Below, in pieces: positions 1 through 53,275 of a stretch of 53,275 nucleotides of DNA. Numbering within the stretch: the first letter of the stretch is position 1; every line of letters starts with the position of its first letter. This stretch comes from Phormidesmis priestleyi BC1401 (GTDB lineage: Bacteria; Cyanobacteriota; Cyanobacteriia; Leptolyngbyales; Leptolyngbyaceae): positions 1-53,275 of the forward strand of contig NZ_LXYR01000036.1 of the NCBI RefSeq assembly GCF_001650195.1, in the 5' to 3' direction. The notes beneath the pieces were generated by a model. That model was not told the DNA's origin. It saw nothing but the letters and a program-made list of their open reading frames with translations, and searched no databases. Made by a program: the position numbers and the translations under genes.

Positions 1-144
1 GGTCTTGACCTCAACGCGTTGGGATCAATTCTGGAACAAACTGAATCAATACGGCTTTTCCGTTGCCCTCTAATAGTATCAAATAGAGGTCGCACCCTCT
101 CTGAGGAACTCGCCGCTTACTTAGCCATGAGTCAGACAAAATAG
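1..144 (+). CDS. C-terminal end of an unidentified protein (cut by window edge)
   Basis: An open frame enters from the left edge and ends at the TAG at 142-144, giving 47 residues. Its composition is that of a normal globular protein (GLDLNALGSILEQ near the edge, then RCPLIVSNRGRTLSEEL). I do not recognise the family with confidence. It could be the tail of a conserved cyanobacterial protein; a DUF3326-type tail is a guess only. The next gene lies on the opposite strand, so the two converge here. Confidence 0.45.
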   Translation, partial: GLDLNALGSILEQTESIRLFRCPLIVSNRGRTLSEELAAYLAMSQTK

Positions 145-206
145 GTTAGCTTCTTGTTTCCTAAGAAGCTCTCACTCTAAATCTCTCTGACCCAAAAAAG
201 AAATTT

Positions 207-447
207 TCACAGGGAATCGAGTACCTTGCGAATGACTTGGTAAATAGATTCGAGTTCGCTGTCAGTAATGCAATAAGGCGGCATTAAATATAGCGTGTTG
301 CCAAGCGGACGAATGAAGAATCCTAATTCTAGAAATCGATCGCGTAACACAGAGCCGATCGTGTTGAAATAGCCCGATGTTTGATCGGTCGTGATTTCCA
401 TCGCGGCGATCGTTCAAGGTCGCCAAATAGGGGAATCTGTCTTGTGA
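207..447 (-). pseudogene. bioA: bioA 3' remnant (DAPA aminotransferase tail)
   Basis: The minus-strand frame at 207-401 encodes 64 residues that match the extreme C-terminus of adenosylmethionine-8-amino-7-oxononanoate aminotransferase, including RPLGN and LMPPYCITDSEL, the signature of the BioA tail. Just upstream the expected GTIAA segment is split: TIAAM is in frame behind a stop, while the preceding bases read as FPYLATL in another frame, so there is a frameshift near 410-415. Nothing of the PLP-binding body remains, because birA ends at 458. BioA makes 7,8-diaminopelargonate for biotin synthesis. The neighbouring gene uses biotin, so a former biotin cluster is plausible. I regard this as a dead fragment. 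Confidence 0.65.
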
Positions 448-457
448 TTGGGAAGGT

Positions 458-1249
458 TCATTGGGATGCAAATGTAATGTGACCAGACGTGAATGTGCGA
501 ATGGTGCCGTCAGAAAGTTGTAACCGGAGACAGCCACGATCGTCAATCCCGATCGCTTCCCCTGAAATCTGCTCTTGTGATGTCTCGATCGTGATAAATC
601 TACCCAAAAGAGCATCTCGCTCTCGCACTACGGATAACAGATTAGAGAATTGAGACGAATGAACGGATGATTGCATTATTCCAGCTAACTGCAACAAGTA
701 ATAACGTAGTTTTTCAATTAAAAAATGCTCGTCTGGAATAATCGGAACAACTTCGTGAAGACTAATCGGATTTTTGATGGATGTAATCTCTAGGCTTGAA
801 AAGTCAGCCTGGTAATTTAGACCAACCCCGATCACAAGTTTAGTTCTGTTAGTTACACCACTCGTAACGCCTTCACACAAAATTCCAGCTAGCTTGCGAT
901 CGTAGAGCCAGACATCATTCGTCCATTTTAAACACAACTGACTCTGTAATCTTGGAATCAAATCTTCAATGGCATAGATAACAGCTAATCCCGCAATCAG
1001 ACTAAACTGAGGTAATTGAGCGGCAGGGAGCCGATCGAGCACTACACTCAACGTCAATACGCCCGGAGGCGACTGCCATTTGCGCCCATGTTGCCCCCGT
1101 CCCTGGGTTTGGTGACGAGTAAAGACAACGGTGCCGTGATCGAGTTGAGCAAGATGCTCGATCGCCCAAGTGTTGGTGCTCGGACAAGCTTCTAGCCACT
1201 TCAACCACGGTGGCAAGGGGTTAAATGTCGAATCGCTCATAACGCTCAA
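458..1249 (-). CDS. birA: biotin--[acetyl-CoA-carboxylase] ligase (BirA, class I, no DNA-binding domain)
   Basis: The 263-residue product attaches biotin to acceptor lysines through biotinyl-5'-AMP. The catalytic core is clear: PSTNTW near residue 24, the biotin/ATP loop GRGQHGRKWQSPPG near residue 50, and KWTNDVW near residue 108 (KWPND in most homologues). A small SH3-like C-terminal domain follows (ISGEAIGIDDRGCLRLQ). No helix-turn-helix precedes the core, so it is a monofunctional ligase and not a repressor, as is usual in cyanobacteria. The ATG at 1249 is used; a second ATG three codons in is possible. It is divergent from the riboswitch-controlled carboxylase operon, whose last gene has a biotin-acceptor domain and is a likely extra substrate (inference). 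Confidence 0.93.
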   Translation of the reverse strand: MSVMSDSTFNPLPPWLKWLEACPSTNTWAIEHLAQLDHGTVVFTRHQTQGRGQHGRKWQSPPGVLTLSVVLDRLPAAQLPQFSLIAGLAVIYAIEDLIPRLQSQLCLKWTNDVWLYDRKLAGILCEGVTSGVTNRTKLVIGVGLNYQADFSSLEITSIKNPISLHEVVPIIPDEHFLIEKLRYYLLQLAGIMQSSVHSSQFSNLLSVVRERDALLGRFITIETSQEQISGEAIGIDDRGCLRLQLSDGTIRTFTSGHITFASQ

Positions 1250-1334
1250 ACTGCGAACCTGATAAAGAATAGCATCTGGCGTGAAAATGAAAGAATGTAT
1301 CTCTCGATACGGTTCCTTCTAGCAGGTTAAGACG

Positions 1335-1340
1335 TATACT
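1335..1340 (+). promoter_or_regulatory. candidate -10 element of the guanidine operon
   Basis: TATACT lies about 50 bases before the riboswitch aptamer. The matching -35 position (around 1312-1317, GTTCCT) is poor, so this is a weak call based mainly on the -10 and its placement. Confidence 0.3.
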
Positions 1341-1388
1341 AAGCTCAAATCTTTTAGATTTTGGTCAACAAGACACAAACAGAATTTG

Positions 1389-1490
1389 CTTCTAGGGTTC
1401 CGGTTTAGCCAAGCTAAACGTCTGGTCCGAGAGAAGCAACCGTTTTTTAATCAGACGGTCACACGGCGGGAAAAAAGCCCGGGAGAGCCA
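1389..1490 (+). promoter_or_regulatory. guanidine-I riboswitch (ykkC-yxkD class) aptamer
   Basis: The leader of the DUF1989/carboxylase operon carries the hallmark conserved segments of the ykkC guanidine-I riboswitch in order: CTAGGGTTCCGG (1392-1403), CTGGTCCGAGAG (1422-1433), and ACACGGCGGGA followed by AAAAGCCCGGGAGA (1461-1486). The class binds guanidinium and switches expression on. Its position, 64 bases before the first start codon and followed by a terminator that uses the aptamer's own 3' strand, fits a transcriptional ON switch. It identifies guanidine, rather than urea, as the probable substrate of the genes downstream. Confidence 0.92.
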
Positions 1491-1529
1491 GAGGGCAGTC
1501 ATTGACTGTCGGCGGCTTCCTGGGCTTTT
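1473..1529 (+). terminator. riboswitch expression-platform terminator
   Basis: AAAAGCCCGGGAGAGCC (1473-1489), which includes the aptamer's last conserved strand, can pair with GGCTTCCTGGGCTTTT (1514-1529) across about 16 base pairs with one G-U pair and one bulged base. An inner hairpin CAGTC-ATT-GACTG sits in the loop. The stem ends in four U. Ligand-bound aptamer would hold the left arm and prevent terminator formation. The pairing is visible directly; the regulatory logic follows from the riboswitch class. Confidence 0.7.
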
Positions 1530-1553
1530 GCCATTTATTGCAAGGAGTGAATT

Positions 1554-2279
1554 ATGTCTACCGCACAAACAACCGAGCATTCTTTAGAAATTGATCCCAC
1601 GCTGATTTTGTGGGATGAAATCATTCCCGGCGGGGCTTATTGGTCGCGAGTGATTCAGCGCGGCACCACTCTACGGATTGTCGATTTAGAAGGGTCGAGA
1701 GGGCTTTCGATGCTGTGCTATAACGCCGATAATGGGGTCGAACGATATAACGCCGCCGATACCGCAAAAATTCAGTTCAATGCGTTCCTAAAAAAAGGGA
1801 TGGTGCTCTATTCCGACATGGGGCGCGTGTTGTTCTCATTGACCGAAGATACTTGTGGACATCACGACACTTTAGCGGGATGCAGTAATGTTGCCACCAA
1901 TGCCGCGAAGTATGGCGATGATAGCCGCAACTCTCGCGACAATTTCTTACTTGCCTTGACGAAGCGAAATATGGGCAAAAAAGACATCATGCCGAATCTG
2001 AATCTGTTTTCTCAAGTGGCGATCGAGCCAGATGGCTCAATGACTTGGGTAGAAGGTGCTTCTCAAGCAGGCTGTTTTGTCGATTTGCGTGCTGAGATGA
2101 ATGTTTTAGCGATTCTCTCAAACTGTCCCCATGTGCTTGATCCCGTTACAGCTTACGATCCTAAACCCATTCGCGTGGTTGTTTGGAAATCACCCGCGCC
2201 GGGGGCTGATGATCTGTGCCGAACGGCATCACCAGAGGCGATTCGCGGATTTCAAAATACTGATGCTTTGTTTATTTAA
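1554..2279 (+). CDS. DUF1989 protein, carboxyguanidine deiminase subunit (urea amidolyase-associated protein 1 type)
   Basis: 241 residues of the DUF1989 family, long annotated as urea amidolyase-associated protein. Family work links the paired DUF1989 proteins in ykkC operons to a heteromeric carboxyguanidine deiminase (CgdAB), which releases ammonia from carboxyguanidine to give allophanate. Seen here: the fold motif LRIVDLEGSRGLSMLCYNA (residues about 41-59), the conserved metal/active-site block EDTCGHHDT (about residue 100), and RDNFLLAL further on. AAGGAG at 1542-1547 sits well for the ATG at 1554. The gene is first in the operon and is followed after 26 bases by its paralogue. Which paralogue is CgdA and which CgdB I cannot settle from sequence alone. 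Confidence 0.85.
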   Translation: MSTAQTTEHSLEIDPTLILWDEIIPGGAYWSRVIQRGTTLRIVDLEGSRGLSMLCYNADNGVERYNAADTAKIQFNAFLKKGMVLYSDMGRVLFSLTEDTCGHHDTLAGCSNVATNAAKYGDDSRNSRDNFLLALTKRNMGKKDIMPNLNLFSQVAIEPDGSMTWVEGASQAGCFVDLRAEMNVLAILSNCPHVLDPVTAYDPKPIRVVVWKSPAPGADDLCRTASPEAIRGFQNTDALFI

Positions 2280-2305
2280 TTTATTGAGATCGAGAGGAGT
2301 ACATC

Positions 2306-2947
2306 ATGGTTTCAACGACACAATCTGAATTAGATTCTAAGTTAGCCGTTTATGATCAGGTTCTCGCCGCCCGCAAGCCGTGGGCACAGGTGATCAAAAA
2401 AGGTCAAACCCTGCGAATTGTCGATTTGGGAGGCAATCAAGCCGTCGATTTTTTGGTCTATAACGCCGATGATCCGAGTGAGCGATATAGCGCACCTGAC
2501 ACGATTCGGATGCAGGGAAACATCTTTATTACAACGGGAACAAAACTCTATTCTAACGATGGAAACGCGCTGATGACGGTAGTTAAAGACACGTGCGGAA
2601 AGCATGATACATCAGGCGGAGCGTGCAGTTGTGAAAGCAATTCGGTGCGGTTTGGACTAGATAAAAAGTGGCAGCACGCCTGCGTCGAAAATTTTCTCTA
2701 TGCCCTCAAAGATTATGGAATGGGCAAACGGGATATGACGAGCAACATCAATTTCTTTATGAATGTGCCTGTTAGCAAAGACGGTACGTTAGAAATTGTC
2801 GATGGCATTTCTGATCCCGGTAGCATTGTCGATTTATACGCTGAGATGAATGCACTGGTGGTCATTTCTAATTGTCCGCAGATGAACAACCCGTGTAACG
2901 CTTACAATCCGACTCCGATTCAATTGCTGATCTGGGATGCGCTTTAG
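2306..2947 (+). CDS. DUF1989 protein, second carboxyguanidine deiminase subunit (urea amidolyase-associated protein 2 type)
   Basis: 213 residues, paralogous to the gene just upstream: LRIVDLGGNQAVDFLVYNADD aligns with the same region of its neighbour, followed by VVKDTCGKHDTSGGACSCESN. It differs by the extra cysteines after HDT, as expected for the second member of the pair. A good Shine-Dalgarno (GAGAGGAG at 2290-2297) precedes the ATG. The two proteins are expected to form one heteromeric enzyme in the cytoplasm. The carboxylase start lies 24 bases downstream, so the three genes form one transcription unit. Confidence 0.85.
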   Translation: MVSTTQSELDSKLAVYDQVLAARKPWAQVIKKGQTLRIVDLGGNQAVDFLVYNADDPSERYSAPDTIRMQGNIFITTGTKLYSNDGNALMTVVKDTCGKHDTSGGACSCESNSVRFGLDKKWQHACVENFLYALKDYGMGKRDMTSNINFFMNVPVSKDGTLEIVDGISDPGSIVDLYAEMNALVVISNCPQMNNPCNAYNPTPIQLLIWDAL

Positions 2948-2971
2948 CTACTGTTCTCCTAACCATTCACC

Positions 2972-5900
2972 ATGTTCGATAAAGTTTTGGTTGCCAACCG
3001 GGGCGAGATTGCCTGCCGCATTATTCGCACCCTCGATCGTCTTAATATCGCATCCGTTGCCGTTTATTCTGAAGCCGATGCAAATGCCCGTCATGTGGCG
3101 ATGGCGGGTGAAGCTGTGGAGATTGGAACCGCGATCGCTGCCGATAGCTATTTGCGCTGGGAGCGGATTCTAGAGGCGGCACAGCAAACAGGTGCTCAAG
3201 CGATTCATCCGGGGTATGGTTTTTTGAGTGAGAACGCTGAGTTTGCGGAAGCCTGCGCTGCTGCAAATATCGTGTTTATCGGTCCGACTCCTGATCAGAT
3301 GCGACGATTTGGGCTGAAGCACACGGCGCGAGAGTTGGCATCTCAGCATCAAGTGCCATTGCTGCCGGGGAGTCCGCTTTTGGGGAGTTTGGAAGAAGCG
3401 CAGATTGCGGCAAGTACGATCGGGTATCCCGTCATGCTCAAAAGCACCGCAGGAGGTGGCGGAATTGGGCTACAGCTTTGTCGAACTGAGGACGCACTGC
3501 CAGAATTATTTCAGACCGTTCAGCGTTTGAGTCAGAATAATTTTGGTCAGAGTGGGGTGTATTTAGAGAAATATGTCGATCGTGCCCGACATCTAGAAGT
3601 GCAGATTTTTGGTGACGGTAAAGGCAACGTAATTGCCCTCGGTGAGCGAGATTGTTCAATTCAGCGTCGCAATCAAAAAGTGATCGAAGAAACTCCGGCA
3701 CCGGGAATCAGCGATCGTCTGCGTCACAATTTAGCAGAAGCGGCGGTGAGACTGGGTAAGGCAATCAATTATCAGTCAGCAGGCACCGTTGAGTTTGTGT
3801 TGGATGCTACGACCAATGAGTTTTATTTTTTGGAGGTCAACACTCGCTTACAGGTTGAACATGGCATCACCGAAGAGGTAACCGGAGTTGATTTGGTTGA
3901 ATGGATGGTTCGACTAGCGGCGGATGATTTATTTCCGTTAGAGGAGTATCAACATCAGCCTCAAGGACATTCGATTCAGGTCAGAATTTACGCCGAAGAT
4001 CCTGGTAAAAACTTTCAGCCAAGTTCTGGGCTATTGACAGAGGTGGTGTTTCCCGATTCTGTCCGGTGTGATACGTGGGTCGATCGCGGCACTGAAGTTA
4101 CGCCCTTTTATGATCCACTGATTGCGAAGGTGATTGTGAAAGGAACTAATCGCGAAGACACGATCGAGCAATTAAAATCAGCGCTCGATGAATGTAAAAT
4201 TGCAGGATTGGAATGTAATCTAGATTATCTGAGACAAATCTTAGATGACGAGACTTATAATGCTGGTGGTATTAGTACGCGATTTCTAGATTCGTTTCAC
4301 TATGCAGCGAGTACGATCGACGTTCTAGACCCTGGAACCTTCAGCACGATTCAAGACTATCCGGGACGCACAGGATATTGGAATGTTGGGGTGCCTCCAT
4401 CGGGGGCAATGGATCAGTTGGCATTCCGGCTAGCGAATCGGTTGGTGGGCAACTCGTCGGATGCCGCAGGGCTAGAGTTTACGGTGTCAGGTCCGACGCT
4501 GCGGTTTAACACCGATGCAGTGATCTGCCTGACGGGGGCGGCGATGAATGCCACGATCGACGATCGTCCCGTTTCTTTTTGGGCAGCAGTTTCGGTTTCA
4601 GCAGGGAGTACTTTAAAGCTCAAATCCATTCAAGGAGACGGCTGTAGAACTTATCTCGCGGTGCAAAACGGATTCAAAATCCCCGATTATCTGGGCAGCA
4701 AATCAACCTTTACGCTGGGGCAATTTGGCGGACACTGCGGACGGACTCTTCGCACCGGAGACGTGCTGAAATTACATCATGCTGAATTGAACCGTGAGCC
4801 GCGATCGCTGCCCCCCAATCTGATTCCACGCTATACCAACACCTGGGAAATTAAAGTCATTTACGGTCCGCACGGTGCACCAGATTTCTTTACAGACGCG
4901 GACATTCAGACTTTTTTTGCAACCGATTGGGAAGTTCATTACAATTCCTCTCGAACCGGGGTTCGGTTGATTGGTCCGAAGCCTCAGTGGGCACGAACAG
5001 ACGGCGGTGAGGCGGGGCTACATCCCTCGAATATTCACGATAATGCCTATGCGATCGGAACCATCGATTTCACGGGAGATATGCCTGTGATTTTGGGTCC
5101 TGATGGTCCGAGCTTAGGCGGATTCGTCTGCCCTGCTACGATCGTGCAGGCTGATCTCTGGAAAGTAGGACAACTTAAGCCAGGAGACACGATTCGGTTT
5201 TGCCCGTTAACGTTTGCGGAAGCGCTTCAAAAAGAACTGATTCAAGATCAAGAGATCGACACGCTACAAAAAAATCTACAGTCTCAAGATAATAACCAAT
5301 CAAATTTAATAACGATAAACCAATCAAATCGAGCAACGCTTTATGAGATTCCTGAAACGCCAGATCAAATCGCAGTGACTTATCGCCCATCAGGAGATAA
5401 ATATCTTCTGGTTGAATATGGTGAATTGGTATTGGATTTGAATTTGAGATTCCGAGTTCATGCGTTGATGAATTGGCTACAGTCCAACTTGCTACCAGGA
5501 ATTTTAGAATTAACACCCGGAATCCGATCGCTCCAAGTTCACTACGATAGTCGCATTTTGCCGTTAGCAGAGTTACTAGAAACGCTGATTGCGGCTGAAG
5601 GAGAGCTACCTGCGATCGAGGATATGGAAGTCCCAACGCGAATCATTCATCTCCCGCTTTCGTGGGAAGACGAATCGACGTTATTGGCGATTCAAAAATA
5701 TATGCAGTCGGTGCGAAGTGATGCCCCGTGGTGTCCGAGCAATCTCGAATTTATTCGGCGAATCAACGGATTAGAGAGTATTGAACAGGTCAAAGAAATC
5801 GTCTTTAACGCCAGTTATCTCGTGATGGGATTGGGCGATGTCTATTTGGGGGCACCTGTCGCAACTCCGATCGATCCGCGTCATCGGTTGGTGACGACAA

Positions 5901-6604
5901 AATATAATCCTGCTCGCACCTGGACACCCGAAAATGCAGTCGGGATTGGCGGCGCTTATCTATGTGTCTACGGCATGGAAGGTCCGGGTGGCTATCAGTT
6001 TGTCGGTCGCACGGTGCAAATGTGGAATCGCTATCAACAAACGGCTGATTTTCAAGCAGGAAAACCGTGGCTGTTGCGCTTCTTCGATCAGATTCGGTTC
6101 TACCCCATGTCTGCCCCCGACCTGCTGAAGTATCGCGATGCGTTTATTCAAGGCAAGGTGAAATTGGAGATTCAGGAAGAAACCTTTAGTCTGAGACGCT
6201 ATAACGAGTTTTTACGATCGATATCCGACGAGACCACTGCTTTCAAAACAAAACAACAGGCGGCGTTTGAAGCAGAGCGCGATCGCTGGGCAGAACTCGA
6301 TCTTCAGGTCGAGACGGCGATCGAGCCTCCCGCAGCCGCGCCAGAGAGTGAGTTAGCGTTACCGCCCAACAGCGAGGTTGTGAGGGCGCATATCCCTGCT
6401 AATGTCTGGCAGATTGTGGTCGAGACAGGCGACGTGGTTGAGGTGGGCGATAAGCTCGTTGTGTTGGAGGCAATGAAAATGGAGATCGCGATCATTGCCC
6501 CTGTTGCAGGTACGATTCTGGATGTTCTATGCACCCAAGGACAATTGGTTTCAGTCGATCAGGTTTTATTTGTGATTCAAACTGAGGTGAATCTACTCGA
6601 CTAA
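2972..6604 (+). CDS. biotin-dependent urea/guanidine carboxylase
   Basis: 1210 residues. Domain order: biotin carboxylase with ATP-grasp fold (about 1-445; VLVANRGEIACRIIR at the start, GGGGIGLQL loop, ERDCSIQRRNQK), carboxyltransferase half related to KipA/AHS2 (about 450-770; PGTFSTIQDYPGRTG), carboxyltransferase half related to KipI/AHS1 (about 800-1040; VYGMEGPGGYQFVGRT), and a biotinyl domain with EAMKM, biotin lysine 1169. The reaction is ATP- and bicarbonate-dependent carboxylation of urea or guanidine. No allophanate hydrolase domain is fused, unlike fungal urea amidolyase. Because the operon is controlled by a guanidine riboswitch and contains the DUF1989 pair, I infer guanidine as substrate. 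No clear ribosome-binding site is visible, so translation may be coupled to the preceding gene. The allophanate hydrolase must be elsewhere. Confidence 0.93.
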   Translation: MFDKVLVANRGEIACRIIRTLDRLNIASVAVYSEADANARHVAMAGEAVEIGTAIAADSYLRWERILEAAQQTGAQAIHPGYGFLSENAEFAEACAAANIVFIGPTPDQMRRFGLKHTARELASQHQVPLLPGSPLLGSLEEAQIAASTIGYPVMLKSTAGGGGIGLQLCRTEDALPELFQTVQRLSQNNFGQSGVYLEKYVDRARHLEVQIFGDGKGNVIALGERDCSIQRRNQKVIEETPAPGISDRLRHNLAEAAVRLGKAINYQSAGTVEFVLDATTNEFYFLEVNTRLQVEHGITEEVTGVDLVEWMVRLAADDLFPLEEYQHQPQGHSIQVRIYAEDPGKNFQPSSGLLTEVVFPDSVRCDTWVDRGTEVTPFYDPLIAKVIVKGTNREDTIEQLKSALDECKIAGLECNLDYLRQILDDETYNAGGISTRFLDSFHYAASTIDVLDPGTFSTIQDYPGRTGYWNVGVPPSGAMDQLAFRLANRLVGNSSDAAGLEFTVSGPTLRFNTDAVICLTGAAMNATIDDRPVSFWAAVSVSAGSTLKLKSIQGDGCRTYLAVQNGFKIPDYLGSKSTFTLGQFGGHCGRTLRTGDVLKLHHAELNREPRSLPPNLIPRYTNTWEIKVIYGPHGAPDFFTDADIQTFFATDWEVHYNSSRTGVRLIGPKPQWARTDGGEAGLHPSNIHDNAYAIGTIDFTGDMPVILGPDGPSLGGFVCPATIVQADLWKVGQLKPGDTIRFCPLTFAEALQKELIQDQEIDTLQKNLQSQDNNQSNLITINQSNRATLYEIPETPDQIAVTYRPSGDKYLLVEYGELVLDLNLRFRVHALMNWLQSNLLPGILELTPGIRSLQVHYDSRILPLAELLETLIAAEGELPAIEDMEVPTRIIHLPLSWEDESTLLAIQKYMQSVRSDAPWCPSNLEFIRRINGLESIEQVKEIVFNASYLVMGLGDVYLGAPVATPIDPRHRLVTTKYNPARTWTPENAVGIGGAYLCVYGMEGPGGYQFVGRTVQMWNRYQQTADFQAGKPWLLRFFDQIRFYPMSAPDLLKYRDAFIQGKVKLEIQEETFSLRRYNEFLRSISDETTAFKTKQQAAFEAERDRWAELDLQVETAIEPPAAAPESELALPPNSEVVRAHIPANVWQIVVETGDVVEVGDKLVVLEAMKMEIAIIAPVAGTILDVLCTQGQLVSVDQVLFVIQTEVNLLD

Positions 6605-6631
6605 GATCTGCTTCACTGAGCGATGCGCTAT

Positions 6632-6650
6632 TTAAGCTTGTTCCGCTTAA
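6632..6650 (+). terminator. weak hairpin after the carboxylase gene
   Basis: TTAAGC-TTGTTCC-GCTTAA forms a perfect six-base stem 28 bases beyond the carboxylase stop, between two convergent genes. It is AT-rich and followed by GTTTGAG rather than a U run, so it is a poor factor-independent terminator. It is offered only as a candidate. Confidence 0.25.
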
Positions 6651-6713
6651 GTTTGAGTAGGAGAAATACGATCGTGCTTGGGATTTGCTACTATCGCATT
6701 ATTAACTCCATAG

Positions 6714-8765
6714 TCAAGAGACCCCGGCTGCTTTTAGTGCCAGCGTAAAAACTATCTTTGCTGCTTCGCTTACTGTTGTTTCACTGGCTTTGTTTGCCAT
6801 TGCTTTGCCCCACAGCACTAATTTTCCCATCATGGTAGGATTTACTTCTGCTTGCTTTGCTATACCATCGGCGACCTGTTGCTGAGAGTCTTCGACAGTC
6901 ACGCCCTGATTTTGAAGCTGTTGAAGTAAGTCTTGAATTTGTTGAGCCGCTTGCGTCAGGTCTTGGCTCATGTTGATGTAGTTGCCCTGGATGTAATCAC
7001 GATCGATTCGCTCGTTGTAATTACCGCTTCCCATGTGGATGTTTCGATCTCCCATTGATTGACTCTCCGCTGTTGCAGTTATGTTGATAGGTCTACTAGC
7101 TTCGTGTTTAGCAATCTCCATTATATCTGCGCTTTTTTGTTTGTAGATCTCAATCTCTCGATCCTTTGCCTGCAACTCTACTCGGTAGAGTTTTTCTTGG
7201 AACTGAAGTTGCATCTCATAACGCTCTTTGAACCCGCTTTCGATCGCAACTTTATCCGCTCCTGCTAGCACTTCTAAGCGAATTATGAATGCACCACCAC
7301 TTTTCTTTTCAAGTGCTTGGATAGAAAGGTTATCATCTTCATACTCAGCCTGTAATTCCTGAAATGAGGCAAAAAAGGCTTTCCAGTCAATACCATCAGC
7401 AAAGATGAGGTCAACGGTTTCGAGGGCTTTTTGAAATAGAGCAGTGAACTCTCTAGGTTTGAAACTACCGCTACTAGGGCGACGTTCTTGCTGGTTCTGT
7501 TTCAAATAAACATACTCACAAATCACGCCATCTAGTTTGGTTTTACTGTTAGTGTTCCAGTCTTCTAGACAGGCTCCGGTCAATGTTGCACCTGTGAAGT
7601 TAGTGGCTAGCGCCTGGGTTCGAGTAAAATCTGCTCCACTCAGATTAGCATTGCTGAGATTCATGCCATTCAGGTTTCCATCACTTAGGTTAGCGCTATG
7701 CAAATCAGCATCACTGAAGTCCATTCGGCTGAGGTCTAAATCCTTTAACTCGTAGATGTCTATTTCGCTGAGGTTTACACCCCTGAAGTCTATTCCGCTG
7801 AAGTCTAATTCCCTAAGATTTATATCACTGAAGTCTATCTCGCTGAGGTCTATCTTGCTGAGGTTTACACCCCTAAGTTTTACACCCCGGAGGTCGATAC
7901 TGCTAAGGTCTACTCTGCTAAATTTGTCACCGCTGAGGTCTATTCCACTCAGATTGGCACTGCTAAGGTCTATCCCACTAAGGTCGACGTTGCTGGGGTC
8001 TATCCCACTAAGGTTGGCATCGCTAAGGTTAGCACCTTCGAGATCGGCGCTGCTAAGGTCAGCATTACTAAGGTTAGCGCCTTCGAGATCAGCGCTGCTA
8101 AGGTCAGCATTACTAAGGTTAGAACCTTCGAGATCAGCCTTGCTGAGGTTGGCATACTTAAGATTGGCACTGCTAAGGTCAGCACCACTCAGATTGGCAC
8201 TGCTAAGGTCAGCACTGATGAGATTAGAACCACTGAGGTCAGCACCACTCAGATTGGCACTGCTAAGGTCAGCACCAATGAAGCCAGAACCACTGAGGTT
8301 AGCACCATTTAAGTTAGCCTCGCTAAGGCTGGCATTGCCAAGGTCAACCATGCTAAGGTCAGCATTGCTAAGGTCAGCACCTTCGAGATCAGCCTTGCTG
8401 AGGTTGGCATACTTAAGATTGGCACTGCTAAGGTCAGCACCACTCAGATTGGCACTGCTAAGGTTAGCATTGATGAGATTAGAACCACTGAGGTCAGCAT
8501 TGCTAAGGTCAGCACCTTCGAGATCAGCATTGCTGAGGTTGGCATATTTAAGATTGGCATTGCTAAGGTCAGCACCACTCAGATTAGCACCTCCGAGGTC
8601 AACACTAATGAGGTTAGAACCACTCAGGTTGGCATCTTCGAGATCAGCGCCAATAGAGTTGGCACATTCAAGATTGGAACCTTCATTACTAGAAAATTCT
8701 TGTCTCCACTGATTCCAAATTTCCACCCCTTGTCTTAGCAAATCTAACTGTTCCTGTTTCGCCAC
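6714..8765 (-). CDS. large pentapeptide-repeat protein with C-terminal cyanobacterial tail domain
   Basis: 683 residues. A short helical start (KQEQLDLLRQGVEIWNQW) is followed by about 340 residues of A(D/N)LSxA pentapeptides, which fold as a right-handed quadrilateral beta helix. The repeats shift towards DLSGI/DFSGI in the second half, then GADFTRTQALATNFTGATLTGACLEDW closes the solenoid. A helical region with a coiled coil follows, then a glycine/asparagine stretch (GDRNIHMGSGNYNE) and a conserved-looking tail (GKLVLWGKAMANKASETTVSEAAKIVF). Similar tails occur in other cyanobacterial proteins of unknown role (family knowledge, not checked). No signal peptide is visible. DNA gyrase mimicry, known for Qnr proteins, should not be assumed. 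Internal units are nearly identical at DNA level, so the repeat number may vary between strains. Confidence 0.88.
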   Translation of the reverse strand: MAKQEQLDLLRQGVEIWNQWRQEFSSNEGSNLECANSIGADLEDANLSGSNLISVDLGGANLSGADLSNANLKYANLSNADLEGADLSNADLSGSNLINANLSSANLSGADLSSANLKYANLSKADLEGADLSNADLSMVDLGNASLSEANLNGANLSGSGFIGADLSSANLSGADLSGSNLISADLSSANLSGADLSSANLKYANLSKADLEGSNLSNADLSSADLEGANLSNADLSSADLEGANLSDANLSGIDPSNVDLSGIDLSSANLSGIDLSGDKFSRVDLSSIDLRGVKLRGVNLSKIDLSEIDFSDINLRELDFSGIDFRGVNLSEIDIYELKDLDLSRMDFSDADLHSANLSDGNLNGMNLSNANLSGADFTRTQALATNFTGATLTGACLEDWNTNSKTKLDGVICEYVYLKQNQQERRPSSGSFKPREFTALFQKALETVDLIFADGIDWKAFFASFQELQAEYEDDNLSIQALEKKSGGAFIIRLEVLAGADKVAIESGFKERYEMQLQFQEKLYRVELQAKDREIEIYKQKSADIMEIAKHEASRPINITATAESQSMGDRNIHMGSGNYNERIDRDYIQGNYINMSQDLTQAAQQIQDLLQQLQNQGVTVEDSQQQVADGIAKQAEVNPTMMGKLVLWGKAMANKASETTVSEAAKIVFTLALKAAGVS
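8124..8590 (-). repeat. recent internal duplications within the pentapeptide gene
   Basis: A unit of about 90 bases beginning ACCTTCGAGATCAGCCTTGC occurs at 8124-8213 and again at 8380-8469 with almost no differences. A third, slightly more divergent copy starts near 8517. In protein terms the block KADLEG...SSANLKYANLS is repeated. The near-identity of codons shows duplication at DNA level rather than convergent repeat structure. Confidence 0.7.
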
Positions 8766-8856
8766 TATCTTGCCCTCATCCTTGTGATTTCCCAGTACTA
8801 CTTCAACTAGATCGCACCCAATCCCTAAACCTTTAACTCCAAAGTAGCGTTAATCA

Positions 8857-9089
8857 CCGCACATCGACCAGACGATCGCGCAACCAACCGATCGCGCTCT
8901 CGACATCTGCCACTTGCTGAAAGTGTCGTCGATAGGTCTTCTCGTTCAACTCGCTGTACCGACTCAAGCTCGTGACGTTGACGTTGACGCACACCACCAG
9001 CATGGTCGTGAACAACATCACAGAAAAGGTCACTTGCGGTTTGCGAAAACGCCCACTTTGGTCAGTAGGCTCTCTACAATGGCTGCCAT
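8857..9089 (-). pseudogene. N-terminal remnant of a DDE transposase
   Basis: The minus strand encodes SLSRYSELNEKTYRRHFQQ, which resembles the N-terminal motif of IS4-type cyanobacterial transposases (family recognition from memory). Upstream, QVTFSVMLFTTMLVV continues the protein, and MAAIVESLLTKVG starting at 9089 lies in a different frame, so a frameshift lies near 9050. The frame ends after only about 65 more residues and no DDE catalytic region follows. It is flanked by a GC-rich repeat core and is dead. Confidence 0.5.
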
Positions 9090-9119
9090 CGCTATTCATC
9101 CGGTGCTTGGTTGATACTG

Positions 9120-9156
9120 TCCCCTCTCCCAAAAGGAGAGGGCTAGGGTGAGGGTA
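9120..9156. repeat. half copy of the GC-rich palindromic repeat core
   Basis: CCCCTCTCCCAAAAGGAGAGGGCTAG and the following GGTGAGGGT match half of the core found in the larger elements at 10257, 14806, 21070, 22808 and 30541. No terminal inverted repeats are recognisable here, so it appears to be a decayed copy. Confidence 0.6.
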
Positions 9157-9380
9157 AAATCTGTGCTTCACAGATCGATTTAGAAACGCCCAGGGATTAT
9201 CCTTTTGGAAGCATCTCCCTTGTAAACTTGCACAAAAACAGAATCTCTTAATGTGTTGTCTGTGGATTTCGACTCCGCTCAACCCACTCGATTTCTCTTA
9301 GCGCACTCATTGAGAGTCGAGATCTAAGCAAAGTCGAAGCCCGAAGAAATCGATCGAGACTCGATTAAACCGCAGTTCCT

Positions 9381-9863
9381 CTAGCGTGAAAGGGGCACCG
9401 CTCCAGCACCGTTCGGTGTCGCTCCATTGATGGGGGCGATCGTTCCGTTCTGAGACTGATTTAGATTGGTCGCCAGTTGTTTTTTGGAGCGTCTGTAATT
9501 ACTCGGCGGTTTTCCACCTGCCATCTCATATTCCTTGCTGTCTCTGCCATACGTCGCCACGACAGCGCTCAAAAGCCGTGTTGACAGAATGGATACGGCG
9601 GCTTCGGCTTCGGCAAACTCGATGCGGGTGCGATCGACCGCGGAAAGAGCAAGATTATGAGTCTGCAAACAGGTGTCTGACGTGGTAATCAAGGCAGCAT
9701 AGTCTTGCAGGGTTAGCCCATTGCCTATCTCTAGGTTGGGATGAATCGATTGCAGCCCGCGCAATCTTGCCTGCGCTTTTTCTAAAGTGGTAGAACGTCG
9801 TTTTTGATAAACCATAGAGTAGATAGCTCCCAATTCCAAATGCAGTTGTGGTGATAGGTTCAC
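9381..9863 (-). CDS. hypothetical cyanobacterial protein
   Basis: 160 residues with a normal amino-acid composition: a helical N-terminal half (QLHLELGAIYSMVYQKRR, TLEKAQARLRGLQ) and a segment GRDSKEYEMAGGKPPSNYRRS. I recall that last motif from small cyanobacterial hypothetical proteins. The tail is low complexity (ATPNGAGAVP). No signal peptide, membrane helix or catalytic motif is visible, and I do not recognise a function. It stands alone between a transposase remnant and a tandem repeat. It may be a decaying or lineage-specific gene. Confidence 0.55.
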   Translation of the reverse strand: MNLSPQLHLELGAIYSMVYQKRRSTTLEKAQARLRGLQSIHPNLEIGNGLTLQDYAALITTSDTCLQTHNLALSAVDRTRIEFAEAEAAVSILSTRLLSAVVATYGRDSKEYEMAGGKPPSNYRRSKKQLATNLNQSQNGTIAPINGATPNGAGAVPLSR

Positions 9864-9979
9864 TTTAGACCTGCGCTCAGTCCACCGAGATCCGTAGAAC
9901 CTTGGAATCTAGTTGATTAACGGAGTTGCTGTTGCGCTCAACTTCCGTAAACTCCGCTAGTCAGGGAGTCAGAAACCGT

Positions 9980-10230
9980 TTCGTAGACCTCAGTGCTCAT
10001 TTCGTGGGTCTCAACAACGGCTTTGTAGACCTCAACAACGGTTTCGTGAACCCCGGTGCTCGTTCGTGGGTCTCAACAACGGCTTCGTAGACCTCAGTGC
10101 TCGTTTCGTAGGTCTCAACAACGGCTTCGTGAGTCTCAACAACGGCTTCGTGAACCTCAATGCTCGTTTCGTAGACCTCAACAACGGTTTCGTAGACCTC
10201 GATCGTGGTTTTGTAGACCCCAAACGTTAT
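9980..10230. repeat. 12-unit tandem repeat, 21-bp period
   Basis: Twelve consecutive units of the form TTCGTrGACCTCAACAACGGy occupy the interval. The second half of the unit alternates between CAACAACGG and AGTGCTCGT types. One unit (10043-10062) is 20 bases long, a one-base deletion. The period is a multiple of three and both strands stay open over long runs: a heptad like LNNGFVD on the plus strand and ETVVEVY on the minus strand. No convincing start or flanking gene supports either reading, so I list it as a repeat. Confidence 0.85.
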
Positions 10231-10256
10231 TTCTACAAAAAAGCTACCGATCTAAT

Positions 10257-10410
10257 TAGACCTCCTGCACGAATCCTTCGCCCTCACCCTAGCCCTCTCC
10301 CTAAGGAGAGGGAACAAGAGGTTCTAGCTCCTTTCTCCCTGGGGAGAAGGGTTGGCGAGGGCTTGCCCCACTTCGTGAGGAGGGCTGTCCAGATTCATGC
10401 AAGAGGTCTA
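10257..10410. mobile_element. MITE-like element, type A copy 1
   Basis: It is bounded by TAGACCTCCTGCACGAATC (10257-10275) and GATTCATGCAAGAGGTCTA (10392-10410), inverted repeats matching at 17 of 19 positions. The inside is the GC-rich core CCCTCACCCTAGCCCTCTCC, an imperfect palindrome, followed by GGCGAGGGCTTGCCCC. It has no coding capacity. Two further copies with the same right end lie at 14806 and 21070. Target-site duplication is not evident. Confidence 0.75.
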
Positions 10411-10494
10411 TTGAGGCGCAGTTCAGAACAAACAAGCACCCGATCGATAGCTTTATTAAAAGTGTACGAGGTTTGAGGGAGAAAACCTCTGTGC

Positions 10495-12450
10495 TTAAGA
10501 CTTCAGCGCATCTAACATAGCTTGATAGATGTGGCTTTGATCAATCGCACTTGGAACGCCCGGAATTTTATATCGCTTCGTCGTTCCACTAGGAGGACTG
10601 TTTACGTAATCCACGTCGCGACCAACATAATCTGCCAGCTTGAGTGCGCCACCCTGGAAATAGACGGGCACCATGCGATTGCTGTGGTTGCCCCACCCAT
10701 ATTTGATGGCAGGGTCAGATCCCCAAAAGTGACCTGCGGTAGCGGGCGTGTGTTTGTTGTAGGTCAGGTCGGCTGCTCCATTTGACTGCACGAGCTGCGC
10801 GTAGTTCTCGTTCAAGGTCAAATAGTGGTCGTGATCGGCAGTGACGATTAGTACATTCTTCTTCCAGCCGCCGTTTTGACCGACCCAGTTGATGACTTCT
10901 GAGACAGCTTTGTCAAACGATCGCATCGTTCCAACCAAGTTGTCGAGGTTGTTGTCGTGGGCTGCCCAATCAATGTCGCCCCCTTCAATCATCAGCCAAA
11001 ACCCGTCTTTGTCTTTGCCGAGCACCTCTAGCGCAGCGCGACTCATTTGAGCCAATGTTGGATTCGCTTTGACCTCTTTAGCGATGAACTGGCGGTCGGT
11101 TTCACCCGGAGCAAGCGGACGAACGACATCTGGCTTAGGAATTTGAGTGCCGTTGTTAACCGCGGGGGCTGTGGCAGTTGAGGCAGCAGCAGTTGAGTAG
11201 AGGGAAAAGTTGTCTAACCCTGTAATGCTGTAATTGCCCGATGATCCCTGAGTCGGAATGTTGCCATTCTGACCACGAGCACCATACAGCCCTAGCAGCC
11301 GTTCACCTTTATTGGGGTCAATCTTTGTAGCGGTTTGAATCAGAGTTTTGCCGCCATCGACGATCGCACCTAAATCATTCGTCGTCGTGACCTTGGTATC
11401 GCGCTCTAAAAACGTGTAGCCATAGCGGTTGCTGGTAGGCTTTGACTTCAGTTCATCATAGGTAGACTTTTTGATGTAGGTAAAGCCAGCAGGCGTTCCG
11501 GTAGTTGCGGAAGTCGCGTTCTCAAAGTCTAGAGGATGTCCACCACCGAGCAGCACGGTTGGCAAATAGCCTTGGTCTTCTCGAATCGCCTCTTGCAAAA
11601 TGTTGTCAAGCGCCGGAAAGTCATTGTCATATTTGCTACGACGATTGACGCTCGATGCTGCCGCTCCTGGAGTTGCGTGGGTGATGGGCACTGAGGTGAC
11701 CAAGCCCGTCGATTTGCCCAACTCTCTAGCATCTTGCAGAATGGTTTTCACCGTAGTCCGCTCGTAGATGTCTACAGCCATTGCGTTGTTGTAGCTCTTG
11801 ACCCCGGTGTAAAGGGTTGATGCCGTGTTTGCCGAGTCGGGATAGCTGCACTTAATATATTCAGGGTCGGCACTGCCCGGAGACGCGGGGTTCAAAGGAG
11901 TCCAAGGGTTCGATCCTCCTTTAGCAGACTCATATCCAACAATGTTGCCACCTAGAGGATTTTCCCCAGTGCGGCAGGGTTGAGCGGCTGTGGCAGTCAA
12001 GTTGCGGGTCGGTGTGCCAGGATTGAGCGCTGGATTGAATTGGAAGCCAGCCCGAACAGGAGCCGCGCCTGTCACTCCACAGTCGATGCCCGCAGGGTTG
12101 GTCGTCGATCGGCAGACTGCTGTGGTGGCATTTAAGGCGCTGTTGCCTGTTGAACCAGCGATCGTCGTTCCATACGTGGTGGCGTAGGTGTAGCCCGTCA
12201 GCTTCTGAAAGCTCAATCCCCGTCCTTTTCCAGCCGTGTAGAGCGGTGTGCCGTTTGCCACAGCCGCCGCACGAGCCATATTCCAGCCCATGCCGTCACC
12301 GATCATCAAAATGACGTTGACTCCGTTGCCCTTTTGAGCAGCCAAAGCGGAGGGTGTGGTAAGAGGAACCAGATTTAAGGAAATAATGCAGAAAAGGCAC
12401 GCCATAAAAATGGATAGATGCCGAGTCATGGTCTGAAGAACGTTCATCAT
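10495..12450 (-). CDS. secreted alkaline phosphatase (PhoA-type superfamily)
   Basis: 651 residues. A signal peptide ends near ALA-AQ at residue 38, so the enzyme is exported. Metal and catalytic motifs of the alkaline phosphatase superfamily are intact: GDGMGWNMA (metal Asp52), YPDSANTAST with nucleophile Ser206, EGGDIDWAAHDNN, TADHDHYLTL, and a late GWGNHSNRMVP histidine. It hydrolyses phosphate monoesters outside the cytoplasm, normally for phosphate scavenging. An insertion-rich segment (residues about 100-200) precedes the nucleophile motif and makes the protein longer than E. coli PhoA (471). It lies behind a PEP-CTERM protein and a small membrane protein on the same strand. I see no convincing Pho box in the 134 bases upstream. 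Confidence 0.9.
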   Translation of the reverse strand: MMNVLQTMTRHLSIFMACLFCIISLNLVPLTTPSALAAQKGNGVNVILMIGDGMGWNMARAAAVANGTPLYTAGKGRGLSFQKLTGYTYATTYGTTIAGSTGNSALNATTAVCRSTTNPAGIDCGVTGAAPVRAGFQFNPALNPGTPTRNLTATAAQPCRTGENPLGGNIVGYESAKGGSNPWTPLNPASPGSADPEYIKCSYPDSANTASTLYTGVKSYNNAMAVDIYERTTVKTILQDARELGKSTGLVTSVPITHATPGAAASSVNRRSKYDNDFPALDNILQEAIREDQGYLPTVLLGGGHPLDFENATSATTGTPAGFTYIKKSTYDELKSKPTSNRYGYTFLERDTKVTTTNDLGAIVDGGKTLIQTATKIDPNKGERLLGLYGARGQNGNIPTQGSSGNYSITGLDNFSLYSTAAASTATAPAVNNGTQIPKPDVVRPLAPGETDRQFIAKEVKANPTLAQMSRAALEVLGKDKDGFWLMIEGGDIDWAAHDNNLDNLVGTMRSFDKAVSEVINWVGQNGGWKKNVLIVTADHDHYLTLNENYAQLVQSNGAADLTYNKHTPATAGHFWGSDPAIKYGWGNHSNRMVPVYFQGGALKLADYVGRDVDYVNSPPSGTTKRYKIPGVPSAIDQSHIYQAMLDALKS

Positions 12451-12584
12451 GGCAGATTCATTTAGCGGTGAGCTTCGGGTTGATAGATAGGCACAAAAAG
12501 CTGTGAACTTAGCTCAGAGCGAAGTTCGACAATTTCAAGAGTTTTATGGAGGCAAGAAGTCTAATCAGAGATAGCCCGATCGAG

Positions 12585-12803
12585 CTACTGATAGTAGTTG
12601 GGTGCCCGGTGAGAGGCAGCGGTTTCTAAGGCAAACTCGTTGATCGGCGGTTGAACCTGCGACTCATTCACCACCGGAGCGCTTTGCGCAGGGGCGATTT
12701 GAGGGGCGGAAAACGAGGCGATCGCCAGCATCAAGGCTCCGCAAAAGCCAACGAGAAAATAGATGCACCAGCGCAGAGGTTGAGGAAAATTGAGGATCAT
12801 CAT
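12585..12803 (-). CDS. small membrane-anchored protein
   Basis: 72 residues. One transmembrane or signal segment (WCIYFLVGFCGALMLAIASF, residues 12-31) is followed by a proline/glutamine/alanine-rich extracytoplasmic tail that ends in NYYQ. The start lies nine bases after the stop of the PEP-CTERM gene, which suggests cotranscription with it and with the alkaline phosphatase downstream. The family is not recognised. If the segment is cleaved, it would be a short secreted peptide. Confidence 0.55.
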   Translation of the reverse strand: MMILNFPQPLRWCIYFLVGFCGALMLAIASFSAPQIAPAQSAPVVNESQVQPPINEFALETAASHRAPNYYQ

Positions 12804-12811
12804 GGGTTATT

Positions 12812-13546
12812 CTAGGTTGAAGAACGGTCGGTCTGGGGAGTCAGATTGAGACATTTGTTGAGCCGCCGCCCTTTTGCAGCAAGCAGGGTTCCGGTGACAG
12901 CAAGCAGTCCAAGCACGACACCGGGTTCAGGAACCTTTTTGGCAACGAGTTTTGCGGTTCCTAGCTTGGCACCTGTTAAACCGAGGTCGGTTCCGGCGAT
13001 CGTGGCAGCGCTGAGAGAATCGTTAAACTGCTGGGCAACTTTGACATCAAACCCAGGAACAGTGAGAATGCCCTCCGCCAACGTGGGAGCGCCTGTGGGA
13101 GTTAAATCGAATAACCGTAAGCCTGTGGTCAGCGTATCTCTGAGAAAGAAGCCTTGATCGAAGCCGATCGAGAAATCCCCAACTTCTAATGATGACGGAT
13201 AGCTGAGTTTGGCTTCGTCAACCGCAAACTTAATGCCACCAGAATGCTCGATCGTGCCGCTCACCGGAGCAAATGCCTGGGTCGTCGCATCGTAGCTAAA
13301 CGTAAAATCAGTGCTAGGGTTGACTGCAAACCCAAGCCCAAAGCCCGTCGCTGCGGGAACGGTGCCAAAACTGCTGTCAAACTTCAACCCCACCGATGCG
13401 AGGGCATCGAGAGCCGTCTGATCTAGCTGAAGGCTGGTCGTTCCTGAGCCAACTTGATAGGTTGAAGGAGCCGCCTGAACGGGAGTCACTGCGACGATCG
13501 CAACGGTTGCTATCCCCAGTAAAGCGCTTAGAGAATGAAGACGCAT
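12812..13546 (-). CDS. PEP-CTERM sorting-domain protein
   Basis: 244 residues. An N-terminal signal peptide (LLGIATVAIVAVTPVQA) is followed by a beta-rich secreted domain of about 180 residues with no recognised catalytic motif. Near the C-terminus come the sorting motif VPEPG, a hydrophobic stretch (VVLGLLAVTGTLLAA) and the basic cluster KGRR, the standard PEP-CTERM layout recognised by exosortase. Unusually, 14 extra residues (NKCLNLTPQTDRSS) follow the basic cluster. Its position just upstream of the small protein and alkaline phosphatase suggests a role in extracellular matrix or surface phosphate acquisition (inference). Confidence 0.85.
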   Translation of the reverse strand: MRLHSLSALLGIATVAIVAVTPVQAAPSTYQVGSGTTSLQLDQTALDALASVGLKFDSSFGTVPAATGFGLGFAVNPSTDFTFSYDATTQAFAPVSGTIEHSGGIKFAVDEAKLSYPSSLEVGDFSIGFDQGFFLRDTLTTGLRLFDLTPTGAPTLAEGILTVPGFDVKVAQQFNDSLSAATIAGTDLGLTGAKLGTAKLVAKKVPEPGVVLGLLAVTGTLLAAKGRRLNKCLNLTPQTDRSST

Positions 13547-13600
13547 AGGTAAGTTGAATAAATGACTAGAGGTTCAGAAATCTCTTACTTAGGTTAATAC

Positions 13601-14617
13601 TCAGCTTGCTAAACTCCGTGTTGTCCCCAATACATGAGAGGTTAAGCTTTGGTTGAAGAATGGGTGTAGTTTGGGTTTTTCGAGCGATTGTTCGCTGATG
13701 ATCTGAAGCGTCATCTCTTGGATCAAGAACGCTTCAGATAAGTGAGTTTTGATTTGTTCTAAAAGACAATCGCGATCGTGAGCTTCTAGCGATGCCGAAA
13801 CATATAAATGGGCATTAACTGCAGTGTGACCGGATGTAATGCTCCAGATGCGCAGATTTTTGACCTGAGCGATCGGCTCAAATGTCAGCAGTGATGTCTC
13901 GACTTCTATGGGGTCGATTGACCGGGGCGCATATTCCAGTAGGACTTCCAGGCTTTCTCTAATGAGCGGTAGAGCGCTGACGGTAGTTAAAGCCGCCACT
14001 AACAGACTCGCGGCAGCATCCATCCACATCCAATGCCAAAAATAGATCGCTAGACTTGCGGCAATCATTCCGATCGAGCTAGCCGCATCTGCCATGACGT
14101 GCAAAAAGGCGGCTCTTAGATTTAAGTCAGTTTGACTGCGCTGGTGTAGCAATCCCAAATTTAGGCTATTGACTCCTAGCCCGACGGTTGCCCCCATCAG
14201 CATTGGCAACCCCAAAACCGTCTGCGGCGTGTGGAAACGATCGACGCTTTCCCAAATCACAAACGCGGCGATCGCCAATAGACTTAACCCATTGAGTAAC
14301 GCAACCAGAATTTCGGCTCGCTGATGCCCAAAGGTCGATCGACCTTTAGCAGGGCGTTGAGCGATCCAGGCGGCGAGCAGCGTCAGTCCTAGCGCTGCAA
14401 TGTCTGCACATAGATGCCCTGCGTCAGCCAGCAGTGAGAGACTATGGCTCAACGCTCCGATCGCTAGCTCAGTGGCAAAAAGGCTGCTTAACAACACGAG
14501 TGCAATGCTCACCATCTGCACTTTTTGATGTGTATTTTCTGAGTGCAGATAGCCGCAATAGCAGGGGCGTAAGACCAATGGTTTGCGGGCAGTAGGTCGA
14601 TTGACGGTTAGGGTCAT
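13601..14617 (-). CDS. cation diffusion facilitator (zinc/divalent metal exporter)
   Basis: 338 residues. A cysteine/histidine-bearing leader (CYCGYLHSENTH, residues about 19-30) precedes six transmembrane helices. The two intramembrane metal-site motifs of the CDF family are present: HxxxD-type DAGHLCAD in TM2 and HVMADAASS in TM5. A cytoplasmic domain of about 90 residues ends the protein. It resembles ZitB/CzcD and exports Zn2+ or a related divalent ion in exchange for protons. The N-terminal Cys/His motif could bind metal. It is monocistronic, with a possible metalloregulator site upstream. Confidence 0.9.
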   Translation of the reverse strand: MTLTVNRPTARKPLVLRPCYCGYLHSENTHQKVQMVSIALVLLSSLFATELAIGALSHSLSLLADAGHLCADIAALGLTLLAAWIAQRPAKGRSTFGHQRAEILVALLNGLSLLAIAAFVIWESVDRFHTPQTVLGLPMLMGATVGLGVNSLNLGLLHQRSQTDLNLRAAFLHVMADAASSIGMIAASLAIYFWHWMWMDAAASLLVAALTTVSALPLIRESLEVLLEYAPRSIDPIEVETSLLTFEPIAQVKNLRIWSITSGHTAVNAHLYVSASLEAHDRDCLLEQIKTHLSEAFLIQEMTLQIISEQSLEKPKLHPFFNQSLTSHVLGTTRSLAS

Positions 14618-14669
14618 GCAGCGGAACTCAAGACGATAGATTGAGATAGGGAGACAACTGCCTGCCCAT

Positions 14670-14683
14670 ATCTGTGAACAGAT
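14670..14683. promoter_or_regulatory. candidate operator upstream of the CDF gene
   Basis: ATCTGT-GA-ACAGAT is a perfect 14-base inverted repeat 53 bases upstream of the CDF start. Its GAACAGAT half resembles the TGAACA..TTCAGA-like halves of SmtB/ArsR-family operators controlling cyanobacterial metal efflux genes. No regulator gene is adjacent, so the assignment is by resemblance and position only. Confidence 0.3.
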
Positions 14684-14805
14684 TATCAGGTTTATCTTTA
14701 ATAGGTGGGTAAGCGAACGTTAACCTTGCGTAAACAGTTTGGGGCAGCGATCGGGCAACGTTGAAAACACTAACTCCTACGATCGATTCAGAACTATACT
14801 GACAA

Positions 14806-14997
14806 CAGATTTCCTGCACGAATCCTTCGCCCTCACCCTAGCCCTCTCCCCAAGGAGAGGGAACAAGAGGTTCTAGCTCCCTTCTCTCTGGGGAGAGAGA
14901 ACAAGAGGTTCTAGCTCCCTTCTCCCTAGGAAGAAGGGTTGGCGAGGGCTTGCCCCACTTCGTGAGGAGGGCTGTCCAGATTCACGCAGGAGGTCTA
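14806..14997. mobile_element. MITE-like element, type A copy 2, with internal duplication
   Basis: The left end is degenerate (TTCCTGCACGAATC from 14811). The right end GATTCACGCAGGAGGTCTA (14979-14997) matches copy 1. The interior carries the same GC-rich core, but the segment AACAAGAGGTTCTAGCTCCC with its flank is present twice in tandem (near 14861 and 14900), which makes this copy longest. It abuts the DUF1345 gene directly. Confidence 0.7.
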
Positions 14998-15021
14998 ATC
15001 ATCCTTTGCGGCACTCATCCT

Positions 15022-15696
15022 GTGGGTTCGACTTCAAAACCTAAACTAGCTCGAAGGCGGAGTGTTCGCTCTCGATTGCTTCTGTCTGTTTGTGCAGCCG
15101 GACTCGTCGCAGTCGTGCTGCCGTCGGAGTTTCATTGGGCGACCCGCCTTCTCTGCATTTGGGATACGGGAATGATTTGCTTTCTCGGTTTGATTTGGCA
15201 GTTGATGCTGACTGCTACACCTGACTCAATGCGCCGCTACGCTCAGCAAGAAGACTTTGGACGCTTAGTCATCTTGAGTCTAGTGACGACAGCCGCCTGT
15301 GCAAGTCTGTTTGCGATCGCCTTTCTTCTGCACGACAAAGGGGTAGAGAAGCGGCTGCTGCTGTTGCACCTAACACTCTCGATCGTCACGATCGTCGGTT
15401 CGTGGCTGTTGGTGCATACGATTTTTGCCTTCCACTACGCGCACGCCTACTACAAATCGGGAAAGTCACTGCATCAGTGTAAAGAAGATGGCTTAGATTT
15501 TCCGGGGGATGTCGAGCCAGATTACTGGGATTTTCTCTACTTTTCGTTTGTGATTGGCATGACGAGTCAAACGTCAGATGTGGAAGTGACTTCTCGTGAG
15601 ATCCGACGACTGGCACTGCTGCATGGAGTGCTGGCGTTTTTCTTTAACACCACGATCGTCGCGATGACCATCAATATTATCGCAGGGTTGATTTAA
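15022..15696 (+). CDS. DUF1345 family integral membrane protein
   Basis: About 224 residues from the GTG at 15022. Four to five transmembrane helices are visible. The family block YAHAYY...GLDFPGD...DYWDFLYFSFVIGMTSQTSDVEVTS near the C-terminus identifies DUF1345, whose function is unknown. The frame stays open upstream through the right end of a MITE-like repeat to a TTG at 14950, but those residues are repeat sequence and cannot be native. I choose GTG 15022 because homologues start close to the ARRR-SRLLL segment; no good ribosome-binding site precedes it. The repeat's AGGAGG (14989-14994) might serve an alternative start just downstream. The native 5' end may have been lost. Confidence 0.8.
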   Translation: MGSTSKPKLARRRSVRSRLLLSVCAAGLVAVVLPSEFHWATRLLCIWDTGMICFLGLIWQLMLTATPDSMRRYAQQEDFGRLVILSLVTTAACASLFAIAFLLHDKGVEKRLLLLHLTLSIVTIVGSWLLVHTIFAFHYAHAYYKSGKSLHQCKEDGLDFPGDVEPDYWDFLYFSFVIGMTSQTSDVEVTSREIRRLALLHGVLAFFFNTTIVAMTINIIAGLI

Positions 15697-15860
15697 ATCA
15701 GGGCGAAGAACAACGTATCGGCTGATCTCCACCTGCGTACAGATCTCGGTACCCATCACCCCATCACAAGATAAATGCTCAAGTTTTGCAACTAGACTGC
15801 TCACCTTTGAAAGCGATCGCAGTTTAACCTTGGAAACCCCACACGCGTTGCTCAGTCGCT

Positions 15861-17177
15861 ATGCCAATCGCTCAATTTGCCAAGTTGATTCCGAAGTCTA
15901 AACCCGTCTGGAGTCAGCTTTTGGTCGCTGGCTTAATGCTGATGCTCTCATCAAGCTGTGGTGGCTCTCCTAAAGCAGATGCCGAGTCTGCAAAACGACC
16001 GTCAGGTGCACAGCAAGGCAACTCCGCCGTCGATGTCGCGATCGCCCGGACTGATTCTCTTCAAAAACAGCTTGAATATACAGGAACAAGTCAGCCTGTT
16101 CGTGAAGTGTCTGTTCGCGCTCAAATTGAGGGGCGATTGCTCAACCTGAAGGTTGATGTGGGCGATCAGGTGCAGCAAGGTCAGGTTTTGGGACAACTCG
16201 ATGACGCAATTCCCGTCGCTGCCGTGACCAGGGCAGAAGCCGATGTTGCCGCACAGCAGTCAGAAGTCGCCCAGGCAGAAGCAGAACTCAGCAACAACCG
16301 CACCCAGGTAGAACGCACTCGATTAGAGCTTCAGCAAGCCCGATCGGACTCCTCCCGCAATCAGCAACTCTTTCGAGAAGGTGCCATCTCAGCCCAGCAA
16401 GCTGAAGCTACCCGCACCGCTGCCCGCACCGCCGAGCAAGCCCTTCGCTCAGTCCAAGCGCAAATTAGAACGCAACAGCAAGCCGTCACTGCCGCTCAAA
16501 AAAGAGTCACTTCTCAGCAGGCGATCGTCAATCAAGAAGCCGAGCGGCAGTCGTATACCGTTCTCACGTCTCCGGTCACGGGTGCCGTTTTGCAGCGCAT
16601 CACCGAACCGGGAAATCTAGCGCAAGCAGGCAGCGAAATTCTTAGGCTAGGAGACTTTAGCCGCGTCAAAATTGCGGTTCAAATTTCAGAACTAGAGCTA
16701 GGAAATATTCGAGTCGGACAGCCCGTACAGGTGCGTCTAGATGCCTTTCCCAATCAGAGGTTTGAAGGACAAGTGAGTCGCATCTCCCCGGCGGCTGACC
16801 CCACGGCGCGACTGGTGCCCGTTGAAGTCACTCTCCCCAACCCAGAGCGGCAGATTCGGAGTGGACTGCTGGCGCGGGTCAACTTTGCAGGAACGATCGC
16901 GAAACGAGTCGTCGTGCCCGAAGCAGCCGTTCAAACCCCTAAAGGTCAAGATAAATCAGACACCGGAACGCTTTTTGTGATCAACAGAACTGGAGATCAA
17001 GCAAAAGTGGTGGCTCGATCGGTGAAGCTCGGTCAGCGATCGGACGGCAAAGTCGAGATCCTATCAGGACTCAAGCCCGGAGAGTCATTTGTGGCTCGCG
17101 GCAATCGCACTCTCAAAGACGGTGACTCCGTTCGTCTGAGCTTTCTCTCAGAAAAGCCTCAGCAGTCGGCTCAATAG
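15861..17177 (+). CDS. RND efflux membrane fusion protein (HlyD/AcrA family)
   Basis: 438 residues. The N-terminal hydrophobic segment ends in MLSSSCGG, a marginal lipobox, so it may be a lipoprotein. Then come the barrel-sandwich half ([32 protein letters not shown], about residues 75-110), a long alpha hairpin rich in Q/A/E (110-225), the second lipoyl half ([22 protein letters not shown]) and a beta-barrel plus membrane-proximal domain. It is the periplasmic adaptor linking an inner-membrane RND pump to an outer-membrane channel. Its partner pump follows after 41 bases but is broken, so the adaptor may be orphaned. No outer-membrane factor gene is in the window. Confidence 0.9.
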
Positions 17178-17218
17178 CTCCCAGTGACTCACTAGCCCTT
17201 CACCCGATAAAACGGCTC

Positions 17219-19514
17219 ATGTCGCAAAACTCAAAACCGTCTGGTTTTAGCATTAGCAGCCTTGCAATCCGGCAACACATCGGCACGTTGATGCTGACTT
17301 TAGCCGTGATTGCGATCGGCATCTTTTTTATCCTCAATCTTCAGGTTGATTTGCTGCCTTCCATTACCTACCCTCGCATCGGCGTGCGGGTCAATGTTCC
17401 AGGCATCTCCCCCGAAGTGGCGATCGATGAAGTCACTAGACCGCTCGAAGCAGCCCTTTCAGCAACCGAAGGGGTTGTGCAGGTCTACTCTCAGACGCGA
17501 GAGGGGCAGGTGAACATCGACTTATATTTTGAGCCAGGGGGCAACATTGACCAAGCGCTGAACGATGCCACGGCTGCCTTTAACCGGGCACAGTCAAATC
17601 TGCCCGATGTCGTCGAAGCCCCGCGCCTGTTTAAAGTTGATCCATCACAGCTTCCCGTATATGAGCTGGCGATCACGTCTCCGTCCCTAAAGGATGTTGA
17701 CCTGCGGGTGTTTGCTGACGAAGAGCTATCGCGTGAACTCGGAGTGGTTCCAGGGGTTGCGTCTGTAGACATTGCAGGTGGAGTCCCTGAAGAAGTGCGA
17801 GTCGTGTTAGACCTCAACCGTCTTCAATCTCTGGGGATTGGCATCAACGAAGTTCTCACCGAGCTAGAGGAAGCGAATCAAGATGTTTCTGGAGGACGAA
17901 TTCTCGGTGATCTGACTGAGCCACTGACACGAGTTATCGGACGGTTTCGGAATGCCGATGAGATTCGCAACCTCTCTTTTAGAGTTGCAACTGCTGCGCC
18001 AGCGATCGCAGGGGCTGAATCGAGTCGCCCCGTTTCCGCTGCCCGTCGAGTCTATTTGCGCGATTTTGCTCAGGTGGTCGATGGAACCGAAGATCAACGC
18101 ATTTTCGTCTTGTTAAACAAGCAGCCTGCGGTCAAAGTCAGCATTCAAAAACAGCCAGATGCAAACACGATCGCAGTCGTAGAAGCGGTGAAACGGCGCA
18201 TCGAAGAGTTGAGACGAGCAGGAGCCATTCCAAACGACATGGAGTTGACATCAACTCTGGATGAGTCGGTGTTCATTCAAGAATCGCTAAACAGTGTGAC
18301 AGATGCCGCGCTTTCTGGTGCTGTTCTGGCTGCGCTCGCTGTGCTGCTGTTTTTGGGGTCTCTGCGGCAAACGCTGATCATTAGTTTGACCATTCCCCTC
18401 TGCACACTGGCAGCTGCGATCGCCATGAAGCTCTGCGGATTTTCGCTCAACGTCTTTACGCTGGCGGGGCTGGCAATCAGCGTCGGGCAGGCGGTGGACA
18501 CCTCAGTCGTGGTTTTAGAAAACATCAATAAGCGATCGGCTGAAGTAGGCGGATCTTCCTCTATTGACCGCAATGGGCAGACTCGCCAAGCTGCGATCGA
18601 CTTAGTAGAAGAAAGCAGTCGAGAGGTAGAATCTTCGCTGGTCGCGGCAACTGGGGGCAACCTGGTATCAGTGCTGCCATTTTTGCTGATTGGCGGCTTC
18701 ATCTCTCTACTCTTTAACGAATTGATTCTGACGATTTGCTTTGCAGTTGCCGCATCGCTGCTGGTTGCCGTTACGGTGGTGCCGATGCTTTCGTCTCTGT
18801 TGATTACGATTCGCTGGTCGAGTCGAATCGATCGGTTCTGGCTGTTGAGAGAATTTAATCGGCGGTTTGAGGGCGCAACTCATCAATATGCCAGAGTATT
18901 AAGACGAGTCGTAGGTCGTCGATTTCTGGTTTTGGCAGTCACCTTTGTGGTGTTTGGTGGCAGCATTCTTAGTGTTTGTGGTCATGGCAGTGCAATACAA
19001 TTCGCTGGTCGATCCGCTAGTGATTATGTTGACCCTACCGCTAGCACTGGCAGGCGGCATTTGGGGGCTGTTTTTTACACAAACCGCGATCGGAGCGACG
19101 GTGATTGTCGGAGCGGTGCTGCTAGTTGGAATTGTGGTCAACAATGCCATCATTATGGTCGAGACCGCGAACCAGATTCGGGAAGAGGAGGGAGTCGATC
19201 GTCGAACTGCCATTTTGGAAGCGGCTCCCCAGCGACTTCGCCCTATTTTGATGACAACCGTTACAACTGTTCTAGGAATATTTCCCCTCGCCTTGGGTCT
19301 GGGGCAGGGCGGAGAGTTTTTACAACCGTTAGGAATCGTGGTCTTTTCAGGATTGTCGTTAGCGACTCTGTTGACGCTGTTTATTATTCCCTGTTCTTAT
19401 CTACTGCTGCATGATCTATTTGGTTGGCGACGAGGCAAAAAAATAGACGCGATCGAGCCGTCTCCCACGTTAGAAAAAGATCCTTCCGACGACCCAGTTT
19501 CCCTACGAAAGTAA
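17219..19514 (+). pseudogene. RND efflux pump gene with a large internal deletion and frameshift
   Basis: The first 580 or so residues form the intact N-terminal half of an AcrB-type pump: TM1 (TLMLTLAVIAIGIFFIL), first periplasmic loop, TM2-TM6 with VGQAVDTSVVVLEN, and the start of TM7 (FLVLAVTFVVFGGS). At about 18945-18975 the frame jumps by one and continues as AAFLVFVVMAVQYNSL through the end, the last transmembrane helices of the family. The second periplasmic loop, roughly 280-300 residues, is missing. Total coding length is about 765 residues against about 1040 expected. Both the lost porter domain and the frameshift predict no function. Confidence 0.9.
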
Positions 19515-19699
19515 ATAAACCCAACCTCCCGTAGAGATGTTCTACCGGAACGTCTCCGCCCCTATGCCTCCTAACCGCGATCGCGCCGAAGGGGAGCGAT
19601 CGGGTTTACCGCTCTGCACCACGATGCGACGCACCTGATCGCTAATGCTTCGTTGCCATCACTTGCTAACCGCGATCGCTGCCAATATTGGTTGAGTTT

Positions 19700-20017
19700 A
19701 TGGTCAATAATGGCAAACTGAAAAGCAGAGTTGTTGAGCAATCCTTCAAGAATCAGCAAATTGCGGTCTTTCGCATCGGAGACAGCACCGCAGTCTATGC
19801 GTTGAGCAACTACGACCCGTTTAGCAACGCCTTTGTGCGGTCACGGGGAAATGTGGGCGATCGCAATGGCGTTTCTAAAGTGGCTTCTCCGATCTACAAA
19901 CAAGACTTCAGTCTGCAAACCGGGCAATGCTTTGACGACGAAACTGCGAGCGTTCCCACCTCTGCCATGAGGGGAGTAGACCTGCAAGTGCAAATCAGCG
20001 TTCACATTTCCTCCTAG
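19700..20017 (+). CDS. NirD-like nitrite reductase small-subunit domain, orphan and possibly decayed
   Basis: About 105 residues. The middle and end match the Rieske-like NirD fold: QQIAVFRIGD, DPFSNAFVRSRGNVGDRNG, KVASPIYKQDFSLQTGQCFDD, VPTSAMRG. NirD normally partners the large siroheme subunit NirB in NADH-dependent nitrite reduction. No nirB is nearby, and cyanobacteria usually reduce nitrite with ferredoxin-dependent NirA. The N-terminal 28 residues lack the expected opening of the family, and the usual VPTYPVRV near the end is altered, so decay is likely. The ATG at 19700 is preferred over the upstream TTG at 19688. Confidence 0.6.
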   Translation: MVNNGKLKSRVVEQSFKNQQIAVFRIGDSTAVYALSNYDPFSNAFVRSRGNVGDRNGVSKVASPIYKQDFSLQTGQCFDDETASVPTSAMRGVDLQVQISVHISS

Positions 20018-20110
20018 CGATATATATCGCGATCGCGCCGTGACCGATAGCGTTGAGGATGGAGAGTATGGAAAAAGATTTGTGCTCAATTTCTGAACGC
20101 GGGAACGACG

Positions 20111-21007
20111 ATGACTACCATATTGGAAAACTCTGAACTCAAATTGACGATTCGCCCTGACTTAGGTGGACGGATTGATCAATTAGTAGACCAAAAAACA
20201 GGGCGCGAGTGGCTTTGGCATCCACCCGAATATGATCCAAATCAGACGCGATCGCTCCCGGTTGGTGCCTCGTTTGACGAGCATTGGTCAGGCGGGTGGG
20301 ATGAGATGTTTCCAAACGATGGGGAAGGACTGTCTCAAAATCGGCATCTGGTCGATCACGGCGAACTCTGGTCACAGGCGTGGAACGTGGTGGAGACAAC
20401 GCGCACCAGCATTAAGATGGCGCGATTTTGCAAGACGGTGCCTGTGAGCGTTGAGAAGACTATTCGATTAGACGACACGCAGGCTCACATTGAGTTTCAG
20501 TTTCACAACAAATCAGACGAGACGATTCCGTTTTTATTTAAGCACCACCCCGCGATCGTCATCGAAGCCGGAGACGAGATTCTGCTGCCCGATTGTCTCA
20601 TTGAGCCAGTCGCCCTAGAGTTTAGCACCCTGATCGGACGCGCTCAAAAAACTCACTTTCCCAAAGCCTTTGCAGCCGACGGGCAAGAAATTGATTTGCA
20701 GCACATTCCGCCCCGATCGGCGAAATCTCAGGAGTTCTTCTACAGTTCCGATCTGGCTAAAGGCGAGTGTGGAATTCGCAATGCTCGATCGGGCACTGCG
20801 CTAGTCATGACCTTTGATACGGCTGATTTTCCCTATGTTTGGGTGTTTCAAAGCTATGGGGGCTGGCGCGATTATTATGTGCTGGTGATGGAGCCTTGCA
20901 CAACGATGCCCTACGATTTAGATGTCGCGTGCCAAAACGGGACGGCGGCTCAGTTGAAACCTAAAGAACGGCAAATTCGCACACTGACGGTTCGCATTCA
21001 GCGATAA
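20111..21007 (+). CDS. galactose mutarotase-like (aldose 1-epimerase superfamily) protein
   Basis: 298 residues with the mutarotase beta-sandwich pattern: ELKLTIRPDLGGRIDQLVDQKTGREWLW at the start, then SFDEHWSGGWDEMFPND, a KHHPA segment near residue 145 in the place of a catalytic histidine, and YVWVFQSYGGWRDYYVLVMEPCT with a late acidic residue. Such proteins interconvert anomers of aldoses or bind sugars. The exact substrate cannot be read from sequence. No signal peptide is present, so it is cytoplasmic. The ATG at 20111 opens the conserved beta strand. It is monocistronic. Confidence 0.75.
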   Translation: MTTILENSELKLTIRPDLGGRIDQLVDQKTGREWLWHPPEYDPNQTRSLPVGASFDEHWSGGWDEMFPNDGEGLSQNRHLVDHGELWSQAWNVVETTRTSIKMARFCKTVPVSVEKTIRLDDTQAHIEFQFHNKSDETIPFLFKHHPAIVIEAGDEILLPDCLIEPVALEFSTLIGRAQKTHFPKAFAADGQEIDLQHIPPRSAKSQEFFYSSDLAKGECGIRNARSGTALVMTFDTADFPYVWVFQSYGGWRDYYVLVMEPCTTMPYDLDVACQNGTAAQLKPKERQIRTLTVRIQR

Positions 21008-21041
21008 ATAGCGTTGCTTGATCTACCGCATAACGAATTTT

Positions 21042-21066
21042 TGGCGTTGCTGAATCTAGGTATGAA
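21042..21066. repeat. solo insertion-element end-like sequence
   Basis: GGCGTTGCTGAATCTAGG followed by TATGAA resembles the outer end of a cyanobacterial insertion element family that I recall as GGCGTTGCTGAATnAGGTATGAA. No second end is seen in the following kilobase. The type A repeat begins four bases later, so one element may have inserted into the other. Confidence 0.3.
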
Positions 21067-21069
21067 CCG

Positions 21070-21208
21070 ATAGATTCGCCCTCACCCTAGCCCTCTCCCT
21101 GAGGAGAGGGAACAAGAGGTTCTAGCTCCCTTCTCCCTGGGGAGAAGGGTTGGCGAGGGCTTGCCCCACTTTGTGAGGAGGGCTATCCAGATTCACGCGG
21201 GAGGTCTA
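21070..21208. mobile_element. MITE-like element, type A copy 3
   Basis: The left end is cropped to GATTCGCCC. The right end GATTCACGCGGGAGGTCTA (21190-21208) matches the other type A copies. The GC-rich core and GGCGAGGGCTTGCCCCACTT segment are nearly identical to copy 1, indicating recent spread. Confidence 0.75.
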
Positions 21209-21259
21209 GTGAACCGCTAGACTGAATGACACCATGTCACGAAAAACGAGAGCTTAACC

Positions 21260-21847
21260 TTGACAGACGTTGGAAACTTAGACGAAACCGCGATTCCCGC
21301 TTGGGGAGAATATGCCATTCTCCAGTCGCCGCAGTGGTTTAACCCGATCGCAGGCAAAGTCACTCGACACAACATCATCGGGTTGACCCCGGTGATCAGC
21401 AATAGCGTTGGTTCAAAAGTCTTGCTGCTAGACTTCAACACTGGAGAGGTGACGATCGGGCGAACCGGACGGTTTATTGTGTGTGGCTCGACCTACGTTC
21501 AGGGTGGGATCCAAGCCAGCGATGCCAACGCCACTGTTGATGTGATGGGCGCGATCGTCATTCGCATTCCTCCCAATCCGTCTGTCAACCCTGGTATTGC
21601 GACTCACGAACTGCGGCTAGGACAAAATGTGGTTGCGCTCTCGCCTGCCGGAAATCTTCAAGATTCGGGGTTTAGCTTTTCGGGCTGCACCACTCTCATG
21701 CTGCCCACTGGCACGAAAATCAGCCTGAGAGTTGGAGTCTTTGCCGACAATCTCACTAAAGGGCAGTTTCTCAAATGGCAGACGCGCACCGATTCGGCTT
21801 TCAATGGTGCCCATCTTTCGATTCACGAAATTCCGGGTGGGATGTAG
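21260..21847 (+). CDS. hypothetical protein, possible jelly-roll (C1q/TNF-like) beta domain
   Basis: 195 residues from a TTG at 21260. The sequence is almost entirely beta-strand-like, with patterns reminiscent of a C1q/TNF jelly roll: WFNPIAGKVTRHNIIGLTPV at the start, FNTGEVTIGRTGRFIVCGST, and a C-terminal GAHLSIHEIPGG in the usual place of the last strand. I do not recognise a specific family and the fold assignment is inference. No signal peptide is visible. A type A repeat ends 51 bases upstream, so the native promoter region may have been altered. Confidence 0.5.
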   Translation: MTDVGNLDETAIPAWGEYAILQSPQWFNPIAGKVTRHNIIGLTPVISNSVGSKVLLLDFNTGEVTIGRTGRFIVCGSTYVQGGIQASDANATVDVMGAIVIRIPPNPSVNPGIATHELRLGQNVVALSPAGNLQDSGFSFSGCTTLMLPTGTKISLRVGVFADNLTKGQFLKWQTRTDSAFNGAHLSIHEIPGGM

Positions 21848-21982
21848 GACGTTGAAACGGACTGAACCTCAAACCCTCTCTCAGTCCCTTGAGTGGACTT
21901 CGCACCGTTAGACCGTGATGTTCAACCACGGGCGGGTGAATGCCAGAAACGAGAGAGGTTTAGTTCAGGTGCAAGATCTCAG

Positions 21983-22297
21983 CTAACTGTTGTCACCAGT
22001 GAATTATCACTGGCAGAAGCATTGGTTAAACCCATGCGAGAAGAGGATGTTCCTCGGCAGACTACCTCCCGACAGTTTCTTTCAAGTCGTGCAAATCTAC
22101 GGGTGATTCCAGTACAACGGGCAATCTTAATTGAAGCAGCGCGGCAACGGGCAACCAGCAGCAGGTTGAAACTTCCAGATACGATCCATGTTGCTACGGC
22201 GGTGATTCTAAAATGCACCACTTTGCTCACTAACGATCAGCAGTTCAAAAGTCTATCGAATCTGCCTGTTGTCATTTTGTCTGAGGTTACTTCTTGA
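21983..22297 (+). pseudogene. N-terminally truncated PIN-domain (VapC-like) toxin
   Basis: From about residue LTVVTSELSLAEALVKPMR onwards the frame matches the middle and end of a PIN RNase: the acidic ELSLAE helix, VIPVQRAILIEAARQRA, the catalytic LPDTIHVATA block, and TLLTNDQQFKSL. The first PIN strand with its essential aspartate (LDTN-type motif) is absent; the open frame before 21983 (from 21893) is unrelated sequence. Without the first aspartate the metal site cannot form. No antitoxin gene is adjacent. It is part of a decayed block with the helicase and IS630 remnant. Confidence 0.65.
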
Positions 22298-22332
22298 CTT
22301 CTGACTTTGAAGAACTTATCGAATCTTTGCCT

Positions 22333-24320
22333 ATGTCTTAGCTCCTCCGCGATCGCTCCTGGAAAATCAGCTACTCCAACGACGAAAATAATCCCGTCGC
22401 TGATTTCTACATCCCGGCTCTCGAATGCGCGGTTCAGTATGATCGCAAAGCTGGCTTCTTCAACAGCACGATTCTCAGCAAAGTTGCACGGGGACTCGGA
22501 GCCATGCTGCACAACCAGGGACAGATGCGGCTAGTGATGGGCTGTCAGTTCAGCCCTCAAGACTTACAAGCAATCCAGCAAGGATACGAACTACGAGAGG
22601 CAGTGGCTCAACGGCTCGATGCCGACCTCCAAGCGCCCAAAAACTTTGCCCAACTCAAGCACTTCGAGATTCTCAGTTGGCTGATCCAGAATCAATACCT
22701 GGATATTCGCATCGCCATTCCCCTCAAGAGCGATGGACTACCTGAAGAGAGCGATCGCCAACTTGACCCCCATCGAATCTTCCACGAAAAAGTTGGCATC
22801 ATTACTGATAAGTAGGTAGGCACAATTAAACTGAAGATCCTCATCCCCTAACCCCTTCTCCCCAAGGAGAAGAGGAACTAGATTCTGGCTCCCTCTCCTG
22901 CGGGAGAGGGCTGGGGTGAGGGCATCTCCCGCATTTTATGTTTAATTAAGTCTGTCTACTTACCAATGGCGATCGGCTTACCTTCAGTGGCTCTAACAAC
23001 GAGTCGATCGGCGGCTGGGAAGCCAACATCGAATCCTTTCCCGTCTACTTTGGCTGGGAAGGCGGACGCGACCTTGAACGAGTCCAGCTTGAGATGTCCC
23101 GGGTTGATAAACTCTGGGACAATAAGCTGCCAAACGTGCGCGTCTTTGAAGTTCCAGAAGCCGTCAAACGCAAGCTGCTTCGCTACACCCCGACAACCCA
23201 ACCTGCTTGGGATCGGCAGAATGAGTTTGATCAACGACCCTTGCCAGAATCATTAGCCCAGTCTGATTCGCCGCAAAGAGCGAATGCAGGAATTGCTAGA
23301 CTCCGACCCCTGGGATCTCATCGTGCCAGATGAAGCCCACCACGCTCGGCGCAAAAGCCCACAAGACCGCAAAGACACCCCCAATCGCCTGCTAGAACTG
23401 ATGCGGAAGCTGCGGCACAAAACCAAAGCGCTGTTGTTGCTCTCGGCAACTCCCATGCAGATTGACCCGATCGAAATCTTTGATCTCCTAAGTCTGCTGG
23501 GGTTAGAAGGACACTGGCAATATGGCGACAACTTCTGCAATTACTTTGCGGCTCTGACAGAAAAACCAGACCGTCACATCCTCGACTTCTGGCAGCAAAT
23601 GTCTACCGACTATTTCATTCAAGGCGGTCAGCCCTGCCCCCAATTACAGCAGCACCTCCAAAAACACGATCGCTTGCTGACCTACCAACTTCAAGACACC
23701 TGGCACAACGGTAAAAAAATCATCAACCCCAAGCAGTTTATTGACAACGAAGCCTTAATCAACGCCTCTCGTCAATACCTCACCATCAACACGCCTTTGA
23801 AAGACCGCATGTTTCGCCACACTCGCGATACCCTACGGCAATACTATCGTCGGGGACTGCTTGATCGCGATATTCCCACGCGGGAAGTGCAAGATAATGC
23901 GATCGTTCTAGAACCCAATCGCGCCACCGCCCTTTACCGAGCCGTCAGCGATTACGTCCGTCACTTCTACCGACTCGCGCAGAAAGAAAACCGCAAGGCG
24001 TTGGGCTTTTTGATGACGCTCTATCGCAAACGCCTGACCAGTTCGTTCTATGCAGCTCAGCAATCGCTCCAGCGCCGCCTCGATGCCCTCTTGACTCAAC
24101 AGGGTAACGGACTTCACCACAGACGATTTGGCAGAATTGGACAATGCCGACGATGCAGTCATTGAAGGGCTAGAATCCTATCTCGAACCGATTGACCCTA
24201 AAGAGATTCAGTACCTCGAAGACCTGCTGCGGCGGTTCGACAACACATGCGAAGACACCAAGTGCGCCCAATTCATCACCACGCTGCGACAGGAACTGAA
24301 CGAGCGGGAAAGCGCGATGA
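22333..24320 (+). pseudogene. HKD-nuclease/DEAD-DEAH helicase gene, multiply disrupted
   Basis: Fragments in order reconstruct a fusion of an N-terminal phospholipase D-like (HKD) domain and a superfamily 2 helicase: LRDRSWKISYSND...YIPALECAVQYDRKAGFF, FHEKVGIITDK, then (after a repeat insertion) GDRLTFSGSNNESIGGW and KLWDNKLPNVRVFEVPEAVK, then SLIRRKERMQELL...PDEAHHARR (DEAH box) and LLLSATPMQ (motif III), then DLAELDNADDAVIEGLES. Lesions: TAG at 22339-22341 two codons after the ATG, a MITE-like insertion at 22808-22969, a deletion near 23230-23270 that removes the Walker A region, a frameshift near 24110, and loss of the C-terminal helicase half at 24321, where an IS630 remnant begins. Confidence 0.85.
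22808..22969. mobile_element. MITE-like element, type B copy 1, inserted in the helicase gene
   Basis: It lies exactly between GIITDK and NGDRLTFSGS, two adjacent parts of the interrupted protein. The ends are inverted repeats of about 22 bases: GTAGGTAGGCACAATTAA on the left and its imperfect complement, ending in GTCTACTTAC, on the right. The interior is the GC-rich palindromic core (CCTCATCCCCTAACCCCTTC ... GGCTGGGGTGAGGGC), also found inside type A and type D elements. Confidence 0.8.
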
Positions 24321-24466
24321 ATTTTAGACAAATTCGAATTTCACTTTACGCCCAAGCATGGCAGTTGGTTAAACATGGCAGAGATTGAACTGAGTGTCTT
24401 AGCCCGTCGTCAATGTTTGGATCGTCGGATTCCAGACCAGCCACACTTACAGCAAGAAGTTCAATG
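24321..24466 (+). pseudogene. IS630-family transposase C-terminal remnant
   Basis: The frame from 24321 reads ILDKFEFHFTPKHGSWLNMAEIE and then QCLDRRIPDQ, ending at the TGA at 24464-24466. HxTPKHGSWLNMAEIE carries the last catalytic glutamate of the IS630/Tc1-mariner DDE transposase and is diagnostic. Only the last 47 residues remain. It sits precisely where the helicase gene is cut off. Confidence 0.85.
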
Positions 24467-24472
24467 ATCTGG

Positions 24473-26995
24473 CTACAGTCTGGGATCGATCGGTTCGGTT
24501 TCTAGGGCTAAGACTCCAAACGTACATTCATGGACGCGGCGCAGCGGCTCTTTGGCGACGAAGCGATCGAGTGCCTCAATTCCCAAGGCAAATTCTCGCA
24601 GGGCGAGCGATCGTTTAGCCGACAATCCTCTCTGCCGCAGTCGCTCTAGATTTTGAGGCAATGAATACTCGGCACCATAAATGAGCCGCAGATATTCTTG
24701 TCCTCGACATTTGACCGCAGGCTGAATCGATCGCGATTGAGGAATAAATTCGAGGGGCTTGACGACCATTCCTTCACTGCCCTGCTGAGTGCGGGAGAGC
24801 CACCAATCGATTCCGGCTGCAACGCTCTCAGAATTTGTGGTATCAACTATTTGAGAAGCCGTTTCGAGAAGCAGGTCGGAGTCCGATCGCGCAAGTTTAG
24901 CCATGTGTTCTAGATGCCACAGATGGGATTTGTCGGTGTAAACGGCTCCCTCAGTGGCGAGTAGATGAAAGGGGGCGAGTTTGAGATCCGCGATCGAGTT
25001 GACTGACCAACAATAGCGACGGTAAGCGTGTCTGTATTGCTGGGCAAGCTGCGATCGCGCTTGATACTGCTCTAAGGGCACCTCAATTCCCCGCGATTTG
25101 GCTTGTTCTAGTAGCGCGATCGCGTCAGTTAAGGCGACTTGAGCCGCCTTTCCAACGGGGGCATACTGCTGCCGCAAAAGCTGCTGGGCTTTGACTGACC
25201 ACGGCATTAGTTCGCAATCTAGACAGACCCAATCGGTTTGAAATTCATCCCAAAAGTGAGTGGCGGAAAGGGACGATCGCAGTCGATCTATAAATTCCGT
25301 TTCGAGGGGAAGATGGTCGAAAAAAGGTCGTCCGGTGCGTGTGTAGCAAATGCCAAACCGACTATCTGTGATGCCGAATCGCGTTTGTGCCGCTGCGGGA
25401 GATTTGCAAACAATCACGACGGCTCGTGATCCCATGTGTTTCTCTTCGCAGATAACCTGGGTGATTCCTTGCTTGCGATAATAGGCAAATGCTTCGGCAG
25501 GATGCTCTAAAAATCCCAGTTCTTTAGAGGTTTCCACCGGAGACATGGTGGGCGGAAGATAAATCAGCCATTTCGGATCAGCCGCAAACCGACTCATCAC
25601 TTCTAAGGCTGCGATCGCGTTCTCTGGGCGAATCGCGATCGCGCGATACAACCGAGTCGAAATCATTCGTTTGCCTGTCACGTCAGCGATGTCTAAAACA
25701 TCATCATCCTGTTGCTGAATTGATAATAGAGATTCAGACACAAGGGGGCGAATCGGCTCGCAGTACACCTTTTGAGCCGGAACCGAAACCAGTTCTTTTT
25801 CTGGATAGCGCAATGCGGTAAGGTTGCCACCAAACACGCAGCCCGTATCAATATCGATCGTGCCATTGAGCCACACGGGAGCGGGGACAGGCGTATGACC
25901 ACAAACCACGATCGCGTCGCCCCGATAGTCAGATGCCCAGTTGTAGCGCACAGGCAGCCCAAACTCGTCGATTTCTCCCGTCGTTTCGCCATACAATGCA
26001 AATTCTCTGACTTTGGCAGAACCACGCCCTTGATAAGCTTGTTTCATGCCAGCGTGGGCAACGACGAGGCGACCTTGATCAAGCACGTAGTGGCTGATTA
26101 GAGAATCGAGAAAAGATTGCAGCGATCGCAGTTCAGATTCATCCAATGATTCGAGTTCTTTGAGAGTTTTGTCTAAACCGTGATTGACTTTGACGTTTTG
26201 ACCTTTGAGTTTGCGGAGTAGCTTATAGTCATGATTGCCGGGAACGCAGAGCGCACTTCCCGCAGCGACCATTTTTTGCACAAGATTGAGGGTGTCGAGG
26301 ATGCGATCGCCCCGATCAACTAAATCACCCAGAAAAATCACTTTTCGGTCTTCAGGATGATAATAGGTGTGTTCTTTTAATTGATATCCCAGCGTTTGCA
26401 GCAGCGTTTCTAACTCATCGCAACACCCATGCACGTCGCCAATAATATCGAAGGGACCCGACTCGTGTTTTTTGTTATTCCAGAGCGGTTGCCGTGTGAT
26501 CTCAACGGACTCGATTTGTTCGATCGATGAGAGCACATAAACCTGACGAAACCCCTCGCGCTGAAGTCCTTTAAGCGATCTGTGAATATTCTGGACATGG
26601 CGACGAACGACATGATCTCCAAATTGACGATCGGGTCGAAGGTGATTGCGATCGCGGCAAATCTGCTCTGGCAAATTCAGAACGATCGCCACGGGCAGAC
26701 AGTGATATTCTCGCGCGATTTGAATCAGATGTTTGCGATCTGCCGCCTGAGTATTGGTTGCGTCGATCACCGTTAATCGTCCTCGATCCAGTCGCTTGGC
26801 TGCAATGTAGTGCAACACATCAAACGCATCTTGAGTCGCAGATTGATCCAGTTGATCGTCTGAGACCAATCCGCGACAAACATCGGATGAAACAATCTCA
26901 GTCGCCAAGAAATGCTGATGGGCGAAGGTTGACTTTCCAGAGCCAGAAGCCCCGATTAGGGTGACTAAAGAGAGTTCAGGAATTGTGATGTTCAT
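24473..26995 (-). CDS. pnkp: polynucleotide kinase-phosphatase-ligase (Pnkp), RNA repair
   Basis: 840 residues with the three catalytic modules of bacterial Pnkp. A 5'-kinase (1-170) has P-loop GASGSGKST at 15-23 and lid RDRNHLRPDRQ. A metallophosphatase (about 180-400) shows GDVHG (186-190), GDLVDRGD (223-230), GNHD (253-256) and GHTP (366-369). An adenylyltransferase (about 440-840) has lysine nucleophile Lys519 in EEKHMGSR. It heals and, with Hen1, seals RNAs cut by ribotoxins, methylating the 2'-OH at the repair site. The ATG overlaps the original hen1 stop as ATGA, so translation was coupled to hen1. All motifs I could check are intact. Confidence 0.93.
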   Translation of the reverse strand: MNITIPELSLVTLIGASGSGKSTFAHQHFLATEIVSSDVCRGLVSDDQLDQSATQDAFDVLHYIAAKRLDRGRLTVIDATNTQAADRKHLIQIAREYHCLPVAIVLNLPEQICRDRNHLRPDRQFGDHVVRRHVQNIHRSLKGLQREGFRQVYVLSSIEQIESVEITRQPLWNNKKHESGPFDIIGDVHGCCDELETLLQTLGYQLKEHTYYHPEDRKVIFLGDLVDRGDRILDTLNLVQKMVAAGSALCVPGNHDYKLLRKLKGQNVKVNHGLDKTLKELESLDESELRSLQSFLDSLISHYVLDQGRLVVAHAGMKQAYQGRGSAKVREFALYGETTGEIDEFGLPVRYNWASDYRGDAIVVCGHTPVPAPVWLNGTIDIDTGCVFGGNLTALRYPEKELVSVPAQKVYCEPIRPLVSESLLSIQQQDDDVLDIADVTGKRMISTRLYRAIAIRPENAIAALEVMSRFAADPKWLIYLPPTMSPVETSKELGFLEHPAEAFAYYRKQGITQVICEEKHMGSRAVVIVCKSPAAAQTRFGITDSRFGICYTRTGRPFFDHLPLETEFIDRLRSSLSATHFWDEFQTDWVCLDCELMPWSVKAQQLLRQQYAPVGKAAQVALTDAIALLEQAKSRGIEVPLEQYQARSQLAQQYRHAYRRYCWSVNSIADLKLAPFHLLATEGAVYTDKSHLWHLEHMAKLARSDSDLLLETASQIVDTTNSESVAAGIDWWLSRTQQGSEGMVVKPLEFIPQSRSIQPAVKCRGQEYLRLIYGAEYSLPQNLERLRQRGLSAKRSLALREFALGIEALDRFVAKEPLRRVHECTFGVLALETEPIDPRL

Positions 26996-27129
26996 GTGCC
27001 GTGCTCAAAGATTGCCATTTGGGTCGGTGCGCCCACTGTTGAATCGAGAGTGCCGATATCCGCAAAACTCACCGTGTAATTAAACCGTTGAGAAATTGCC
27101 GCTGACCAGGTTTGAAATTCTTGGCGCGT
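26992..27129 (-). pseudogene. hen1: severed C-terminal 45 codons of hen1
   Basis: In frame directly after the UAG that ends the hen1 reading frame, the sequence continues TRQEFQTWSAAISQRFNYTV, then SFADIGTLDSTVGAPTQMAIFEHG, and stops with a TGA that overlaps the pnkp ATG. This matches the end of bacterial Hen1 methyltransferases, where HRFEWTRxEF is the usual sequence, so the stop replaces a tryptophan codon (TGG to TAG). No other lesion is seen in this stretch. Confidence 0.85.
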
Positions 27130-28368
27130 CTATTCAAATCGGTGATCGTGATGGCGTAATTTTCCGGTTCGCAAATTCTCAAACTTGACGTTGTACTCGC
27201 TGTTGGGGGTCGTAATCAGAACAGTGTGCGGATGGGCAAATTCAAAGACGACTCGTTCTAGTGCAGCAAGCCTTGATTCGTCTAGATGTTCAATGACTTC
27301 GATGAGAGTTGCCGCATCATAGTTTTCTAGGCGACGATCGCGATAGGTCAATGCCCCTTGAAACACTTGAATTCTCTGCTTTTGAGACTCTAAAATCAAG
27401 AGGCGATCTAACTTCTCTTGGGCAATTCCGAGCGATCGGTGCGAGACATCCATACCTGCAATCTGCTCAAAAAACGGATCTTTGGCTAGCTGAACTGGAA
27501 GTTTTCCTTCTCCGCACCCCAAATCGATGACTCGTTTGGCGTGGGATTTTTTGAGGCTAGCGATGACTGTTTCATAGCGGATTTGATTCAGGCTAATCGG
27601 TTTTTCACTACCTTCGGAATCGTACGAAACACTGATCGGTTCGGGCGATTCTTCTGCGCTCAACTGCACCAATGCTGCCTGAGTCAGATCTCGTTGCCGC
27701 TTCAAATAACGCTGGGTGATTTGCGCCTTCTCAGGATGCGAACTCAACCAGCCTTCCCCATGCCGCAGCAGTTTCTCGACTTCTTCTTCCCCAACCCAAT
27801 AATGTTTATCCTCATCCAGCACTGGAATTAGGACATACAAATGACTCAGCAACGTTTGCAGAGACGTGGTTGCCGTTAGCTCTACGCTGAAATAAGAACT
27901 GTTTCCCCATTCTGGAGCGTGCTCATCTAACGAATGCTGAGTTGCACGAATCGTATAGCCTAACGGCTCAAATAAGCGATGCAAAAAGCCTTCACCTCCG
28001 CGACAGGGAAGCACCGAAAGCTTTGCCTGGAGAGGAATTTCCTGCGTGGTGAGATCAGGACGGTCTTTGCACTGACCCGATAAGGCAGAGCGAAACACTT
28101 GCGCGATCGCAACACTCATAAACGAAGAAGCCACATAAGGACGATCGTTGACATATTGGTCTAAAGTCGTCGCCTGACCCCGCACAAGCTTGACCGAATC
28201 GATCTCTAGCAAAAGCGCCGCCGTACAGCGATCTGCGGTAGCTTCTGGGTAAAAAACCTGCGCTCGTCCAAACGAGAGGTCGAACGATTGAAAGCGATCG
28301 GGATGCTTGCCCAGCAAATAGCCCAAATCGGTTGCAGGTGAATGAGTCGTGGTAATCGTCAGCAGCAT
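27130..28368 (-). CDS. hen1: 3'-terminal RNA ribose 2'-O-methyltransferase Hen1, truncated by in-frame UAG
   Basis: Hen1 partners Pnkp and adds a 2'-O-methyl mark at the 3' end of a broken RNA before sealing, protecting it from being cut again. The N-terminal Pnkp-activating module begins MLLTITTTHSPATDLGYLLGKHP, which fixes the start at 28368 rather than an upstream codon. The C-terminal SAM-dependent methyltransferase shows VIDLGCGEGKLP, DVSHRSLG, the metal motif EVIEHL and ITTPNSEYN. The frame ends at UAG (27130-27132) after RHHDHRFE, although the rest of the domain follows in frame to 26992. The stop removes 46 residues of a protein otherwise about 458 long. Activity of the product is uncertain. 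Confidence 0.9.
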   Translation of the reverse strand: MLLTITTTHSPATDLGYLLGKHPDRFQSFDLSFGRAQVFYPEATADRCTAALLLEIDSVKLVRGQATTLDQYVNDRPYVASSFMSVAIAQVFRSALSGQCKDRPDLTTQEIPLQAKLSVLPCRGGEGFLHRLFEPLGYTIRATQHSLDEHAPEWGNSSYFSVELTATTSLQTLLSHLYVLIPVLDEDKHYWVGEEEVEKLLRHGEGWLSSHPEKAQITQRYLKRQRDLTQAALVQLSAEESPEPISVSYDSEGSEKPISLNQIRYETVIASLKKSHAKRVIDLGCGEGKLPVQLAKDPFFEQIAGMDVSHRSLGIAQEKLDRLLILESQKQRIQVFQGALTYRDRRLENYDAATLIEVIEHLDESRLAALERVVFEFAHPHTVLITTPNSEYNVKFENLRTGKLRHHDHRFE

Positions 28369-28478
28369 AGTAAGTGATTTGAACTTGAATGTAAGAGTGC
28401 CCAAATTTTCGAGCGCCCTTAAGTTCACTTGTAGTATTTGTAGTATAGCTTCAGTATTGCTGAATGTAGATATGAATT

Positions 28479-28503
28479 GCCCTCACCCCTGACCCCTCTC
28501 CCA
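28479..28503. repeat. fragment of the GC-rich repeat core
   Basis: GCCCTCACCCCTGACCCCTCTC is the left half of the palindromic core found in the longer elements. The right half is missing, and another element type begins 54 bases further on. Confidence 0.5.
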
Positions 28504-28556
28504 CGGGAGCTACCGTGTACACACAAGTCCTCGTCGCTTCGTTTGAGTCGGCTTAT

Positions 28557-28710
28557 GCCCCCTAAATCCCCTACGTCACTTGCTTTAAGTCGGGGAACCC
28601 GCCCAACGCAGTGACTCATCAAAATTGGGGGACTTTGAACCAGATAAATGGCTTGACCTCTAAGACCTCGTTTCATCTCAAAGTCCACCAGAATGGGGGA
28701 TTTAGGGGGC
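28557..28710. mobile_element. MITE-like element, type C
   Basis: The ends are GCCCCCTAAATCCCC (28557-28571) and GGGGGATTTAGGGGGC (28695-28710), an almost perfect inverted repeat of a type I know to be very common in filamentous cyanobacteria. The 120-base interior has no coding support. It lies between hen1 and queF, about 190 bases upstream of the hen1 start, and may influence either promoter. Confidence 0.75.
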
Positions 28711-28818
28711 GAAAGAGTTCTGCAACGACCGATCAATCGTTGCAGAGCCAATAACTGCGATGCGCCCTGTTTTAGAATAGTCAATATTGCCTGAATCCTA
28801 CGATTTCCACCTATTCCT

Positions 28819-29226
28819 ATGACTCATCCACAAGAAACGCTGCCCGATCCAAACGTTAAATATGGCGAACGTATCATCGAAGAAGGGAGACTGATTACCT
28901 TCCCCAACCCTCGCCCCGGACGGCGCTATCACATCACCATTACGCTGCCAGAATTCACCTGCAAGTGTCCGTTTTCTGGCTATCCTGACTTCGGGACGAT
29001 CTATGTCACCTATGTGCCCGATCAGCGCGTGGTTGAGCTAAAAGCTATCAAGCTTTATATCAATAGCTATCGCGATCGCTATATCTCTCACGAAGAGTCT
29101 GCCAATCAAATTTTGGATGATCTGGTTGCGGCGTGTGACCCGTTAGAAATCACCGTCAAAGCCGACTATACGCCTCGCGGCAATGTGCATACGGTTGTTG
29201 AGGTGACTCACAAAAAGGGCGAGTAG
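28819..29226 (+). CDS. queF: NADPH-dependent preQ0 reductase (7-cyano-7-deazaguanine reductase), unimodular
   Basis: 135 residues, the size of the short QueF type. It reduces preQ0 to preQ1 in queuosine biosynthesis for tRNA. The catalytic cysteine lies in TCKCPFSGYPDFGT (about residue 55), and the NADPH-binding family motif ELKAIKLYINSYR follows (about residue 73). The histidine/glutamate block SHEESANQI completes the active site. The ATG at 28819 gives the usual start. No preQ1 riboswitch is evident in the 100 bases upstream, which contain the type C repeat boundary. No other queuosine gene is adjacent. Confidence 0.95.
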   Translation: MTHPQETLPDPNVKYGERIIEEGRLITFPNPRPGRRYHITITLPEFTCKCPFSGYPDFGTIYVTYVPDQRVVELKAIKLYINSYRDRYISHEESANQILDDLVAACDPLEITVKADYTPRGNVHTVVEVTHKKGE

Positions 29227-29227
29227 G

Positions 29228-29611
29228 TCATCGCGTCCATTGGCGCAACGCTTTCACCCAAGCCCACCCCAAAGCGCTACCCACTGCGTAGGGAGGAAAG
29301 TCTGACCAGGTGAAAGTGTTGCCCAACACTAATCTTCCCGGCAGTGTAGCGCGAATGGCTTGTAGAAATGGGGGCTTCCAGAGTTAGAGGAACTCGATCG
29401 CGCAGGATGCAAAAAAGACGGCGATTGCCACTCGCGTCAAAGAAGCCTTGGGAAAGCACACCATCACTAATAGAATCCAAAAAATCTCGTAGGCGAGACT
29501 GCCTGAGAGGTCGTGCAACCATTCCGCCCCAAACCCTTGAGAAAATCGTGCGATGTAGCCGATCGGCAGGATCGCGATCGCGCAGACGAGTAGAGCAACT
29601 CGATAGGACAT
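29228..29611 (-). pseudogene. DUF2809 membrane protein gene interrupted by an in-frame UAA
   Basis: The first 75 residues (YRVALLVCAIAILPIGYIARF, then LAYEIFWILLVMVCFPKAS, ending CAIEFL) match DUF2809, small integral membrane proteins of about 125 residues with unknown function. The UAA at 29384-29386 stands where family members have glutamine in EFLQLW. The same frame then continues LWKPPFLQAIRATLPGRLVL and GNTFTWSDFPPYAVGSALGW to a TGA at 29228. A single C-to-T change (CAA to TAA) explains it. The C-terminal half, with its last membrane helix, is lost from the main product. Confidence 0.8.
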
Positions 29612-29638
29612 TTTTATGTTGCTTTTTTAGGTTGTGAC

Positions 29639-30496
29639 TTATTCACCCACTGTCCGTGAATTCTTAGCTCTAGCTAACAAGCCGTGCTTGGGCGCAAAAA
29701 TCATCGCTACGATAAACAAGGCTGTTTGCAGAACAACGATGCATCCTCCAGTTGAGCCATCAATATGGTAACTAATATAGGTGCCCATCACGCTAGAAAA
29801 TACCCCGGAAGCCATTGCAATTAGCATCATGTGATCAAAGCGATCGCTCAATAAATACGCCGTTGCTCCTGGAGTGACCAACATTGCAACGACTAAGATA
29901 ATGCCGACCGTTTGCAGCCCAGCCACCGCAGTGAGCGATAGCAGAGAGAGCAAGACATAGTAGAGAAAGACGGTGTTTATTCCGATCGAGCGGGCATGAG
30001 TTGAGTCGAAGCAAAACAGGATTAAATCTTTGCGTAAAATCGCTAGCGTCACTAAGGTGATCACGCTAATGATTAACGTTTGCATGATATCGGAGTCAGA
30101 AATGCCTAAGACGTTGCCAAATAAAATGTGAGTCAAATCGATCGAACTTTTGACTTTAGAAACCAACACTAGCCCTAACGCGAAGAAGCCCGTGAAAACT
30201 AACCCAATGACTGTATCTTCTTTGACCCGAGTTTTTGATTTAATAAACCCAATAGCAATGACCGAGCCGACCCCAAACACAAATGCCCCGATCGCTAAAG
30301 GAATATTCAGCACATAGGCGATGACGACTCCTGGCATGACCGCGTGGGAAACCGCATCGCCCATCAAAGCCCAGCCTTTTAAGGTCATATAGCAGGAAAG
30401 CGCGGAACAGACAACTCCCACCAAGGCGCTGACCAAAATCGCCTTCACCATAAACTCATTCTGCAAAGGTGCAGCAAACCACTGAACCAAATCCAT
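29639..30496 (-). CDS. mntB: manganese ABC transporter permease
   Basis: 285 residues from the ATG at 30496, which has AAGGGA eight bases upstream; the frame is open further to a TTG at 30529, but that start has no support. Eight to nine hydrophobic helices are visible with the ABC-3 family block GWALMGDAVSHAVMPGV near residue 50, the cytoplasmic coupling region. The family (MntB/ZnuB/PsaC) moves Mn2+, Zn2+ or Fe2+ inward. Its neighbours on the same strand are the ATPase and the binding protein, in the order binding protein, ATPase, permease. A repeat element now separates it from the ATPase, which could weaken cotranscription. Confidence 0.9.
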   Translation of the reverse strand: MDLVQWFAAPLQNEFMVKAILVSALVGVVCSALSCYMTLKGWALMGDAVSHAVMPGVVIAYVLNIPLAIGAFVFGVGSVIAIGFIKSKTRVKEDTVIGLVFTGFFALGLVLVSKVKSSIDLTHILFGNVLGISDSDIMQTLIISVITLVTLAILRKDLILFCFDSTHARSIGINTVFLYYVLLSLLSLTAVAGLQTVGIILVVAMLVTPGATAYLLSDRFDHMMLIAMASGVFSSVMGTYISYHIDGSTGGCIVVLQTALFIVAMIFAPKHGLLARAKNSRTVGE

Positions 30497-30540
30497 TACA
30501 GCTTCCCTTGATTGCTTTGCGTTAACCAATTTTTAGGATT

Positions 30541-30672
30541 GTGTATTTAATAATGCCGGAAATTTGCCCTCATCCCCAACCCTTCTCCCCAAGAGAGAAG
30601 GGAGCTAGAATCTTGTTCCCTCTCCTGATGGGAGGCTAGGGTGAGGGAAAGTCTGGGTCTTATTTAATACAC
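30541..30672. mobile_element. MITE-like element, type D, inserted in the 3' end of mntA
   Basis: The ends GTGTATTTAATAA (30541-30553) and TTATTTAATACAC (30660-30672) are inverted repeats with one mismatch. The interior is again the GC-rich core (CCCTCATCCCCAACCCTTCT ... GGAGGCTAGGGTGAGGG). The element overlaps the last 68 bases of the ATPase gene and supplies its stop codon. Confidence 0.75.
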
Positions 30673-31417
30673 ATTCCTTAGCAGACGAGAAATCGCTAAC
30701 CGAACCGCCAAAGGTTCGGGAAAGATTTTCTTCAGTAAACACCTCAGAGGTAGGACCATGTGCCAGAATGCTGCGGTTAATCAGCACCACCTGATCGCAG
30801 AACCGGGTGATGGAAGCGAGATCATGGGTTGAGATCAGAATGATTTGCCCCGCTTGTCGCAGAGTTATCAACAGATCAATCATCATTCTATCGGTTTTGA
30901 CATCAACTCCAGCAAACGGTTCATCGAGCAGCAAGATTTTGCCCTGTTGAGCCAGCGCTCGCGCAAAGAAGGTCCGTTTCTTTTGTCCGCCAGATAGCTC
31001 TCCAATTTGGCGATCGCGCATTTGCCACATTTCGACTCGCTCTAAACCCTGTCTCACGGCAGATTTATCAGACGATCGAGGAATCCGCAGCAGATTCATG
31101 TAGCCGTAGCGTCCCATCATGACCACATCATGAACGCTCACTGGGAAATTCCAATCCACTTCCTCCGATTGGGGCACATACGCCACCAGATTCTGTTTTT
31201 GCACTGAGCGGATCGGCAGCTTGTTGATTAGAATTCGTCCGCTAGCAGGTCTAACGAATCCCATCATTGCTTTGAACAGCGTCGATTTTCCTGCGCCATT
31301 CATTCCCACCAATCCGCAAATAGTCCCCGCTGTGAGGTGCAGCGATGCGTGGTGCAGTGCTACTTTACCGTTGTAGGCAACCGGCAAATTTTCGATGTCA
31401 ATGCCGACTGCATCCAT
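30605..31417 (-). CDS. mntA: manganese ABC transporter ATP-binding protein with repeat-derived C-terminus
   Basis: 270 residues. Walker A GMNGAGKST (about residue 38), Q-loop YVPQSEEVDW, signature ELSGGQKKR, Walker B ILLLDEPFAGVD and switch histidine STHD are all intact, so ATP hydrolysis for metal import should work. The final 22 or so residues (CVLNKTQTFPHPSLPSGEG) are encoded by a MITE-like element and are not native; family members usually end with a short helix after the GGxxxDF region. The start ATG lies 10 bases after the binding-protein stop, a tight operon arrangement. Confidence 0.9.
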   Translation of the reverse strand: MDAVGIDIENLPVAYNGKVALHHASLHLTAGTICGLVGMNGAGKSTLFKAMMGFVRPASGRILINKLPIRSVQKQNLVAYVPQSEEVDWNFPVSVHDVVMMGRYGYMNLLRIPRSSDKSAVRQGLERVEMWQMRDRQIGELSGGQKKRTFFARALAQQGKILLLDEPFAGVDVKTDRMMIDLLITLRQAGQIILISTHDLASITRFCDQVVLINRSILAHGPTSEVFTEENLSRTFGGSVSDFSSAKECVLNKTQTFPHPSLPSGEGTRF

Positions 31418-31426
31418 AGATTTCCT

Positions 31427-32422
31427 TTAGTTACTTCGCAAGCCCTTAATCAAGGTATTGACGTTGTATTCTAATAGCCTGAGATAGGTTGAGGCCTGAC
31501 CATCAGGGGGAGATAAGGAATCGACGTAGAACACTCCGGCAAATTTGGCACCGGTTTCTTTTGCCACCTGAAGTTGTGCCTGATTGTCGATCGTACTCTC
31601 GCAAAATACCGCCGGAATCTGGTTTGCTTTGACCGTATTGATTACTTTCTCGACTTGTTTGGGTGTAGCTTGCTGTTCGGCATTGACTGCCCAGATATAA
31701 ACCTCCTTTAAACCATAGTCACGGGCAAGGTATGAGAATGCGCCTTCACAACTCACGATGTAGCGTTTATCAGAAGGAATCTCGGCAATGGCTTGTTTCA
31801 GTTTTTGATCGATCGCCTGAATTTGCTGACGATAGACTTTTGCATTTGTGTCGTAGGCAGTCACGTTAGCGGGATCAAGATTTCCTAAAGCTTTGCGGAT
31901 GTTTTCGACATAGATTAAGGCATTTTGCGGTGACATCCAGGCATGAGGATTTGGCTGACCTTGATAGGAATCGTCGGTAATGTTGATAGGTTGTAATCCT
32001 TCGCTCAGGGTGATGTGAGGGACTTTTGGCAAACTGTTATGGAACCTATCTGCCCAGCGTTCTAGGTTCAAGCCATTTTCTAGAATCAGATTTGCCCCTT
32101 TCCCCCGTTCTAAATCGCTGGGTGTCACTTCGTAGCCGTGAATTTCAGCCCCAGGTTTGGTAATCGACTCGACGATCGCCTTGTCACCTGCCACGTTTTT
32201 TGCCATGTCTGCCAGCACCGTGAAAGTGGTGAGAATGACCTTCTGATCTTTGCGGGCAGGGACAGGAGCGGTAGAATTTGCTTGGCTCTGCTGAGTGCTA
32301 GGTAGAGTAGTCTGGGCGCAGCCACTTAGCCATACCCCAAACATCAGAGCAACCAGACCTGCCTGATAAAGTTTTAAGAGAATCGAGCTTTGACCAAAAC
32401 CAACTTTAGGCTTCGTTCGCAT
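31427..32422 (-). CDS. mntC: manganese-binding lipoprotein of ABC transporter
   Basis: 331 residues. The signal peptide ends in WLSGCAQ, a canonical lipobox with the lipidated cysteine at position 35. The cluster A-I metal-binding family pattern is present: EIHGYEVTPSDLERGKGANLILENG, PNPHAWMSPQNALIYVENI, SCEGAFSYLARDYGL, FCESTIDNQAQL, and YVDSLSP near the end. There is no long histidine-rich loop typical of zinc-specific ZnuA, so manganese is the better guess, as in Synechocystis MntC, where it supplies Mn for photosystem II. First gene of the operon mntC-mntA-mntB. Confidence 0.9.
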   Translation of the reverse strand: MRTKPKVGFGQSSILLKLYQAGLVALMFGVWLSGCAQTTLPSTQQSQANSTAPVPARKDQKVILTTFTVLADMAKNVAGDKAIVESITKPGAEIHGYEVTPSDLERGKGANLILENGLNLERWADRFHNSLPKVPHITLSEGLQPINITDDSYQGQPNPHAWMSPQNALIYVENIRKALGNLDPANVTAYDTNAKVYRQQIQAIDQKLKQAIAEIPSDKRYIVSCEGAFSYLARDYGLKEVYIWAVNAEQQATPKQVEKVINTVKANQIPAVFCESTIDNQAQLQVAKETGAKFAGVFYVDSLSPPDGQASTYLRLLEYNVNTLIKGLRSN

Positions 32423-32429
32423 CTTTCAT

Positions 32430-32458
32430 TATGATTTCATATTTTAAAATCTATCATA
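32430..32458 (-). promoter_or_regulatory. candidate promoter/operator of the mnt operon
   Basis: TATGAT (32430-32435) and ATCATA (32453-32458) form an inverted repeat around the palindrome ATTTTAAAAT (32441-32450), starting 8 bases upstream of the mntC start. On the coding strand the distal arm also reads TATGAT, a fair -10 element. The -35 region is weak. A metal-responsive regulator site is plausible by position; I cannot name the regulator. Confidence 0.35.
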
Positions 32459-32553
32459 AAGCAGTAAAAAATGAAAAGATTATGAAAGACCGAAAGCCAT
32501 CCGTTTACAGCGAGATGCATCACAACACGTCCTTACTCAAGCCAATAGTTTGT

Positions 32554-33954
32554 CTAGACTTTGGCTAACTGAATATTTGAGTCTAAGGTCTGCTGCTGTT
32601 CTCCAATCTGATCCAACAACTCTAAAAACTCACGCTCAAACACCACTTGAGCGCGGTTTGTGTTGCCGCCAATGTAGAACTTACCGTCTTTTTGCAATGC
32701 CCAAATCTGCGAGTGAGACACGTAGCTCATCATCGTGCTGATCATCAGCAAGCCAAAGCCCAGATAGACGATCGGGATGCCAGGATCAGCTTTGATTTGC
32801 AACCCAGTGCTGCCGATGATGTCTGCGATCGCCAACGTCACGCCTTTAACCTGCACCGACATTCCTTTGCGAACGGTCGAAATCAGTTTGCCATCGGTGT
32901 CATAAATTAGCAGCAGCCCCTGTAAGTCTCGCGCAATCAAAGACACGCCATCACTCAAGTCTGACTTGAGCGGAATCCAGGTTCCCCAGACCCGACTGCC
33001 CACCGCATCCAATTTTGCCATCGGAAACTGCAAAACCGGACTTTTGTTGAGCTTGACTTGCACCGCCGCGATCGACCAGTCTGCTTGATAAAGAGTCACG
33101 CCGTTGTGTTTAAGCGGTTCGTTAACGTGAATGGTCTTGCGATCGACTTCCTTTCCGTCGTTATCCAACACTGAAAGATCAGAATAAAACTGATCGATTT
33201 CGCCCGTTGGCAAATAATCAATCCAAAAGCGATTGACTTTCACTGCCCAATCTTTAGGAAACTGAGGTTCTGCCCACGGACCTGCATCGACAATATTTTT
33301 AATCAGAAAGGTTGACCCGCTCGGCGCGACTTCTTGAGCGATGAAACCCGTCATCGCCCCGATAATGCCGCCGATCAGGATCAGCATCATGCTGACGTGA
33401 ACGACGATCGGACCAATTCGCCCAATGATGCCTTTGCGCGCATAAATCGTCTCGCCACTGCGAAACACGCGATAGCGACGCTTTTCTAACAGAGAAATCG
33501 CTTCATCTAATGAGGCAGAATCAAACTCCGCGCTCAAGGCAAACTTTTGAAACTGTCGCGGCTGCGTATAAAACTTGCTGGTGTTGCGCGTAAACCATCT
33601 CAACGCGGGCAACTGTCGCACAAATGTACACGCCGTCAAACTAGAGCCAAACAAAATCAGCAGTGCTAAATACCACCAGGTTCGATAGACGTGATCAAAT
33701 CCTGCGATTAGCAACACCTTCCAGGTGAGAAAGCCAAATAGAGCCGGATGTTCAGGATAATTTGCTTGATAAAACGAGAGCGATTGACCCTGCTCAATTA
33801 CGGTACCTGAAATGCTAAACACCGCGATCGCTAACAGCAGCACGATCGCTAATCGCAAATCTGCCAGCAGCGGCAGCAGTTCTTTTTTGAAATAGCGTCT
33901 AGGAGCCGAACCCAACCCGGATAGCTTCGTCAAGAACGATCGATCTGTCGTCAT
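32554..33954 (-). CDS. ccs1: cytochrome c biogenesis protein Ccs1/CcsB (ResB family)
   Basis: 466 residues. Three N-terminal transmembrane helices ([70 protein letters not shown]), a large lumenal domain (about residues 210-400) and a final helix near [14 protein letters not shown] are the ResB layout. VVHVSM carries a conserved haem-handling histidine. With CcsA it delivers and ligates haem to c-type cytochromes on the lumenal face (system II). ccdA ends two bases upstream on the same strand, giving the common ccdA-ccs1 pair that feeds reductant and haem to the same pathway. Confidence 0.93.
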
Positions 33955-33956
33955 GT

Positions 33957-34706
33957 TTAATTAAAAAAATTAATTCTAGAAAGCAACGAAAACACACCAA
34001 ACCCCACCAGCAAACTGCCGCTCACAGGATTAATCCAACCCGACCAGCGACGCAGTTCTAACAGTTTCTTAATCGATGCGGTGAACGTTCCCGCTAACAC
34101 GAGAGGAGCCACATATCCAGCGGTATAGCACAGCAGCAGCGTGCCGCCGACTAACGGATCTTTTGTGTTGGCAATCCACGTTAACAAGGTCGCTAAAACG
34201 GGAGTGCTGCACGGAGATGCAACCAATCCAAAGGTTAGTCCGATCAGATAAGATCGAACTCCAGCAGGCAAGTCTTGCGAGATCCAATCGGTGCCGCCCC
34301 ACGACGGTAAGCGCAAGGGTAATGCCTCCAGCAGGTTTAGCCCCATGACGATCGCGACGAGACTAACCACGATCGGAAGTCCAATCCCAATCTGCCCATA
34401 GACTTGACCCACAACGGTGGCAAAAATCCCTAACCCAGCAAGGGTGGTGGCGAGACCCAATGAAAACCAGATAGATTGGGCAGCGGCTTGCATTCGACTT
34501 TTGGTTTCATAGCCGCCGATATATCCGATCGTGATTGGCAACATCGAGAGGGTGCAGGGAGTCAGACTGGTGAGCAACCCCGCCGCAAAAATCACGCCAA
34601 CGCTAGTCAGAGATAAATGAGTTAACTGATTTGAGACTAGATGATTTGCGAACTGTTCTAGCTCATAGAGATGAGTTTGAAGGGCTTCTAACATAAGGTG
34701 GCTCAA
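33957..34706 (-). CDS. ccdA: thiol:disulfide interchange membrane protein CcdA
   Basis: 249 residues with six transmembrane segments. The two redox-active cysteines sit in the expected contexts, [11 protein letters not shown] (TM1) and [13 protein letters not shown] (TM4). CcdA passes electrons from cytoplasmic thioredoxin across the membrane to keep apocytochrome c thiols reduced for haem attachment. A leading segment of about 30 residues precedes TM1. The gene overlaps nothing, but its stop is only two bases before the ccs1 ATG, so the two are very likely cotranscribed. Confidence 0.95.
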
Positions 34707-34761
34707 TTGTTACGCTGCTTTAAGCGCTACTCATATTCTACCGATCTTCTGCCCACCCAAC

Positions 34762-36033
34762 TTAAGGAGCATTGCGGGGTCTAAATCGTCTTGGCTCTGA
34801 GGAAGCTTTATTTTGCGGTTCTGAAGCGGGTTTGCGCCGTTCTTTTGCGGGATTGGACGTTGGGGCGGGTTTTGCAGACCGTCGCTCAGGTAAAGACACG
34901 ACCTCTGCTTCGCTGCTTTCTCTCGCGACCCGAATTAACAACGCCGTCGAAATCAAGGTCGAAATCATTGAACTGCCACCATAGCTGAAAAAAGGCAGCG
35001 GCAACCCAGTCGTCGGCAACGCCCCCGTCGCGACCGCAATATTCAACAGCGACTGACCGACCATGAGAACCATCACTCCGATCGCCACTAATCGCTGCAC
35101 GGTAGTTCGAGCTTTTCGGGCAACGATCAGCGCCATCGTGCCGTAGGTCAAGATCAATATCATCAACAGAACGCTGCCGACTAAGCCAAATTCTTCTGCA
35201 AAGACGGCAAAAATAAAGTCAGTGTATTGGATAGGTAAGTAGCCCATTTTTTGCTGCGAGAGTCCGAACCCGGTGCCAAACGTGCCGCCAGACCCGATCG
35301 CTAACAAACTTTGAATCAACTGATAGCCATCTTGCGACGGGTCAGCCCACGGATTGATAAACGACATAATCCGTTTGCGCTGATATTCTCGCAGGCTGAT
35401 GCTCAACGTTGCCAGCAGCAACCCGCCACCAGCAGTACACCACAAATAGACATAGGGAAGCCCCGCCGCTAAAGCAATCAGCCAGAGCGTCATGCCACAT
35501 AGCGCTGTGGTGCTGAGGTTTGGCTGAAGTAAGATGCCTACCAACATGGCACCAAAAACGCTTACCCAAGTGATTCGGGTTGTCCAGGTAAGTCGCTCCC
35601 ACTGCCCAAAAATCCGGGCAGATTGCAGCACGAGAAAGGGTTTGATGAGTTCTGAGGGCTGAAGCAGAAAAGGTCCGAGGGCGATCCATCGAGCACCGCC
35701 TCCGATCGAGGTGCCAATTCCTGGCAGCAAGGTGACGATAATTCCGCCGAGACAGATGATCAAAAACCAATCGGCGATTCCTAGCACATAGCGAAGAGGC
35801 GCATGGACGATGAGATTAAACCCCACCATGCCAATGAAAACCGCCAGCAGTTGACGCTTGACGTAATAGAGTCCGTCGCCAAAATCGGCATCTCCGACGG
35901 GATAGGACGCTGAAAACATCACCGCCAGCCCAACAAACAGCCAGAGAAAGGTCAGCCACCGCAAGATGCGGGCTTCGGCTGCCCAGTCTTGAGCCGTCGT
36001 ATCAAAAAAAGGAATCAGTTGGCGCAACTTCAC
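34762..36033 (-). CDS. ftsW: FtsW/RodA-family lipid II polymerase (SEDS)
   Basis: 423 residues from the GTG at 36033. GGAGAG eight bases upstream supports this codon over the ATG at 36078, and the product then begins MKLRQLIPFFDTTAQDW, as cyanobacterial FtsW proteins do. Ten transmembrane helices are visible. SEDS signatures include QPSELIKPFLVLQ, QPNLSTTALC, GYQLIQSLLAIGSGGTFGTG and PLPFFSYGGSSM. It polymerises septal peptidoglycan together with a class B PBP. A proline/lysine/arginine-rich cytoplasmic tail (about 45 residues) ends the protein. Confidence 0.93.
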   Translation of the reverse strand: MKLRQLIPFFDTTAQDWAAEARILRWLTFLWLFVGLAVMFSASYPVGDADFGDGLYYVKRQLLAVFIGMVGFNLIVHAPLRYVLGIADWFLIICLGGIIVTLLPGIGTSIGGGARWIALGPFLLQPSELIKPFLVLQSARIFGQWERLTWTTRITWVSVFGAMLVGILLQPNLSTTALCGMTLWLIALAAGLPYVYLWCTAGGGLLLATLSISLREYQRKRIMSFINPWADPSQDGYQLIQSLLAIGSGGTFGTGFGLSQQKMGYLPIQYTDFIFAVFAEEFGLVGSVLLMILILTYGTMALIVARKARTTVQRLVAIGVMVLMVGQSLLNIAVATGALPTTGLPLPFFSYGGSSMISTLISTALLIRVARESSEAEVVSLPERRSAKPAPTSNPAKERRKPASEPQNKASSEPRRFRPRNAP

Positions 36034-36170
36034 AGCGATCGCTCTCCAATCACAGGCAACCCAGGGGGTTATGGGCAAGGTGTCAGGTTACAGGGATTCA
36101 GTGCCTTTGGCATCCAAGTTAACCCCGACTTAAAAAATTTGACCCTGATCAATCGATACCTCAAATCAGA

Positions 36171-36761
36171 TCAGCGATTTCTGAGTTCTGCTTCTAGTTT
36201 GTCTAGGTCGTCTCTGAGAAACACGGTAAATCTTCCTGAGTAGGCAAGCCCTTCGGCGGTTTGGGCAACTTCTAGCCAATAGGCATAGCGACTGCCTCGA
36301 CGCAGTTCTCCTTGCAGCGATGCCAATAGAGGATTCTTTTGCGCGACAGCTTGCTGAATCGTGATCTCGCTGGGGTAGGCGTAGAGAACTTGGGCGCGAT
36401 CGAAGTCTTGATAAATGTCAGACCCATAAATCGCTCGCAGTGATTCTTTGAGGCGTTCTTGGGTCACGCCGTTTTGCATATCAAAAAGAGTCAACCGCTC
36501 ACTGCGAATAATGCCTGATCTGGGAGACAGCTTGATTTTGCCTGGAGACAGCAGCGACGCTTCAAAAGTGAATCGTTGCGCGGCAGTCGCGCTTTTGGTC
36601 ACCAAAAACTTTTCCCCTCGACTGGGGCGCAAGGTTGAATTTGCCTGCATCCAAGCGGCAACGTCTTTAGTAGTTTCTCCGGGTAATGCCCTAGCGGGGC
36701 TGGCTCCTAAACTGAGCAGCAGTGAAAATCCCAAAATCGAGCCAAATCGAATCCCGTCCAT
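36171..36761 (-). CDS. secreted hypothetical protein
   Basis: 196 residues from the ATG at 36761. GGGGAG six bases upstream decides this start over an ATG 12 codons earlier. A signal peptide (GSILGFSLLLSLGASPARALP) is followed by a mixed alpha/beta domain with no motif I recognise (RLTLFDMQNGVTQERLKESLRAIYG, YAYPSEITIQQAV). Proteins like this appear conserved in cyanobacteria (impression only). It sits between the alcohol dehydrogenase and ftsW on the same strand, with a 37-base gap from the dehydrogenase stop, so cotranscription is possible. Confidence 0.7.
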   Translation of the reverse strand: MDGIRFGSILGFSLLLSLGASPARALPGETTKDVAAWMQANSTLRPSRGEKFLVTKSATAAQRFTFEASLLSPGKIKLSPRSGIIRSERLTLFDMQNGVTQERLKESLRAIYGSDIYQDFDRAQVLYAYPSEITIQQAVAQKNPLLASLQGELRRGSRYAYWLEVAQTAEGLAYSGRFTVFLRDDLDKLEAELRNR

Positions 36762-36798
36762 CTCGAACTCCCCGATAAAAACAAAGTGGATGGTCAAC

Positions 36799-37821
36799 TC
36801 ACGGCACGATCGCCACTTTGACGACTTTGCGCTGCTTCATATCCTGAAAGACTTGCTCTAAGTTCCTTAAGGGTTGATGATCGCTGATCAGCAGCTTAAA
36901 CGGAATGGTGTGACTCGAAATCAGAGCAAGCGCGGCGCGAACAAACTCAGGCGTATTGTGGAACACCCCTTTTAGAGTCAGTTCATTGTAGTGGAGTTGC
37001 TCAGTGTTGACGGTAATTGTTGTGTCGCGAGGGCAACCCCCAAATAAATTGACCGTAGCACCCGGACGCGCACAGGCGATCGCCATTTCCCACGCAGCCG
37101 GAACGCCCGTCGCCTCAATCACGACATCTGCGCCCCAGCCATCGGTTAAGTCGCGAACTAAATCTGGTAGATCCGCCACTTGACGATAATTAAAGGTTTT
37201 TACCGCCCCAAATTTTTTGGCGATTTCTAACCGAGATTCACTACCGCCAAAGAGAAATACTTCAGCAGATTTTGCAAGAGCCGCGACGAACATTAGCCCG
37301 ATCGCGCCATCGCCTAGCAGCACGACGCGATCGCCGGGTTTGACCTGCGATCTCGCTACTCCATGCAAGACACAGGCTAACGGTTCGGTCATTGCCGCCA
37401 TCGCATCCGTCACGTCCTCTGGAATTGAGAGCAAATTTTGTTGCACGATCGGGGCAGGAACTCTCAGATATTTAGCAAAGGTGCCGTTATTAAACGTCAG
37501 ATTCGTGCAGAGAGAAAATTCTTGACGTTGGCAAAAAAAGCAGGTTGTGCAGGGGGCAGAATTGTTTGCGACGACGCGATCGCCGATTCTCCAACCCGTC
37601 ACGCCTTCTCCGAGTGCCACAATTTGTCCGGCGGCTTCGTGTCCAAATAGAGTCGGTGGCTTGAGCATTTTGGCGTGTCCACCGCGTCGCCAAACCTTCA
37701 AATCTGTCCCGCAGGTGGTGGCGGCTCCGACTTCGATCACGACTTCCCCAGCCGCCGGGGTCGGATCAGGAACGGTTTCTAAACGAAGGTCTTCTTGACC
37801 ATAGAGAAGGGCTGCTAACAC
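36799..37821 (-). CDS. zinc-dependent alcohol dehydrogenase (sorbitol/threonine dehydrogenase-like MDR)
   Basis: About 340 residues. Catalytic zinc ligands are in CGTDLK and GHEAAG; the structural zinc loop CTTCFFCQRQEFSLC has the expected four cysteines; the Rossmann glycine motif is GDGAIGLMF. It oxidises a secondary alcohol or sugar alcohol with NAD(P); the substrate is not determinable. The first good start is the GTG at 37821, preceded by AGGA; the frame is open to a TTG ten codons earlier. It diverges from argB. Confidence 0.88.
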   Translation of the reverse strand: MLAALLYGQEDLRLETVPDPTPAAGEVVIEVGAATTCGTDLKVWRRGGHAKMLKPPTLFGHEAAGQIVALGEGVTGWRIGDRVVANNSAPCTTCFFCQRQEFSLCTNLTFNNGTFAKYLRVPAPIVQQNLLSIPEDVTDAMAAMTEPLACVLHGVARSQVKPGDRVVLLGDGAIGLMFVAALAKSAEVFLFGGSESRLEIAKKFGAVKTFNYRQVADLPDLVRDLTDGWGADVVIEATGVPAAWEMAIACARPGATVNLFGGCPRDTTITVNTEQLHYNELTLKGVFHNTPEFVRAALALISSHTIPFKLLISDHQPLRNLEQVFQDMKQRKVVKVAIVP

Positions 37822-37994
37822 CGCGATCGTCCTGAACTCAATTTCTCCCAAATCTTACCAGGTGAATGCGTAAAGCCCCCCTTCAAACTCTATCCATTAC
37901 GCAACCCTAATTTCTAAGGGTGACGCTGCACTAGACAAAATTTTAATTCGGCATTTCGTAGCATAATTTGCATAGCAATCTTTCTACTTTGCCA

Positions 37995-38894
37995 ATGCTC
38001 AACGAAAGCGAATATTTTGAAAAAGCCGCTGCCACACGAGTCCGAGTCTTAAGTGAAGCGCTTCCCTACATTCAACAATTTGCCGGACGCACGATCGTCG
38101 TTAAATATGGCGGTGCCGCGATGAAGGATGCCGCTCTCAAAGAGAAGGTGATCCGCGATGTGGTGTTTATGGCGTGTGTGGGGCTGCGTCCGGTAGTCGT
38201 GCATGGGGGCGGACCTGAAATCAACTCTTGGCTTGACAAACTTGGCATTGAGCCACAGTTTAAAGACGGGCTGCGCGTCACCGATGCCGCCACAATGGAT
38301 GTCGTCGAGATGGTGCTGGTTGGTCGAGTCAACAAAGAAATTGTCTCGTTAATCAACCAGGCAGGCGGATCTGCCGTCGGACTTTGCGGTAAAGATGCGA
38401 GTTTAATCACCGCCCGTCCTGCTGACGCGGAAGGCATCGGGTTTGTGGGTGAAGTCACTAACGTCAACATCCAGATTCTAGAGTCGCTGGTTACGACGGG
38501 TCACATTCCAGTAGTTTCTAGCGTTGCAGCCGACGAAACCGGACAGGCATATAACATTAACGCCGACACCGTTGCCGGAGAACTCGCTGCCGCTTTGGGT
38601 GCCGAAAAATTGATTCTGCTGACTGACACCGCCGGAATCTTGCGCGACTATAAAGATGTCTCCACCCTGATCCCGCGACTCGACATTCAAGACGCTCGCA
38701 GACTGATCGACGACGGAGTGGTGTCTGGAGGCATGATTCCAAAAGTCAATTGCTGCGTGCGATCGCTAGCTCAGGGCGTGAAGGCTGCCCACATTATTGA
38801 TGGTCGCCTCCCTCACGCGCTGCTGCTCGAAATCTTCACCGATATGGGCATCGGCTCCATGATAGTTGCCTCAGAATTTATGGGCAATCGTTAG
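37995..38894 (+). CDS. argB: acetylglutamate kinase
   Basis: 299 residues. It phosphorylates N-acetylglutamate in arginine biosynthesis. Motifs: VVKYGGAAM (phosphate binding), [36 protein letters not shown] and GGMIPKVN. The N-terminal helix ([26 protein letters not shown]) is that of the arginine-sensitive hexameric enzymes, which in cyanobacteria are relieved of inhibition by the PII protein GlnB. The ATG at 37995 matches family starts; an upstream in-frame TTG at 37968 is unlikely. Monocistronic as far as seen. Confidence 0.97.
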
Positions 38895-38968
38895 CAACGA
38901 GAAAGCGAGGGGAGTAATTGAGATAGAATTCTCACCGACTGCCCCCCGACCCCCGATCTCATCTACCT

Positions 38969-40018
38969 ATGCTTAACTTTCCTTCTCGTCTGGGCTATTC
39001 TGCCGCGTCGATTAACTTGGCTCAACAAGTGAAGACTCAAGAAACCGAACTGCCCGTAAAAAATGAAGGCTGTCGATCGCAGTTCCTGCTCCATGAGGCT
39101 CCCACGTCTAAAGTCTGCTTGTTTTTTCACGGCTTCACGGCGGCTCCCTATCAGTTTTTGCCGATGGGACGGGTGCTTTATCAAGCGGGCTATAACGTTG
39201 TGATTCCCAGAATGCCGGGTCACGGTGAGGCAGGCGACTGGAATCGCGACAACCCGCCACCCCTGCCGACTGACCCCGACACCTATCAGCAATTTGGGCT
39301 AGAGTGGCTGCAAAAAGCGCAGACGTTGGGCGATCGAGTGGTCGTGGGTGGTTTGTCGGGCGGAGGAACCCTCGCGGCTTGGCTAGCTTTTGAGCGCGCC
39401 CAGGAGATTGATCGAGCGATGCTATTTGCGCCCTATCTCAGCAGCAGCAATAAAGTCGTTGATTTGTTTGTCAAAATCTTCAACACTTATTTTGAATGGA
39501 TTGATGACACATCGCCAGATCAGGTGATTGGCTATAAGGGCTTTAAGATGGAGGCTCTGCGAGTCTATCTTGACATGGGCAAGGAGATTCTCCATCGCTC
39601 AGAGAATGCAGATTCAGCGCCGATGTTTATCGTTTCGACCGAAGCCGATAAAGCCACCAGCGACACCGATCATCAAGTTCTATTTGAGAATATTCTCAAG
39701 CGTCAGCTTAAATCTTGGTATTACGAGTTCGATCGGGTTCTCAACATTCCTCACACGATGTTGACCAAAGCCGAGGGTAATAAATGGGAAAATCTGCTCA
39801 ACGTCATGGCAAAAGCCTATGTGCAGAGCGATCTCACCTGGGCTGAAGTCGAAGAAATCGCCTATCGAATGACCGATGGCAAAACCTTTGACCAGGTTGT
39901 CGCAGACTTGAAGGTTGCCGATCGGGCTTCTCCTGATATGCCTGCTTTTATCACAATGATGGATAAACGAGCGATCGTCCTCAAACGCAATCCTGGTATG
40001 AACCCTGATCTATTGTGA
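38969..40018 (+). CDS. alpha/beta hydrolase (serine esterase/lipase-like)
   Basis: 349 residues. CLFFHGFTAAPYQF gives the oxyanion-hole region and GGLSGGGTLAAWLA (about residue 130) the nucleophile elbow GxSxG. The acid and histidine likely lie in ADKATSDTDH and LNIPHTML (about residues 225 and 265). Substrate unknown; cytoplasmic, with no signal peptide. A C-terminal extension of about 70 residues (from WAEVEEIAYRMTDG) carries a second small domain not typical of minimal esterases. The ATG at 38969 is the first in-frame start after the argB stop and the gap is 74 bases, so cotranscription with argB is possible. Confidence 0.85.
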   Translation: MLNFPSRLGYSAASINLAQQVKTQETELPVKNEGCRSQFLLHEAPTSKVCLFFHGFTAAPYQFLPMGRVLYQAGYNVVIPRMPGHGEAGDWNRDNPPPLPTDPDTYQQFGLEWLQKAQTLGDRVVVGGLSGGGTLAAWLAFERAQEIDRAMLFAPYLSSSNKVVDLFVKIFNTYFEWIDDTSPDQVIGYKGFKMEALRVYLDMGKEILHRSENADSAPMFIVSTEADKATSDTDHQVLFENILKRQLKSWYYEFDRVLNIPHTMLTKAEGNKWENLLNVMAKAYVQSDLTWAEVEEIAYRMTDGKTFDQVVADLKVADRASPDMPAFITMMDKRAIVLKRNPGMNPDLL

Positions 40019-40125
40019 AGTCAACGAGGTGCCCATGTTATCTGCCCCCAATGCCACCACGGATGTAGAATTCATGCTTCAGATAACTTAGGATGCAAGA
40101 GTAGCTTAAGACAATCAAAAAGCCT

Positions 40126-40659
40126 GTGAGTTCTGAACAATTAGACTTGGCGACCACCGAATATCAAATCGGAAAAGATGCCTTTGAGCGAGGCGAATAC
40201 CGCAAGTCGGTGCAGTATTTAGAACGCGCTAGCGCCTTAACCGACCCAGGTTCACGCTTTGGCGGCGAAGTGCAAATCTGGCTTGTGACCGCTTACGAAG
40301 CAGCCGGACAGCGATCGGAGGCGATCGCCCTCTGTCAAAAAATTAGTCGTCACCCAGATATCAAAACTCGCCAGCAGGGAAAGCGACTGCTTTACATTCT
40401 CGAAGCCCCTAAGCTGCAAACCCGCCCCGAATGGTTAACCGAGATTCCTGACTTGTCAAAACTGTCAGATAGCGAAGCAAAAGACAATCGCGGGGTGTCT
40501 AAATTCGGTACTGCTACTCCGCCGAAACTGACTCAAAAAACCCGTCCTGCCATCCCAGAACCTGTAGATTTGAGTCAAGTCAACACCGATAATCGCTTCA
40601 TTTGGGTGGCGCTAGTTGCAGCAGGACTGATCGTAAGCGGTTTAGTGTGGCTGAGTTAG
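40126..40659 (+). CDS. TPR-like protein with C-terminal membrane anchor
   Basis: 177 residues from a GTG. The first 90 residues form two to three helical hairpins of tetratricopeptide type (AFERGEYRKSVQYLERASAL, WLVTAYEAAGQRSEAIALCQ). A low-complexity linker with many charged and polar residues follows, then a single transmembrane helix (FIWVALVAAGLIVSGLVWL) at the very end. This is a tail-anchored protein facing the cytoplasm. Similar proteins are conserved in cyanobacteria without known function. It may be a scaffold. Confidence 0.75.
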   Translation: MSSEQLDLATTEYQIGKDAFERGEYRKSVQYLERASALTDPGSRFGGEVQIWLVTAYEAAGQRSEAIALCQKISRHPDIKTRQQGKRLLYILEAPKLQTRPEWLTEIPDLSKLSDSEAKDNRGVSKFGTATPPKLTQKTRPAIPEPVDLSQVNTDNRFIWVALVAAGLIVSGLVWLS

Positions 40660-40811
40660 CCCTTAAACGGTTGTCTTGTAACATCCGTTAACTTCTGATT
40701 TCCTTAAAGTAGTGTTAGATGTTAGTGGACTCATGAACCTTTGTCGATATGCCCCGCAGAACTTCAACTCTCTTTTCAGGCGACGTGCCTTTACTAAGTT
40801 CCCATTCTGTG

Positions 40812-41582
40812 ATGCGATTTTTGCAGCGATCGCGAATGATTTGGGTGATGCTACTCGCTAGCTTGGTGCTGTCAGGCTGCGTCAAATCTGAAGTGGGCAT
40901 CACGGTTGAAAGTCCAAATCGAGGGACGATCGTCCAGCATATTCGTCTAGATGAGCGGCTGACCAGCGTGAACAGCGGCACGGCTCAAAAATGGCTGGAT
41001 GGCATTGAAAAACGAGTTCGCAGAATTCAAGGGAAAGCTCGCCGCCTCTCAAATCAAGAAATTTTAGTCACGATTCCGTTTGGCAACAGCAGAGAATTAG
41101 AGACGAGGTTTAACGAGTTTTTTAGTTCAGTCACCGATCCCGATCGCTCTGATCGAAAAGAATTCGACTTGCCCAAACTAAAGTCTCACCTCAAAGTTCA
41201 GGAAGGCAATTTCCTCCTGCTAGAGCGTCAGCGCGTGATTTATGATCTGGACTTGCGATCGCTGGGCATTCTCGCCCCAGACGGCAGCTTAATCGCGAGT
41301 CCGGGTTCGCTGCTTGAGCTAGAGTTTGGGTTGACGACTCCTTGGGGTGCGCGCAGCATCACCCGAAAGGACGGCACCGCGATCTCCGCCCGTCGCGAAG
41401 GCAAACAGCTTATCTGGACGCTGCAACCAGGGCAAAGCAATCACCTAGAAGCCGCTTTCTGGCTCCCCAACCCGCTCGGAATTGGGACGGTGGTAATCGT
41501 CGCGATCGTCGCGGGTGGAATTTATCTTAGACGCATTTTGCCGACTCCAACGACTGCGCCGCCTCTAGCCCCCAACTCATAA
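40812..41582 (+). CDS. DUF3153 lipoprotein
   Basis: 256 residues from the ATG at 40812, chosen because it places a lipobox LVLSGC at residues 18-23 of a normal signal peptide; an upstream ATG at 40749 would add 21 residues before it. The body (VGITVESPNRGTIVQHIRLDERLTS, ITRKDGTAISA) matches DUF3153, a cyanobacterial/plastid family with a C-terminal transmembrane helix, here IGTVVIVAIVAGGIYLRRIL. Function unknown; exposed on the periplasmic or lumenal face. It ends seven bases before the next gene. Confidence 0.82.
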   Translation: MRFLQRSRMIWVMLLASLVLSGCVKSEVGITVESPNRGTIVQHIRLDERLTSVNSGTAQKWLDGIEKRVRRIQGKARRLSNQEILVTIPFGNSRELETRFNEFFSSVTDPDRSDRKEFDLPKLKSHLKVQEGNFLLLERQRVIYDLDLRSLGILAPDGSLIASPGSLLELEFGLTTPWGARSITRKDGTAISARREGKQLIWTLQPGQSNHLEAAFWLPNPLGIGTVVIVAIVAGGIYLRRILPTPTTAPPLAPNS

Positions 41583-41589
41583 CTACCGG

Positions 41590-42681
41590 ATGTCTCGCCG
41601 CTCAGCCGACCTGCAACGACTAATCATATTGGGTCTCAGCGGACCCGTGATCGCCCTCAACGTTTGGCTAGTGACGTTGGTGTTGCGCTATTTTGAGCAT
41701 CTTCTGACCGTGCTGGTTGTGTCGGCAATTCTGGCGTTTTTGCTCAACTACCCCGTCGAGTTTTTTGAACGCGCTCGAATCAAACGCATCGGGGCAGTGG
41801 TGATTGTGCTGCTGGTGGCAGTCACCGTGCTGGTGATCTTAGGAGTCACGCTGGTGCCCGTTTTGGTCGCCCAAACGACCCAGTTGCTTGAAAAAATTCC
41901 GGGGTGGCTAGAGGCGAGTCGGCAAAATCTAGACTTTTGGGATGCTTGGGCAAGAACGCGAAGCTTTCCGATCGACCTCAAAAGTTTTGGCGGTCGAGTC
42001 AGCACCCAAATTGAAAGCCAGATTCAAGAAGTCGCCACCCAGGCACTCGGATTTGCCCTAGGAACCGTTTCTGGCTTGATCGACAGCATTTTAGTCATTG
42101 TCTTGGCATCTTATATGCTGCTTTATGGGGGAAGACTCTGGCAAGGACTGATCAATCTACTGCCGCTCAAATTTGGCATTCCGATCAGTGAGTCACTGCG
42201 GAAAAACTTTCACAATTTTTTTCTGAGCCAAGTGCTGCTGGCGCTGTTTATGGCAGGCGGATTGATTCCGGTTTTTCTGGCGCTTAAAGTGCCCTTCACC
42301 CTTCTGTTTGCCCTGATCATCGGCATTGCAGAACTGATTCCCTTCATCGGAGCAGCGTTGGGGATCGGGCTGGTCACGATTCTAATCATGTTTCAGAGTG
42401 TCTGGCTGGCGTTTCAATTCGCGATCGCTGCCGTCATTTTGCAACAAGTCCGCGATAATGTGCTGGCTCCCAAAATGATGGGCGAATTCACTGGGCTAAA
42501 CCCCTTGTGGATTTTTATTGCCCTGCTGATGGGGCTGCAAATTGGTGGCTTCTTAGGGGTCGTCGTTGCCGTGCCGATCGCAGGCACGATCAAAGGCACG
42601 ATCGATGCGTTGCGCACGGTGACTTCGACTCAGGTGATTGTGACAGAGGTGGTTCACAAAGACTATCCTCCGATCGAGTAA
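41590..42681 (+). CDS. AI-2E family transporter (PerM/YdiK-type permease)
   Basis: 363 residues with about eight transmembrane helices, including the paired N-terminal helices (VIALNVWLVTLVLRYFEHLLTVLVVSAILAFL with LLNYPVEFFE), a soluble loop and the C-terminal block LIPFIGAALGIGLVTIL and DNVLAPKMMGEFTGLNPLWIFIALLMG typical of the family. AI-2 export has been shown for one member only; most are of unknown substrate, some linked to sodium/proton exchange. It is probably cotranscribed with the DUF3153 gene. Confidence 0.9.
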   Translation: MSRRSADLQRLIILGLSGPVIALNVWLVTLVLRYFEHLLTVLVVSAILAFLLNYPVEFFERARIKRIGAVVIVLLVAVTVLVILGVTLVPVLVAQTTQLLEKIPGWLEASRQNLDFWDAWARTRSFPIDLKSFGGRVSTQIESQIQEVATQALGFALGTVSGLIDSILVIVLASYMLLYGGRLWQGLINLLPLKFGIPISESLRKNFHNFFLSQVLLALFMAGGLIPVFLALKVPFTLLFALIIGIAELIPFIGAALGIGLVTILIMFQSVWLAFQFAIAAVILQQVRDNVLAPKMMGEFTGLNPLWIFIALLMGLQIGGFLGVVVAVPIAGTIKGTIDALRTVTSTQVIVTEVVHKDYPPIE

Positions 42682-42774
42682 CGGGGTGCTAAACTCGATT
42701 CCAGTTTCTACTCTTGAGCAACTGTTCTGTTAAAGACGTTGAACCACTAGCGGCGTGATTGGAGAGAACCCAAG

Positions 42775-43134
42775 ATGCGACAAGTTAATTTTTTGCTCAT
42801 TTTCGTGATTTGTTTGGCACTCGTTTTGTTTGGCATTGAAAATACTGAGCCAGCCGTGATTCGAGTCATCGAAGGCGTGCAGGTGCAAGCACCGCTCTCG
42901 ATCGAGCTAATCTTAGCGATGGGAATCGGGGCTGTATTGGCGTGGGTATTTAGCGTGTGGAGCCAGATCCAGCGCACGATTGGCACACGCAAAGAACTCC
43001 AAGTTCGAGAAGAGCGCATTGATGAACTTGAGCAAGATGTCGAACGCTACAAAGCAGAAATTCAGGAACAGCAGCGATTATTGCCTCAAGGTATGGTGCA
43101 AGATGCTGAATCAGCCGAGGTATTTGCTCAATAA
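42775..43134 (+). CDS. LapA-domain (DUF1049) membrane protein
   Basis: 119 residues. Two transmembrane helices (VNFLLIFVICLALVLFGIEN and LILAMGIGAVLAWVF) flank a short lumenal stretch, followed by a cytoplasmic coiled coil (ELQVREERIDELEQDVERYKAEIQEQQ). This is the LapA_dom/YciS layout, assembled with lipopolysaccharide-regulating proteins in E. coli; in cyanobacteria its role is unknown. GGAGAG lies 14 bases before the ATG. Confidence 0.85.
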   Translation: MRQVNFLLIFVICLALVLFGIENTEPAVIRVIEGVQVQAPLSIELILAMGIGAVLAWVFSVWSQIQRTIGTRKELQVREERIDELEQDVERYKAEIQEQQRLLPQGMVQDAESAEVFAQ

Positions 43135-43140
43135 AAAATC

Positions 43141-43260
43141 GTGAATTCACTTTATAAAGTGACCAATCCTAACAACCTCTGGAGTCTGCTAGTTCCTTTG
43201 CTGCTGCTAGGGTTGATTCTTCTGGCAGCCGTGTATTTCATGCGAATCAAAATTAGGTAG
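43141..43260 (+). CDS. possible 39-residue single-helix membrane protein
   Basis: A GTG at 43141, six bases after the LapA gene stop, opens 40 codons ending at a TAG (43258-43260). The peptide has a polar start (NSLYKVTNPNNLWS), one clean transmembrane helix (LLVPLLLLGLILLAAVYFM) and a basic end (RIKIR), which is the profile of a small membrane subunit. No strong ribosome-binding site is visible; coupling to the LapA gene could substitute. The family is not recognised. Confidence 0.45.
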   Translation: MNSLYKVTNPNNLWSLLVPLLLLGLILLAAVYFMRIKIR

Positions 43261-43313
43261 TCGATTCTGCAAGATCGTGCCACCATAAAGCATTCACTCC
43301 TCCCCTTGCTTCC

Positions 43314-44168
43314 ATGACCCTTTCTTTAGCACAGGACGCGATCGCCCTCTTGATTGACCTGGCAGAACGGGGAGAAATTGACCCCTGGGATGTCAAGGTC
43401 ATTGATGTGATCGATCGCTTCTTGAGCGAGTTAACGCCTGCTGCCACGATCGGGCGAGAGCAATATGAGTCAAATTTGTCACAGTCGGGTCAAGCCTTTT
43501 TATATGCGTCGATGCTGCTATTGCTCAAAGCCGATAGCTTGACTCAGCCAGAAGCGATCGCCGCCGATCCCGATGAGTTTGACGAGGCAGAATTTCTCAA
43601 TGGGGCAGACTTTGGCGGGGCTGCGTTGCCTCCCAATTTAGAGCGTCAGCTTCGACGCAGGGCAGTGGCACGACCTCCCCAAAAGCGGCGAGTTACCCTC
43701 AAAGAGCTAATCGACCAGCTCCAGATAATCGCCACGACCTTAGAAGATCAGACTCCTCGTGCTCGGCTGCGTCGCCCTAAACCTCAGTCTCGCGCCCAGG
43801 CAGTGCGAGCGATCGCTGAACTCGCCCATCAGGAAAACCTCTCAGAAATGGCAGTGGCGATCGAGCAATTCTTTCACGAACACTGGACAGAAGTCGCTCA
43901 AGACAAAGAGTGGATCGACTTTGATCTCGTGCTAGAATTTTGGATCGCTTTAAAGGATCAAAGACCTAAAGATGGGGAAGACGATCTGCACGACTCACAC
44001 CCAAATCATGAGCGAGTCGGAGTGTTTTGGGCGTTATTGCTATTGTCGGCTCAAAACAAAGTCGAGTTATCACAAGAAGAGTTTTACCAGGATTTAAAGA
44101 TCCGCTCACTGCTACAACTGGCAGACTCTGGGCTAAGCGAACTCTCTGCCAGCGTTCTGCTCGATTGA
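43314..44168 (+). CDS. scpA: segregation and condensation protein A
   Basis: 284 residues. The kleisin N-terminal region (LSLAQDAIALLIDLAERGEIDPWDVKVIDVIDRFL) and LLLLKADSL match ScpA, which bridges the SMC head domains and, with ScpB, organises the chromosome. The C-terminal winged helix is present in the last 80 residues (VGVFWALLLLSAQNKVELSQEEFYQDL). The middle is arginine/proline rich. scpB is not in the window. A normal length and an intact frame indicate a working gene. Confidence 0.9.
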   Translation: MTLSLAQDAIALLIDLAERGEIDPWDVKVIDVIDRFLSELTPAATIGREQYESNLSQSGQAFLYASMLLLLKADSLTQPEAIAADPDEFDEAEFLNGADFGGAALPPNLERQLRRRAVARPPQKRRVTLKELIDQLQIIATTLEDQTPRARLRRPKPQSRAQAVRAIAELAHQENLSEMAVAIEQFFHEHWTEVAQDKEWIDFDLVLEFWIALKDQRPKDGEDDLHDSHPNHERVGVFWALLLLSAQNKVELSQEEFYQDLKIRSLLQLADSGLSELSASVLLD

Positions 44169-44410
44169 GATAACGCACTGCCAGAGTTAGGTACTTCAAA
44201 TAGATGAAGATATAAAGGGCTAAACCATTCGGGTGTGACACATCCCACTTAGAACCGCTATAGTCACTAAAGGTCACGTCGAGATCGGGCACAGCTTGCC
44301 TTTTGCTTGAGATTTGACCGTTCAATATAGAGACTATCAAGTTTTGGAGTTTCTCCAGATTGACGGTCGATCTCTTGGAATTTGTCGGTGTAGGGTAGAG
44401 AGAGCGATTT

Positions 44411-45589
44411 ATGAAAGCCATGATTTTAGCGGCTGGGAAGGGAACGCGGATTCGTCCGATTACATACACGATTCCCAAACCCATGATTCCCATTCTGCAA
44501 AAGCCTGTAATGGAGTTTTTATTAGAACTGCTCAGGCAGCACGGCTTTGACGAAATCATGGTAAATGTCAGTCACCTGGCATACGAAATAGAAAGTTATT
44601 TCCGCGACGGGCAGCGGTTTGGAGTCCAGATCGGCTACTCGTTTGAGGGTAAAATCGTCGATGGTGAGCTAGTCGGCGAGGCGGTCGGCTCGGCGGGTGG
44701 GATGAAAAAAATCCAAGATTTCTCCCCGTTTTTTGATGATACGTTCGTCGTGCTGTGCGGCGATGCCTTAATCGATCTAGACTTGAGCGCAGCCGTGAAA
44801 TGGCACCGAGAAAAAGGGTCGATCGCCACGGTGATTATGAAGACCGTTCCTCGCGAAGAGGTGTCTAGCTACGGTGTGGTCGTCACCGATGAAGAAGGCA
44901 AAATCAAAGCATTCCAGGAAAAGCCCTCTGTTGAGGAAGCTATGAGCACCACGATCAACACAGGCATTTATATCTTTGAACCCGAAATCCTCGACTACAT
45001 TCCATCGGGGCAAGAATACGACATCGGTAGTCAACTCTTCCCGAAGCTCGTCGAGATGAATGCGCCGTTTTATGGCTTGCCAATGGACTTTGAGTGGGTC
45101 GATATCGGCAAAGTGCCCGACTATTGGCACGCAATTCGCAGTGTCTTGAGTGGCGAAGTCAAAAACGTTGCGATTCCGGGGCGAGAAGTGGCTCCTGGCA
45201 TCTACACGGGGCTAAACGTCTGCGTCAACTGGGATAAAGTAGATATTCAAGGTCCGGTTTATATCGGCAGCATGACCTGCATCGAAGACGGTGCCAAAAT
45301 CGTCGGTCCTGCGATGATTGGTCAAAACTGCTGGGTGTGCAGTGGCGCAACCGTCGATAACAGCGTAATTTTTGAGTATTCTCGGCTGGGTCCGGGTGTG
45401 CGGCTGGTAGACAAGCTTGTGTTTGGTCGCTATTGCGTTGACAAGACGGGAGCCACGATCGACGTGCAAGCCGCTTCTCTTGACTGGTTGATTACCGACA
45501 CTCGACAAGCTCTGCCGACCCAGCTTCCGGCAGAGCATCGAGCGATCGCCGAACTGCTGGGTACCGATCACAAAGTCGCTCAATCCTAA
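44411..45589 (+). CDS. sugar-phosphate nucleotidyltransferase (mannose-1-phosphate guanylyltransferase-like)
   Basis: 392 residues. The N-terminal Rossmann-like domain begins MKAMILAAGKGTRIRPITYTIPKPM, the nucleotidyltransferase signature; LCGDALIDLDLSA carries the metal-binding aspartate, FQEKPS the sugar-phosphate site. The C-terminal half is a left-handed beta helix with hexapeptide repeats (GPVYIGSMTCIEDGAKIVGPAMIGQNCWV). It makes an NDP-sugar for cell envelope polysaccharide; GDP-mannose or UDP-glucose cannot be distinguished here. GAGAGAGCG precedes the ATG at good distance. Followed by a likely terminator. Confidence 0.88.
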   Translation: MKAMILAAGKGTRIRPITYTIPKPMIPILQKPVMEFLLELLRQHGFDEIMVNVSHLAYEIESYFRDGQRFGVQIGYSFEGKIVDGELVGEAVGSAGGMKKIQDFSPFFDDTFVVLCGDALIDLDLSAAVKWHREKGSIATVIMKTVPREEVSSYGVVVTDEEGKIKAFQEKPSVEEAMSTTINTGIYIFEPEILDYIPSGQEYDIGSQLFPKLVEMNAPFYGLPMDFEWVDIGKVPDYWHAIRSVLSGEVKNVAIPGREVAPGIYTGLNVCVNWDKVDIQGPVYIGSMTCIEDGAKIVGPAMIGQNCWVCSGATVDNSVIFEYSRLGPGVRLVDKLVFGRYCVDKTGATIDVQAASLDWLITDTRQALPTQLPAEHRAIAELLGTDHKVAQS

Positions 45590-45685
45590 ACTGAGTCGGC
45601 TGGAAGAGATGAGACATACTCGACCGGAGGAGGTTCGATACCGTTTCTCGCACGTATTCTAGTAAACAAATAGAGCACAGACTCC

Positions 45686-45735
45686 CTGGAGAAAGTTAGA
45701 TCGAGGCATCTGACGGCTCTCCAGAGACTTTTTTT
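45686..45735 (+). terminator. candidate intrinsic terminator
   Basis: CTGGAGA (45686-45692) and TCTCCAG (45718-45724) can pair over seven bases across a 25-base loop, and a run of seven T follows at 45729-45735. It lies about 100 bases after the nucleotidyltransferase stop. The long loop makes it moderate rather than strong. Confidence 0.5.
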
Positions 45736-45810
45736 GAGAGGTGCCATGCTCACCGTGGGCTTCAAAGTTTGGCGCAGCGAAGTAAGCTGGTGCATGAGAT
45801 TTCACGCTTA

Positions 45811-46602
45811 ATGATTTTGAATTTATCAAAGCCGCCTCAAATCTGTTTAGAACACGTTAGTTTTGCCTCCAGAGGGGTCGCGTCTAGCAAAAAGCCGGGA
45901 ACCCGATCGCAGATCGGAGTACATTATTTATTGCAAGATTTATCATTCGCAGTGGTTCGGGGCGAGCGAATCGCGATCGTGGGCGCGTCGGGTTCAGGTA
46001 AGACAACGCTACTGCGATTGCTCAATCGATTGAACGAACCCACCCAGGGATCACTCTATTTAGAAGGACAGGATTTTCGCCAAATTTCAGTGCTGCAACT
46101 GCGCCAGCAAATCACCTTAGTGCAGCAAGAATCAAAACTGCTGAACATGACCGTCCGGGAAGCACTGCTTTACCCGCTTAAGTTAAGAGGCGTTCAACTT
46201 ACAGTAGCTGAACAACAAGTAAGCAAGTGGGTTAAACAGCTTCATATTCCTCAGGATTGGCTTGATCGTACTGAACTCCAACTCTCAGTCGGGCAACGGC
46301 AACTCGTGGCGATCGCGCGTGCCCTGGTCATTCAGCCCAAAGTTTTGCTCCTAGACGAACCCACTTCAGCCCTGGATTCAGGACGGAGTGATCACGTTCT
46401 CAATGTCCTCAAAGATCTGCCAGAAATCACAGTTTTGATGGCAAATCACCAGTTAGACCTCGCTCAATCCTTCTGCGATCGCGTCTTGCACCTAGATCGC
46501 GGTGAGTTAATACAAGATGACTTTAGCGATCAAGTAGACTGGCAAACCTTGAAAGCAACCATTCGTCAATCAGAAGCTAAAGAATCGGCTGAGTGGGAGT
46601 AG
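45811..46602 (+). CDS. ABC transporter ATP-binding protein (FetA/YbbL-like)
   Basis: About 263 residues from the ATG at 45811; the frame is open upstream to a TTG at 45769. Walker A GASGSGKTT, Q-loop TLVQQESKLLNMTVREAL, a degenerate signature LSVGQRQL, Walker B VLLLDEPTSALD and switch histidine ANHQLD are present. The pattern LNRLNEPTQGSLYLEGQDFR with KLLNMTVREALLYPL recalls FetA/YbbL ATPases that pair with a UPF0014 permease in metal export. No permease gene is adjacent, so the partner must be elsewhere. Confidence 0.85.
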   Translation: MILNLSKPPQICLEHVSFASRGVASSKKPGTRSQIGVHYLLQDLSFAVVRGERIAIVGASGSGKTTLLRLLNRLNEPTQGSLYLEGQDFRQISVLQLRQQITLVQQESKLLNMTVREALLYPLKLRGVQLTVAEQQVSKWVKQLHIPQDWLDRTELQLSVGQRQLVAIARALVIQPKVLLLDEPTSALDSGRSDHVLNVLKDLPEITVLMANHQLDLAQSFCDRVLHLDRGELIQDDFSDQVDWQTLKATIRQSEAKESAEWE

Positions 46603-46651
46603 CATGAGACTAAGCTGGAGTGACTGAAAGGGACGATAGAAGCGATTTGTC

Positions 46652-46962
46652 ATGGCTCAAACTCAGTAACCTAACCCAACCAGAGATCAGCGCATCGTTC
46701 GTCATGGGAGGACTTGGCAACAATTTAAGCTAATTCAAGAAGGGTTTGCTGAGTCTTCGGGAGTGAGACTTTTTTATCACAACAGTACGATCGAGATTCT
46801 GATGCCCGGACGCGAACACGAGTTCTTTAAAACCTTTATCGGGCTGTTGATTGAAACGTTTTTTGTCGAGAAGGGCATTGAGTTTGAACCGATGGGTTTG
46901 ATGACTCAAGAGATTGAGGGTGAAGTATCAGCCGAAGCCGACGAGTCTTACTGTATTGGTAG
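46652..46962 (+). pseudogene. Uma2 (DUF820) nuclease-like gene, nonsense-mutated and 3'-truncated
   Basis: Starting MAQTQ at 46652 there is a TAA at 46667-46669. The same frame then continues PNPTRDQRIVRHGRTWQQFK, then LIQEGFAESSGVRLFYHN, then MPGREHEFFKTFIGLLIETF, then EADESYCIG. These are the early and middle blocks of Uma2/DUF820 proteins, a restriction-endonuclease-like family expanded in cyanobacteria. The catalytic lysine-containing second half is missing: the frame runs into the converging histidine kinase gene at 46963. Both lesions make it non-functional. An internal GTG at 46763 could still give an 89-residue product. Confidence 0.75.
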
Positions 46963-48687
46963 TCACTTAATCAGATTAGCAATGGCTCGAATTAGCTCAT
47001 TTGAGTCAGCAGGTTTAGAAAAGTGCTGTTGAAAGCCTGCCTTCAGCGCCTGCTGCTGATTGGACTCCCCCGCATGAGCAGTCAGCGCGATCGCAGGCAC
47101 CTCTTTTCCTTGGAGACTCGTCAGTTGCCGAATTTTGCTCACCAGTTGATAGCCATCCATTTCTGGCATTTCAATATCGCTGACCACTACGTCGGGTTTT
47201 GATTGAGTCATCGCATCGAGGGCTTCTATACCCGATGCCGCCATCGTGACGATCGCCCCCGATTGTTGCAGAACGAAGGCGATAAAGTTGCGTGAGTCTT
47301 CATCATCATCGACTACCAAGACCTGAACGCCGTTTAGATCGGTAGGGGGTTTTGAAGAGTCGCTTAAGGAAGAGTGCTCATCCAACGGCACCGCACGGGG
47401 AATTTGCACCGTGAATGTTGCCCCTTGTGAGTCGCCTAGACTCTCTGCTCTGACGGTTCCGCCGTGTAATTCTACAATTCGACGCACGATCGCTAGCCCC
47501 AACCCTAGCCCGCCAAACTTGCGTGTGATTGCGCCATCCTCTTGCCGAAAATGCTCAAACACATAGGGCAAAAAATCAGGATGAATTCCTTTGCCAGTGT
47601 CCTTGATCTGGATTTGGGCATGAGCCTCCGTTTGAGTTAGATGAATCTCGATCTGACCTGCGATCGGAGTAAATTTGATCGCATTGGATAAGAGATTCCA
47701 GATCACTTGCTGCAATCGCGTATCGTCTCCCATGACCCAGATAGGCATTGATGAAAGGGTCGTTTGAATCTGTAGAGACTTTGCCTCTGTCGCCAACCGT
47801 AGAGTTTCTAATGCCGCAGAGAGACTGCTGTTGAGGTCAACCGGGCTGGCATCTAAGCTGAGTTTGCCGCTTAAAATTCGGGAAATGTCTAGCAAATCGT
47901 CGATCAGTTGCATCTGTAGCTTGGCGTTGCGCTCGATCGTCTCCACTGCCTCTCGACTTTTAGCCGGATTGAGCCTGTTGCTCAAAAGCAGTTTTGACCA
48001 GCCCAGGATTGGGTTCATCGGGGTTCGCAGTTCGTGAGATAAAACCGCTAGAAACTCATCTTTGATCCGATTGGCTTGCTCTGCCTCCGATCGGGCAGCC
48101 TGCTCTCGTACCAGCAATTTTGTTCGCTCTTGTTCAATCCGTTTGCGTTCGCTGATTTCTGCTTGCAGCGTTGCATTGGTCTGCATCAGTTCGTTCGTTC
48201 GTTCGGTCACTAGATGTTCTAACTGAGTCTGATAGACCTTGAGTTCTGCCTCAACTCTGAGTCGCTCGGTCATCTGAGACTGCAAAGCGACGTTAGCGCG
48301 TTCTAGCTGAGCTGGGCTGGGCAGTGCTAGCACTTGAGGCATCAGGGGAAAAAGCTGAGTGGCAGTGATTACTGAGATCAGGGCGGTGAATGCCTTGACT
48401 ATTCCTGAAAGCCAGTAGGTCGGATACCACAGAGTCCAAATGTCTAGTAAGTGAGTGGTCCCACACGACACGATAAAGGCTCCAAACAGCAAAAAAACCC
48501 ATTCAAACGGGAGATCTTGACGCTTTCGCACCAGATAGAGCAGTGTAATAGGAATGGAGTAGTAAGCCAAAGCAATCAGCGCATCAGAGATGACGTGCAA
48601 CCCTACCAGATTCGTTTGCCACAGATAGCAGTGTCCGTGGGGCATAAACGCTTCGGATTGAAAAAGTTGGCTCCAGAGGTTTGTCAT
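46963..48687 (-). CDS. hybrid histidine kinase with ethylene-receptor-type sensor domain
   Basis: 574 residues. The N-terminal domain has three transmembrane helices with ISDALIALAYYSIPITLLYLV (Asp35) and FGAFIVSCGTTHL, where Cys75 and His79 occupy the positions of the copper ligands Cys65 and His69 of plant ETR1. A coiled-coil linker (130-205) leads to the dimerisation helix with phosphorylated His218 (LSHELRTP), a HATPase domain (N box QVIWNLLSNAIKFTP; GLGLGLAIVRR) and a receiver domain with Asp504 in VVSDIEMPEMDG. No output domain is fused, so a phosphotransfer partner is expected. It probably senses ethylene or another small ligand, as reported for Synechocystis Etr1. Confidence 0.92.
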   Translation of the reverse strand: MTNLWSQLFQSEAFMPHGHCYLWQTNLVGLHVISDALIALAYYSIPITLLYLVRKRQDLPFEWVFLLFGAFIVSCGTTHLLDIWTLWYPTYWLSGIVKAFTALISVITATQLFPLMPQVLALPSPAQLERANVALQSQMTERLRVEAELKVYQTQLEHLVTERTNELMQTNATLQAEISERKRIEQERTKLLVREQAARSEAEQANRIKDEFLAVLSHELRTPMNPILGWSKLLLSNRLNPAKSREAVETIERNAKLQMQLIDDLLDISRILSGKLSLDASPVDLNSSLSAALETLRLATEAKSLQIQTTLSSMPIWVMGDDTRLQQVIWNLLSNAIKFTPIAGQIEIHLTQTEAHAQIQIKDTGKGIHPDFLPYVFEHFRQEDGAITRKFGGLGLGLAIVRRIVELHGGTVRAESLGDSQGATFTVQIPRAVPLDEHSSLSDSSKPPTDLNGVQVLVVDDDEDSRNFIAFVLQQSGAIVTMAASGIEALDAMTQSKPDVVVSDIEMPEMDGYQLVSKIRQLTSLQGKEVPAIALTAHAGESNQQQALKAGFQQHFSKPADSNELIRAIANLIK

Positions 48688-48788
48688 ATGGTCTGCGACG
48701 TTGGCTTTTTTTCTACAATCCGTTTCAACAATTCTGACACAAAGACTTCCGGCACAAAAACAGAGAGGAATCGTAAGATAGAAGCGCC

Positions 48789-48918
48789 TTAGGTAGGTGA
48801 ACAGAATTTAAGATGCGTTTCGGCTCCCCTCAACGCTCAAAGCAAGAGTTTCCAGCGGATTGAGTGGAGCCGAAACCCACCTACACGAGTTAACTTTAAT
48901 TGAGCCTGCCTACTTATT
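48789..48918. mobile_element. MITE-like element, type B copy 2, with a different core
   Basis: The ends TTAGGTAGGTGAACAGAATT (left) and AATTGAGCCTGCCTACTTAT (right) form an imperfect inverted repeat closely similar to the ends of the element in the helicase gene. The interior is not the GC-rich core but a hairpin made of GTTTCGGCTCCCCTCAA (48817-48833) and TTGAGTGGAGCCGAAAC (48860-48876), one mismatch in 17. It lies 102 bases upstream of the kinase start. Confidence 0.7.
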
Positions 48919-49071
48919 TTTTCTGGGTTAGATTGCTAAAACCTAGCTTGTGGAGCGTTGTCAAGTTCTAGCGAAAAATTGAGAAAGACGATCGCGCCCC
49001 ACCTGTAGAATGAACCCTTAAGCCTCCCAAAAGCCGTCTCAGTAACAACCTTTCACAAAGAAGTCCTGATC

Positions 49072-49503
49072 TCAAAGACGCGATTCACTTCGTAGTTTTT
49101 GCAAATCTTCGGTTAACGCTTGTCCCCACTTTGCGGCTAAGTCAGTTTGAGTAAATGGGATCTCGATCGAGCCATCCCGATCCAAAATAAACTGCAACCC
49201 GATCGACTTACCTTTACTCGGCGGCGATCGCAAATCTGCCGTTTGCCCGTCTACTAACAGGTGAATCTCTCGCACATCTTTCAGCGAAAATGTTTGCACA
49301 TTCACAGGTTCTTTGCGGGTCGGCTTGCCCCAGGTGAGCAAGTTACCCTCTTGACCCAACACCGCATAGACATCATATTTTGCACGCTGAAACGTCTCAG
49401 CCCAGACGCGATAGGCTTCTATCTTTTGATATTCATTTCGACCTGCCCACGCTAGACCGATAAACGCTGCTAACAGAGGCAGCCAAAGAAGTCCGTGGAT
49501 CAT
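49072..49503 (-). CDS. hypothetical membrane-anchored protein
   Basis: 143 residues. One N-terminal transmembrane helix (GLLWLPLLAAFIGLAWAG) is followed by a coiled start and a beta-rich soluble domain resembling a pleckstrin-like or cystatin-like sheet (YDVYAVLGQEGNLLTWG, VQTFSLKDVREIHLLVDGQ, GLQFILDRDGSIEIPFT). No catalytic motif. I recognise it only as the kind of single-pass protein conserved in cyanobacteria. It is divergent from the protease gene, 128 bases away, and might share regulation. Confidence 0.7.
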   Translation of the reverse strand: MIHGLLWLPLLAAFIGLAWAGRNEYQKIEAYRVWAETFQRAKYDVYAVLGQEGNLLTWGKPTRKEPVNVQTFSLKDVREIHLLVDGQTADLRSPPSKGKSIGLQFILDRDGSIEIPFTQTDLAAKWGQALTEDLQKLRSESRL

Positions 49504-49631
49504 AATGTTGAGGGTTGAGTAGGGTAACCTCCTTCCATCCTAACCAAGTCTTTAACTTAAAACTAAAAGCTCAAAATCTCAATGAACTCTGAGTTATCTT
49601 GGTAGACAAGCAAGACCTCAGATAGGTGTTT

Positions 49632-51476
49632 ATGAGAAAGCTAGTGCTGGCGGGCTTATTTTTGGTGGGATTGATTTGGGCGATCGCCAGTTTTTCGGGC
49701 TTGGCAGCGCAAGGAACCTATGACCGCATCGTTCTAGATTTTAGAGAAGATGTCGATGCTGCCCAGATTGAGCAACAAGTGCAGACGATCGCTCAGAAAT
49801 ATAACGTCCGTCCTCGTCTAAACAGCGAATTCTCACAGCCCGATCACCTTTACACGGTCAAAGGCGACAAGGCTCTTTTAAACGCCCTCAAGCATGACCT
49901 CAAGCAATACACCGAATATGTTGAGCCAGACTATATCTACAGCATTCCAGAATCTCAGGATTCTAGAGTGAATGTCTCGATCGGCAAAGAGGCAAGCCCG
50001 ATTCAGGCGAGTCAGGCACCCAACGACCCGATGTATAGCCAGCAGTGGAATCTGCACAGCATCAACGTTGAGTCGAGTTGGCAAGACACCAAAGGAAAAG
50101 GCGCGACCGTTGCGGTGATTGATACTGGAATCTCAGAAGTGCCCGACTTGAAAGAAACGAGCTTTGCCAAAGGATACGATTTTGTCAACGATCGAGAAGA
50201 TGCCAGAGACGATAATGGTCACGGCACTCATGTTGCAGGCACGATCGCCCAATCCACCAACAACGGGTTTGGAGTCGCCGGAATTGCTTACGAAGCGACT
50301 TTGATGCCCTTAAAAGTTCTTAGCGCTAGTGGAGGTGGAACGGTTGCCGATATTGCTGAGGCGATTCGATTTGCGGCAGATCACGGCGCGAATGTGATCA
50401 ACATGAGCTTGGGCGGTGGGGGTGAAAGCTCGGCAATGGCAGAAGCGATCGACTATGCCCACAAAAAAGGTGTTCTAGTCATCGCTGCGGCAGGAAACTC
50501 TGGTCAGAATTCAGCCTCTTATCCGGCTCGTTATCCTCACGTTTTGGGCGTTGCTGCCTTAGATTCTTCAGGTCAAAAAGCGGATTACTCTAACTTCGGC
50601 GCAGGCGTGGATGTCTCGGCTCCGGGCGGCTCCACGTCAGAGGAAAATGCGGCAGGCGGAATTTTGCAGAACACGATCGATCCCTCGACCGGAGAATCGA
50701 CGTTTGCAGCGTTTCAAGGCACCAGCATGGCAGCGCCTCATGTGGCTGGTGTGGCGGCTCTTGTCAGCGCGTCGGGCGTAAAAGATCCCGACGAAGTGGC
50801 GGCGGCATTAACGCAGTCTGCTCGCAAGGTGCAAGATGACGAACTCAATCACTATGGTGCAGGCAAACTCGATGCGGCTGCAGCCGTCAAGCTGGCACTC
50901 AAAGGCAAAATCACCTTCAACGATTTCTTCCAATGGCTGCGCGATAGTGGATATCTCAATCCGCGCTTTTGGATCGATGGCGGCGTAGTGGCGCTAGTTC
51001 CCAAACTGGCGATGGTGGTGGGTTCCTATCTGCTGGCGTTCTTCTTGCGAAACTACTTTCCCTTTGCCTGGAGTTGGTCAATGGCATCGGGTCTGATTGC
51101 CGGAAGTTCGGGGTTGTTCTTCCTCAAGGGCATTTATATCTTCGACTTGCCGCAGGCTCCGCTACGGGTGATGGGTAGCTCGATTCCTGAGTTGGGTAGC
51201 TCGATTCAGGGCAGCGGCGCACTAAACCCATTGTTTGCGAGTGTGCTGATTCCTTTAGCGCTGGTTGTGCTGCTGTTAGGTCATGCTCAGTGGAAGTGGT
51301 TTGCGATCGGGTCTACGATCGGAGTCACTGCCTGTCTCGCGGTGAGTGCAGCGATCGATCCGCAACTCATGTGGCTGGGTGACGGTGCCCTCGCACGAGG
51401 ATTTTTGATTGTGAATGCGCTGTTGTGCTACGGCTTAGTTTGGCTTGCGATTAAACCAGGAGACAAAATTGCATGA
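49632..51476 (+). CDS. subtilisin-like serine protease with N-terminal propeptide and C-terminal membrane domain
   Basis: 614 residues from the ATG at 49632; a GTG two codons earlier is possible. A signal/anchor segment (LVLAGLFLVGLIWAIASF) precedes a fervidolysin-like propeptide (YDRIVLDFREDV...). The S8 catalytic triad is complete: VAVIDTGIS (Asp), NGHGTHVAGT (His), FQGTSMAAPHVAG (Ser), with oxyanion AAAGNSGQ. After the protease domain (about residue 430) come four or so transmembrane helices (VALVPKLAMVVGSYLLAF; MASGLIAGSSGLFFL; ASVLIPLALVVLLLG; GFLIVNALLCYGLVWL). It is therefore likely tethered in the membrane with the protease outside the cytoplasm. It overlaps the next gene by ATGA. Confidence 0.93.
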   Translation: MRKLVLAGLFLVGLIWAIASFSGLAAQGTYDRIVLDFREDVDAAQIEQQVQTIAQKYNVRPRLNSEFSQPDHLYTVKGDKALLNALKHDLKQYTEYVEPDYIYSIPESQDSRVNVSIGKEASPIQASQAPNDPMYSQQWNLHSINVESSWQDTKGKGATVAVIDTGISEVPDLKETSFAKGYDFVNDREDARDDNGHGTHVAGTIAQSTNNGFGVAGIAYEATLMPLKVLSASGGGTVADIAEAIRFAADHGANVINMSLGGGGESSAMAEAIDYAHKKGVLVIAAAGNSGQNSASYPARYPHVLGVAALDSSGQKADYSNFGAGVDVSAPGGSTSEENAAGGILQNTIDPSTGESTFAAFQGTSMAAPHVAGVAALVSASGVKDPDEVAAALTQSARKVQDDELNHYGAGKLDAAAAVKLALKGKITFNDFFQWLRDSGYLNPRFWIDGGVVALVPKLAMVVGSYLLAFFLRNYFPFAWSWSMASGLIAGSSGLFFLKGIYIFDLPQAPLRVMGSSIPELGSSIQGSGALNPLFASVLIPLALVVLLLGHAQWKWFAIGSTIGVTACLAVSAAIDPQLMWLGDGALARGFLIVNALLCYGLVWLAIKPGDKIA

Positions 51477-51697
51477 GTACCACTGTGAACGGCATCATCG
51501 ATCGTAAAGGGTTTGGCACGGGGACTTGGGCGATCGACTCCGAAGACGGGCAAACCTATGAGCTTCACAAACCGCCGAGTGAGTTACAAAAAAAAGGTCT
51601 AAAGGTCAAAGTCGAGGGCAAGATTCGCGATGACATTATGACTCTGGCGATGATCGGTCCTGTTCTAGAAGTTCAGAAATTCGAGATTCTGAAATAG
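51473..51697 (+). CDS. small OB-like hypothetical protein
   Basis: 74 residues starting within ATGA of the protease stop, so translation is coupled. The pattern GIIDRKGFGTGTWAIDSEDGQTYEL, LKVKVEGKIRDDIMTLAMIGPVLEVQKFEIL is a compact five-stranded barrel profile like an OB fold. No charge pattern suggests nucleic-acid binding. It may be a chaperone or inhibitor of the protease (guess from coupling only). It ends directly before the acetyltransferase start. Confidence 0.72.
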   Translation: MSTTVNGIIDRKGFGTGTWAIDSEDGQTYELHKPPSELQKKGLKVKVEGKIRDDIMTLAMIGPVLEVQKFEILK

Positions 51698-52189
51698 ATG
51701 AACGTTCGGTATCGAGACTTTCTGATTCGTGATTGGGAAGATCGCGATCGGGTTCTAGCGGTTGAAATTATTGGCTCAGTCCTAGCAGATTATGGGCTGA
51801 GTTGGGAACCACTGGGAGCCGATCGTGATGTTCTAGAAATTGAGCCGTTTTATCACGCAACAGGCGGCGAATTTTGGGTGATTGAGCGCGAAGGTCAGCT
51901 AGTCGGCACGGGCGCTTACTATCCGGTGTCAAGGGGAGACAAAGCAGTCGAGATTCGCAAAATGTATCTTGTGCCGGAAGTCAGAGGGCAAGGATTAGGA
52001 AGATTTTTGCTGAAGGAATTGGAGAGAGCGATCGGCGATCGGGGCTTCGATCAAATCTGGATCGAGACTGCCAGCGTTCTCAAAGAAGCCGTCAAACTCT
52101 ATGAATCGAGCGGCTATCAATCGGCAACAGGTATCGAGACAGAGCGGTGCGATCGGGTTTACGTTAAACAATTATCCCAAGCATACTGA
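51698..52189 (+). CDS. GNAT-family N-acetyltransferase
   Basis: 163 residues. The acetyl-CoA site is clear: IRKMYLVPEVRGQGLGRFLLKELER (motif A, R/QxxGxG/A as RGQGLG) followed by WIETASVLKEAVKLYESSGYQ (motif B). The N-terminal part (RDWEDRDRVLAVEIIGSVLADYGL) is the usual variable acceptor side. Substrate unknown. The ATG at 51698 immediately follows the stop of the OB-like gene, so the three genes from the protease onward look like one operon. Confidence 0.92.
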   Translation: MNVRYRDFLIRDWEDRDRVLAVEIIGSVLADYGLSWEPLGADRDVLEIEPFYHATGGEFWVIEREGQLVGTGAYYPVSRGDKAVEIRKMYLVPEVRGQGLGRFLLKELERAIGDRGFDQIWIETASVLKEAVKLYESSGYQSATGIETERCDRVYVKQLSQAY

Positions 52190-52338
52190 CCGTCCACTCC
52201 TTATAAGAAATGTCGTTCCAAAAGTTTGTCCAACCGCTTAAGTTACTTGTGAGGGCGTAGTTGAAGTTGAAAAGTCATCAGTGAGCTGTGCCGCTTAAGC
52301 TAAGTTGAACTCCCTTGTTGGGACATCTTTGGGAATAT

Positions 52339-52374
52339 GCAGTTCCTCTTAATGAAAATATTAGGAGGAACTGC
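52339..52374. terminator. 15-bp hairpin between convergent genes
   Basis: GCAGTTCCTCTTAAT (52339-52353) pairs with ATTAGGAGGAACTGC (52360-52374) with one G-U pair and a six-base loop. It sits between the converging acetyltransferase and coiled-coil genes, 34 bases past the end of the latter. No U tract follows on either strand, so it may be a bidirectional stop or transcript-stabilising structure rather than a classical terminator. Confidence 0.5.
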
Positions 52375-52407
52375 ACTCGGCTATTTAACTATCAGAATCC
52401 ATCCTTA

Positions 52408-52887
52408 TCAGGCAGCCTTGCGAAAAAATTCACGTGCAAGCTCCAAGGTATCCTCTAATTCTTTTAGTTTTTCTTGATCTTGCCATAATTCCTGTTCAAG
52501 GCGTTCTTTTTGCTCAACTTTTTCATTGATGTGCTGTCGTAGCTCCTCGTGCTGCTTTGTAATGTCCTCTAGCTTCCTAGAGAAATTCTTACTATTCATC
52601 ATGTCTAGATCAAGAGATTGGACTGGAGATACAGAATTGCTACCTAGTCCGGAAGCTAGAGAGCTATCGCTTCTCAAGAAATAACCCTCTCTTTCAGGAT
52701 GAGGAATCATGAAGCCTCGTCCTTGGTACAGCAGGTTCCCAACATCGTGATGATTGAACAGACGGTCAGGATACTTCTTCTTTAACTCATCTACAAGCTT
52801 TTCAAGATCTTCTCTAGAAACTGGATGGTCTCTCGCAACAGCGTTGTAAAAAGCGAGTAGTTTTCCTCTAGTAGGCTTATTATTCAT
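52408..52887 (-). CDS. AT-rich orphan gene, coiled-coil protein
   Basis: 159 residues from the ATG at 52887. The frame is open 45 codons further, but that part (LYSLYTPTKPVIYYKVFNLIYKD) reads like AT-rich intergenic DNA. The N-terminal half (GKLLAFYNAVARDHPVSREDLEKLVDELKKKYPDRLFNHHDVGNLL) could be a small helical, perhaps helix-turn-helix, domain. The C-terminal 65 residues form a strong coiled coil rich in E/K/Q. The family is not recognised. The upstream DNA (52890-53090) is far richer in A+T than the rest of the window, so recent transfer is plausible. Confidence 0.65.
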   Translation of the reverse strand: MNNKPTRGKLLAFYNAVARDHPVSREDLEKLVDELKKKYPDRLFNHHDVGNLLYQGRGFMIPHPEREGYFLRSDSSLASGLGSNSVSPVQSLDLDMMNSKNFSRKLEDITKQHEELRQHINEKVEQKERLEQELWQDQEKLKELEDTLELAREFFRKAA

Positions 52888-53099
52888 ATTCAGTGATCTC
52901 TTTAAGTAATTCGACTCCTTTAGTATAGTGTATTTAGCTTGAAAAGTAAAATCTTTATATATGAGGTTAAAAACTTTATAATAAATTACGGGCTTTGTCG
53001 GAGTATAAAGGCTATAGAGCAATATTGTATAAGTAAAACTGCCTATATAAAAGCCTCTAGCTTGGGCTTCTCACCTCTAGACCAGGCAAAAGTATAATT

Positions 53100-53275
53100 T
53101 TACAGAACGGTGAAGCGATGTAATTCGAGTAATTTCAGCACGACGGGCAAATCGACATGAACGAAAACGATTTGAGCAGTATAGCCACTGCCACATTGGT
53201 TAGGACGCAGCTTGTTTAAGAACAAATTCTACCGCATCGCGTAGGTTGTCCGAGTCGCGCAACTGCTTGCGAATA
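53100..53275 (-). pseudogene. possible 3' end of a frameshifted gene at the window edge
   Basis: Reading leftward from the window end the frame gives IRKQLRDSDNLRDAVEFVL, then a one-base shift near 53220 gives NKLRPNQCGSGYTAQIVFV and DLPVVLKLLELHRFTVL to a TAA at 53100. Both pieces look protein-like, and the first alone would stop at 53200. No family is recognised. It could also be two unrelated chance frames. Confidence 0.25.

Follow-up and report, generated by a model that had tools for sequence, protein, structure and literature searches.

The locus raises the question of how a guanidine-use operon is completed when the standard last enzyme, allophanate hydrolase (AtzF), is not encoded with it. 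The window, i.e. the whole stretch of 53,275 nucleotides analysed from Phormidesmis priestleyi BC1401, carries a riboswitch followed by two DUF1989 genes and a carboxylase gene (Table 1). Very probably this is a guanidine-inducible operon for guanidine use in a filamentous cyanobacterium, in which the carboxylase and the DUF1989 pair would make allophanate, and whose completion would proceed without AtzF. The operon is of a known type; the variant without AtzF is its newer part.

Table 1. Features of the guanidine locus and its neighbours in the window
Feature	Position	Strand	Evidence
Biotin-protein ligase gene, divergent	458-1249	-	TIGR00121 141 bits, over cut-off
Guanidine-I riboswitch aptamer (RF00442)	1381-1487	+	cmscan 94.9 bits, E 5e-16
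Putative expression platform, hairpin + TTTT (1526-1529)	1463..1535	+	RNA fold
DUF1989 protein UAAP1, candidate carboxyguanidine deiminase subunit	1554-2279	+	PF09347 204 bits; TIGR03425 310 bits, cut-off 206
DUF1989 protein UAAP2, candidate carboxyguanidine deiminase subunit	2306-2947	+	PF09347 230 bits; TIGR03424 345 bits, cut-off 285
Predicted guanidine carboxylase (annotated kind: urea carboxylase)	2972-6604	+	TIGR02712 full length 1910 bits, cut-off 1304
Pentapeptide-repeat-like ORF	6714-8765	-	Translation read by eye

Guanidine-I riboswitch and leader

The initial annotation had placed a ykkC guanidine-I leader at 1389-1490, and the covariance model bears this out within a few bases. The RF00442 match spans the full model (1-107) at 94.9 bits against a gathering threshold of 63 bits, and is the sole Rfam match at that threshold in the window. 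RNA folding predicts a putative expression platform, in which a competing hairpin at about 1474-1529 incorporates the 3' strand of the aptamer. The fold of 1463-1535 has a free energy of −39.9 kcal/mol (z −5.03), and none of 200 shuffles was equally stable. The hairpin, which is trailed by four U only and is not listed by a simple terminator scan of the + strand, may act as a terminator. From the folding and the established behaviour of the class, guanidine bound to the aptamer would block the competing hairpin, and transcription would then enter the operon.

Guanidine-I sites were found in 14 of 18 scanned stretches of related cyanobacteria. The whole BC1401 assembly has only one other such riboswitch, located on a different contig upstream of an ABC-transporter binding-protein gene, and the hairpin design is common to both leaders. 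The ABC transporter to which this gene belongs is the likely guanidine importer.

Operon genes and carboxylase active site

The two DUF1989 genes and the biotin carboxylase proposed from the letters alone all score over the cut-offs of their families (TIGR03425, TIGR03424 and TIGR02712). UAAP1 and UAAP2 are adjacent, as expected of a two-subunit carboxyguanidine deiminase, and DUF1989 is restricted to these two genes in the whole assembly; a passage of PMC11410670 defines this enzyme by its placement in the CgdA/CgdB clade of DUF1989 proteins. The divergent biotin-protein ligase is possibly linked to the operon via biotinylation of the carboxylase, and of 17 longer loci around a cyanobacterial carboxylase, 7 have a BirA-like gene within the stretch.

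The carboxylase comprises biotin carboxylase, carboxyltransferase and biotin domains, with the biotin Lys motif near residue 1169, and the domain search revealed no allophanate hydrolase domain fused to it. Asp699 aligns with Asn1330 of the K. lactis urea enzyme, and Asp956 with K. lactis Asp1584. Guanidine carboxylase requires Asp at both positions according to a section of PMC11410670, and an excerpt of PMC12186494 likewise states Asp at the diagnostic positions. The TIGR02712 protein is therefore assigned, by the published residue rule, as a guanidine carboxylase, because Asp699 stands in place of the Asn of urea carboxylase sensu stricto and the second diagnostic Asp is kept. The suggested reannotation from urea carboxylase is thus upheld, as is the connection of this gene set to guanidine carboxylation and carboxyguanidine deimination; the operon is of the known guanidine carboxylase/carboxyguanidine deiminase type. 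The carboxylase would carboxylate guanidine at the expense of ATP, and the two DUF1989 subunits would convert carboxyguanidine to allophanate and ammonia.

Two Asn-type carboxylases that were met (G338/L151 and Alcanivorax L092) served as an internal control: no DUF1989 match occurs in their stretches, and no guanidine-I riboswitch was found on scanning the L151 stretch. Of the 10 cyanobacterial 'urea carboxylases' found in 386 evenly sampled genomes, 9 have the guanidine-type Asp. As the chemistry of the operon is known, the first value of the locus lies in the reannotation of such cyanobacterial enzymes.

Absence of AtzF matches over cut-off and content of the remaining genome

Allophanate hydrolase had been described as neither fused nor adjacent, and the ORFs flanking the operon are indeed the biotin-protein ligase and the pentapeptide-repeat-like frame. 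A search of the whole assembly (completeness 99.99%) gave no TIGR02713 (AtzF) match over the cut-off of 511 bits. The initial annotation had left the pathway to be completed elsewhere or to end at allophanate; this is now narrowed, as no AtzF over cut-off is encoded elsewhere, whereas urease, AtzE-AtzG and a stand-alone AH_C protein are present. Since the assembly lacks the standard last enzyme, the pathway is probably finished otherwise, perhaps through urea.

Contig C1 carries, behind aroQ, a row of genes for AH_C (137 aa), AtzG (61 aa) and AtzE (462 aa), and the same order is repeated in G386, G391 and G392. AtzE scores 747 bits to PRK09201 (cut-off 461) and 498 bits against the AtzE structure 6c62. 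AtzG (PF13318, 78.6 bits) is encoded by a gene adjoining AtzE with overlapping stop and start, so that an AtzE over cut-off has AtzG alongside, as in an AtzEG 1-carboxybiuret hydrolase. Against TIGR02713, the C1 AtzE and AH_C reach 198 and 105 bits, below cut-off. A straightforward split AtzF on contig C1 was rejected, as the amidase is of the AtzE type and the AH_C is without the histidine of the GAHL motif. Two further amidase-family genes, on contigs C30 and C55, match TIGR02713 below cut-off (120 and 222 bits), and a single arginase-family gene lies on contig C9.

In 21 of 21 aligned C1-type AH_C sequences, NGTLM replaces the GAHL of the AtzF domain; we take its histidine, His492 in the C-domain of K. 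lactis AtzF, to be important. The closest solved structure, PDB 5c5z (154 bits), also has NGTLM and is presumably c4763, the 'allophanate hydrolase-related protein' of E. coli CFT073. Unlike the C1 protein, whose genome holds the guanidine operon, this E. coli homologue is encoded among genes for a cysteine hydrolase, FdrA, DUF1116, DUF2877 and carbamate kinase.

Survey of carboxylase-bearing cyanobacteria

The ten carboxylase genomes of the evenly drawn sample (AtzF present in 8, absent in 2) were combined with their closest named relatives into 20 distinct cyanobacterial genomes with such a carboxylase; AtzF is encoded in 9 of them and missing from 11. The textbook last enzyme is thus lacking in a sizeable part of the carboxylase-bearing cyanobacteria (2/10 in the sample, 11/20 with relatives). 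Among the 9 AtzF-bearing genomes, 6 encode the amidase and AH_C parts of AtzF as separate ORFs and 3 as a fusion; the AtzF of G185 is listed as a single 650 aa open frame, and direct translation has stops between the parts.

Stand-alone C1-type AH_C occurs in 10 of the 11 AtzF-less genomes and was seen in none of the 9 with AtzF. A missing AtzF is in this way tracked by a family of small proteins for which a structure has been solved. Kinship was taken into account by contrasts on the tree with a sign test, and the three independent contrasts all fell in the expected direction (p 0.25), which is suggestive only. In this test, G395 was unlabelled and G338 (Asn type) was entered as an AtzF row; L092 and the three proteobacterial rows were given the AtzF label with no TIGR02713 search behind it and stand in the group table and outside the contrasts, and the L092 stretch shows no AtzF gene. 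C1-type AH_C is also found in 11 of the 376 sampled cyanobacteria that have no carboxylase. Since two of these, G346 and G193, resemble Pseudanabaena genomes in AH_C and its neighbours, the presence of AH_C in Pseudanabaena may stem from lineage alone.

In L082, the C1-type AH_C is the next gene downstream of the carboxylase. Of 42 genomes of the order, 22 hold the carboxylase; within flanks of ≤1.5 kb, this arrangement recurred among them only in L256, which is the L082 genome again by contig number and coordinates; the linkage therefore comes from one genome. The data do not bear out AtzE as a general partner of C1-type AH_C: 6 of 13 sampled genomes with this AH_C have an AtzE over cut-off versus 56 of 373 without, and among the ten AtzF-less carboxylase genomes having AH_C, AtzE was found in 6 and not in 4.

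Fate of allophanate

Allophanate probably exits by way of urea and urease, or else through AtzEG/AH_C. Tentatively, with a little less than an even chance, it would lose CO2 to give urea, spontaneously or aided by the contig C1 AH_C, and urease would free the last two nitrogens. The formation of urea and CO2 from allophanate is described in a passage of PMC6219798. Urease genes are present in BC1401, in 11/11 AtzF-less genomes and also in 6/9 AtzF-bearing ones; as ureABC is common in cyanobacteria (264 of 308 in the pertinent section of PMC6737895), this lends weak support to the urea route. The C1-type AH_C may be TrtB, a carboxybiuret decarboxylase. We would regard as speculative, and unlikely, the broader proposal that the C1-type (5c5z-type) AH_C is an uncharacterised allophanate-acting enzyme, most simply a urea-forming decarboxylase, which together with urease takes the place of AtzF in a recurring variant of the guanidine carboxylase pathway without AtzF, and that relatives serve triuret- or biuret-like clusters in other cyanobacteria and E. 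coli. What happens to allophanate in the absence of AtzF can be addressed concretely with a handful of purified proteins.

Direct hydrolysis by the contig C1 system, a non-orthologous replacement of AtzF in which AtzE would cut the terminal amide as in 1-carboxybiuret and AH_C would handle the product, is rather unlikely. The conserved gene row, the AtzE scores and the near-constant AH_C of AtzF-less genomes agree with it, but AtzE accompanies AH_C in just 6 of 10 of these, the TIGR02713 cut-off is not reached, AH_C is without the AtzF-domain histidine, and most of the residues that bind substrate are not the same in AtzE as in AtzF, according to the part of PMC7948467 devoted to them. The occurrence of AtzE in the 56 genomes without C1-type AH_C further indicates that it has other roles.

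It is distinctly unlikely that another amidase (e.g. that of contig C30) hydrolyses allophanate, or that AtzF lies in an assembly gap, a case which keeps some small probability since the assembly consists of 213 contigs. The C30 and C55 proteins do match TIGR02713, but far under its cut-off, and the C55 protein resembles GatA, its score being in the AtzE/GatA range; against a gap speak the high completeness and the relative G386, in which AtzF was not found either.

A purely detoxifying operon, ending at unassimilated allophanate or urea, would fit the missing AtzF and the toxicity of guanidine to cyanobacteria reported in a section of PMC8390497; it is improbable, as allophanate yields urea anyway, urease is present, and the guanidine-I site ahead of the binding-protein gene suggests uptake. 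A true urea carboxylase, with the riboswitch merely reflecting guanidine stress, has the family name of TIGR02712 in its favour and is scarcely credible given the diagnostic Asp, an operon shared with riboswitch and DUF1989 pair, and a urease that would make urea carboxylation redundant; the absence of AtzF favours neither substrate.

Comparison with known systems

The contig C1 genes resemble AtzF, which has amidase and AH_C domains, in that a PF21986 AH_C is encoded near an amidase-signature protein; unlike AtzF, the amidase is of the AtzE type and the AH_C stands alone without the GAHL histidine. As in cyanuric acid catabolism, the AtzG and AtzE genes are neighbours whose stop and start overlap; the AH_C gene beside them sets the contig C1 row apart from that system as outlined in excerpts of PMC6219798.

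The urea route preferred here for BC1401 has a cyanobacterial parallel in the Synechocystis guanidinase route, where guanidine is used via urea and then urease, though by a different enzyme and without ATP, according to the relevant passage of PMC8390497. The closest known systems are the gca, cgdAB and atzF operons under guanidine-I control of Vreelandella boliviensis and Pseudomonas syringae, as portrayed in portions of PMC12508155 and PMC11410670, respectively. BC1401 shares with them the guanidine-I riboswitch, the Asp-type carboxylase, the DUF1989 pair and an ABC importer in the genome; it differs in that atzF is missing from the operon and no gene of the assembly exceeds the AtzF cut-off, and in a transporter placed on another contig with its own riboswitch.

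Leader and operon layout

The initial annotation had proposed a guanidine-I leader ahead of two DUF1989 genes and a carboxylase. The covariance-model search returned a full-length aptamer, the sole Rfam match at gathering threshold in the whole window, and all three genes lie over their curated cut-offs (Table). The aptamer ends 66 bases ahead of the first DUF1989 gene, and RNA folding places a strong hairpin at 1463-1535 (−39.9 kcal/mol, z −5.03), which takes in the aptamer 3′ strand as an alternative pairing; the second guanidine-I leader of the genome displays the same hairpin design with a longer U run. The operon leader would thereby exert transcriptional ON control, against which it counts that just four U follow the hairpin and that it is missing from the plus-strand output of the terminator pattern scan.

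Table. Features of the window and of other contigs (C) of the P. priestleyi BC1401 genome
Feature	Location	Strand	Basis or remark
Biotin-protein ligase gene	window 458-1249	minus, divergent	
Guanidine-I aptamer, full length	window 1381-1487		Rfam covariance model, 94.9 bits, E 5e-16
DUF1989 gene, UAAP1 type	window 1554-2279		over curated cut-off
DUF1989 gene, UAAP2 type	window 2306-2947		over curated cut-off
Carboxylase, 1210 aa	window 2972-6604		TIGR02712, over curated cut-off
Pentapeptide-repeat-like ORF, downstream	window 6714-8765	minus	by eye
318-aa ORF	window 7756-8712	antisense to preceding ORF	by eye; probably by-product of repeats
RND-type efflux ORF	window 17219-19414		by eye; final part seemingly out of frame, possible frameshift/pseudogene
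Second guanidine-I site	C22:55030-55155		82 bits
Stand-alone AH_C, 137 aa	C1, behind aroQ		PF21986, 140 bits
AtzG, 61 aa	C1, behind aroQ		PF13318, 78.6 bits
AtzE, 462 aa	C1, behind aroQ		747 bits
BiuH gene	C1, ~4 kb beyond AH_C/AtzG/AtzE		409 bits, cut-off 370
Formamidase-like gene	C1, ~4 kb beyond AH_C/AtzG/AtzE		
Second stand-alone AH_C type	C24 (L019 6413-6814)		PF21986, 98.7 bits; hydantoin racemase-like and allantoinase-like ORFs adjacent, by eye
Urease alpha	C61		996 bits

Assignment of the carboxylase

Alignment to the K. lactis urea amidolyase (5i8i) places Asp699 of the window carboxylase at the position of Asn1330, and the Asp of position 1584 is kept as residue 956, so that both diagnostic positions carry Asp. 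Guanidine carboxylase is assigned from these two positions in PMC11410670, and the Asp/Asn rule (Asp for guanidine, Asn for urea carboxylase) is stated in PMC12186494. Asp is found in 79 of 80 named carboxylase loci (the best 80 among the matches listed), the remaining one being an Asn type from Alcanivorax (L092), whose stretch has no DUF1989 match. Ten of 386 sampled cyanobacterial genomes bear a carboxylase (TIGR02712, E 1e-200 or better), nine of Asp type and one of Asn type (G338), and the stretch of the latter (L151) contains neither a DUF1989 match nor a guanidine-I riboswitch. Guanidine-I sites occur in 14 of the 18 cyanobacterial stretches scanned, and are missing from L024, L065, L147 and L151; the DUF1989 locus of the L147 genome, L148, does have one. 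The reannotation of the 'urea carboxylase' as a guanidine carboxylase, suggested initially from the riboswitch, is therefore well supported by sequence.

Seven Asp-type carboxylases of genus g158 (L242, L243, L244, L245, L248, L251 and L255) have no DUF1989 match within 1.5 kb flanks. Of the 17 longer cyanobacterial loci (the window plus 16 more), seven contain a BirA-like gene within the carboxylase stretch, in varying orientation (the window, L025, L029, L141, L143, L145 and L147); none was found in the 20 short loci L239-L258, in L028, L033 and L041, or, when the cyanobacterial gene served as query, in 69 non-cyanobacterial loci.

Allophanate hydrolase candidates in the genome

The assembly (5.55 Mb, 213 contigs, 99.99% complete), of which the window is C36, has its closest named relative by carboxylase, among the matches listed, in Phormidesmis priestleyi ULC007 (89%; Leptolyngbyaceae), and it holds no DUF1989 gene outside the operon. 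The second guanidine-I site lies 100 bases ahead of an NMT1/SsuA-type binding-protein gene; ABC ATPase and permease genes are close by, followed further out by a gene resembling type III glutamine synthetase (the whole region being L018 4847-10263). In Drouetiella (L024), relatives of these transporter and glutamine synthetase-like genes adjoin the carboxylase.

The lack of an allophanate hydrolase near the operon, as initially annotated, extends to the whole assembly, where no TIGR02713 (AtzF) match exceeds the 511-bit cut-off. The best matches below it are a C55 amidase (222 bits), which we read as GatA, the C1 AtzE (198 bits) and a C30 amidase (120 bits). On C1, the AtzG 3′ end overlaps the AtzE start.

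AtzF and C1-type AH_C among carboxylase-bearing cyanobacteria

The TIGR02713 search covered 21 carboxylase genome handles (the 10 sampled genomes plus 11 to which named loci belong), of which G185 and G388, having identical coordinates, were counted once, leaving 20 genomes. AtzF is over the cut-off in nine (G060, G085, G099, G185, G241, G278, G336, the Asn-type G338 and G393) and missing at that level in 11 (G000, which is the present genome, G129, G386, G387, G389, G390, G391, G392, G394, G395 and G396), a proportion that is no estimate for the phylum because the named genomes were picked for their closeness to the query. Restricted to the evenly drawn sample, the count is eight with AtzF and two without (the present genome and G129).

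A C1-type AH_C is present in 10 of the 11 AtzF-less genomes (62-88% identity to the present protein in the other nine) and in none of the nine AtzF-bearing ones, where extra AH_C matches in G060, G185 and G336 (43-61 bits) are C24-like, as judged by score alone. Any cyanobacterium is expected to show at least GatA in a TIGR02713 search; the exception, G395, yields no match whatsoever and is taken as incomplete, since even a GatA-level match is missing. Setting AtzF against C1-type AH_C on the carboxylase tree yields no more than three independent contrasts, each of which goes in the expected direction (sign test p 0.25). In six of the nine AtzF-bearing genomes, AtzF is a two-gene form with amidase and AH_C as separate ORFs (L141, L142, L143, L148, L149 and L151).

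Fate of allophanate

Guanidine would be converted to carboxyguanidine and this to allophanate, which would yield urea, with AH_C as a possible decarboxylase, and urea would finally give ammonia. The main rival explanation is that AtzEG/AH_C, encoded together on C1, hydrolyse allophanate directly in the present genome. In G396 the AH_C gene starts three bases after the carboxylase stop, in an operon (L082) that opens with a guanidine-I site at 1654-1786, in a stretch that has no AtzE match; the carboxylase of this assembly is split over two ORFs. The GAHL histidine (K. lactis His492) is absent in 21 of 21 aligned C1-type AH_C sequences. As reported in PMC6219798, allophanate under physiological conditions gives urea and CO2. 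The route via urea is preferred over direct hydrolysis. Urease is present in 17 of the 20 carboxylase genomes (11/11 AtzF-less, 6/9 AtzF-bearing), a distribution that agrees with the urea route and gives it no strong support, because ureABC is so common in cyanobacteria (264 of 308; PMC6737895).

Among the 386 sampled genomes, 13 have a C1-type AH_C, 11 of them without carboxylase. A BiuH relative lies within the same 10-20 kb stretch in eight of the 13, and six of those eight stretches also contain a second BiuH-like hydrolase (43-49%). In Drouetiella (G387, L226) the second hydrolase is immediately 5′ of AH_C. According to PMC7948467, TrtA is a co-occurring protein homologous to BiuH, with some 50% identity. 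Among solved structures, 5c5z comes closest to the C1 AH_C (154 bits), and the part of its sequence that was compared by eye is matched by the AH_C protein of E. coli CFT073. The gene for the E. coli protein lies in a row (L260 10439-16403) with genes for FdrA, DUF1116, DUF2877, carbamate kinase and a BiuH-like cysteine hydrolase that shares 57-59% identity with the second hydrolase of the cyanobacteria; FdrA, DUF1116 and DUF2877 have no match, among those listed, in the cyanobacterial stretches searched. In two phyla, then, the C1/5c5z-type AH_C has ureide genes as its neighbours.

Relation to known systems

Searches of titles and abstracts, with most subscription papers outside their coverage, returned no AtzF-less guanidine carboxylase pathway in cyanobacteria, and literature searches of like coverage gave no match for a stand-alone or split allophanate hydrolase or an allophanate decarboxylase. 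Among 308 cyanobacteria, PMC6737895 counts the carboxylase in 19 strains, the hydrolase in 13 and both in nine, interpreted as urea metabolism, the word 'guanidine' being absent from its main text. The guanidine carboxylase operon itself is of a known kind, and the substitution of AtzF is, as an idea, already published, since another amidohydrolase has been proposed in its place in ammonia-oxidising archaea (PMC12625717).
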